Origin: an uncultured Bacteroidia bacterium
GTDB lineage: Bacteria; Bacteroidota; Bacteroidia; Bacteroidales; UBA932
Length of the DNA stretch: 32,893 bases
Reading direction: 5' to 3'
NCBI GenBank assembly: GCA_902768985.1
Contig: CACXNA010000018.1
Coordinates: 1-32,893, forward strand
Part shown: in pieces, positions 1 through 32,893 of the stretch
Layout of the letters: every line of letters starts with the position of its first letter
Position numbering within the stretch: the first letter of the stretch is position 1
Translations under genes and position numbers: made by a program
Notes under the pieces: model-generated
Databases searched by the model: none
Told to the model about the DNA's origin: nothing
The model's input: only the letters and a program-made list of their open reading frames with translations

Positions 1-93
1 CACTACGAGCTTACGGTTGTTGTCCGGAAAGGCCGGGCCGAGCAGCTCTCAACCTTCGATTTTATCGAGAAAGATGGCACGATTAAATTTTAA
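1..93 (+). CDS. map: methionine aminopeptidase type I, C-terminal end (partial)
   Basis: The window opens inside a reading frame that runs from base 1 to a TAA at 91-93 and encodes 30 residues (starting HYELTVVVRKG and ending DGTIKF). The stretch resembles the last strand and tail of type I methionine aminopeptidase, the cytosolic metalloenzyme that removes the initiator methionine from new proteins. Its metal-binding residues lie upstream, outside the window. Position supports the call: in Bacteroidota map sits between secY and infA at the end of the spc ribosomal cluster, and infA starts 12 bases after this stop. The identification rests on a short tail plus synteny, so it is good but not certain. 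Confidence 0.75.
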   Translation, partial: HYELTVVVRKGRAEQLSTFDFIEKDGTIKF

Positions 94-105
94 AGTGATT
101 TTTTA

Positions 106-324
106 ATGTCCAAACAAGTAGCAATAGAACAAGATGGAAAGGTTATCGAGACCCTTCCGAACGCGATGTTCAAAGTCGAGCTTGAGAACGGCCACGTCCT
201 GCTCTGCAATATTTCGGGCAAGATGCGTATGAACTTTATCCATATTCTTCTTGGCGACAAAGTTAGAGTTGAGATTTCACCGTACGATTTAACCAAAGGC
301 AGAATATCTTTCAGATACAAATAA
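106..324 (+). CDS. infA: translation initiation factor IF-1
   Basis: Encodes 72 residues, the standard length for IF-1, a single OB-fold protein that occupies the 30S A site during initiation. The family signature is clear: a central segment reading [16 protein letters not shown], then [19 protein letters not shown], and the closing [13 protein letters not shown]. The start ATG at 106 lies 12 bases after the map stop, so the gene is co-transcribed with the ribosomal cluster. Order map-infA-rpmJ-rpsM is the usual one. Nothing is unusual about the protein. Confidence 0.97.
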
Positions 325-336
325 AAACGCATAGAT

Positions 337-453
337 ATGAAAGTCAAGACATCCATCAAGAAGCGCAGCGAGGATTGCAAGATCGTCAGACGCAAAGGCC
401 GCCTGTACGTCATCTGCAAGAAGAACCCCAAGTTCAAGATGCGCCAAGGATAA
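337..453 (+). CDS. rpmJ: 50S ribosomal protein L36 (bL36)
   Basis: A 38-residue frame starting ATG at 337, 12 bases after infA, and ending TAA at 451-453. It begins [20 protein letters not shown] and ends NPKFKMRQG, matching bL36 in sequence and exact length. bL36 is a small 23S-binding protein that often carries a zinc ribbon with ligands at positions 11, 14, 27 and 33 (C, C, C, H). Here C14 and C27 remain, but position 11 is Ser and position 33 is Phe, so the site is half lost and the protein is probably zinc-free. It lies in the usual place between infA and rpsM. Confidence 0.95.
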
Positions 454-485
454 TCAATCAGTAACAAATTAAGTAAAGTATAATT

Positions 486-863
486 ATGGCAAGAATCGCC
501 GGTGTAGATTTACCGAACAACAAACAGGGAGAAATAGGTCTGACCTATATCTTCGGTATCGGCCGCTCTTCCGCGAAGCGAATCCTCGAGAAGTGCGGAA
601 TCGATCCCACCATCAAAGTGGGCGACTGGAATGATGACCAGATCGCCAAGATCCGTTCCGAGATCAATGAGGAGTACAAGATCGAGGGCGAGCTCCGCTC
701 CTCCGTCCAGATGGACATCAAGCGCCTCATGGATATCGGTTGCTATCGCGGAATCCGCCACCGTCTCGGACTTCCCGTCCGTGGCCAGAGCACCAAGAAC
801 AACGCCCGTACCCGTAAGGGTCGCAAGAAGACCGTTGCCAACAAGAAGAAGGCGACCAAGTAA
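486..863 (+). CDS. rpsM: 30S ribosomal protein S13 (uS13)
   Basis: Encodes 125 residues of uS13, which lies in the head of the 30S subunit and contacts the P-site tRNA and the 50S subunit. Seen directly: the start [20 protein letters not shown], the helix-hairpin-helix stretch around [17 protein letters not shown], the strongly conserved [20 protein letters not shown], and a lysine-rich tail that reaches the decoding site. The ATG follows rpmJ by 32 bases. The gene opens the rpsM-rpsK-rpsD-rpoA-rplQ (alpha operon) block. Confidence 0.98.
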
Positions 864-876
864 AAACTGATGAATT

Positions 877-1263
877 ATGGCAAAGAAAACTACAACATCC
901 AAGAGAGTTGTCAAGGTTGAAGCTTATGGCGAGGCCCATATTTCATCGACCTTCAACAACGTCATCGTGTCCCTGACCAACGCTCAGGGCCAGGTGATCA
1001 GCTGGGGCTCCGCCGGTAAGTGCGGCTTCAGAGGCTCCAAGAAGAACACCCCGTACGCTGCCCAGATGGCCGCCGAGGATGCCGCCAAGACGGCTTTCGA
1101 CGCCGGTCTGCGTCGCGTCAAGTGCTACGTCAAGGGTCCGGGTTCCGGCCGTGAGTCCGCCATCCGTACCATCAACAACGCCGGTATCATCGTGACCGAG
1201 ATCGTCGACGTCACGCCGATGCCGCACAACGGGTGCCGTCCTAAAGGCCGTCGTAAAGTTTAA
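877..1263 (+). CDS. rpsK: 30S ribosomal protein S11 (uS11)
   Basis: Encodes 128 residues of uS11, a platform protein of the 30S subunit. The family core is visible: [16 protein letters not shown], then [20 protein letters not shown], the glycine-rich [13 protein letters not shown] and the C-terminal [18 protein letters not shown]. Length and order are standard. It starts 13 bases after rpsM and is followed 19 bases later by rpsD, so the three 30S genes form one transcription unit. Confidence 0.98.
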
Positions 1264-1282
1264 TTCTTAAAGCAAGACTACT

Positions 1283-1885
1283 ATGGCAAGATATACAGGT
1301 CCCAGCACCAAGATCGCCCGTAAATTCGGCGAGCCGATTTTCGGTTCCGATAAGTATTTTGAGAAGCGCAACTATCCTCCGGGACAGCACGGCCTCGCCG
1401 CGAAGCGCAAGAAGTCCAAGGAATATGCTACCCAGCTGAAGGAGAAGCAGAAAGTCAAGTACATGTACGGTGTGCTCGAGCGTCAGTTCCACAACACCTA
1501 CGACAAGGCTTCCCGTATGGCCGGTCAGAAGGGTGAGAACCTCGTGATTCTCCTCGAGTCCCGTCTCGACAATATCGTGTACCGTCTCGGTATTGCCCCG
1601 ACCCGCGCCGCCGCCCGTCAGCTCGTGTCCCACCACCACATCACCCTGAACGGCAATGTGTGCAGCATCCCTTCCACCCAGGTGAAGGCCGGTGACACCG
1701 TGGCCGTCCGCGAGCGCTCCAAGAGCCTCGAGGTGATCCAGAACAGCGTGGCCTCCGTGACCAAGTATGCCTGGCTGGACTTCGACACCAAGACCCTCAG
1801 TGGTAAGTTCCTCAACGTTCCGACCCGTGCGGAAATCCCCGAGAACATCAACGAGCAGCTGATCGTCGACCTCTATTCCAAATAA
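1283..1885 (+). CDS. rpsD: 30S ribosomal protein S4 (uS4)
   Basis: Encodes 200 residues of uS4, a primary 16S-binding assembly protein. It begins [20 protein letters not shown] and has the conserved YPPGQHG and the S4 RNA-binding domain ([30 protein letters not shown], about residues 93-122). The N-terminal region has no zinc-binding cysteine cluster, so this is the zinc-free form. In many bacteria S4 represses its own alpha operon. No such leader can be judged here because the operon starts outside the window. Confidence 0.98.
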
Positions 1886-1904
1886 TCCTTAACACCACTG
1901 TAAT

Positions 1905-2912
1905 ATGGCAATCTTAGCATTTCAGAAACCGGACAAGGTGATTATGCTCGAAAGCACCGACACTGTCGGCCGTTTCGAATTCCGGCCGCTCGAGCCGGGT
2001 TACGGCCAGACGATCGGTAACGCTCTTCGTCGCATCTTGCTGGCCTCCCTGGAGGGGTTTGCTATCAGTCAGATCAAGATCTCCGGCGTGGACCAGGAGT
2101 TCCAGACCATCCCCGGCGTTATCGAGGGGATGCAGGACATCATCCTGAACCTCAAGCAGGTGCGTTTCCGCCGCATGGTCGAGACCGTGGACACCGAGAC
2201 GGCAAACATCGTCATCAGCGGCAAGCAGGAGTTTACGGCAGAAGATATCTCCAAAGGATTGTCTTCTTTCATGGTGTTGAATCCCGAATTGCACATCTGC
2301 TCGCTCGAGCCTTCCGTGAAGCTCGAAATCTCCCTCGTCATCACGAAGGGTCGTGGTTTCGTGCCCGCTGAGGAGCTCCGCGACGAGAACACGCCGATCG
2401 GTACCATTCCGGTCGATGCGATCTACACTCCGATCCGCAAGGTCAACTGGAGCGTGGAGAACTGGCGTGTCGAGCAGAAGACGGATTACGAGAAACTCAA
2501 TCTTGAGATCGTGACGGACGGTTCGATTTCTCCGAACGCTGCCCTTCACGAGGCGGCCAACATCCTGATCTACCACTTCAAGCTCTTTACCGACGACAAG
2601 AAGATGTCGCTGGAGAGCACGGTGGAGACCGACAGCAAGGAGCTGGACGAGGAGTCGCTGCACATGCGTCACCTCCTCCTGACCAAGCTCTCCGATGTGG
2701 GCCTGTCGGTGCGTGCTTTCAACTGCCTCAAGGCAGCTGAGATCGACACCTTCGCCGACCTCGTGTCCTATTCCCGTCCCGAGCTGATGAAGTTCCGCAA
2801 CTTCGGTCGGAAGTCCCTCAACGAAATCGACCTCCTGGTCGAGAAGATGAAGCTTTCGTTCGGAATGGACGTCACCAAGTATAATATTGAACCCAAGAAA
2901 AAGACTGTATAA
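1905..2912 (+). CDS. rpoA: RNA polymerase alpha subunit
   Basis: Encodes 335 residues, close to the usual alpha-subunit length. The N-terminal dimerisation/assembly domain carries [20 protein letters not shown] (about residues 33-52). The C-terminal domain, which contacts UP elements and activators, is seen as [23 protein letters not shown] and [17 protein letters not shown] (about residues 265-310), with the helix-hairpin-helix DNA-binding surface. It follows rpsD by 19 bases and ends 2 bases before the rplQ start, so rpoA and rplQ are probably translationally coupled. Confidence 0.98.
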
Positions 2913-2914
2913 AG

Positions 2915-3484
2915 ATGAGACACAATAAAGCTATCAATCATCTTGGTCGTCAGGCTGGCCACCGCAAGGCGCTCCTCGCCAACATGGCCTGCTCCCTGAT
3001 CCAGCACAAGCGCATCACCACCACCGTGGCGAAGGCCAAGGCCCTGAAGAGCTATGTCGAGCCGCTTGTCACCAAGTCCAAGGAGGATACGACCCACAAC
3101 CGTCGTGTTGTGTTCAGCTACCTGAAGGACAAGGAGGCTGTGACCGAACTGTTCCGCACCATCGCCCCGAAGATCGCCGATCGTCCGGGCGGATACACCC
3201 GCGTGCTGCACATCGGTTTCCGCCAGGGTGATGCTGCCGAGATGGCGCTGATCGAGTTCGTTGACTTCAACGAAGCCGCTCTCGCTGCCGCTCCGAAGGC
3301 TGCTGTCAAGAAGACCACCCGCCGTAGCCGCGCCAAGAAAGCCGAGGCCGCTCCCGCTGAGGAAGCTCCCAAGGCGGAAGAGGTGAAGGCTGAGGCTCCT
3401 GCTGAGGAGCCGAAGGCTGAAGCCCCGAAGGCCAAGAAGGCTGCTCCCAAGGCCAAGAAGGCCGAAGAGCCGAAGGCGGAGTAA
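2915..3484 (+). CDS. rplQ: 50S ribosomal protein L17 (bL17) with Ala/Lys/Glu-rich tail
   Basis: The first ~120 residues are a normal bL17: [20 protein letters not shown], then [22 protein letters not shown] and [21 protein letters not shown]. bL17 sits near the peptide exit tunnel. Total length is 189 residues. The final ~65 are a low-complexity extension of Ala, Lys, Glu and Pro with repeated units such as [20 protein letters not shown]. Bacteroidota bL17 proteins often have such tails, and this one looks disordered. It is the last gene of the operon, ending only 3 bases before the oppositely oriented aroD-aroA stop. I see no hairpin terminator between them. Confidence 0.97.
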
Positions 3485-3487
3485 TTC

Positions 3488-5467
3488 CTAAAGCCTGAAC
3501 CCGGGGAATGATTTCCCCACGCAAGCCTCATCGTCGATGACGATGGGGCTTTCTGTTCCCAGGGAGGCCACCTGCAGGGCCATCACCATGCGGTGGTCGT
3601 GGCGCGAGGTGTATTCGCCGCCCTTGAGCAGGCGTCCGCCGAGCAGCCGGGCGGCGAGGGTCTCGCCCCAGACCACCAGCTCGTCGCCTTCGATGCGGGC
3701 TTCCACGCCCATTTGCAGGAGCATCTCGAGGATGGCTTCCGCGCGGTTGGACTCTTTGGTGGCCAGGCGTCCCACGCCTGCGATGCGGCTCTCGCCCGCG
3801 CAGAACGCGGCGAGAACGGAGATAATGGGGAAGAGGTCGGGCGCATTCGAAAGGTCCTGCTGGAAGGCTTCCAGCGGGGCTTTTCGTACGCAGACGGTGC
3901 CGCCGTCCAGCTGCGAGACCACGGCGCCCGCATCCACGAGGATGTCGATGACGGTCAGGTCGGCCTGCAGGGAGGTGGTGTCCATGCCGACGAGCTCGGC
4001 CGAGCCGAAGATGGCGCCGGCCACGAGGAAGTTGGCCGCGGCGCTCCAGTCGCCTTCGATGTCGAAGTCGGCGGCGCGGTAGTGCTGGCGGCCGCGTATC
4101 TTGAAGTTGATGCCGGTGCAGCCGGACCAGTCGTCCGCTTCCAGCATCTCGGCGTCGCCTTCCATTTCGCTCCGGGTCTGGATGCCGAAATGGCGCAGCA
4201 CGTCGAGGGTGATGTACATGTAGGGAATGCTCTTGGGCTCGCTGACGCGCAGCAGGGAGTCCTTGTCGCACAGCGGCAGGGCCATCAGCAGGCCCGAAAT
4301 GAGCTGCGAGCCGCCCTTGCCGGGAACCTCGGCCGTGCCCGGGATGAGATGCCCCTTGACGGTGGCGGGGATGAAGACTTCCTTGCCTTCGCGCTCCTGC
4401 CCGTTGGCGAGGAGCACGCCGAAGGCGGCCATGATGTCCGCGGCGCCGCTGAGGGGCCGGCGGAGCAGGGTGCCGCGGCCGGTCACGGAGAAGTTGCCGT
4501 CGCCGACGGCGGCGAGCACCGGGATGGTCAGGCGCGTGAGCAGGCCGGATTCACCGGTGTCCACGCTGCCCGGCTGCAGCTGGTTGCAGCGGGCGCCGAT
4601 GCCGGTGATGGTGAGCGCCGCGCCGTCCTGCTCGACCGTCGCGCCGAGGGCGCGGGCGAGCGCAAGCGCGGCCTCCGAGTCCCCGCAGGGGCTGTAGCCG
4701 CCCAGGTGAGAGGTGCCTTCGGCCAGTGCCGCGGCGAGGATCGCCCGCTGGGCGAAGCTCTTCGAGGCGGGCATGCGGCGACCCTCCGCCCGGTAGGGCT
4801 TGCGGTCGCCGTAGAGGGCGGCGTAGAGTTCCGCGAGCGGCCATTGGCCGGGCGCGGTGGCTTCTTCCGCGCTGAGCGCGGCAAATGTGAACGGCGCCCC
4901 GCGGCGCAGGCACTGCAGGCGCGTGTCTCGGCCCGCATCGCCCATGCCGAAGGCGACCAGCCGCCCCTGGAGCGAGTCCACACCCTCCAGTACGAGGCTG
5001 TAGAGGGACTCGACGCGGGCGGCGTCCTCCGCCGTGTGGCAGGTGGTCACGACTTTCGCGATGTCCGCGCCGTAGCGGAAGCAGCGAGCGAGGGCCATTT
5101 GCAGAACTTCCATGTCCGGCGTGCCCTCGAAGTCGTGGAAGGAGCGGATGATTTCCGTGCCGTGCTTGCGGCAGAGCTGCTGGAAATGCTTGCTCATCTG
5201 GGCCGGGGCCTCGATCTCGAGGTCGGCGAAGCGGGCGCCGGCCTCGATGGCCAGGCGCAGCCGGCGCTCCGCCTCCTCGGGCGAGGGGCAGCCGTCGATG
5301 CGGCAGGTGGCGATGAGCGGGGTGTCGGACTCGCTGAAGAGCTCTTCAATCTGGTCGTCCGTGAGGTCGCAGCGGTCGAGGCGGACTTCCGCCATCTCGA
5401 CCGCAGGGTCTTCGAGGATCGCGAGGATCTGTTCGAAGTTCTTATGCTGCAGGCTGGTGCAAATCAT
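3488..5467 (-). CDS. aroD-aroA: fused 3-dehydroquinate dehydratase (type I) / EPSP synthase
   Basis: One 659-residue frame carries two shikimate enzymes. Residues 1-~222 are type I dehydroquinate dehydratase: the substrate-binding EVRLD (27-31), catalytic His111 in SFHDF, Schiff-base Lys138 in AKVVT, Arg183 and Gln208 in TAPGQ are all present. Residues ~228-659 are EPSP synthase (3-phosphoshikimate 1-carboxyvinyltransferase): ASKS with Lys236, GESGLLTR (305-312), GGSQLISGLLMA, PDLFP with Asp544, KES at 571-573 and the DHRM motif at 624-627. Both domains are near full length with only a short linker. The start codon overlaps the aroB 3' end by 26 bases, so translation is probably coupled and aroB-aroDA forms one unit covering pathway steps 2, 3 and 6. 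Confidence 0.93.
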   Translation of the reverse strand: MICTSLQHKNFEQILAILEDPAVEMAEVRLDRCDLTDDQIEELFSESDTPLIATCRIDGCPSPEEAERRLRLAIEAGARFADLEIEAPAQMSKHFQQLCRKHGTEIIRSFHDFEGTPDMEVLQMALARCFRYGADIAKVVTTCHTAEDAARVESLYSLVLEGVDSLQGRLVAFGMGDAGRDTRLQCLRRGAPFTFAALSAEEATAPGQWPLAELYAALYGDRKPYRAEGRRMPASKSFAQRAILAAALAEGTSHLGGYSPCGDSEAALALARALGATVEQDGAALTITGIGARCNQLQPGSVDTGESGLLTRLTIPVLAAVGDGNFSVTGRGTLLRRPLSGAADIMAAFGVLLANGQEREGKEVFIPATVKGHLIPGTAEVPGKGGSQLISGLLMALPLCDKDSLLRVSEPKSIPYMYITLDVLRHFGIQTRSEMEGDAEMLEADDWSGCTGINFKIRGRQHYRAADFDIEGDWSAAANFLVAGAIFGSAELVGMDTTSLQADLTVIDILVDAGAVVSQLDGGTVCVRKAPLEAFQQDLSNAPDLFPIISVLAAFCAGESRIAGVGRLATKESNRAEAILEMLLQMGVEARIEGDELVVWGETLAARLLGGRLLKGGEYTSRHDHRMVMALQVASLGTESPIVIDDEACVGKSFPGFRL

Positions 5468-6395
5468 CCAGGTCTTTGATTATCACCTTGCCGATCTTCT
5501 TGATCAGGACAAAGTGGATGATGCCTTTCTCGGCTTTCTTGTCTTTCCACAGGGCGGCTTCCAGTTCGGCCTCCGGGCAGGGGAGCTCCGTCGGGAGCCC
5601 GCAGGCCTGCAGGTCTTTGCGGAGCTTCTCCGCGAGGCCGGCCTTGCATAGGCCCAGGCGCTCGGACAGGAGCGCGGCCTGCACCATGCCCACGGCGACG
5701 GCCTCGCCGTGCGTCATCGGGTCCGCCGTCGGGTGCGTATGCTGATACCATTCGATGGCGTGGGCGTAGGTGTGGCCCAGGTTGAGGCAGCGGCGCAGGT
5801 TCTCCTCGTAGGGGTCCTGCTCCACGATTTTACGCTTGACGGCCGCGGCCGCCTCGATGAGCGGTGCGAGCGCGGCGAAGTCGATCTTCGGCTCGGAGAG
5901 CACTTTGACCGCTTTCTCGTAGCGGTCGCCCTTGTTGTCGATGATGAAGGTCTTGAGCATTTCGGCGGCGCCGGAGCGCAGCTCCCGGGCCGGCAGGGTC
6001 GCGAGGACCTCCGGCAGGATGCGGGTGTAGATGGGGAATTTCGTGACCCCGATCATGTTCTTGTAGCTGTCCAGGTTCACGCCGGTCTTGCCGCCCACGC
6101 CCGCGTCCACCTGGCTGAGCAGGGTGGTGGGGTAGTTGGCGTAGCGCACGCCGCGCTTGTAGATGCTGGCGGCGAAGCCCACCAGATCGGTGGTCACGCC
6201 GCCGCCCACGGCCCAGACGATGGCGTCGCGGTTCGCGCCCTGCGCGAGCAGCCAGCGGCAGATGTCCAGCACGGTGTCCATCGTCTTGTGCGCCTCGTCG
6301 GCGATGATGGCCAGCGACGGGCGTCCTTCGGCCAGTTTCAGCGCGAAAGTCTCGACGTTGCGGTCGTAGATGACGTATATGCTCTTGTTCTCCAT
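5442..6395 (-). CDS. aroB: 3-dehydroquinate synthase
   Basis: Encodes 317 residues from an ATG at 6395 (protein MENKSIYVIYDRNVETF). An upstream in-frame ATG at 6710 was rejected because that extension would run through tRNA-Leu. The NAD-binding GGGVTTDLVGFAASIYKRG (64-82), PTTLLSQVDAGVGGKTGVNL (89-108) and metal-site residues Glu145, His208 (NLGHTYAHAIE) and His229 (THGEAVAVG) mark dehydroquinate synthase, the second shikimate-pathway enzyme, which converts DAHP to dehydroquinate. At 317 residues it is somewhat shorter than the common ~350, mostly at the N-terminus. Its last 26 bases overlap the start of the aroD-aroA fusion. Confidence 0.94.
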   Translation of the reverse strand: MENKSIYVIYDRNVETFALKLAEGRPSLAIIADEAHKTMDTVLDICRWLLAQGANRDAIVWAVGGGVTTDLVGFAASIYKRGVRYANYPTTLLSQVDAGVGGKTGVNLDSYKNMIGVTKFPIYTRILPEVLATLPARELRSGAAEMLKTFIIDNKGDRYEKAVKVLSEPKIDFAALAPLIEAAAAVKRKIVEQDPYEENLRRCLNLGHTYAHAIEWYQHTHPTADPMTHGEAVAVGMVQAALLSERLGLCKAGLAEKLRKDLQACGLPTELPCPEAELEAALWKDKKAEKGIIHFVLIKKIGKVIIKDLDDLHQPAA

Positions 6396-6420
6396 ACGGA
6401 GAGCGAAGATACGGCAAAAA

Positions 6421-6451
6421 TTTGATAAATCGCGTTTTTTAAATACCTTTG
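6421..6451 (+). promoter_or_regulatory. promoter of tRNA-Leu
   Basis: TTTG at 6421-6424, exactly 19 bases, then TACCTTTG at 6444-6451, a perfect match to the Bacteroidota housekeeping promoter. The tRNA begins 13 bases later. The site lies in the short space between the divergent aroB start and the tRNA. Confidence 0.85.
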
Positions 6452-6463
6452 CAGTCCCTACCA

Positions 6464-6548
6464 GCCCTGATGGCGGAATTGGTAGACGCGCTGGACTCAA
6501 AATCCAGTGGCCTTTAAAGCCGTGCGGGTTCGATTCCCGCTTGGGGCA
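6464..6548 (+). tRNA. tRNA-Leu (anticodon CAA)
   Basis: An 85-base class II tRNA. The acceptor stem pairs GCCCTGA (6464-6470) with TTGGGGC (6541-6547), followed by discriminator A. The D-loop has the AATTGGTAG pattern. The anticodon stem-loop CTGGA-CTCAAAA-TCCAG gives anticodon CAA, reading UUG. A long variable arm follows, and the T-arm has GTTCGATTC. The 3' CCA is not encoded (the DNA reads CGA after the discriminator), so CCA would be added enzymatically. Confidence 0.96.
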
Positions 6549-6550
6549 CG

Positions 6551-6582
6551 AGAAAGGGAGCGTTGCTGCGCTCCCTTTCTTC
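6551..6582 (+). terminator. terminator after tRNA-Leu
   Basis: Perfect 12-base-pair stem: AGAAAGGGAGCG (6551-6562), loop TTGCTG, then CGCTCCCTTTCT (6569-6580), with T residues following. It begins 3 bases after the tRNA. Confidence 0.75.
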
Positions 6583-6649
6583 GTCCTTCCCCGCCCTCCA
6601 CAACACCAACGTATATTCCGGAGTTTTTCCGGACACACATGAAAAAAAC

Positions 6650-6680
6650 TTGTATGAAAGTACACTCTTTCAAATATTTG
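6650..6680 (+). promoter_or_regulatory. possible promoter of the 6737 lipoprotein gene
   Basis: TTG at 6650-6652, 20 bases, then AATATTTG at 6673-6680, one mismatch from TAnnTTTG. It would give an untranslated leader of about 50 bases. That leader contains a 7-base-pair hairpin (GTTGGCA, loop TTG, TGCCAGC) about 15-20 bases before the ATG. Confidence 0.4.
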
Positions 6681-6736
6681 TATATATTTATATCCGGTGA
6701 AAGTTGGCATTGTGCCAGCTTCGAAGATAGTGTATT

Positions 6737-7708
6737 ATGAAAAAGAGTTTATTCCTCTCACTTATTGTTGGTCTCTGCGCTTTCGCGGCTTGCTCTGAGC
6801 AGGGCCTGAAAACCGCTGAAGATCAGGCGTTTAAGCCGGTTGCAAATGCCGATTTCGTGATTTCTTCCGGTACCACTACTTTCGTCAACACCCTCGGCAC
6901 CAAGGCTGATCCCAATCTGGAACCCGTCGTGACGAAGGGCAGCGTGGAAGCGAATCTTTCGGTCTGCGAGGTTGAAAACAAACAGTACGTCGCCTCCAAA
7001 ACGTCCTTGCATATCCGCATGGGCAACGACGTGACGGTCTTCCTTCCTGTCGCCGCCAGCGCATTTTCCGCCGATGACAAGTCGGCCGTGATGGTGTATA
7101 AAGAGACCCATGACCGGTCCGGTGGCTGGGGAGAGAACTCTGCATACTTTGAGATTAATGCCTACGGCAACGTCAAGAAGGTTGAGGCTAAGGTTGAGTA
7201 TATCGCCGAGGGCATCAAGATTACCGTGACCGGTGTCGATGATGAGCTTGCCGCGTATCTGTGGGAGGGCTATCAGGACGGCCTTACCGTGGAGGTGTGG
7301 AACTATTTCAAAGATATCACCCTCGACGAGCTCAAGAATGGTTTCGATAGCGGTGCCACCATCGCTTTCTCCGCGGAGCCGGATAGCTATGTGAACGCTT
7401 TTGCCAAGATTCCCGACTATCTCGACGCTTTTGATGATGCCCTCACTTCCGAGGACAGAGGTGGTCTCTTGTTCCCTGTCTTTGTGACCACCGGTGAAGA
7501 TCTGGCTACCAACTACTGGGTCCGCCCGCTCGGTTCCTACTACTATCTTCTCAAGGGCCACAAGAATCCTTATGACTGTGTGGTGAAACCTGCTGACGAC
7601 ACTATCTTCTCCGATACGCAGATCGTTCATGATGCCTCTATCCCCGACGATGTCGAGTCGGTGTTCTACGTAATCGCGAACGACTACGACGTCATCTACA
7701 CCAAGTAA
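6737..7708 (+). CDS. putative lipoprotein of unknown function
   Basis: Encodes 323 residues. The start MKKSLFLSLIVGLCAFAACS is a lipoprotein signal peptide with lipobox FAAC and lipidated Cys19. I do not recognise the mature part. It is acidic and rich in beta-prone segments, and its sequence suggests an extracellular or periplasmic adhesin-like or surface protein. One stretch near residues 158-200 (about GVDDELAAYLWEGYQDGL and the following 'TVEVWNYFKD') may be helical. There is no visible enzyme motif. The gene stands alone, between tRNA-Leu and a convergent operon, and has its own strong terminator 22 bases after the stop, so it is probably monocistronic. Codon use is less GC-rich than that of the neighbouring esterase and hydrolase genes. 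Confidence 0.8.
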   Translation: MKKSLFLSLIVGLCAFAACSEQGLKTAEDQAFKPVANADFVISSGTTTFVNTLGTKADPNLEPVVTKGSVEANLSVCEVENKQYVASKTSLHIRMGNDVTVFLPVAASAFSADDKSAVMVYKETHDRSGGWGENSAYFEINAYGNVKKVEAKVEYIAEGIKITVTGVDDELAAYLWEGYQDGLTVEVWNYFKDITLDELKNGFDSGATIAFSAEPDSYVNAFAKIPDYLDAFDDALTSEDRGGLLFPVFVTTGEDLATNYWVRPLGSYYYLLKGHKNPYDCVVKPADDTIFSDTQIVHDASIPDDVESVFYVIANDYDVIYTK

Positions 7709-7730
7709 CTGACTCAAACAGACTTACCAT

Positions 7731-7765
7731 AAAGGCCGATGTCGCTTTCCGACATCGGCCTTTTT
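7731..7765 (+). terminator. rho-independent terminator of the lipoprotein gene
   Basis: Perfect 14-base-pair stem AAAGGCCGATGTCG (7731-7744), loop CTTTC, then the complement from 7750, running into TTTTT. Strong and well placed after the stop at 7708. Confidence 0.9.
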
Positions 7766-7790
7766 CGTCCTTCACTATACCCTTAACGTC

Positions 7791-8010
7791 ATTCGCCGGC
7801 CCCGACCGGCGAATATCCTATTCCGTGCGCAAAACAGGCCGTTTTTGTGCACGGCCCTTTCTTTTTTCCAAGATGTATCCTCAAAATGAGGCTAAAATGA
7901 GGACGGAAGTCTTTTTTTCTGCCACTTGTCCTCAAAACAAGCTCTTTTTGAGGACAGCCTACCCCTTTTCCGCCGGGAGCCAGTCCCTGCCTGCTCTTCC
8001 CGGCGGAAAG
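7791..8010. repeat. cluster of inverted repeats in a 302-base convergent gap
   Basis: No gene is supported between 7709 and 8010. After the terminator, four further inverted repeats follow. (a) ATTCGCCGG (7791-7799) pairs with CCGGCGAAT (7806-7814). (b) GTGCGCAAAA (7825-7834) pairs with TTTTGTGCAC (7843-7852), one G-T wobble, followed by a T-rich run. (c) Two related 29-base units at 7876-7904 and 7927-7955, both opening with CCTCAAAA and closing with TGAGGAC, 51 bases start to start. (d) TTTCCGCCGGGA (7967-7978) pairs with TCCCGGCGGAAA (7998-8009), directly against the stop of the 8011 gene. Some may act as 3'-end or terminator structures. Confidence 0.75.
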
Positions 8011-8226
8011 TTATTGTTTCTTCTTGATGCGAAGGTCAATAAAAAACAGGATGCCTTGAAAGAGGCTGGAAGCGCTGGCAATGCACAGGCCGATGAAGGC
8101 ATAATGGAGAATAGATTCCTTGTCGCCGCCTCTCAGCCAGACGACAAGCGGAAGGAGGCCGCCGACAATCAGGCTGACAATAATCTTTACAATCAGGAGG
8201 GTCCGCTGGTTTTTATCCAATTCCAT
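8011..8226 (-). CDS. small membrane protein, unknown function
   Basis: Encodes 71 residues (MELDKNQRTLLIVKIIVSLI at the start, FFIDLRIKKKQ at the end). Two hydrophobic segments, about residues 10-30 and 40-64, are separated by a charged loop RGGDKES, so it is a likely two-pass inner-membrane protein with a lysine-rich cytosolic tail. I do not recognise a family. It is the last gene of a tight minus-strand operon, starting 5 bases after the 117-residue gene, which supports it over the overlapping plus-strand frame. A 12-base-pair hairpin abuts its stop codon. Confidence 0.7.
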   Translation of the reverse strand: MELDKNQRTLLIVKIIVSLIVGGLLPLVVWLRGGDKESILHYAFIGLCIASASSLFQGILFFIDLRIKKKQ

Positions 8227-8231
8227 TTCGG

Positions 8232-8585
8232 TTAGATTAGGGCGTGAAGGCGGAAGGAATAATACCCTTTGCCGTCCAGGTAGGCCAGGGCGTCGGCGAG
8301 GAGGGCGGACTTGACGGACTCGTCCAAGTCGGAGTGGAAAAGGATCTCGATGAAAGTCTCCAGCGCCGAGTCGGAGAACTTGGCGGTCTGGGTCAGGTAC
8401 CAGACCGGGTTTTCCTGCTGCAGGACGGCGTCCAAATCGAAGGGCAAGTCGGACTTGCCGATCTCGTCTTTGACATCATCCAATGTATAATCCGGAGCGG
8501 TGCCGTCCAGCAGCCCCAGCTTCCGGGCGATCATCCGCAGCATCTCGCCCAGCTTGTCAATCTCTTTGAGGATAAAATCTTCCAT
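8232..8585 (-). CDS. conserved hypothetical protein (117 aa)
   Basis: Encodes 117 residues, starting MEDFILKEIDKLGEMLRMIA. It is predicted fully helical and soluble, with an acidic middle (DDVKDEIGKSDLPFDLDAVL) and a C-terminal segment reading ALLADALAYLDGKGYYSFRL. It looks like a small TPR-type or DUF6483-type helical protein, but I cannot assign a family with confidence. It starts 1 base after the esterase stop and ends 5 bases before the 71-residue membrane protein. All three are therefore one operon and may act together. Confidence 0.75.
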   Translation of the reverse strand: MEDFILKEIDKLGEMLRMIARKLGLLDGTAPDYTLDDVKDEIGKSDLPFDLDAVLQQENPVWYLTQTAKFSDSALETFIEILFHSDLDESVKSALLADALAYLDGKGYYSFRLHALI

Positions 8586-8586
8586 C

Positions 8587-9837
<1,251 letters not shown>

Positions 9838-9862
9838 AATCAAAGAAACACTGAAAAAGACC

Positions 9863-11443
9863 ATGTATAACCGCATCCTGACCTGCTGCCTGGCCGCACT
9901 GCTGGGCCTTACGCTGAGCGCCCAGACCTATGACGACGGCCTGCAGCGCAGCACCCCCGAAGCAGAGGGCATCCGCTCCGAAGCCATCGCCGATTTCGTC
10001 CGCGCCCTCGACGCGGGCGGCTACGAAGTCCACGGACTGATGATTCTCCGGCACGACAGGGTCGTGGCCGAGCACTGGTGGCGCCCCTACGGGCCCCAGT
10101 ACCCGCACGCCATGTACTCCGCCACCAAGTCCTTCACGGGCGCTGCGGTGGGCTTCGCCGTGCAGGAGGGCCTGCTGAAGGTCAGCGACCGCGTCAAGGA
10201 CTTCTTCCCGGACCTCATGCCGGCGAAGACCGCCCCGGAGCTGGAGCGCCTCACGGTGGAGCATCTGCTCACGATGTCCGCCGGCCACGCCCGCACGCAG
10301 TATCCGGGCTCCGGCGACGACCAGGTGCGCTCCTTCCTCGCGATGGACTACGCCCATGAGCCGGGCACCTCGTTCGCCTACAACATCACCTGCTCGCACA
10401 TGCTCTCGCAGATCATCACCCGCGTGACGGGGCTCACCCTCTACGAATACCTGAAGCCGCGCCTGCTGGACCCGCTGGGCATCCGCGACGTGGTGTGGGA
10501 GATGGACCTGGATGGGCGCAACATGGGCAACGGCGGCATGCACAGCCACACCTCCGACCTCGCCAAGTTCGGCATCTTCCTGAAGAACAAGGGCGCCTGG
10601 CAGGGCAGGCAGCTGCTCAACCGCGAATGGGTGGAGGCGATGACCACGCCGCACATCTTCCAGCGGCCGGAGCTCTCCGAGGAGGAGAATAATAAGGATG
10701 ACGGCGGCCAGGGCTACGGCTACCAGGTGTGGATGGGCCGCCACAACTCCTACCGCGCCATCGGCGGGCAGAACCAGCTGATCATGGTGATCCCGGAGTA
10801 CGACCTGGTGGTTGCCTCGAACGGCCAGATCGGCGACGAGGCTGGGTTCAACCAGCTCATCTACAACATGCTGGACGGCATGAGCCCGAAGAAGCTCAAG
10901 CCCAACAAGGGCTTCGACCTGCAGGCCGCGCTCGCCGGCTACGAACTCGCGCACCCCTTCCCGGAGGCCTCGCAGGCCCCGGGCGAGCGCTCCCGCACCC
11001 TGCGCTACCGCATGCATCAGAACGCCTACGGCCTGACGGGCATCGCGTTCCGCTTCGACGCGCAGGGCAACATGACCCTGACGCTCGAGACGGGCGAAGC
11101 AATCCACAACATCCCCTTCGGGCTGGACGACTGGCGCATGGGCAGCACCGACCGCACCCTGCTCTTCGGTGGGACGGTTTATGCGAATTCGATGAATACG
11201 ACGCCGATGACCACGGCCGGCTGGTGCAGCTGGACCGCGCCGGACGAGCTGGGCGCCTACTACCTGTCGCTCTTCAACAACGGCTGCCAGGAGCGCTTCC
11301 GCTTCAGCTTCTCGCCCGACCGCGACGAACTGACCGTCACGGTCGTCGCGCCGCAGCCGCGCCGCTTCCAGGGCAACCCCGCCCCGGCGCCCGCCACGCG
11401 CGACATCACGCTCACCGCTTCGCGGATCAAGAGCACTTATTAG
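9863..11443 (+). CDS. exported serine hydrolase, beta-lactamase-like (CubicO family)
   Basis: Encodes 526 residues. A signal peptide (MYNRILTCCLAALLGLTLSA, cleavage near AQT) sends it to the periplasm. Residues ~30-360 are a class C beta-lactamase-like/penicillin-binding fold. The nucleophile motif SATK is at Ser86-Lys89, the second motif FAYN includes Tyr173, and a GGQNQL segment lies near 300. The last ~150 residues form a beta-rich C-terminal domain with unclear role. Family members are esterases, D-amino acid peptidases or have unknown substrates; resistance to beta-lactams should not be inferred. The gene ends tail to tail with the polysaccharide deacetylase: its TAG (11441-11443) overlaps the other gene's stop by two bases. 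Confidence 0.9.
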   Translation: MYNRILTCCLAALLGLTLSAQTYDDGLQRSTPEAEGIRSEAIADFVRALDAGGYEVHGLMILRHDRVVAEHWWRPYGPQYPHAMYSATKSFTGAAVGFAVQEGLLKVSDRVKDFFPDLMPAKTAPELERLTVEHLLTMSAGHARTQYPGSGDDQVRSFLAMDYAHEPGTSFAYNITCSHMLSQIITRVTGLTLYEYLKPRLLDPLGIRDVVWEMDLDGRNMGNGGMHSHTSDLAKFGIFLKNKGAWQGRQLLNREWVEAMTTPHIFQRPELSEEENNKDDGGQGYGYQVWMGRHNSYRAIGGQNQLIMVIPEYDLVVASNGQIGDEAGFNQLIYNMLDGMSPKKLKPNKGFDLQAALAGYELAHPFPEASQAPGERSRTLRYRMHQNAYGLTGIAFRFDAQGNMTLTLETGEAIHNIPFGLDDWRMGSTDRTLLFGGTVYANSMNTTPMTTAGWCSWTAPDELGAYYLSLFNNGCQERFRFSFSPDRDELTVTVVAPQPRRFQGNPAPAPATRDITLTASRIKSTY

Positions 11444-12138
11444 TTCAGTCTGCCGTCAGGAACGACGGTATACATGGTGTGGCCGTCCGGGGTGCACTTC
11501 AATATCTTGAAAAGCTCCGAGACGGTCACGAAGACGTAGCCCTGCTCTTTCAGCACCGGGATGGCCTCGTCGAGGGCCTCGACGGTGGCCTCGTTGCCCT
11601 CAAAGTCATGGAGGAGATAGATGGCTCCGGGCTCCGCGTTGGAGATGATGCCCTCGCGGCGGAACTCCTTGCCGACCGTAGCCTCCCAGTCCTGGCAGCC
11701 CTTGCCGCAGATGAAGGTGAGGTCGATCCAGTCGTACATCTCCGGCTTGACGTTGATGTACGGCGGGCGGAAGAGCGTCGGGCGTTTCCCGGTGATTTTC
11801 TCAATCAGGGCGGAGGTGGACTCGATTTCCTCCTTGACCTGGGCCTCGTCCATCGTGGTCATCATCGGGTGGGTGAAGGAGTGGTTGCCGATCTCGCAGC
11901 CCTGCTTGATGGCGCGCTTCATGTTCTCGGCGCTCTCGTCGGTAATGTTCTTGCCGATGACGAAGAAGGTGGCGGGCACCTTGTGCTTGGCCAGGACGTC
12001 GAGCATCTTGGTCTCGGTGGTCAGGTTGGGGCCGTCATCAAAGGCCAGGGCGAGATACTTGACCGGCTCCTTGGGAGCACAGGCCGCTGCGAGTGCGGAA
12101 AGGCAGATCATCAGGGTGAGTTTGAGGGTTCTTTTCAT
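11440..12138 (-). CDS. polysaccharide deacetylase lipoprotein (NodB/CE4)
   Basis: Encodes 232 residues from ATG at 12138, giving signal MKRTLKLTLMICLSALAAAC with lipidated Cys20. An ATG 8 codons upstream would put charged residues before the signal. All five CE4 motifs are seen: AFDDGP (Asp34-Asp35), NHSFTHP (metal ligands His86 and His90), RPPY (Arg124), Asp150 with Trp151, and LLHDF (His177). These enzymes are metal-dependent and remove acetyl groups from chitin-like, peptidoglycan or xylan chains. The substrate is not determinable here. It probably acts at the outer membrane or in the periplasm. It diverges from the DAACS transporter, with back-to-back promoters. Confidence 0.92.
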   Translation of the reverse strand: MKRTLKLTLMICLSALAAACAPKEPVKYLALAFDDGPNLTTETKMLDVLAKHKVPATFFVIGKNITDESAENMKRAIKQGCEIGNHSFTHPMMTTMDEAQVKEEIESTSALIEKITGKRPTLFRPPYINVKPEMYDWIDLTFICGKGCQDWEATVGKEFRREGIISNAEPGAIYLLHDFEGNEATVEALDEAIPVLKEQGYVFVTVSELFKILKCTPDGHTMYTVVPDGRLN

Positions 12139-12159
12139 AACGATTGGCTGTTGTCTCCT

Positions 12160-12188
12160 CAAAGATAAGCAAAAAAGGGCTATCTTTG
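12160..12188. promoter_or_regulatory. divergent promoter pair (deacetylase - / transporter +)
   Basis: CAAAGATA at 12160-12167 is the minus-strand -7 box TATCTTTG for the deacetylase, with a 21-base leader. TATCTTTG at 12181-12188 serves the transporter on the plus strand, whose ATG comes only 6 bases later. The two boxes form a perfect 8-base inverted repeat separated by 13 bases. Neither has an obvious -33 TTTG. Confidence 0.7.
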
Positions 12189-12194
12189 TATGAT

Positions 12195-13421
12195 ATGAAA
12201 AATGCCTTCCTGAAGAATTACGGCGCTACGCTCCTCCTGCTGCTTGGTTTGGTGGTGGGCGGCGTGCTGGGCGCGGTCCTGGGCGAAGACGCCCGGGCCC
12301 TGCGCGTGCCGGGCACGCTGTTCCTGAACCTGGTCTTTATGCTGGTGGTTCCGCTGGTGTTCTTCTCCGTGGCGCATTCCCTCTCCGTCCTGCAGCGGAA
12401 CGGGGTGATCGGCCGGGTCCTCGTGACGTCCCTGGGCGTCTTCCTGGCGATGTCGCTCATTGCGGGCATTTTCGGCTACGGCTTCATGTCCGTGTGGAAC
12501 CCTTTCGTCCGGGTCCTGGGCGAGGGCGGCACCGCGGCGGGCGCCGCGATGGGTGAGGGCATGAGCGTGGGCGACGCCATCGTGTCGGCCTTGACGGTCA
12601 ACGATTTCCCCCTGCTGCTCTCCCGCGAGCACCTGCTGCCGCTCATCCTCTTCTCCGCCCTCTTCGGGCTGGCCGTCGCCCTGCTCGGCGAAAAGGCCGC
12701 GAGCGTGGACCGGTTCATCGCCGAAGGCGAGGCCGTGATCATCAAGATGATGGACCTGGTGATGAAGCTCGCGCCCATCGGTATCGGTTGCTATTTCGCC
12801 GACACCGTCGGCTCGCTGGGCAGCCAGATTGTGGGGGACTATTTCGAAATCTTCCTGGTAGTCAGTGCCGCCACGGCGGTGGTCTACCTGGTCTTCCTGT
12901 CGCTGTACGCGCTGTTCTGCCGCGTGCCGCTCGGGCGCTTCTGGAAAGAGATGATTCCGCCCTCCGCGACAGCCGTCGGCACCTGTTCCTCGGCCGCCAG
13001 CATGCCCGTCAACATGGCCGCTGCGCGCCGCCTGGGCGTGAGCGACAAGCTGGTTGACGGCATCGTCCCGCTGGGGACCCACCTCCACAAGGACGGCTCC
13101 GTAGTCACGTCGGTGGCCAAGGTGCTCTTCGCGTTCTACTTCTTCGGCGCCGCGCCGGAGGGCTTCGGGGGCGCGGCCGTGGTGGTCCTCGTGGCGCTGC
13201 TCGAAAGCGTCGTGGTGGGCGCCATCCCCGTGGGCGGGATGACCGGCGAGCTGATCATCTGCGCAGTGCTGGGCCTGGATCCCTCGTTCGCGGCCGCGCT
13301 GCTGATCATCGGCACCATTTGCGATATCCCCGCCACGCTGCTCAACGTGGCCGGCAACCTCGCCGCTCCGCTCCTCGTTCAGCGGCTGACCCCGGCAAGC
13401 CGGGGAAATGATAATAAGTAG
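12195..13421 (+). CDS. dicarboxylate/amino acid:cation symporter (DAACS family), atypical site
   Basis: Encodes 408 residues from ATG 12195. The start at 12144 was rejected since it precedes the promoter box. Multiple membrane segments plus the two hairpins mark a GltP/DctA-type inner-membrane symporter. The HP1 tip reads SSAASMPVN (265-273) and the transmembrane-7 motif region VPLGTHLHKDGSV (291-303). Key residues differ from the glutamate-transporter norm. The NMDGT motif is HKDGS (298-302). In the transmembrane-8 stretch DIPATLLNVAGN (377-388), the substrate-binding Arg is Ala380 and the sodium-site Asp is Asn388. The substrate and coupling ion are therefore uncertain. It is followed after 4 bases by the S41 lipoprotein. 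Confidence 0.9.
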   Translation: MKNAFLKNYGATLLLLLGLVVGGVLGAVLGEDARALRVPGTLFLNLVFMLVVPLVFFSVAHSLSVLQRNGVIGRVLVTSLGVFLAMSLIAGIFGYGFMSVWNPFVRVLGEGGTAAGAAMGEGMSVGDAIVSALTVNDFPLLLSREHLLPLILFSALFGLAVALLGEKAASVDRFIAEGEAVIIKMMDLVMKLAPIGIGCYFADTVGSLGSQIVGDYFEIFLVVSAATAVVYLVFLSLYALFCRVPLGRFWKEMIPPSATAVGTCSSAASMPVNMAAARRLGVSDKLVDGIVPLGTHLHKDGSVVTSVAKVLFAFYFFGAAPEGFGGAAVVVLVALLESVVVGAIPVGGMTGELIICAVLGLDPSFAAALLIIGTICDIPATLLNVAGNLAAPLLVQRLTPASRGNDNK

Positions 13422-13425
13422 AACA

Positions 13426-14328
13426 ATGAAGATTGGAAAACTTTTGCTGCTGGCCCTCGCATTCTCGGCCGCATCGTGCACCCTGTTTATCAACCAACAA
13501 ACGCCGAAAGGCTATGTGCGCTACGCCGTGTCCCTGCTGGACCGGGACGCTTTGTATGCCGACCGGCCGGAATGGAAGGAGAAACGGGCGGAGGTGCTGG
13601 CGGCGAGCGTTGAGGACATGGACGCGGCGCATCGCCTGATTCAGGAGGCGGCCGCCGTGGCCGGCGGCAAGCATTCCTTCATCATGGCGCCGGTCCGCGA
13701 CACGACTACCTATGAGGAAGTGGCTCCGGAAGTGAGCCTGCTGGAAGGGAATCTCATCCATGCCGTCCTGCCCGCCCATTCGGGCGTGAAGGTCAGCGAC
13801 TCCCTCTACATCCATACCATTCTCGATTTCCTGCAGGCGCACCAGGACGCCCGGGGCGTCATTGTGGACCTGCGGGGCAACACCGGCGGCAACATGTATC
13901 CGATGATTACAGCTGTCTCGCCGCTGCTGCCTGACGGCATCGTATTCAAGTTCCAGAGCCGCAAGCAGACCACGCCGGTCTGGCTCGACTACGTGATGGA
14001 ATCCTGCCAGATTCCCGCAGGGAGCGTCGCCAAATTCCCGGCGTCCACGCCCGTCGCCGTCCTGACGGACGACCACACCGGCAGCTCGGGAGAAGCTACG
14101 CTGATCTGCTTCCGGGGCCTGGACAACGTGCGGACCTTCGGCGCGCCGACGGCCGGCTACGCCAGCGGCAACATGTCGTACACCCTCTCCGACGGGTACC
14201 TGTTCGCCATCACCCGCTCCGCCGATGTCGCCCGCACCGGCGAGGTCTTCTGTGAAGACCCCATCCTTCCGGATGTCCCCACAGAGACGCCGCTGGCGGA
14301 CGCCATCGCCTGGATCTGCGCGCTATAA
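13426..14328 (+). CDS. S41-type peptidase-like lipoprotein
   Basis: Encodes 300 residues from ATG 13426, which gives lipoprotein signal MKIGKLLLLALAFSAASC (Cys18). Residues ~143-300 match the C-terminal processing peptidase fold: GVIVDLRGNTGGNMYP (144-159), TDDHTGSSGEA with the likely nucleophile Ser220, and FGAPTAGYASGNMSYTLSDG. The lysine general base of CtpA-type proteases is not at the expected spacing, so it belongs with the IRBP/tricorn-like branch of S41. No PDZ domain is visible and the protein is short. It lies 4 bases after the transporter gene and probably shares its transcript. It overlaps the convergent ExbB-like gene by 6 bases at the stop codons. Confidence 0.85.
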   Translation: MKIGKLLLLALAFSAASCTLFINQQTPKGYVRYAVSLLDRDALYADRPEWKEKRAEVLAASVEDMDAAHRLIQEAAAVAGGKHSFIMAPVRDTTTYEEVAPEVSLLEGNLIHAVLPAHSGVKVSDSLYIHTILDFLQAHQDARGVIVDLRGNTGGNMYPMITAVSPLLPDGIVFKFQSRKQTTPVWLDYVMESCQIPAGSVAKFPASTPVAVLTDDHTGSSGEATLICFRGLDNVRTFGAPTAGYASGNMSYTLSDGYLFAITRSADVARTGEVFCEDPILPDVPTETPLADAIAWICAL

Positions 14329-14667
14329 TCGCGGCTTCTGGACGATGCGGACGATGAGGGAGACGAGGTAGATGCCGATACCATAGATAGTGGTGTTGAG
14401 CGTGACCTTCAAGCCGCCGCAGATGACACCGATCGGGACCACGTCGAACAGGCCGAGCGGACCTTCTCCCTTGGATGCATACTCTCCCAATACATCCAGC
14501 ACCTGCAGGAGTCCCAGGACCGTCCCCAGAAATCCGAAGAACAGTGCGATCTGACCAATCTCCTTCACCCACCGCGGGGCCTTCCAGGCGGCGAAGAAGA
14601 TAGCGACCAGCAGGACCGTGAGGATCGACATAAAGGCGAGACCTCCTTGAACAAAGAATTGTAACAT
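14323..14667 (-). CDS. small ExbB/TolQ/MotA-like membrane protein (module copy 1)
   Basis: Encodes 114 residues from ATG at 14667. A start 33 codons upstream would lie beyond the promoter box. Three hydrophobic segments are seen. The second includes FFGFLGTVLGLLQVLDVLG and the third GGLKVTLNTTIYGIGIYLVSLIV, which look like the two pore-lining helices of the MotA/TolQ/ExbB proton-channel family. At 114 residues it is about half the usual ExbB length, and no ExbD or TonB partner is nearby. A paralogue lies at 16409-16741; both share the segment around FF(A/V)AWKAP(R/A)WVKE and the ending near RIV(Q)KP. It diverges from LytTR copy 1. Confidence 0.8.
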   Translation of the reverse strand: MLQFFVQGGLAFMSILTVLLVAIFFAAWKAPRWVKEIGQIALFFGFLGTVLGLLQVLDVLGEYASKGEGPLGLFDVVPIGVICGGLKVTLNTTIYGIGIYLVSLIVRIVQKPRL

Positions 14668-14701
14668 AAGGCAAACAGGTTTTTGGGTTAAACTTCTGGG
14701 A

Positions 14702-14732
14702 CAAAAGTAGCCGAACGCAGCGGTCCCCCCAA
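14702..14732 (-). promoter_or_regulatory. promoter of ExbB-like copy 1
   Basis: On the minus strand, TTG (CAA at 14730-14732), 20 bases, then TACTTTTG (CAAAAGTA at 14702-14709). The leader to ATG 14667 is about 34 bases. A long direct repeat (14733-14750) begins right behind the TTG. Confidence 0.7.
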
Positions 14733-14796
14733 GCCGAAACCCCAAACAGGGATGATTTATCCCCAATTTCCCCTTTTGCCGAAACCGGGAAACAGG
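14733..14796. repeat. direct repeats in the divergent control region (operator candidate)
   Basis: GCCGAAACCCCAAACAGG (14733-14750) recurs as GCCGAAACCGGGAAACAGG (14778-14796), 45 bases start to start. Partial forms are GCCGAAC at 14710-14716 and AAACAGGT at 14673-14680. The first copy adjoins the -33 element of the ExbB-like promoter, and the second lies just upstream of the LytTR copy 1 -7 box. LytTR proteins bind paired direct repeats about two helical turns apart, so autoregulation is a reasonable inference. Confidence 0.65.
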
Positions 14797-14805
14797 TTAT
14801 TTTCT

Positions 14806-14813
14806 TACATTTG
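14806..14813 (+). promoter_or_regulatory. -7 box of LytTR copy 1
   Basis: TACATTTG matches TAnnTTTG. The ATG (14822) is 8 bases further. There is no -33 TTTG at the right distance. The second direct repeat ends 9 bases before the box, so the promoter may need an activator. Confidence 0.55.
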
Positions 14814-14821
14814 TTCCAGCA

Positions 14822-15526
14822 ATGAAACGGCTCCTGGTCATATCCTATTGGGCAGTCTCCGTCCTGCTGGTGTCCATCGTCCTCACCAGCCTGGGATACC
14901 GCTTCCTGGAAGCCATGTTCTGCGGGACGATGTTCCTGCCGGGCGCCCTTGCGGCCAAATACTTTTTCCCGAAAGTCGAGTTCAAGAACAGACGGACGGG
15001 GATCAAGAACGCCATTTTCATCGTGTGCGGAATCCTGGTTGCCGAGATGCTGCTGTTCCTGGTCACCCATTTCTACATCATGCACCTGCGCGAGGAGCAG
15101 ATGATGACCGACATTCCCCAGATTCTGACGAATCCCATCTTCATTGCCATCATCCTGACCGTGCTGGCGGCGGGCAGCTACTTTTTCGAGCGCTGGCTGG
15201 ATCAGCTACATCCCACCGCGCCCGCGCCCATCACCTTCACCTCCGGCCGGAAATCGGTGACCCTTCGGGTCGAAGAAATCCTATACGTGGAGTCGAACGA
15301 CGACGCCACCGTCGTCTACGCGACCGGTGGCCGGAGCTTCCGGAACATCACCCCCATTTCTCGCTGGGAAGCGATTCTCAAGCCCCATTTCATCCGCATC
15401 CACCGCTCCTACCTCGTCAACAAGGACGCGGTGAGCGGCGTGGACGTGGATATCCTGTACGTGGGCGACACCCAACTCCCCATCTCCCGGAAATACCGCG
15501 AGACGGTGCAGGGGCTTTACTCGTAG
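14822..15526 (+). CDS. membrane-anchored LytTR transcriptional regulator (module copy 1)
   Basis: Encodes 234 residues. The first ~125 hold about four membrane segments (near 5-24, 31-49, 63-88 and 103-122). The last ~95 form a LytTR DNA-binding domain: SGRKSVTLRVEEILYVES (141-158), RNITPISRWEAIL, FIRIHRSYLVNKDAV (190-204) and LPISRKYRETV. No receiver or kinase domain is present, so sensing is presumably by the membrane part, as in LytTR systems with membrane partners. Its paralogue is the convergent gene at 15517-16227, about half identical over the DNA-binding domain by eye. The two 3' ends overlap by 10 bases. It is divergently paired with ExbB-like copy 1. Confidence 0.9.
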   Translation: MKRLLVISYWAVSVLLVSIVLTSLGYRFLEAMFCGTMFLPGALAAKYFFPKVEFKNRRTGIKNAIFIVCGILVAEMLLFLVTHFYIMHLREEQMMTDIPQILTNPIFIAIILTVLAAGSYFFERWLDQLHPTAPAPITFTSGRKSVTLRVEEILYVESNDDATVVYATGGRSFRNITPISRWEAILKPHFIRIHRSYLVNKDAVSGVDVDILYVGDTQLPISRKYRETVQGLYS

Positions 15527-16227
15527 ATCTGCTGGACGGAATCCTTGTATTTCCGGGAGACGGGCAGCTCCTTGCCCGCCACGCTGACGGACTCTGAAGA
15601 CAAGACCTTCATTTCTGCCCGGTTGACAAGGAAGGCGCGGTGGATCCGGACGAAGCCCGGACCGAGCACGTCCTCCCACTGGCTGATGCCGGTCCGGTTG
15701 CGGTACTGCCGGCCGTCCCGCGCATAGATCCAGACCTCGGCGTCACGGGATTCGATATAGAGGATGTCTTCCTTCCGGAGGGAAACCTTCTTATAGCCGG
15801 AGTTGAACGTGACCGGGCGCTCGGAGGGGAATTTCTTGTCCAGCCACTTCACCAGCAGGTAGTGCCCGTAGGCGAGGATGGCCAGGACGACGGCTACGAA
15901 GACGGGGTTCCAGAGCATGGAGGGGAGATCCCAGCCGCTCTGGACCTGGTCGATGACCAGCAGGAAGAGAAGCTGAATCAGGTAGATGAAGAAGAAGGTC
16001 ATCGTCATCACCCCCAGGATAATGAAGATGGTGTCCAGGACCTGGTCCTTCCGGCCGCGTGTCCGGTCCACTTTGGGCAGGAAGTACGACAGGGCCATGG
16101 CGGCGGGCAGGAAGGACAGGCTCATCGCGACCGCGTGCCCCAGGTCATAGTCCAGGCTCGTGAGGAGGGTGGCCGTCAGGGCGATGGCGGCCAGCCAGTA
16201 GGCGACGATGAGGATTCTTTTCTTCAT
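15517..16227 (-). CDS. membrane-anchored LytTR transcriptional regulator (module copy 2)
   Basis: Encodes 236 residues from ATG 16227; a start 21 codons upstream would put an arginine-rich stretch before the first membrane segment. Architecture equals copy 1: four membrane segments (about 5-24, 32-50, 65-92, 107-125), then LytTR with SGYKKVSLRKEDILYIES (143-160), RNRTGISQWEDVL, FVRIHRAFLVNRAEM (192-206) and LPVSRKYKDSV. The LytTR domain matches copy 1 at about 47 of 99 positions by hand count. The membrane part is also alignable (YW near residue 10, FLP near 40, PKV near 51, NP(I/V)F before the last helix). It is divergent from ExbB-like copy 2. TATTATTG, one mismatch from the -7 consensus, lies 7 bases before its ATG. 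Confidence 0.9.
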   Translation of the reverse strand: MKKRILIVAYWLAAIALTATLLTSLDYDLGHAVAMSLSFLPAAMALSYFLPKVDRTRGRKDQVLDTIFIILGVMTMTFFFIYLIQLLFLLVIDQVQSGWDLPSMLWNPVFVAVVLAILAYGHYLLVKWLDKKFPSERPVTFNSGYKKVSLRKEDILYIESRDAEVWIYARDGRQYRNRTGISQWEDVLGPGFVRIHRAFLVNRAEMKVLSSESVSVAGKELPVSRKYKDSVQQIYE

Positions 16228-16327
16228 TCCGAATGCAATAATACGCATTCTTCCGCGAAAAAGCAGCGCCCGGGCGCCGCGAAAAGGCAATGTCGGGGGA
16301 TTTGACGCCGGTTTGTGCGGATTCTGC

Positions 16328-16360
16328 TTTGCTTTTCTGTATCGAACGTGCGTACCTTTG
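16328..16360 (+). promoter_or_regulatory. promoter of ExbB-like copy 2
   Basis: TTTG at 16328-16331, 21 bases, then TACCTTTG at 16353-16360. The leader to ATG 16409 is about 48 bases. The direct repeats of the 14.7 kb control region are not found here. Confidence 0.7.
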
Positions 16361-16408
16361 CAACAAGGAATTCCGAACCAGATTGTTCAACACTAAAAAC
16401 AAGACATT

Positions 16409-16741
16409 ATGTTACCGCTTGTCTCCAACATCTTTCAACTCTTCAGCTCCAACGTCGCCGGAACCTGCGTCGTCACGCTGTGTCTGATCGCTCTCTTCTT
16501 CGTGGCCTGGAAGGCGCCCGCCTGGGTGAAGGAAGCCGGCCTCGCCGGGCTCGCCGTCGGCTGGCTGTGGACCATCATCGGGTTCATGCAGATGGGAAAT
16601 GCCATCATCGAGTGCGAGCCCGACGTGGACACGTATATCATCTGGGGCGCCGTCCCTTGCGCCCTGCTTCCAGCTGCCTACGGCACCGTGGTCTACATCA
16701 TCTCGCTGATCATCCGTGTCGTCCGCAAACCGAAGATGTAG
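16409..16741 (+). CDS. small ExbB/MotA-like membrane protein, diverged (module copy 2)
   Basis: Encodes 110 residues with three hydrophobic segments. It is a diverged paralogue of the 14323 gene: FFVAWKAPAWVKEAG matches FFAAWKAPRWVKEIG, and the end SLIIRVVRKPKM matches SLIVRIVQKPRL. The pore-like second helix (LAVGWLWTIIGFMQMGNAI) is less canonical than in copy 1. The loop holds acidic residues (ECEPDVDTY). The function is unknown; a proton-channel role for this copy is weaker than for copy 1. It diverges from LytTR copy 2 across a 181-base spacer, and a terminator follows. Confidence 0.75.
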   Translation: MLPLVSNIFQLFSSNVAGTCVVTLCLIALFFVAWKAPAWVKEAGLAGLAVGWLWTIIGFMQMGNAIIECEPDVDTYIIWGAVPCALLPAAYGTVVYIISLIIRVVRKPKM

Positions 16742-16773
16742 CCTGCGCCCGCTATCGAAACCGACGAATGAAG

Positions 16774-16808
16774 AAGACCGCTGCCGTCTCAGATGGCGGC
16801 GGTCTTTT
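16774..16808 (+). terminator. terminator after ExbB-like copy 2
   Basis: Stem AAGACCGCTGCC (16774-16785) pairs with GGCGGCGGTCTT (16795-16806), one T-G wobble, with TTTT at the end. The right arm overlaps the last codons of the convergent peptidase gene. Confidence 0.75.
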
Positions 16809-18543
16809 CGCGGAGCCAGTCGGCGATCTCGCGGGGGAGGTGCGGGGAGAGGGTGCGGTAGACGCGCTCGTTGTAGGCGTTGAGCCACTCGATTTCGGCG
16901 CGGTCCAGCAGCGAGATGTCCAGGCCGTCGGTGTCGAAGTGGCAGAGGGTGAGCGTCTCGAACGCGAGCCAGCGGCCGAATTCGTTCTGCCCGGCGGGCA
17001 CGACCAGCATCATGTTCTCATGGCGCACGCCGTGCTTCCCTTCCCGGTAGATGCCGGGCTCGTCGGAGAGGATCATGCCCGGCACGAGGGGCGTCGGGTT
17101 GAGGTTCTGCCGCAGGTCGATCGGCGGCTCGTGCACGCCGAGGAACCAGCCGACGCCGTGGCCCGTGCCGTGGCCGAAGTTGCGCTGGCGATGCCAGAGC
17201 GGCATGCGGGCGAGGACGTCCAGGCGGCAGCCGGGGGTCCCTTCCGGGAAAACGGCCATCGCCAGGTCGATGTGCCCCTTCAGCACCAGTGTGTAGTCTT
17301 CGCGCTCCAGGGCGCTGATGCGCCCGATGGGGACGGTGCGGGTGATGTCCGTCGTGCCGTTGTCGTACTGCCCGCCGCTGTCGCAGAGGTAGAGTCCGCC
17401 TTCGCGGATCACGGGAGCATGGGTGCGCGGGGTGATATAATGCGGCAGGGCGGCGCCGGGGCCGTAGGCGGAGATGGTCTCGAAACTGTCTCCGTGGTAG
17501 CCGGGGATGTCAGCGCGCAGCTGGCCCAGCTTGACGGCGGCGTCCCACTCCGTGATCTCGCGCCCGGCGTCCACCGAACGCTCCAGCCAGTACAGGTAGC
17601 GCTCCATCGCGAGGCCGTCCTGCAGGTGCGCCTCGCGCATCCCGGCGATCTCAGTGGGGTTCTTGACGGCCTTGCGCAGGCCCACGGGGCTCGTTCCGAT
17701 TTCAAGCGGCAGCTTGGCGGCCGTCAGGCCCGAGTAGAGCTGGTAGTTGAGGGTGGCGGCGTCCACGAAGAGCCGCCCCTGGAACTCGGAGGAGAGGAAG
17801 TCGATGTCGGCGTAGGGCAGCATCCGCACGCCGTCGGCCTCCAGGATGCTGAAGGTGGCCGCGGAGTCGGGGTCTTCGACCGCGTCCTTGAGCACGTACC
17901 AGCAGACGTCGTCCTGCGAGACGAGCAGGTAGCTGATCACGAACGGGTTGTATTCGATGTCGGAGGCACGGACGTTGAGCAGCCAGGCGATCTGGTCCAG
18001 CGCCGTCAGCAGGATCCCGTCGCACTCGTGCTCCTGCAGGAAGCCGCGGATCCAGGTCAGCTTTTCCCGGCGGCTCTCGCCGGGATTCACGGTGAAGATC
18101 GGCGTCTGCGGGATGGCGGGCCGGTCGGTCCAGAAGGGGTTCAGCAGGTCCGGGACGCTGATCACGGTGCCGGGCAGCGACTGCGCGAAATCGGTCCCCA
18201 CGCACAGGCCGTCCACGGCGATGAGCCCCTCGCTGCCGAACTGGCTCTCCAGCCACTCGGGGATCAGGACCTGCTCCGGCACGCGCGTCTTGTGGAGCGC
18301 GATGCCGGTGCCGGCGAGCTGCTGCTCCGCCTGGATGAAGTAGCGCGTGTCGGTCCAGAGGCCGGCGTGGTCCAGGGTGACCACCAGGTCGCCCGCCTCG
18401 CCGGTGAAGCCGGAGAGCCACTCCACCTGCTTCCAGCGCTCGGCTGGGTATTCGCTGCAATGGGGATCCGAGCCGGTCACGACTACCGCGTCCCAGCCCC
18501 GGGCGCGCATCAGTGTGCGCAGGGTCTCGATTCTGTCTGCCAT
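16789..18543 (-). CDS. Xaa-Pro aminopeptidase (M24B)
   Basis: Encodes 584 residues, the length of the three-domain aminopeptidase P group. N-terminal creatinase-like domains 1 and 2 (about 1-290) precede the catalytic pita-bread domain. All five metal ligands are present: Asp388 (LCDSGGQY), Asp399 (TTDITR), His462 (GHGTGHGVG), Glu495 (LSDEPGIY) and Glu509 (VRHENMM). The enzyme removes N-terminal residues preceding proline in cytosolic peptide turnover; no signal peptide is seen. Start: TATATTTG on the minus strand (CAAATATA at 18550-18557) lies 6 bases before the ATG, so the message may be leaderless. It is divergent from dus. Confidence 0.94.
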   Translation of the reverse strand: MADRIETLRTLMRARGWDAVVVTGSDPHCSEYPAERWKQVEWLSGFTGEAGDLVVTLDHAGLWTDTRYFIQAEQQLAGTGIALHKTRVPEQVLIPEWLESQFGSEGLIAVDGLCVGTDFAQSLPGTVISVPDLLNPFWTDRPAIPQTPIFTVNPGESRREKLTWIRGFLQEHECDGILLTALDQIAWLLNVRASDIEYNPFVISYLLVSQDDVCWYVLKDAVEDPDSAATFSILEADGVRMLPYADIDFLSSEFQGRLFVDAATLNYQLYSGLTAAKLPLEIGTSPVGLRKAVKNPTEIAGMREAHLQDGLAMERYLYWLERSVDAGREITEWDAAVKLGQLRADIPGYHGDSFETISAYGPGAALPHYITPRTHAPVIREGGLYLCDSGGQYDNGTTDITRTVPIGRISALEREDYTLVLKGHIDLAMAVFPEGTPGCRLDVLARMPLWHRQRNFGHGTGHGVGWFLGVHEPPIDLRQNLNPTPLVPGMILSDEPGIYREGKHGVRHENMMLVVPAGQNEFGRWLAFETLTLCHFDTDGLDISLLDRAEIEWLNAYNERVYRTLSPHLPREIADWLREKTAAI

Positions 18544-18549
18544 ACTTTA

Positions 18550-18570
18550 CAAATATAATGATTATTTTTG
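18550..18570. promoter_or_regulatory. compact divergent promoter (peptidase - / dus +)
   Basis: CAAATATA (18550-18557) is the minus-strand -7 box TATATTTG for the peptidase, and TATTTTTG (18563-18570) the plus-strand box for dus. They are only 5 bases apart, and each lies 6 bases before its own ATG. No good -33 element was found for either. Confidence 0.7.
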
Positions 18571-18576
18571 CACGTT

Positions 18577-19572
18577 ATGAAGATTGGACCCCTGGACCTG
18601 GGCGAGCGCCCGCTGCTGCTCGCGCCGATGGAAGACGTCACGGACGTCTCCTTCCGCGTGCTCTGTCGTGAGCAGGGAGCCGCCATGGTCTACACGGAAT
18701 TTGTCAACTCCGACGGCCTGGTCCGCGATGTCCCCAAGACCATCGCCAAGATGCACACGCTCGAAGAGGAGGCCCCGGTGGGCATCCAGATCTATGGGCA
18801 GCACCCCGACGCGATGGTGGACGCGGCCCGGATGGCCGAGCGCGCCGCAGAGCTGACGGGCGGCCACGGGGCCGACCTCGTCGACATCAACTTCGGCTGC
18901 CCCGTGAGCAAGATCGCGGGCCGCGGTGCCGGCTCCGGCATGATGCGCGAACCGGACAAGATGGTGGCCATCACCAAGGCCGTCGTGGAAGCGGTCGGCA
19001 AGCCCGTGACCGTCAAGACGCGCTTGGGTTGGGACGACCAGTCCAAAATCATCGTCGAGCTCGCGGAGCGCCTGCAGGACGTGGGCATCGCCGCCCTGAC
19101 CATCCACGGCCGCACCCGCTGCCAGCTCTACAAGGGCGAGGCCGACTGGACGCTGATCGGCGCCGTCAAGGCCAATCCCCGCATGCATATTCCCATCATC
19201 GGCAACGGCGACATCACTGACGGCCCCTCCGCGAAGCAGGCCTTCGAGCGCTACGGCGTGGACGGCATCATGATTGGGCGCGCGACCTTCGGGCACCCCT
19301 GGATCTTCCGGGAGATCCGCCATTACCTGGACCACGGCGAGCCCATGCCCGCCCTGACGGTGGCGGAGAAAGTGGCCCTGGCGCGCCGCCACCTGGCCCT
19401 GTCGCTGCAGTACAAGGGCGAGCCGCGCGGCATCTACGAGATGCGCCGCCACCTGTCCTGCTATTTCAAGGGCCTGCCCGACTTCAAGGAGACCCGCATG
19501 CGCATGGTCACGACCCTGGACGTGGCCGAGCTGAACGACATCCTCGATACCATAGAACAGCGATATGATTGA
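18577..19572 (+). CDS. dus: tRNA-dihydrouridine synthase
   Basis: Encodes 331 residues from ATG 18577. An ATG 3 codons upstream would overlap the promoter box. It is a flavin-dependent enzyme that reduces uridines in tRNA D-loops. Seen: LLLAPMEDVTDVSFR near the N-terminus (FMN site), catalytic Cys108 in NFGCPVSKIAGRGAGS, IHGRTRCQLYKGEADW and IPIIGNGDI, with DGIMIGRATFGHPWIF (phosphate site). It is closest in look to DusB-type enzymes, but the paralogue was not resolved. The last 8 bases overlap the lpxK start, so both are one unit. Confidence 0.93.
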   Translation: MKIGPLDLGERPLLLAPMEDVTDVSFRVLCREQGAAMVYTEFVNSDGLVRDVPKTIAKMHTLEEEAPVGIQIYGQHPDAMVDAARMAERAAELTGGHGADLVDINFGCPVSKIAGRGAGSGMMREPDKMVAITKAVVEAVGKPVTVKTRLGWDDQSKIIVELAERLQDVGIAALTIHGRTRCQLYKGEADWTLIGAVKANPRMHIPIIGNGDITDGPSAKQAFERYGVDGIMIGRATFGHPWIFREIRHYLDHGEPMPALTVAEKVALARRHLALSLQYKGEPRGIYEMRRHLSCYFKGLPDFKETRMRMVTTLDVAELNDILDTIEQRYD

Positions 19573-20689
19573 CAAGTTCCTCCTCTTCCCGTATTACTGG
19601 GTCTTAAAAGCCCGAAACCGCCGCTGGAGCCGTCCCGGCCGCAAGTTCAGCTACGCCGAAGTGCCGACGCTCTGCATCGGCAACGTGACCGTCGGCGGCA
19701 CCGGGAAAACCCCGCACGTGGAGATGGTCCTGCGCCTGCTGCAGCAGCACCCGGACTGGTGCGACAAGCAGCTCGCCGTGCTTTCGCGCGGCTACAAGCG
19801 CGAAAGCAAGGGCTTCCAGCAGGTGACGGCCGAGGGGAGCGCTGTCCTGTACGGCGACGAGCCGATGCAGATCAAGAAGAAATTTCCGGACGTGGTCGTG
19901 GCCGTGGACAAGAAGCGTGAGCAGGGCTGCGACCTGCTGGCGCACCCCGAGAAGCTGACGGGGCGCCGCTGGGAGAAGCGCTGCTGGAACCGCGAATTCA
20001 AGCCCGCTGACTATATCCTTCTGGACGATGCCTTCCAGTACCGCCGCCTCAAGACGCACAAGAGCGTGGTGCTGGTGGACTACAACCGCCCCGTCCAGAA
20101 GGACATGCTGCTGCCGCTGGGCCGCCTGCGCGACCTGCCGGAGCGCATCTATGACGCGGACGCGCTCATCGTGACCAAGTGCCCGGCCGCGCTGGACGAG
20201 ACCGCGCGCGCCGCCTTCGTCCGCGACCTGGGCTTCACGGACTTCCTGCCGTCCGCCTGCGAGGCCACCAACCCCAAGGGGCGCCGCCAGCTGATCTTCT
20301 TCACTTCCGTGCATTACGCCCCGGCGGAAGGGGTATATCCAACGGCCGAGCCGCGCTACGCCTACTGCAAGAAAGCCATCCTCGTGACGGGCATCGCGTC
20401 GGACAAGCCGCTTCGCTCTTATCTGAGCGACACGTACAAGATCTGCGAGCACTTCCGCTTCCCGGACCACCACCGCTTCGCGTGGAAGGATATCTCGCGC
20501 ATCCAGGATGCCGCGAACAAGCAGCGCACGGCCGCCGTCATCACGACGGAGAAGGACGCCCAGCGCCTGGTGGACTGCACAGGAATGCCACAGGCGCTCA
20601 TGGAGCGCCTGTTCAAAGTCCCGATCTCCGCGGAATTCCTGACGGAAGAGGAGCGGACAATCTTTACTGATTTTATTACAGAAGTATAG
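19565..20689 (+). CDS. lpxK: tetraacyldisaccharide 4'-kinase
   Basis: Encodes 374 residues. LpxK phosphorylates the 4' position of the lipid A precursor at the inner-membrane face. Evidence: an N-terminal membrane-associating stretch (IDKFLLFPYYWVLK), the Walker A motif VGGTGKTPH (43-51), SRGYKRESKGF, GDEPMQIKKKFP and LLDDAFQYRRLKTHKSVVLV, which is the LpxK form of the DDGFQH motif. Overlap with dus (8 bases) implies translational coupling. It ends 12 bases before the convergent frr stop. Confidence 0.94.
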   Translation: MIDKFLLFPYYWVLKARNRRWSRPGRKFSYAEVPTLCIGNVTVGGTGKTPHVEMVLRLLQQHPDWCDKQLAVLSRGYKRESKGFQQVTAEGSAVLYGDEPMQIKKKFPDVVVAVDKKREQGCDLLAHPEKLTGRRWEKRCWNREFKPADYILLDDAFQYRRLKTHKSVVLVDYNRPVQKDMLLPLGRLRDLPERIYDADALIVTKCPAALDETARAAFVRDLGFTDFLPSACEATNPKGRRQLIFFTSVHYAPAEGVYPTAEPRYAYCKKAILVTGIASDKPLRSYLSDTYKICEHFRFPDHHRFAWKDISRIQDAANKQRTAAVITTEKDAQRLVDCTGMPQALMERLFKVPISAEFLTEEERTIFTDFITEV

Positions 20690-20701
20690 GAGCGACGGGC
20701 C

Positions 20702-21271
20702 TTAGACCGTCATGATTTCCTTTTCCTTGGCGGCGACGATGTCGTCGATCTTCTTGACGTTCTTGTCGGTGATCTTCTGCACTTCAGCTTCGGCCTCCTT
20801 CTCGGTGTCCTCGGACATGCCCTCGTTCTTCTGGGCCTTCTTGAGGAGTTCGATGCCGTCGCGACGGGCGTTGCGGACCACGACCTTGGCGTTCTCGCCG
20901 GTGGTCTTGGCCTTCTTGATGAGGTCCTTGCGGCGATCCTCGGTCAGGGCCGGGACGGTGCAGCGGATGACCTCGCCGTTGTTCTGCGGGGTGAGGCCGA
21001 GGTTGGCGTCGATGATGGCCTTCTCGATCTTGTTGATGAGGCTCTTCTCCCAGGGCTGCAGCGCGAGGGTCTTGGCGTCCGGCGCGGAGATGGAAGCCAC
21101 CTGGTGAAGGGCGGTCGGGGTGCCGTAATAGTCGATGGTCACGCCGTTGAAGATGGCCGGGTTGGCCTTGCCGACGCGGTAGGATTTCAGGTCTTCCTCC
21201 AGGAAGTTGATCGCCTCCTGCATTTTGCCTTCGGTCTGGTCGATGATTTCTTTTGCTCTGTCGGTTAACAT
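20702..21271 (-). CDS. frr: ribosome recycling factor
   Basis: Encodes 189 residues, typical for RRF, which with EF-G splits the post-termination ribosome. Family features: EGKMQEAINFLEEDLKSYRVGKANP near the N-terminus, DYYGTPTALHQVASISAPDAKTL, TEDRRKDLIKKAKTTGENAKV and VRNARRDGIELLKKAQKN. It lies downstream of pyrH on the same strand, 55 bases apart, with a palindromic repeat between. pyrH-frr is a well-known gene pair, often after rpsB-tsf; here those two are about 3 kb away on the other strand. Confidence 0.97.
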   Translation of the reverse strand: MLTDRAKEIIDQTEGKMQEAINFLEEDLKSYRVGKANPAIFNGVTIDYYGTPTALHQVASISAPDAKTLALQPWEKSLINKIEKAIIDANLGLTPQNNGEVIRCTVPALTEDRRKDLIKKAKTTGENAKVVVRNARRDGIELLKKAQKNEGMSEDTEKEAEAEVQKITDKNVKKIDDIVAAKEKEIMTV

Positions 21272-21302
21272 ATCTTTTATATTTTAATTACTGAATATAA
21301 TA

Positions 21303-21327
21303 GTCATTCCGGACTTGATCCGGAATC
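21303..21327. repeat. palindromic repeat (REP-like), copy 1
   Basis: 25 bases: GTC, ATTCCGGA, CTTGA, TCCGGAAT, C. Arms form an 8-base-pair stem. It lies between pyrH and frr, and its last base is part of the pyrH stop codon. It shares the stem and flanks with copies at 22849, 24872 and 32517. Confidence 0.85.
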
Positions 21328-22025
21328 TATGCGTGTACAACGGTGCCGATCTTCTCGCCGTTCAGCAGGCGGGTCAGGTTGCCGTCCTGCTCGACGTTGA
21401 AGACGATGATGGGGATGGGACCCTGCTCGCAGAGGGCGAAGGCGGTCAGGTCCATGACCTTGAGCTTGTCGGAGATGGCCTTCGAGAAGGTGAGCTCCTC
21501 GTAGCGCGTGGCGGTCGGGTCCTTCTCGGGGTCGGCGGTGTACACGCCGTCCACGCGGGTGCCCTTCAGCAGGGCGTCCGCCTCGATCTCGAGAGCGCGC
21601 AGCGCGGCGCCGGAGTCGGTGGTGAAGAAGGGGTTGCCGGTGCCGCCGGCGATGAGGGCTACGCCGCCGCGATTCAGCACGGCGAGGGCGTCTTCCTTCC
21701 TATAATAATGTGCGACGGGATTCATCGGGGTGGCGGTGAAGACTTCCGCCTCCACGCCCAGGCTGCGGATGGCGCCGGCGATGGCGAGCGCGTTCATGAC
21801 CGTGGCGAGCATGCCCATGCGGTCGCCCGTGATGCGGTCGAAACCCTTGCCCATGCCCTGCAGGCCGCGGAAGAAGTTGCCGCCGCCGTTGACGACCGCC
21901 ACCTGGTGGCCGGCCTTGACGGCTTCAACGATTTCGCGGGCGTAGCGCATGAGGTAATTCTCATCGATTCCTTTGCCTGCGGGGCCGCCCAGGGACTCAC
22001 CGCTCAGCTTCAGCAAAACTCTCAT
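21327..22025 (-). CDS. pyrH: UMP kinase
   Basis: Encodes 232 residues from ATG 22025; an in-frame ATG 8 codons upstream lies within the predicted leader. PyrH is the hexameric amino-acid-kinase-fold enzyme converting UMP to UDP. Seen: MRVLLKLSGESLGGPAGKGI, VVNGGGNFFRG (UMP site), DRMGMLATVMNALA, GGTGNPFFTTDSGAALRALE and DGVYTADPEKDPTATRYEEL. It heads the pyrH-frr unit. On the minus strand, TTG (CAA at 22075-22077), 20 bases and TAAATTTG (22047-22054) form a clear promoter with a 21-base leader. Confidence 0.97.
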   Translation of the reverse strand: MRVLLKLSGESLGGPAGKGIDENYLMRYAREIVEAVKAGHQVAVVNGGGNFFRGLQGMGKGFDRITGDRMGMLATVMNALAIAGAIRSLGVEAEVFTATPMNPVAHYYRKEDALAVLNRGGVALIAGGTGNPFFTTDSGAALRALEIEADALLKGTRVDGVYTADPEKDPTATRYEELTFSKAISDKLKVMDLTAFALCEQGPIPIIVFNVEQDGNLTRLLNGEKIGTVVHA

Positions 22026-22046
22026 AGATTCAGTGTTTGTGGAGAA

Positions 22047-22077
22047 CAAATTTATTGGAAAATTATGAAACTTGCAA
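22047..22077 (-). promoter_or_regulatory. promoter of pyrH-frr
   Basis: On the minus strand, TTG (22075-22077), 20 bases, TAAATTTG (22047-22054). It is back to back with the -7 box of the cytochrome b gene. Confidence 0.7.
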
Positions 22078-22086
22078 GATTAGGGT

Positions 22087-22094
22087 TATATTTG
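22087..22094 (+). promoter_or_regulatory. -7 box of the cytochrome b gene
   Basis: TATATTTG matches TAnnTTTG; the -33 element is poor. The leader is about 29 bases to ATG 22124. Confidence 0.6.
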
Positions 22095-22123
22095 CAGTCT
22101 AGACTAGCTTTAATCCAAACACG

Positions 22124-22849
22124 ATGTTTATATTCAACTCCTCTATCGGCAAGAAATTCATCCAGGCGGTGAGTGGCGCCTTCCTGATCTTTTTCCTCAT
22201 CCTTCACGGGGTCATCAACTTCTTCTCCGTCATCGATTCCTTCACGGGTAAGTTCGGTGCCGTTGCGAACGACGAGGCGATCTTCAGCAAGGGCGACGGC
22301 CTGTTCAAACTCGGCTGCGACTTCATGTCCACGCCGATCATTGACATCATGGTCCCGATCCTCGCGCTTGGCTTCGTGATCCATATCGCTTATGGCTGCT
22401 GGCTGACCTGGCAGAACATCCGCGCCCGTGGCGGCGTGAAGCGTTACGAAGTGGCCAGCAAGGCCGCCGTCGATTCCTGGTCCGCCAAGAACATGCTCGT
22501 GCTTGGTATCATGGTCCTCGGTTTCCTGGGCTTCCACCTGACGCACTTCTGGGCCAAGATGCAGCTGCCGGAGATGTTCGGCGTCGGTAATTTCGAGAAT
22601 AATCCTTATCTCCTGCTGACGACCACGTTCGGTCACTGGTGGGTTGTGGCGCTCTACATTGTGTGGTTCGTCGCCATCTGGTTCCACCTCGTGCACGGCT
22701 TCTGGAGCATGTTCCAGACCGTGGGCTGGAACGGCAGCACTTGGTTCAAGCGCCTGAAGGTCATCGGCGTTATCGTCGCTACGCTGATCGTCCTCCTCTT
22801 CGTGGCCACCGCGGTCAACGCCTTCGTCCAGGCAAACTTCATCGCTTAG
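22124..22849 (+). CDS. sdhC: succinate dehydrogenase/fumarate reductase cytochrome b subunit
   Basis: Encodes 241 residues with five membrane segments (about 13-32, 67-90, 124-144, 172-195, 212-236). This is the single-subunit diheme membrane anchor found in Bacteroidota and Epsilonproteobacteria (FrdC/SdhC type). Conserved pieces include SSIGKKFIQAVSGAFL, LILHGVINFF, HIAYGCWLTWQNIRARG, GFHLTHFWAKMQ and WFHLVHGFWSMFQTVGWN, with histidines suited to heme and quinone binding. It would anchor the A and B subunits and pass electrons to or from quinone. Those subunits are not adjacent: the next gene is rplM, so the usual CAB operon is broken or split here. A palindromic repeat begins on its last stop base. 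Confidence 0.9.
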   Translation: MFIFNSSIGKKFIQAVSGAFLIFFLILHGVINFFSVIDSFTGKFGAVANDEAIFSKGDGLFKLGCDFMSTPIIDIMVPILALGFVIHIAYGCWLTWQNIRARGGVKRYEVASKAAVDSWSAKNMLVLGIMVLGFLGFHLTHFWAKMQLPEMFGVGNFENNPYLLLTTTFGHWWVVALYIVWFVAIWFHLVHGFWSMFQTVGWNGSTWFKRLKVIGVIVATLIVLLFVATAVNAFVQANFIA

Positions 22850-22873
22850 ATTCCGGGTCGGGCCCGGAATGAC
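22849..22873. repeat. palindromic repeat (REP-like), copy 2
   Basis: Same family, in inverse orientation: G, ATTCCGGG, TCGGG, CCCGGAAT, GAC. It starts with the final G of the sdhC TAG stop. It could form the 3' end hairpin of the sdhC transcript. Confidence 0.85.
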
Positions 22874-22888
22874 GGGAGAAAAGACGTA

Positions 22889-22919
22889 TTTGTTTTTTCA
22901 GAATAAATGACTACCTTTG
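22889..22919 (+). promoter_or_regulatory. strong promoter of rplM-rpsI-rpsB-tsf
   Basis: TTTG (22889-22892), exactly 19 bases, TACCTTTG (22912-22919). The leader of about 50 bases contains an inverted repeat TCCCTA with TAGGGA (22923-22942), a possible L13-type leader structure. Confidence 0.85.
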
Positions 22920-22976
22920 CGGTCCCTATTTTGTGTAGGGATCGCAAATTTTATTAACTATTTAAAGATCAAGACA

Positions 22977-23429
22977 GTGGACACACAAAGCTACAAAACT
23001 GTTTCGCTTAACAAAGCGACGGTTGACAAAAAGTGGGTTGTCATTGACGCGACTGATCTCGCTCTTGGTCGTCTTGCTGCCCGCGTGGTGCTTGTCCTTC
23101 GTGGCAAGACCAAACCGGGTTATACGCCCCACGTGGACTGCGGTGACAACGTCATCGTCGTCAATGCGGAGAAGGTTGCCCTCAGCGGCAAGAAGATGAC
23201 CGACCGGGTTTACACCCGCTACACCGGCTATCCCGGTGGACAGCGGTTCACGACCCCGCGTGAGATCCTCGCCAAGCGGCCTACCGAACTTGTCCGGAGA
23301 GCAGTCAAGGGTATGCTCCCGAAGACCCGTCTTGGTGCCGACCTCCTCAACAACCTGTTCATCTATGCAGGTCCGGAGCACCCGCACCAGGCCCAGAACC
23401 CGAAAGAAATCAAGTTGGACGAAATTTAA
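22977..23429 (+). CDS. rplM: 50S ribosomal protein L13 (uL13)
   Basis: Encodes 150 residues from GTG at 22977 (mature start MDTQSYKTVSLNKATV). The in-frame ATG at 22917 lies inside the promoter's -7 box, so GTG is chosen. uL13 is an early 23S assembly protein. Family motifs are KKWVVIDATDLALGRLAARV, the GDNVIVVNAEKV stretch, YTRYTGYPGGQRFTTPRE and the VKGMLPKTRLGADLLNNLFIY segment. It is the first gene of a rplM-rpsI-rpsB-tsf unit and starts 10 bases before rpsI's end-to-start gap. Confidence 0.95.
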   Translation: MDTQSYKTVSLNKATVDKKWVVIDATDLALGRLAARVVLVLRGKTKPGYTPHVDCGDNVIVVNAEKVALSGKKMTDRVYTRYTGYPGGQRFTTPREILAKRPTELVRRAVKGMLPKTRLGADLLNNLFIYAGPEHPHQAQNPKEIKLDEI

Positions 23430-23438
23430 ACAGAGCAA

Positions 23439-23828
23439 ATGGAACAGACACACGCCCTTGGAAGACGTAAAGCAGCTGTCGCTCGCGTTTATCTCACTCC
23501 CGGCGCCGGCAATGTCACGGTCAACGGTCGCGCTCTCGAGACGTATTTTGCGCTCGATTCCCTCCGCTACATCGTGAACCAGCCGTTCGAAGTTACCTCG
23601 ACGCTCGGCCAGTTTGACGTGAAGGTCACCGTTATCGGCGGTGGTATCAAAGGTCAGGCTGAAGCCATCCGTCTGGGTATCGCCCGCGCCCTCAGCGAGC
23701 TGGACCGTGAAGCTTATCGCTCTGCACTGAAGGCCGCCGGTTTCCTCACCCGCGATGCACGCGAGGTCGAGCGCAAGAAGCCGGGTCAGCCGGGTGCACG
23801 CCGCCGCTTCCAGTTCAGTAAACGTTAG
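23439..23828 (+). CDS. rpsI: 30S ribosomal protein S9 (uS9)
   Basis: Encodes 129 residues. Family features: [23 protein letters not shown] at the N-terminus, [19 protein letters not shown] in the middle, and the C-terminal [17 protein letters not shown], whose last arginine reaches the P-site tRNA. It follows rplM by 9 bases, the conserved rplM-rpsI pair. Confidence 0.98.
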
Positions 23829-24013
23829 TTACTGCCCGTTTTACGGCACAGTCGCGGTTTTAAACTTCCGGTGTCCGTGAGGATCGAGATGGGAAGTTGC
23901 CGCACTGCGGAAAAGGTTGGAGACCGGACAAGGCTCCGCTACTCCGCCTTGAAGAAAAGAGGCCCCGAGCACGGGGACAGTTTTAAACAGAACAAAAAAA
24001 CAAACGACACACA
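23829..24013 (+). ncRNA. structured leader-like region before rpsB
   Basis: This 185-base gap has no gene and no TAnnTTTG promoter box that I can see, so rpsB is probably transcribed from the rplM promoter. It is rich in potential pairing: AACTTCC (23863-23869) with GGAAGTT (23892-23898), CCGCACTGCGG, CAAGGC with GCCTTG around the 23930-23951 region, and CCCCGAGCACGGGG near 23963. The element TTTTAAAC occurs at 23858-23865 and again at 23981-23988, bracketing the block. A cis-acting leader controlled by S2 or EF-Ts is an inference. Confidence 0.5.
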
Positions 24014-24832
24014 ATGTCACGTACAAATTTCCAGGAATTGCTTGATGCAGGTGTTCACTTCGGCCACCTGGCCCGTAAGTGGAACCCTAAGATGGCTCCC
24101 TATATCTTCGATCAGAAGAACGGAATCCACATCATCGACCTGCACAAGACCATCGGCAAGATCGATGAGGCTGCCGACGAGATGAAGCAGCTGGCCAAGA
24201 GCGGCCGCAAGATTCTCTTCGTCGCCACCAAGAAGCAGGCCAAGGAGCTCGTCAAGGAGAAGGCCACCGCGGTCAACATGCCCTCCATCACGGAGCGCTG
24301 GGCCGGCGGTATGCTGACCAACTTCCCGACGATCCGCAAGGCCGTCAAGAAAATGTCCACCATCGACAAGATGAAAGAGGACGGTACCTTCGACAAGCTC
24401 GCCAAGCGTGAGCGTCTGCAGGTCGACCGTCAGCGCGCCAAGCTCGAGAAGAACCTCGGCTCGATCCGCGACATGTCCCGCCTTCCTTCCGCCCTGTTCG
24501 TCATCGACGTGCAGAAGGAAGCCAACGCCGTCAAAGAGGCCAATCGCCTCAACATCCCGGTATTCGCAATGGTTGATACTTGTTGCGATCCCACCCCGAT
24601 TGATTATGTGATACCGGCGAACGACGACGCGACGAAGTCCATCGAGTGCGTGCTGAACGTCCTCTGCGCAGCCATCCAGGAAGGCCTCGACGAGCGCAAG
24701 CTCGAGAAGGACAAGGAGGCTGTCGAGGAGCCCGCGGCTGACGAGGCGGCCAAGCCCGCAGCAGCCCGCAAGCTCCGCGCCCGTAAGGGTGGCAAGGACG
24801 CCGAGGAGAAAGCCGAAGAGGCAGCCGAATAA
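24014..24832 (+). CDS. rpsB: 30S ribosomal protein S2 (uS2)
   Basis: Encodes 272 residues. uS2 binds the back of the 30S subunit. Seen: LLDAGVHFGHLARKWNPKMAP, IIDLHKTIGKIDEAA, LFVATKKQAKELVKEKA, RWAGGMLTNFPTIRKAVKK and VFAMVDTCCDPTPIDYVIPANDDATKSIE. The final ~45 residues are an Ala/Glu/Lys-rich extension (KGGKDAEEKAEEAAE at the end), common in this phylum. Next is tsf, 80 bases on, across a palindromic repeat. Confidence 0.98.
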   Translation: MSRTNFQELLDAGVHFGHLARKWNPKMAPYIFDQKNGIHIIDLHKTIGKIDEAADEMKQLAKSGRKILFVATKKQAKELVKEKATAVNMPSITERWAGGMLTNFPTIRKAVKKMSTIDKMKEDGTFDKLAKRERLQVDRQRAKLEKNLGSIRDMSRLPSALFVIDVQKEANAVKEANRLNIPVFAMVDTCCDPTPIDYVIPANDDATKSIECVLNVLCAAIQEGLDERKLEKDKEAVEEPAADEAAKPAAARKLRARKGGKDAEEKAEEAAE

Positions 24833-24862
24833 TCATCCATTTGTAATACAAGTTATTCCGAC

Positions 24863-24896
24863 GTCAAGCCCGTCATTCCGGGCTTGACCCGGAATC
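24863..24896. repeat. palindromic repeat (REP-like), copy 3, with alternative hairpin
   Basis: Family element at 24872-24896: arms ATTCCGGG (24875-24882) and CCCGGAAT (24888-24895). An upstream extension GTCAAGCCCG (24863-24872) can instead pair perfectly with CGGGCTTGAC (24879-24888), a 10-base-pair stem. The two hairpins exclude each other. The element lies between rpsB and tsf. Confidence 0.8.
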
Positions 24897-24912
24897 TCAA
24901 AAAAAGAAAATT

Positions 24913-25908
24913 ATGGCTATTACTGCAGCAGATGTAATGAAGCTCCGGAAGATGACTTCCGCGGGTATGATGGATTGCAAGAAGGCCCTCGAGGAAGCTG
25001 AAGGCGACTTCGACAAGGCTATCGGCATCATCCGCGAGAAGGGTAAGCTCGTGGCCGCCAAGCGTGCGGACCGTGAGACTTCCGAGGGTGCCGTGAAGGC
25101 CCGCGTCGCTGGCAACAAGGCGATCCTTGTCTGCCTCGGCTGCGAGACCGACTTCGTGTCCCGTAACTCCGACTTCCAGAACCTCGCCAACGCGATCGCC
25201 GATGTGGCCATCGCGAACTGCCCTGCCGACATCGAAGGCCTGAAGGCCTGCAAGATGGCGGACGGCTACACCGTCGAGGAGGCCGTTGAGGCCCAGACCG
25301 GCAAGACCGGTGAGAAGCACGTCCTCGCTTACTATGCGATCGTGGAAGCTCCCTTCGTAGTTGAGTACATCCACACGCTGAACGGCAAGCTCGGCGCGCT
25401 CGTCGGCTTCAACAAAGAGGTTCCTGCGGAGCTCGCCAAGGGTATCGTGATGCAGGTCGCATCCATGAACCCCGTGGCCATCTCCCCGGAGGACTGCCCG
25501 GCTGAGGTGATCGAGAACGAGAAGAAGATCGCGATCGAGAAGACCAAGGAAGAGCAGGTCCAGAAGGCCGTTGACGCCGCCCTCAAGAAGGCCGGCATCA
25601 ACCCTGCCCACGTGGACAGCGAGGATCACATCGAGTCCAACACCGCCAAGGGTTGGCTCACCCCGGAGCAGGCTGACAAGGCCCGTGAGATTATCAAGAC
25701 CGTCGGTGCTGAGAAGGCTGCGAACCTTCCTGCCGCGATGATCGAGAACATCGCCAACGGCCGTGTCCAGAAGTTCCTCAAGGAGAACACCCTGACGGAG
25801 CAGGAGTACCAGATGGCCGACGACAAGTCCACCGTCGCCCAGGCGCTCGCCGCCTTCGACAAGGACGTCAAGGTCGTCGCCACCAAGCGTTTCTCCCTGA
25901 ACGACTAA
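24913..25908 (+). CDS. tsf: elongation factor Ts
   Basis: Encodes 331 residues. EF-Ts is the nucleotide-exchange factor for EF-Tu. The N-terminal UBA-like domain [28 protein letters not shown] (6-33), then the [14 protein letters not shown] segment and the core [17 protein letters not shown] and [19 protein letters not shown] are clear. It has the longer form with a large C-terminal coiled region, usual in Bacteroidota. It ends the rplM-rpsI-rpsB-tsf unit and has a strong terminator 22 bases after the stop. Confidence 0.97.
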
Positions 25909-25930
25909 TTCAACAAGTCAAATATTGCAG

Positions 25931-25959
25931 AAATGGCTCGCACACTGCGAGCCATTTTT
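25931..25959 (+). terminator. terminator after tsf
   Basis: Stem AAATGGCTCGC (25931-25941), loop ACACT, GCGAGCCATTT, ending in a T run. The next promoter's -7 box begins only 3 bases later. Confidence 0.92.
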
Positions 25960-25961
25960 GT

Positions 25962-25969
25962 TATCTTTG
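25962..25969 (+). promoter_or_regulatory. -7 box of the flippase operon
   Basis: TATCTTTG. The ATG (25977) follows 7 bases later, so the message would be nearly leaderless. Its -33 region is inside the tsf terminator hairpin and lacks TTTG. Confidence 0.65.
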
Positions 25970-25976
25970 CATCCAT

Positions 25977-27428
25977 ATGAATCTGAAGAGTCTAGCGAAG
26001 GATACAGCCTTGTACGGGCTGGTGAGCATCGTCGGGCGGTTCCTGAACTATCTGCTGGTGCCGGTGCACACGTACTACATCCCCGTGGAGAGCGGCGGGT
26101 ACGGCATCGTGTCCAACCTGTACGCCTACGCGGCGCTGCTCCTGGCGCTGCTGACCTTCGGCATGGAGACGACGCTCTTCCGCTTCGCGAACAAGTCCGG
26201 CGCGGACGACAAGATGGTCTACAGCAGCGCCCTCCGCATGGTGGGCGGCGTGGGGGTCTTCTTCCTCGCGGTGGTCTTCCTGTTGCTGACCCCGATTTCC
26301 GGGGCGATGGGCTATGAAGCGCACCCGGAGTACATTGCGATGTTCGCGCTCATCACGGCGCAGGATGCGTTCCAGGCAGTCATGTTCAGCCGCCTGCGCC
26401 AGCAGCGCCGGCCGCTGCGCTTCGTGTTCCTGAAGTTGGCCTTCATCATCCCGAGCGTCCTGCTGAACCTCTTCATCTTCCTGGTCATGCCGAAGATTCC
26501 GGCCTGCCAGGCGTTCTTCCAGCAGTTCAACTACGGCGTGGGCCTCATCTTCATGGCGAACCTCCTCTGCACGACCGTGGTGTCCATTCTCTTCATCCCC
26601 GAGATCAAGGGCATTACCTATGGCTTCGACAAGGGCCTGGCGAAGGAGATGCTGGGCTACTCCTGGCCGCTGCTGATCCTGGGCCTGGTGGGCGTGCTCA
26701 ACCAGGTGTCGGACAAGATCCTGCTCCCGAAGCTGATGCCCGGCGAGGAGGGGATGGTGCAGCTGGGCATCTATGGCGCCTGCGTGAAGCTGGCGATGGT
26801 GATGGCCCTGCTCACGCAGGCCTTCCGCTACGCCTACGAGCCTATCGTCTTCGCGGACAACAAGGACAAGAACAGCCCGTCGACGCTCGCCGACGGGACC
26901 AAATACTTCATCATCTTCACCCTGCTCGCCTTCCTGGCGGTGATGTTCTACCTGCCGCTGCTGCAGCATTTCATCGGCGGGGATTACCGGGAGGGCCTCG
27001 GCGTCATCCCCATCGTGATGATGGCGGAGATCTTCATGGGCGTGTACTTCAACCTGTCCTTCTGGTACAAGCTTACGGACCAGAACTGGTGGGGCGCGAT
27101 CATCAGCGCCATCGGCGTGGCCGTGATGATCGCGGTCAACATCGTCTTCGTGCCGAAGATCGGCTACTGGGCTTGCGCCTGGGGCGGATTTGCCGGCTAC
27201 GGCATTCCGATGGTGATCAGCTATTTCCTCGGGCAGCAGAAGTATCCCATTCCCTATGACCTGAAGGCCATTGGCAAATTCGTGCTGCTCGCCGCGGCAC
27301 TGTTCGCCGTGTACTGGTTCTGGCTGCGCACGCTGCCCGCGTGGGCGCAGATGACCGTCGGCACGGTCCTGCTGGCCCCTTACGGCCTGCTGGCCTGGAA
27401 AGAAATCAAAACCTTAAAAGCATTATGA
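25977..27428 (+). CDS. polysaccharide flippase (MOP superfamily, Wzx-like)
   Basis: Encodes 483 residues with about 12-14 membrane segments spread evenly. It begins MNLKSLAKDTALYGLVSIVGR, the usual opening of Wzx/RfbX-type oligosaccharide flippases (polysaccharide biosynthesis protein family), which move lipid-linked sugars across the inner membrane. An N-terminal pore-like region (LLVPVHTYYIPVESGGYGIV) and WPLLILGLVGVLNQVSDKIL in the middle are typical. No glycosyltransferases are beside it, so its glycan is unknown. It overlaps the next gene by ATGA (27425-27428), which implies coupled translation with the cyclophilin. Confidence 0.9.
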   Translation: MNLKSLAKDTALYGLVSIVGRFLNYLLVPVHTYYIPVESGGYGIVSNLYAYAALLLALLTFGMETTLFRFANKSGADDKMVYSSALRMVGGVGVFFLAVVFLLLTPISGAMGYEAHPEYIAMFALITAQDAFQAVMFSRLRQQRRPLRFVFLKLAFIIPSVLLNLFIFLVMPKIPACQAFFQQFNYGVGLIFMANLLCTTVVSILFIPEIKGITYGFDKGLAKEMLGYSWPLLILGLVGVLNQVSDKILLPKLMPGEEGMVQLGIYGACVKLAMVMALLTQAFRYAYEPIVFADNKDKNSPSTLADGTKYFIIFTLLAFLAVMFYLPLLQHFIGGDYREGLGVIPIVMMAEIFMGVYFNLSFWYKLTDQNWWGAIISAIGVAVMIAVNIVFVPKIGYWACAWGGFAGYGIPMVISYFLGQQKYPIPYDLKAIGKFVLLAAALFAVYWFWLRTLPAWAQMTVGTVLLAPYGLLAWKEIKTLKAL

Positions 27429-28105
27429 AACGTATTTTAACCCTTACCCTCTGCTGCCTCGGCGCGGCTGCCATGCTGGTCAGCTGCGGCGGGAATGCCG
27501 CCAAGAAAGCCGCCAAAGAGGCGGAAAAGGCCGCCGCCGACTCCGTTGCGGCAGCGGAACAAACCCAACGTATCATGGAGAAAATCGCCCAACTGCCGGC
27601 CGAGCCGGTTTTCGACATCATCACCTCGATGGGTGTCATCAAGATCAAGCTGTATGAAGGTACCCCCAAGCACCGCGAGAATTTCGCGAAGCTGGCCCTC
27701 GAGAAGTACTATGACGGGATGCTCTTCCACCGCGTCATCAACGGCTTCATGATCCAGGGCGGCGACCCGCTGACCAAGGATGCCGCCAACAAGGCCCGCT
27801 TCGGCACGGGCGGCCCGGACTACACCGTTCCCGCCGAGTTCGTGCCCGAGTACCGCCACAAGAAGGGCGCCATCGCCGCCGCCCGCCGCGGCGACGCTGT
27901 CAACCCTTATAAGGAATCTTCAGGTTCTCAGTTCTATCTGGTTCAGGATGAGCGCAATTGCGCCGCGCTGGACGGGGACTACACCGTGTTCGGCGAGACC
28001 ATCGAAGGCCTTGACGTGATCGATAAGATCGCTTCCGTCCAGACCGACGGTCGCGACTGCCCCGTGCAGGACGTGAAAATCATCACGATTAAGCTTGCAG
28101 AATAG
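27425..28105 (+). CDS. peptidylprolyl isomerase lipoprotein (cyclophilin)
   Basis: Encodes 226 residues from ATG 27425; upstream codons overlap the flippase. Signal MKRILTLTLCCLGAAAMLVS ends in lipobox LVSC with Cys21, followed by a charged linker rich in Lys/Ala/Glu. The cyclophilin domain (about 60-225) is plain: GVIKIKLYEGTPKHRENFAKL, FHRVINGFMIQGGDPL, SGSQFYLVQDERN and YTVFGETIEGLDVIDKIASV. It catalyses prolyl cis-trans isomerisation of envelope proteins in the periplasm. It is the second gene of the two-gene unit and has no terminator hairpin directly after the stop. Confidence 0.92.
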   Translation: MKRILTLTLCCLGAAAMLVSCGGNAAKKAAKEAEKAAADSVAAAEQTQRIMEKIAQLPAEPVFDIITSMGVIKIKLYEGTPKHRENFAKLALEKYYDGMLFHRVINGFMIQGGDPLTKDAANKARFGTGGPDYTVPAEFVPEYRHKKGAIAAARRGDAVNPYKESSGSQFYLVQDERNCAALDGDYTVFGETIEGLDVIDKIASVQTDGRDCPVQDVKIITIKLAE

Positions 28106-28182
28106 CCTCGCTGGCATAAAAATTGCTAATGAATTAAGTCGAATAGTTTTTTCATAGGTTTAATTTTAGGTTAGAATTGCGA

Positions 28183-28301
28183 GAGGGCCCCGCTGGGAAG
28201 CGGGACCCTCTGATTTTTTAATATTTCTTTTGGGCTGGGAAGCGGGACCCTCTGATTTTTTAATATTTCTTTTGGGCTGGGAAGCGGGACCCTCAGTTTT
28301 T
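28183..28301. repeat. 42-base tandem repeat in the 282-base gap
   Basis: Copies start at 28192, 28234 and 28276, exactly 42 bases apart; the third is partial. Each begins GCTGGGAAGCGGGACCCTC and continues with a T-rich stretch. With the preceding GAGGGCCCCGCT, the first copy forms a terminator-like stem of 12 pairs (one mismatch) ending in TTTTTT. The rest of 28106-28387 is AT-rich and holds nothing else that I can name apart from the -7 box at 28348. Confidence 0.9.
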
Positions 28302-28347
28302 TTGTCAATTTGTGGGCTTGGAATGGCGTTCTTTAATGGGAAATGTG

Positions 28348-28355
28348 TATTTTTG
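28348..28355 (+). promoter_or_regulatory. -7 box of the 28388 operon
   Basis: TATTTTTG matches TAnnTTTG, with a leader of about 32 bases to ATG 28388. No good -33 element. Confidence 0.6.
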
Positions 28356-28387
28356 TGAGTTATAACACGCAAAACAGCCACATTAAT

Positions 28388-30592
28388 ATGGAAAAGGTGA
28401 CCGTTCTCCCTCCCGAAAAATTGATCAACGGTTGGATTGATCCCAAGTATCTCCCCGAAGGCAAGGATAAGTATTACATTCGCAACAAGCAGGTCCACAA
28501 GCCGCGCGGCGGCTGGCGCCACCTGACCAGTGACGAGATCGAGCGCCTGGTCAAGAACGACAACACGGCCACCAGCTGGGACACCATCTGGGTCACGGAC
28601 GAGTTCCGGCCGCAGGCCATCAAGAACAACAAGTTCTTCGGCACCGTGCGCATCGGACGCGTGTCCGAGAACGGCCTCCAGTTCCACGACCTGCGCCTGC
28701 CGATCGGCATCACCAATTCCTCCATCCATTCCTGCGACCTTGGCGACGACTGCGCCATCCACAACGTACACTACCTCTCCCACTATATCATCGGCAACCG
28801 CTGCATGCTCTTCAACATCGAGGAGATGTGCGCCACGGACCACTCCAAGTTCGGCAACGGCATCATCAAGGACGGCGAGTCCGAGGACGTGCGCGTCCGG
28901 ATCGAGGTGATGAACGAGACCGGTTGCCGCGCGGTCTATCCCTTCGACGGAATGACGACGGCGGACGCCTACATGTGGGCCAAATACATCGACGACGAGC
29001 CCCTGCAGGCGAAGCTCCGGGAGATCACCCAGGCTTCCTTCGACAGCCACCGCGGCTACTACGGCACGGTGGGCGAGGGCTGCGTGATCAAGAATTCTTC
29101 CATCATCAAGGATGCGAAGATCGGCGCCGCCTGCTACATCAAGGGCGCCAGCAAACTTAAGAATATCACGGTCAATTCCTCCGAGAAGGAGCCGTCCCAG
29201 ATCGGCGAAAACGTCATCCTGGTCAACGGTATCGTGGGTTACGGCAGCCGCGTCTTCTACTCCTGCACGGCCATCCGCTTCGTGATCGGCAACAACAGCG
29301 CCCTCAAGTTCGGCGCCCGCCTGATCAACTCCATCCTCGGCGACAATTCCACGATTTCCTGCTGCGAAGTGCTCCACAACCTCATCTTCCCGGCGCATGA
29401 GCAGCACCACAACAACTCCTTCCTCATCGCCGCCTGCGTCAAGGGACAGAGCAACATGGCCGCCGGCGCGACCATCGGCTCCAACCACAACAGCCGCACC
29501 AACGACAACGAGGTGGTGGCCGGCCGCGGCTTCTGGCCCGGCCTGTGCACCAGCATCAAGCACTCCTGCGTGTTCGCCAGCTACACCCTCCTCGCCAAGG
29601 CCGACTACCCGGCCGAGCTGAACATCCCGCTCCCGTTCTCCCTGCTGAGCAACAATGCCAAGGAGGACCGGCTGGAGGTGGCGCCGGCCTTCTGGTGGAG
29701 CCACAACATGTACGCGCTGGCGCGCAACAACTGGAAGTACAAGACCCGTGACAAGCGGATCACCAAAACCCAGAACATTGAATTCGATACCTTCGCCCCC
29801 GACAGCATGGAGGAGGTCCTCCAGGCCCGCGAACTGCTGGAGCTCTGGACGGCCAAGGCGTGGTATTGCCAGGAAAATAAACCTTTCGACAAACTCAAGG
29901 ACGAGCAGCTGCGGGCTAAGGGCCGCGAATTGCTCAATGGGGACTCCAAGACCGTTGACGCGCTCAAGGTTCTCGGCGAGAACATGGAGAAAAGCCATCG
30001 GGACGTCCTCATCCGCCGGCCTTGGCGGGCCTATCGCGCTTACGGTGACATGCTTGTGCATTATGCCGTGATGAATGCGCTGGACTACCTCGAGGCCAAT
30101 CCGGGTGAGACGCTCTCTTCCATGTCGGCCATGCTGAAGAGCCGTCGTCAGCGCGAGTGGGTCAACCTGGGCGGACAGCTGATGATGACGACCGAGTTCG
30201 ATCGTCTCCGCGCCGATATCCGGAGCGGCAAGCTGGCCGACTGGAAGGACATCCACAAGCGTTACAATGACATCTGGAGACGCTATCCCGTCGACAAGCT
30301 CCGCCACGCCTATCTCTCGCTCTGCGCGCTGTTGGGTGTCGAAAAAATGGACGCAACCCTGTGGCAGCAGGCCATTGACGAGGAGGTCCGCATCCAGCAC
30401 TATATCTGCGATGCGGTTTACAACACCCGCAAGAAAGACCACGAGAATCCCTTCCGCCAGGCCACTTACCGCAATGCCGAGGAGATGACCGCCGCGATCG
30501 GGACCCTGGATGAAAACAGCTTCGTCCGGCAAATCCGGTCGGAGACCGAGACCAACCTGCACCGCCTCGAGGAGCTACGTTTACGTATCTAA
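28388..30592 (+). CDS. DUF4954-like protein with left-handed beta-helix region
   Basis: Encodes 734 residues from ATG 28388 (MEKVTVLPPEKLINGWIDPK); an upstream frame start overlaps the promoter. The stretch about 90-420 shows irregular hexapeptide-type repeats (for example SIHSCDLGDDCAIHNVHYL, then IKNSSIIKDAKIGAACYIKG and AAGATIGSNHNSRTNDNEVV), consistent with a left-handed parallel beta helix as in GlmU-type acyltransferases and nucleotidyltransferases. The last ~250 residues are helical. This matches what I know as DUF4954, a Bacteroidota family of unknown function. It has no signal peptide, so it is cytosolic. It is followed at 12 bases by a SIS protein, which suggests sugar or amino-sugar metabolism. 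Confidence 0.85.
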   Translation: MEKVTVLPPEKLINGWIDPKYLPEGKDKYYIRNKQVHKPRGGWRHLTSDEIERLVKNDNTATSWDTIWVTDEFRPQAIKNNKFFGTVRIGRVSENGLQFHDLRLPIGITNSSIHSCDLGDDCAIHNVHYLSHYIIGNRCMLFNIEEMCATDHSKFGNGIIKDGESEDVRVRIEVMNETGCRAVYPFDGMTTADAYMWAKYIDDEPLQAKLREITQASFDSHRGYYGTVGEGCVIKNSSIIKDAKIGAACYIKGASKLKNITVNSSEKEPSQIGENVILVNGIVGYGSRVFYSCTAIRFVIGNNSALKFGARLINSILGDNSTISCCEVLHNLIFPAHEQHHNNSFLIAACVKGQSNMAAGATIGSNHNSRTNDNEVVAGRGFWPGLCTSIKHSCVFASYTLLAKADYPAELNIPLPFSLLSNNAKEDRLEVAPAFWWSHNMYALARNNWKYKTRDKRITKTQNIEFDTFAPDSMEEVLQARELLELWTAKAWYCQENKPFDKLKDEQLRAKGRELLNGDSKTVDALKVLGENMEKSHRDVLIRRPWRAYRAYGDMLVHYAVMNALDYLEANPGETLSSMSAMLKSRRQREWVNLGGQLMMTTEFDRLRADIRSGKLADWKDIHKRYNDIWRRYPVDKLRHAYLSLCALLGVEKMDATLWQQAIDEEVRIQHYICDAVYNTRKKDHENPFRQATYRNAEEMTAAIGTLDENSFVRQIRSETETNLHRLEELRLRI

Positions 30593-30604
30593 AATCCGCA
30601 TTTT

Positions 30605-31615
30605 ATGAATCTGAAAGACAACAAGTACGCTAAGTATTATCTGGTACAGGAGATGATGGGGACCGTCCCCACCGTCGCCAAGTTTGATCCCGCATGCTCC
30701 CAGTTCGTCACGGAGTCCCTGCGTAAGACGGGCCGCATGTTCTTCACCGGCGAGGGCTCTTCCCGCCTGTTCCCGGCCAAGAACTGCCGCCGCGTCGCGC
30801 TGACCTGGGGCCTGCCCGTCGAGGTCCAGAACGACGGCTCCCACCAGGCTGCCGGCTATGACCTGAGTAAATTCACCGTCCTGGTCGACTCCAACTCCGG
30901 TCGCACTAAGGAGGCCCTGATGCTCGCCAGGAAGCTCCAGGCCGAAGGCCACAAGGACTGCTTCGCGCTGAGCGCCAACCCCGACACCCCGATCCGTCAG
31001 GCCTGCGTGGACGGCCACGTCCTGGGTTGCGGTTGGGAGGAGGCCGTCGCCGCCACCAAGAGCGTGGCCGAGCAGGCCCTCTTCTGCGAGTCCATCTTCT
31101 GGAACCTCGCCGGCAAGGACATGAAGGCCGCCCTGAAAGGCCTTCCCGAGAAGCTCGAGCAGGCGATGACCCTGCCCGTCGATCCCGAGATCGTGGAGTG
31201 GGTCAAAGGCGCCCACACCATCTACTTCGCCGGCTACAACGACGGCGTGGCCGAGGAGCTGACCCTCAAGACCAATGAGATCACCCGCCGCAAGAGCGAC
31301 TTCCTGGAGGGCACCTACGCCGTCCACGGCATCGAAGAAGTGATGCAGGAAGGCGACATCGTGTTCGTGGTGAACCCGATCGAGAGCGAGTACGACAAGT
31401 TCCTGACCGTCTTCAAGGGCGCAGGCGTGCACGTGGTCGCCATCGACACCAAGCCGACGCCGTTCGAGAAGACCATCGTCGTGCCGGAGGCCGGCGCGAT
31501 GCAGCCGTACGTCTTCCTCTGCGCCGGTTGGAACGTCCTCGTGGAGGTCGGCATCAGCGACGGCATCAACCTCGACAAGCCGGAGCGCGCCCGCAAGGTC
31601 GGCAACGAGATGTAA
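30605..31615 (+). CDS. SIS-domain protein (sugar isomerase-like)
   Basis: Encodes 336 residues with two SIS modules (about 30-175 and 195-330). Phosphosugar-binding features include FFTGEGSSRLFPAKNCRR (46-63), VLVDSNSGRTKEALMLARKL (about 97-116) and the EEAVAATKSVAEQALF segment, which resembles the ATKS motif of the GlmS isomerase domain. The GATase half of GlmS is absent. It could be a phospho-sugar isomerase, a deglycase or a regulator. Close spacing to the DUF4954-like gene (12 bases) and to lplA (15 bases) implies one operon. Confidence 0.85.
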   Translation: MNLKDNKYAKYYLVQEMMGTVPTVAKFDPACSQFVTESLRKTGRMFFTGEGSSRLFPAKNCRRVALTWGLPVEVQNDGSHQAAGYDLSKFTVLVDSNSGRTKEALMLARKLQAEGHKDCFALSANPDTPIRQACVDGHVLGCGWEEAVAATKSVAEQALFCESIFWNLAGKDMKAALKGLPEKLEQAMTLPVDPEIVEWVKGAHTIYFAGYNDGVAEELTLKTNEITRRKSDFLEGTYAVHGIEEVMQEGDIVFVVNPIESEYDKFLTVFKGAGVHVVAIDTKPTPFEKTIVVPEAGAMQPYVFLCAGWNVLVEVGISDGINLDKPERARKVGNEM

Positions 31616-31630
31616 TTCCCCGGTCGCCGT

Positions 31631-32605
31631 ATGCGGTTTCTGACAAACCCTTCGACCGACCCCTGGTACAATATGTCGTTCGACGAGTACTGCCTGGAGC
31701 AGTATCCGTCGAACGACGTTTTTTTCTATCTCTGGCGCAACCGGCCCTCCGTGATCGTGGGCGCCAACCAGAACGTCTACACCGAGGTGAACCTCGGCTA
31801 CCTGGAGGCGAATGACATCCGCCTCGCTCGCCGGGTGACGGGCGGCGGCGCCGTCTACCACGACCTCCAGAATCTCAACTACACCCTCATCGGGCGGGAG
31901 GTCTCGCCGGAGCCGATCGTGCAGGCGCTGCGCGCGCTGGGCGTGCCGGCGGAACTGACCGGCCGCAACGACATCTTTGTCGACGGCCGGAAAGTCTCCG
32001 GCTACGCCCGCCGCCTCTGGCGTGACCGCCAGATCATCCACGGCACGCTGATGTACGACGTGGACCTGGACACGCTCGCCCACGCCCTGGACGTGCCGGG
32101 CTCCAAGCTCGCCGTCAAGGGCATCGCCTCCGTACGCAGCCGCGTGGCCAACCTGAAGGACTACCTGCCGCAGTTCTCCTCGCTGGACGCCCTGCAGGCT
32201 GCGCTGCAGGAAATGCTGGCGGCCGGCGACGCGGCGCTGCCGTTCGAGGACGCGCGTCGCGCGGAGGTGCAGCGTCTTTCAGACGCGAAATTCTCCACCT
32301 GGGAATGGATCTACGGCCAGTCCCGCGCAGCGGACCTGGTCCGCCGGGCGCGCTTCGCCTGCGGCACCATCGAGGCGCACATCTCCCTCGACCGCGGCGT
32401 GCTGACCGCCCTGCGCTTCGCGGGCGACTTCCAGGGCGCCCTCCCCGCCGCCGACCTCGCCGCCCGCCTGACCGGCCTGCGGTACGACCGCGAAACGCTT
32501 CGCGAAGCGTTGGATCGTCATTCCGGGCTTGACCCGGAATCCCCGTCTGTAGCCGCCTATTTCGATGGTCTGACCACTCCGGAACTGCTTGATCTGCTTT
32601 TTTGA
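31631..32605 (+). CDS. lplA: lipoate-protein ligase A
   Basis: Encodes 324 residues. LplA activates lipoate with ATP and attaches it to lysines of 2-oxoacid dehydrogenases and GcvH in the cytosol. Conserved pieces are NMSFDEYCLEQ, VIVGANQNVYTEVNLGYLE, RRVTGGGAVYHDLQNLNY, the GRNDIFVDGRKVSGYARRL stretch with the active-site lysine, and HGTLMYDVDLD. The C-terminal accessory domain runs to 324. Odd feature: residues 296-305, about [10 protein letters not shown], are the translation of a palindromic repeat (32517-32541) inside the frame; the frame is kept open and the normal-looking tail VAAYFDGLTTPELLDLLF follows. Confidence 0.94.
   Translation: MRFLTNPSTDPWYNMSFDEYCLEQYPSNDVFFYLWRNRPSVIVGANQNVYTEVNLGYLEANDIRLARRVTGGGAVYHDLQNLNYTLIGREVSPEPIVQALRALGVPAELTGRNDIFVDGRKVSGYARRLWRDRQIIHGTLMYDVDLDTLAHALDVPGSKLAVKGIASVRSRVANLKDYLPQFSSLDALQAALQEMLAAGDAALPFEDARRAEVQRLSDAKFSTWEWIYGQSRAADLVRRARFACGTIEAHISLDRGVLTALRFAGDFQGALPAADLAARLTGLRYDRETLREALDRHSGLDPESPSVAAYFDGLTTPELLDLLF
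32494..32541. repeat. palindromic repeat copy 4 plus adjacent 18-base palindrome, inside lplA
   Basis: The repeat family element occupies 32517-32541 with arms ATTCCGGG and CCCGGAAT. Five bases before it is a perfect 18-base palindrome, AACGCTTCGCGAAGCGTT (32494-32511). Both lie inside the lplA coding sequence near its 3' end. Confidence 0.85.
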
Positions 32606-32623
32606 AAAATTTCTCAAAATAAA

Positions 32624-32655
32624 TTTGGCAATTTCGAAAAAGTGGTTTACCTTTG
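32624..32655 (+). promoter_or_regulatory. rRNA operon promoter
   Basis: TTTG (32624-32627), 20 bases, TACCTTTG (32648-32655), with A/T-rich sequence just upstream (32605-32623), an UP-element-like feature. The leader 32656-32802 has no gene. It contains ATTGAAAATATTGGAAG (32688-32704), which resembles the antitermination/processing sequences of rRNA leaders. Confidence 0.8.
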
Positions 32656-32802
32656 CAGTCCCTTTCCGAGAGGAAGGATTGAAGATCATTGAAAATATTG
32701 GAAGATAAGTACAAGCAAGTACCGAGAAACTAAGAATCGAGAGCGTTGATTTCTTTGGAAATTGATCGAGTGTCAGGAGAGACTAAGAAGTATAAAAAAT
32801 AT

Positions 32803-32893
32803 ACAAAGAAGAGTTTGATCCTGGCTCAGGATGAACGCTAGCGGCAGGCTTAACACATGCAAGTCGAGGGGCAGCGCGAGGTAGCAATACTTT
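32803..32893 (+). rRNA. 16S ribosomal RNA, 5' end (partial)
   Basis: The universal 5' region AGAGTTTGATCCTGGCTCAG is at 32810-32829, corresponding to E. coli position 8 onward, so base 1 is about 32803. It continues GATGAACGCTAGCGGCAGGC and ACATGCAAGTCGAGGGGCAG, typical of Bacteroidales. The gene runs off the window. The exact 5' end is estimated by alignment to E. coli numbering. Confidence 0.97.

Follow-up and report, generated by a model that had tools for sequence, protein, structure and literature searches.

A conserved pairing of small ExbB/MotA-type proteins with membrane LytTR regulators in Bacteroidota

An enrichment of membrane-tethered transcription factors has been reported for Bacteroidota (PMC10269533), although their switching is, to our knowledge, little understood. 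The window analyzed here (the whole 32,893-nucleotide stretch of DNA), from an uncultured member of the Bacteroidales, encodes two LytTR regulators with predicted membrane regions, each beside a small ExbB-like protein.

Organization of the cassette and its proteins

The region 14323–16741 carries the genes mini-ExbB (−), four-helix membrane (4TM) LytTR (+), 4TM-LytTR (−) and mini-ExbB (+), with a tail-to-tail overlap of 10 bases between the two LytTR genes (Table 1). This mirror order had been noted in the sequence-only reading, and all four open reading frames were found where it had placed them. Its estimate that the LytTR DNA-binding domains share about half of their residues agrees with the 47/100 identities measured, compared with 43/133 in the membrane parts and 92/235 (39%) overall; the two mini-ExbB proteins share 39/114 residues (34%).

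Table 1. Genes, candidate promoter boxes and direct repeats of the cassette
Feature	Position	Strand	Remarks
mini-ExbB 1	14323..14667	-	114 aa; three presumed membrane segments; AWKAPRWVKEIG loop; KPRL end
-7 box TACTTTTG of mini-ExbB 1	14702..14709	-	34 nt ahead of ATG
direct repeat A	14733..14763 (half-sites 14733-14742, 14754-14763)		period 21; putative operator of mini-ExbB 1/LytTR 1; R1 32.6 bits, training member
-7 box TACATTTG of LytTR 1	14806..14813	+	8 nt ahead of ATG; nearly leaderless
membrane LytTR regulator 1	14822..15526	+	234 aa; Pfam LytTR
membrane LytTR regulator 2	15517..16227	-	236 aa; Pfam LytTR; AlphaFold2 model
-7-like box TATTATTG of LytTR 2	16236..16243	-	one mismatch to TAnnTTTG; 8 nt ahead of ATG
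direct repeat B	16297..16327		period 21; putative operator of mini-ExbB 2/LytTR 2; R1 50.3 bits, training member
-7 box TACCTTTG of mini-ExbB 2	16353..16360	+	48 nt ahead of ATG
mini-ExbB 2	16409..16741	+	110 aa; family by similarity to mini-ExbB 1

LytTR is the sole Pfam domain above the cut-off of 22.6 bits in regulators 1 (54.6 bits) and 2 (50.2 bits), and a receiver domain is absent from both. The AlphaFold2 model of LytTR 2 (mean pLDDT 78.5) comprises four long helices followed by a LytTR fold, and Foldseek matches it to the LytTR domains of AgrA and 3d6w.

The mini-ExbB proteins follow the order of the three membrane segments of ExbB/TolQ/MotA stators. In that family a large cytoplasmic domain lies between segments 1 and 2; the mini-ExbB alignment lacks such a domain, with a loop of about 10 residues at this position and a total size of about 110–130 residues. 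mini-ExbB 1 passes the Pfam MotA_ExbB cut-off (30.8 versus 22.9 bits), as do the two distant members scanned (L158 and L171), whereas mini-ExbB 2 scores 11.7 bits, has no other Pfam match above cut-off and was counted in the family because of its similarity to mini-ExbB 1. Among solved structures the best sequence match is MotA, at an E-value of 0.14 that is not significant alone. The structure model, of low confidence (pLDDT 61.5), contains two 32-residue helices, and a fold search with this poor model returned no match. Pfam matches to PspC, LiaI-LiaF-TM or Toastrack domains were absent up to E 1 from the four window proteins. ZorA, an anti-phage protein, is likewise MotA-like; an anti-phage reading of the module was dropped as the PADLOC defence models gave no match at E ≤ 0.01.

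Conserved pairing and a direct repeat between the divergent genes

The gene-neighbourhood search strongly supports the view, put forward in the sequence-only reading, that mini-ExbB and the membrane LytTR regulator form a conserved module. Within the genus, 26 of the 29 mini-ExbB loci found adjoin a membrane LytTR gene; one of the others sits at a contig end and two lie in other contexts. Reciprocally, all 22 genes that match the regulator profile over their full length adjoin a mini-ExbB gene (101 genomes searched, all matches falling within the genus). Among the window's own and 60 same-genus genomes, 16 carry both genes, one carries mini-ExbB alone, none carries a full-length regulator alone and 44 carry neither (Fisher p = 8e-14, relatedness ignored), the last class taking in G021, whose LytTR gene runs off its contig, G041, with a 70-residue remnant, and G055, which matches the LytTR domain only.

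The pairing extends to the order and phylum samples, where 35 of the 41 mini-ExbB genes examined, among the matches listed, go with a LytTR system: 17 with a 4TM-LytTR regulator and 18 with a LytS-type kinase and a LytTR regulator bearing a receiver domain (one of the 18 scanned with Pfam). A histidine kinase/receiver-LytTR pair is absent beside the cassette genes. These samples may miss weaker mini-ExbB genes, and ExbB matches longer than about 228 residues were left out, as were two contig-cut genes beside ExbD-like genes (G138:C31 and G061:C54, judged by eye) and G284:C1, which is without a mini-ExbB. L064 and L092 are one locus and were counted once; L068 was excluded from locus sets A1–A3 because the reading frame of its mini-ExbB is broken, and L076 was excluded from A2. 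As a control, LytTR genes were sought in 1.5-kb flanks and adjoin 0/34 ordinary ExbB loci versus 38/50 mini-ExbB loci. The cassette layout is therefore more than chance according to the neighbourhood counts, and the pairing, with the two genes divergent in the window and at the paired loci examined, recurs in many members of the phylum and has apparently gone undescribed. mini-ExbB is nevertheless not tied to LytTR, because LytTR-free contexts exist (5/41 distant and 2/29 near genes): GntR with Band_7, PadR, MacB/FtsX, an operon containing a sigma-factor-like gene (by eye) and the context of G036.

The membrane domains of the two signalling layouts, fusion and kinase, were compared. The 4TM domains of distant LytTR regulators align by hhalign with those of the kinases (E 8e-33) and with the genus 4TM domains (E 3.6e-6); the genus domains match the kinase domains more weakly (E 3e-5, probability 73%, unrelated membrane domains not having served as a control). 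The 4TM domains of fused LytTR regulators and of LytS-type kinases thus appear to be homologous. Mirror-tree correlations between mini-ExbB and regulator reach 0.66 (24 pairs) and 0.79 (39 pairs), with 0/5000 permutations in each case. Because the mini-ExbB tree follows the membrane and the DNA-binding parts of LytTR alike (difference 0.013–0.018, interval spanning 0), these data do not favour contact between mini-ExbB and the 4TM domain over mere co-regulation.

We also found a direct repeat, new here, in the mini-ExbB/LytTR intergenic regions. It resembles GTCRAAWCCC with a period of 21 and is present in 25/25 genus regions examined. The half-site score used a consensus picked after inspection and gave period 21 a bonus; with the bonus removed, 21 is the sole best period among 19–24 in 24/25 regions, region A tying between 21 and 24. 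A consensus-free period test of the genus regions yields z 12.5 at 21, the second-best period being 29 (z 5.2). The repeat stands out clearly within the genus alone: distant loci, when pooled, give no period-21 signal, their best periods being 20 at 15 fusion loci (z 3.4) and 17 at 14 kinase loci (z 2.2). Single good repeats occur in the distant loci L151, L158, L164 and L169.

The Bacteroidota −7 consensus is TAnnTTTG. The repeat lies 23–25 bp from the mini-ExbB-side −7 box in all 24 genus regions with an exact box (SD 0.8 bp; L079, which lacks one, was left out of set A3), and it is separated from the LytTR −7 box by 40–43 (13 regions), 51–54 (10) or 63 bp (1), values that differ in helical-turn steps. 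From this placement, the repeat is likely to be an operator common to both genes. Few further copies exist. In the 2.35-Mb window genome, model R1 gives 4 strong sites among the 150 of 276 first-look candidates scored; three, located at mini-ExbB genes or within the operon of one, belong to the training set, and the sole independent one lies ahead of an outer-membrane beta-barrel gene. The two strong sites beyond the window pair both precede envelope genes. In the search across genomes, 86 candidates were scored in each; at both depths weak sites may be missed.

Proposed mechanism, alternatives and origin

We propose, with moderate confidence, that the block comprises two copies of one autoregulated envelope-sensing module, LRS/Lia-like in its logic, with an ExbB/MotA-type membrane partner as a putative brake. 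The four-helix domain would tether the LytTR DNA-binding domain to the membrane, where mini-ExbB, a three-segment ExbB/MotA-type protein that has lost the cytoplasmic domain, would be its partner. A LytTR dimer is predicted to occupy the 21-bp-period repeat between the divergent genes, which abuts the presumed −33 of the mini-ExbB promoter and appears to be in helical phase with the promoter of the regulator itself; because of this placement at both promoters, activation would raise both proteins. mini-ExbB may then feed back on the four-helix domain, most probably as a brake released by membrane or envelope disturbance in the manner of LiaF-type or HdrM-type proteins. Elsewhere in the phylum, a four-helix domain related to this one would instead feed a LytS-type kinase and a LytTR response regulator.

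Alternatively, mini-ExbB could be the output rather than a partner, a small membrane-protecting effector and the main target of LytTR, a possibility we take seriously while leaning against it. The distance from the repeat is more fixed to the mini-ExbB promoter than to the LytTR promoter, mini-ExbB stays while the regulator changes across the LytTR-free contexts, and a phosphorelay in the kinase loci requires no further subunit. The psp and lia genes, targets of their own regulators, offer an analogy, and lrgA is a target of LytSR. In the genus, however, mini-ExbB pairs strictly one to one, and is co-inherited, with a single type of regulator, which suits a partner at least equally, as does the occurrence of related 4TM domains in fusion and kinase loci alike.

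A broader proposal, which we regard as rather unlikely, would extend the partner role: the ExbB/MotA stator fold would have become a signalling subunit in much of Bacteroidota, with mini-ExbB sensing the membrane's energy or mechanical state and gating four-helix transducers that act on LytTR directly or on a LytS-type kinase; this would make it a novel kind of membrane-state sensor, under one divergent operator. It is improbable that mini-ExbB still conducts protons or ions and, as an energised sensor, informs LytTR of the membrane's energy, the idea of energy sensing having come from the sequence-only reading. In stators of the MotA/TolQ/ExbB family, the partner protein (ExbD/TolR/MotB) bears a membrane Asp. 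Across 63 mini-ExbB proteins, the membrane segments show no conserved acidic residue, the commonest, at the end of segment 2, occurring in 23; the cytoplasmic domain is gone; and Pfam names no ExbD/MotB-like gene among the ten flanking genes scanned in the window (three of these genes have no match). The MotA-like TT.YG stretch is kept in some distant members, yet its Thr residues are present in just 21/63 and 23/63 proteins, respectively. In favour of retained ion flow, 13 of 25 genus members match MotA_ExbB at E ≤ 0.01, and the mini-ExbB profile matches 229/295 order and 137/296 phylum genomes, most of the matches listed being of ordinary ExbB length. A proton channel with its own ExbD is similarly unsupported, given the lack of a conserved membrane acid and of a named ExbD-like neighbour.

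Coincidental adjacency, or a bidirectional promoter without joint function, is highly improbable: adjacency by itself is never proof of joint function, but the pairing is seen at genus, order and phylum level, holds reciprocally, is absent from the ordinary ExbB controls and comes with near-fixed operator spacing.

We give next to no credence to a recent inverted duplication around 15521. The sequence-only reading had proposed an inverted duplication at this point, and the gene order is perfectly mirrored, but the trees and identities speak against it. Scattered short DNA matches join the two arms (best, 51 bases at 86%), but the window copies are 34–39% identical, versus 68–76% for the orthologues of each pair in other genomes. 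In the genus trees of both genes (24 pairs), pair A (mini-ExbB 1/LytTR 1) groups with L071–L074 and pair B with L064–L067, L081, L086 and L088; L083 falls within clade B for the regulator but outside it for mini-ExbB, and the 39-pair mini-ExbB tree does not unite clade A. As judged from these trees and identities, the window pairs are old paralogues standing side by side, from different old lineages. A homologue (57%) of the S41 gene at 13408–14328 adjoins a B-type LytTR in L086, which likewise argues against duplication and suggests that pair A arrived beside a resident pair B.

Implications and comparison with known systems

The question of switching becomes directly testable, given a candidate partner and operator, a second layout in which a kinase replaces the fusion, and genes that occur together almost one to one within the genus. 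The module is present in sampled genomes of several families of the phylum, and culturable carriers should therefore exist. If the partner role is true, the ExbB/MotA fold would be in use outside motors and transport. mini-ExbB resembles the ExbB/TolQ/MotA stators in the MotA_ExbB matches (mini-ExbB 1 and two distant members) and in its segment order, and differs in its small size, short loop, missing conserved membrane acid and the lack of an ExbD/MotB found in the window.

As described in PMC11237479, Lia/PSP modules likewise join small membrane sensors to Band-7 proteins and to regulators of the two-component, LytTR, GntR or PadR kind; in one actinobacterial arrangement, PspC and a kinase/regulator pair are encoded divergently. 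The four cassette proteins differ in lacking PspC, LiaF-TM and Toastrack domains, and "MotA" does not occur in the main text of that paper. The 4TM LytTR factors of Caulobacter, HigX among them, are termed "fused LRS" by the authors of PMC13384398; they share the order of four helices then LytTR and have envelope-gene targets; ExbB and TolQ do not occur in the main text of that paper, which mentions no ExbB-like partner.

The "LRS-like" operons of B. thetaiotaomicron and B. ovatus, from the same phylum, encode LytTR regulators with membrane segments, and direct repeats precede a TATCTTTG promoter, the sequence given for Bacteroides in Table 3 of PMC6193735. Unlike in the window, their partner, a protein with NfeD-like and DUF2154 domains, is the product of the upstream gene of the same operon, and the repeat of 11 bp, with an 11-bp spacer, lies 11 bp from the promoter (PMC6193735). 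The LytTR Regulatory Systems (LRS) themselves (HdrRM and BrsRM) combine, according to PMC6193735, a receiver-less LytTR regulator with an adjacent small membrane protein and promoter direct repeats implying autoregulation; a genome may hold several of them, and those of S. mutans cross-regulate. Neither "ExbB" nor "divergent" occurs in the main text of that paper. LRS regulators of the S. mutans type are described there as soluble, with genes that precede the inhibitor gene within a single operon, whereas the regulators here have four membrane helices (in the LytTR 2 model) and divergent genes, and the window partner is of the ExbB/MotA type, with the repeat abutting the partner's presumed −33.

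Conservation of the mini-ExbB and LytTR pairing

The block holds two divergent pairs, A (mini-ExbB 1 and LytTR 1) and B (mini-ExbB 2 and LytTR 2), and all four genes lie where the sequence-only reading had placed them. The window is a whole contig (C18) of a 2.35-Mb genome in 28 contigs, and the closest relatives identified among named genomes are uncultured Bacteroidales or Bacteroidia, several from rumen or abomasum. The window copies share 39% identity between the regulators and 34% between the mini-ExbB proteins. Pfam searches detected a LytTR domain in both regulators and a receiver domain in neither. The AlphaFold2 model of LytTR 2 shows four long helices, and its LytTR domain resembles AgrA and 3d6w.

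Genes of the mirror-image block and their domain support
Gene	Position	Strand	Support
mini-ExbB 1	14323-14667	-	MotA_ExbB match over Pfam cut-off
LytTR 1	14822-15526	+	LytTR match (Pfam)
LytTR 2	15517-16227	-	LytTR match (Pfam); AlphaFold2 model
mini-ExbB 2	16409-16741	+	MotA_ExbB match weak (Pfam)

Each window mini-ExbB was used as a query against its own genome and 100 relatives, yielding 25 loci, every one in own or same-genus genomes; a LytTR 2 scan of named genomes contributed four extra loci, the fifth (L064) being G025:C149 again. The sequence-only reading had asked whether ExbB-like genes recur beside LytTR genes, and a divergent membrane LytTR gene indeed adjoins mini-ExbB at 26 of these 29 genus loci. 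The genes are directly adjacent in 25 of the 26, a lipoprotein gene intervening in the other (own genome, contig 15). Among the remaining three, one lies at a contig end and two have other neighbours (G012:C19 and G036:C53), the former mini-ExbB being, as read by eye, in an operon with a sigma-factor-like gene. A reverse search of the 101 genomes with a regulator profile returned 22 full-length matches (E <= 1.9e-80), every one of them at a mini-ExbB locus within the genus. Across the own and 60 same-genus genomes, both genes occur in 16, mini-ExbB alone in 1, the full-length regulator alone in 0 and neither in 44 (Fisher p 8e-14, relatedness ignored).

The contig 15 locus (L087:9269-11424) is a third module copy in the own genome, with a membrane LytTR gene, the 21-bp repeat, a lipoprotein gene and mini-ExbB 3; the lipoprotein, a 6-bladed-propeller protein (DUF5128), appears to share an operon with mini-ExbB 3, its gene coming first. 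Contig 20 of G041 (L252) encodes a 70-aa LytTR C-terminal remnant, with no mini-ExbB match, which is possibly a decayed module.

A profile of 25 mini-ExbB proteins (A1) was searched in 295 order and 296 phylum genomes and matched in 229 and 137 of them, respectively; the matches listed are mostly of ordinary ExbB length, with short relatives besides. From the 42 regions taken around short-ORF matches among those listed, three lacked a mini-ExbB and the others held 41. The pairing extends to these listed order and phylum matches: 17 of the 41 distant genes diverge from a gene for a membrane LytTR (split in one case), and 18 are likewise divergent from genes for a kinase and a LytTR response regulator, an amidase gene intervening in one case; five have other neighbours and one lies at a contig end. 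Three of these five share an operon with GntR and Band_7 genes, the fourth is in a PadR operon and the fifth follows a MacB/FtsX permease gene. The GntR and Band_7 (SPFH) operons (L157:1960-3747, L165:3983-5708, L167:2470-4207) form a second recurrent mini-ExbB context. The kinase loci carry the H-box HPHxLFN in 15/18 and a DDE receiver motif in 18/18, and the one pair scanned with Pfam matched His_kinase and Response_reg plus LytTR. In a control using 1.5-kb flanks, a LytTR gene was present at 0/34 ordinary-length ExbB loci versus 38/50 mini-ExbB loci, where the misses were largely those with a kinase gene between.

The four-helix parts of 14 distant LytTR proteins and 16 kinases align with an hhalign probability of 99.9 (E 8e-33). 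The genus four-helix part aligns more weakly with that of the distant LytTR proteins (E 3.6e-6; 87%) and of the kinases (E 3e-5; 73%). These alignments suggest that the membrane domain accompanying mini-ExbB is of a single kind, whether its link to LytTR is direct or runs through a phosphorelay. This association in both layouts is the best hint, and no proof, that mini-ExbB may be the partner of the four-helix domain.

A candidate shared operator

Two copies of approximately GTCRAAWCCC recur at period 21 in all 25 genus intergenic regions examined, including the window's two. With no bonus for 21, this period was the sole best of 19-24 in 24 regions and tied in one, and a consensus-free test gave a z of 12.5 at period 21 over 24 genus sequences; the period-21 signal was not found in the pooled distant loci. 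The alignment reads approximately GGGGATTTGAC-N10-GGGGATTCnACTTTG-N18/20-TACCTTTG in the mini-ExbB direction, in which the second half-site touches the presumed -33 TTTG. The repeat lies 23, 24 or 25 bp from the mini-ExbB-side -7 box, a Bacteroidota promoter element, in 24/24 regions with an exact box; on contig 15 of the own genome, the first gene behind this box is the lipoprotein gene. Distances to the LytTR -7 box are 40-43 (13/24), 51-54 (10/24) and 63 (1/24), that is, steps of about one helical turn. The direct repeat is thus a candidate operator common to mini-ExbB and LytTR. In 16/25 regions, 6-8 nt separate the end of the LytTR -7 box from the start codon, and in the window the distance from the -7 or -7-like box to the LytTR start is 8 nt for both regulators (14806-14822, 16227-16243), so we infer that regulator messages are often nearly leaderless.

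A sequence model of this operator-promoter (R1) identified four strong sites in the whole own genome (150 of 276 first-look candidates scored), three of them training members at mini-ExbB genes or their operon; the next match had an E of 0.04. The fourth, on contig 15 (77502-77565, minus strand; L190; E 3.3e-10), is new and an independent copy, behind which lies a gene for a ~970-aa outer-membrane beta-barrel (PF14905). By eye, that gene's neighbour looks M56-peptidase/TonB-like. Over the own genome and 60 relatives (86 candidates scored per genome), matches at E <= 0.001 occurred in 11 genomes and sit at mini-ExbB promoters with three exceptions: the beta-barrel site, a G025 copy (L209, contig 260) followed after ~70 bp by a gene for a lipoprotein-like protein of 417 aa, and one weak match in G069, from another family. 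The regulon found therefore approximates the module itself and a few envelope genes.

Origin of the mirror arrangement

The block had been read as an inverted duplication, which trees of 24 genus pairs contradict: for both genes, pair A groups with L071-L074 and pair B with L064-L067, L081, L086 and L088, in separate old lineages, L083 joining B in the regulator tree only. Partner tree distances correlate (r 0.66 for the 24 genus pairs and 0.79 for 39 pairs; 0/5000 permutations each). Judged from these trees, the pairs are inherited largely as units, and in the window two old lineages meet tail to tail. In L086, a homologue (57% identity) of the S41-peptidase gene on the left side of the block adjoins a B-type regulator, which weakly suggests that pair B was resident and pair A the newcomer.

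Possible function and relation to known systems

Features common among 63 aligned mini-ExbB proteins are a GG that precedes segment 1, a basic residue that follows this segment (52/63), glycines in segment 2, GG plus a basic residue at the start of segment 3 (51/63), YG or FG within segment 3 and, close to the end, a further basic residue (47/63). No acidic residue is conserved in their membrane segments; the most frequent one, at the end of segment 2, occurs in 23/63. A working ExbB/MotA-type stator is therefore unlikely. In one clade (L075, L076, L077 and L084), segment 1 is preceded by an additional conserved N-terminal stretch, YYVVDSLGVSHP. A single reading frame in L090 (7367-7960, minus strand) contains two mini-ExbB repeats, the second devoid of segment 1, which hints at an oligomer.

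The nearest logic is that of LytTR Regulatory Systems (LRS), in which a LytTR factor is kept inactive by a membrane protein and switches on its own operon via direct repeats (PMC6193735). In a Lia/PSP survey (PMC11237479), small membrane sensors are accompanied by Band-7 proteins and by regulators of the two-component, LytTR, GntR and PadR types, and mini-ExbB has neighbours of these kinds. By analogy with both, we give about even chances to the module working as an envelope-state switch, in which mini-ExbB would take the place of LiaF, PspC or HdrM. That mini-ExbB would instead be a protective output of the module is the less likely reading, at about one chance in three. The correlations of its tree with the membrane and DNA-binding parts of the regulator do not differ and give no choice between partner and output.

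In the excerpts of open-licence full-text literature retrieved, no description of LytTR paired with an ExbB/TolQ/MotA-type protein was found, and those of PMC5395568 and PMC10710014, returned by a LytTR and ExbB search, concern no such pair. LRS-like pairs and LytTR factors with membrane parts are already known; what is new compared with that literature is the partner of ExbB type, the divergent layout and its candidate operator, and the kinase alternative.
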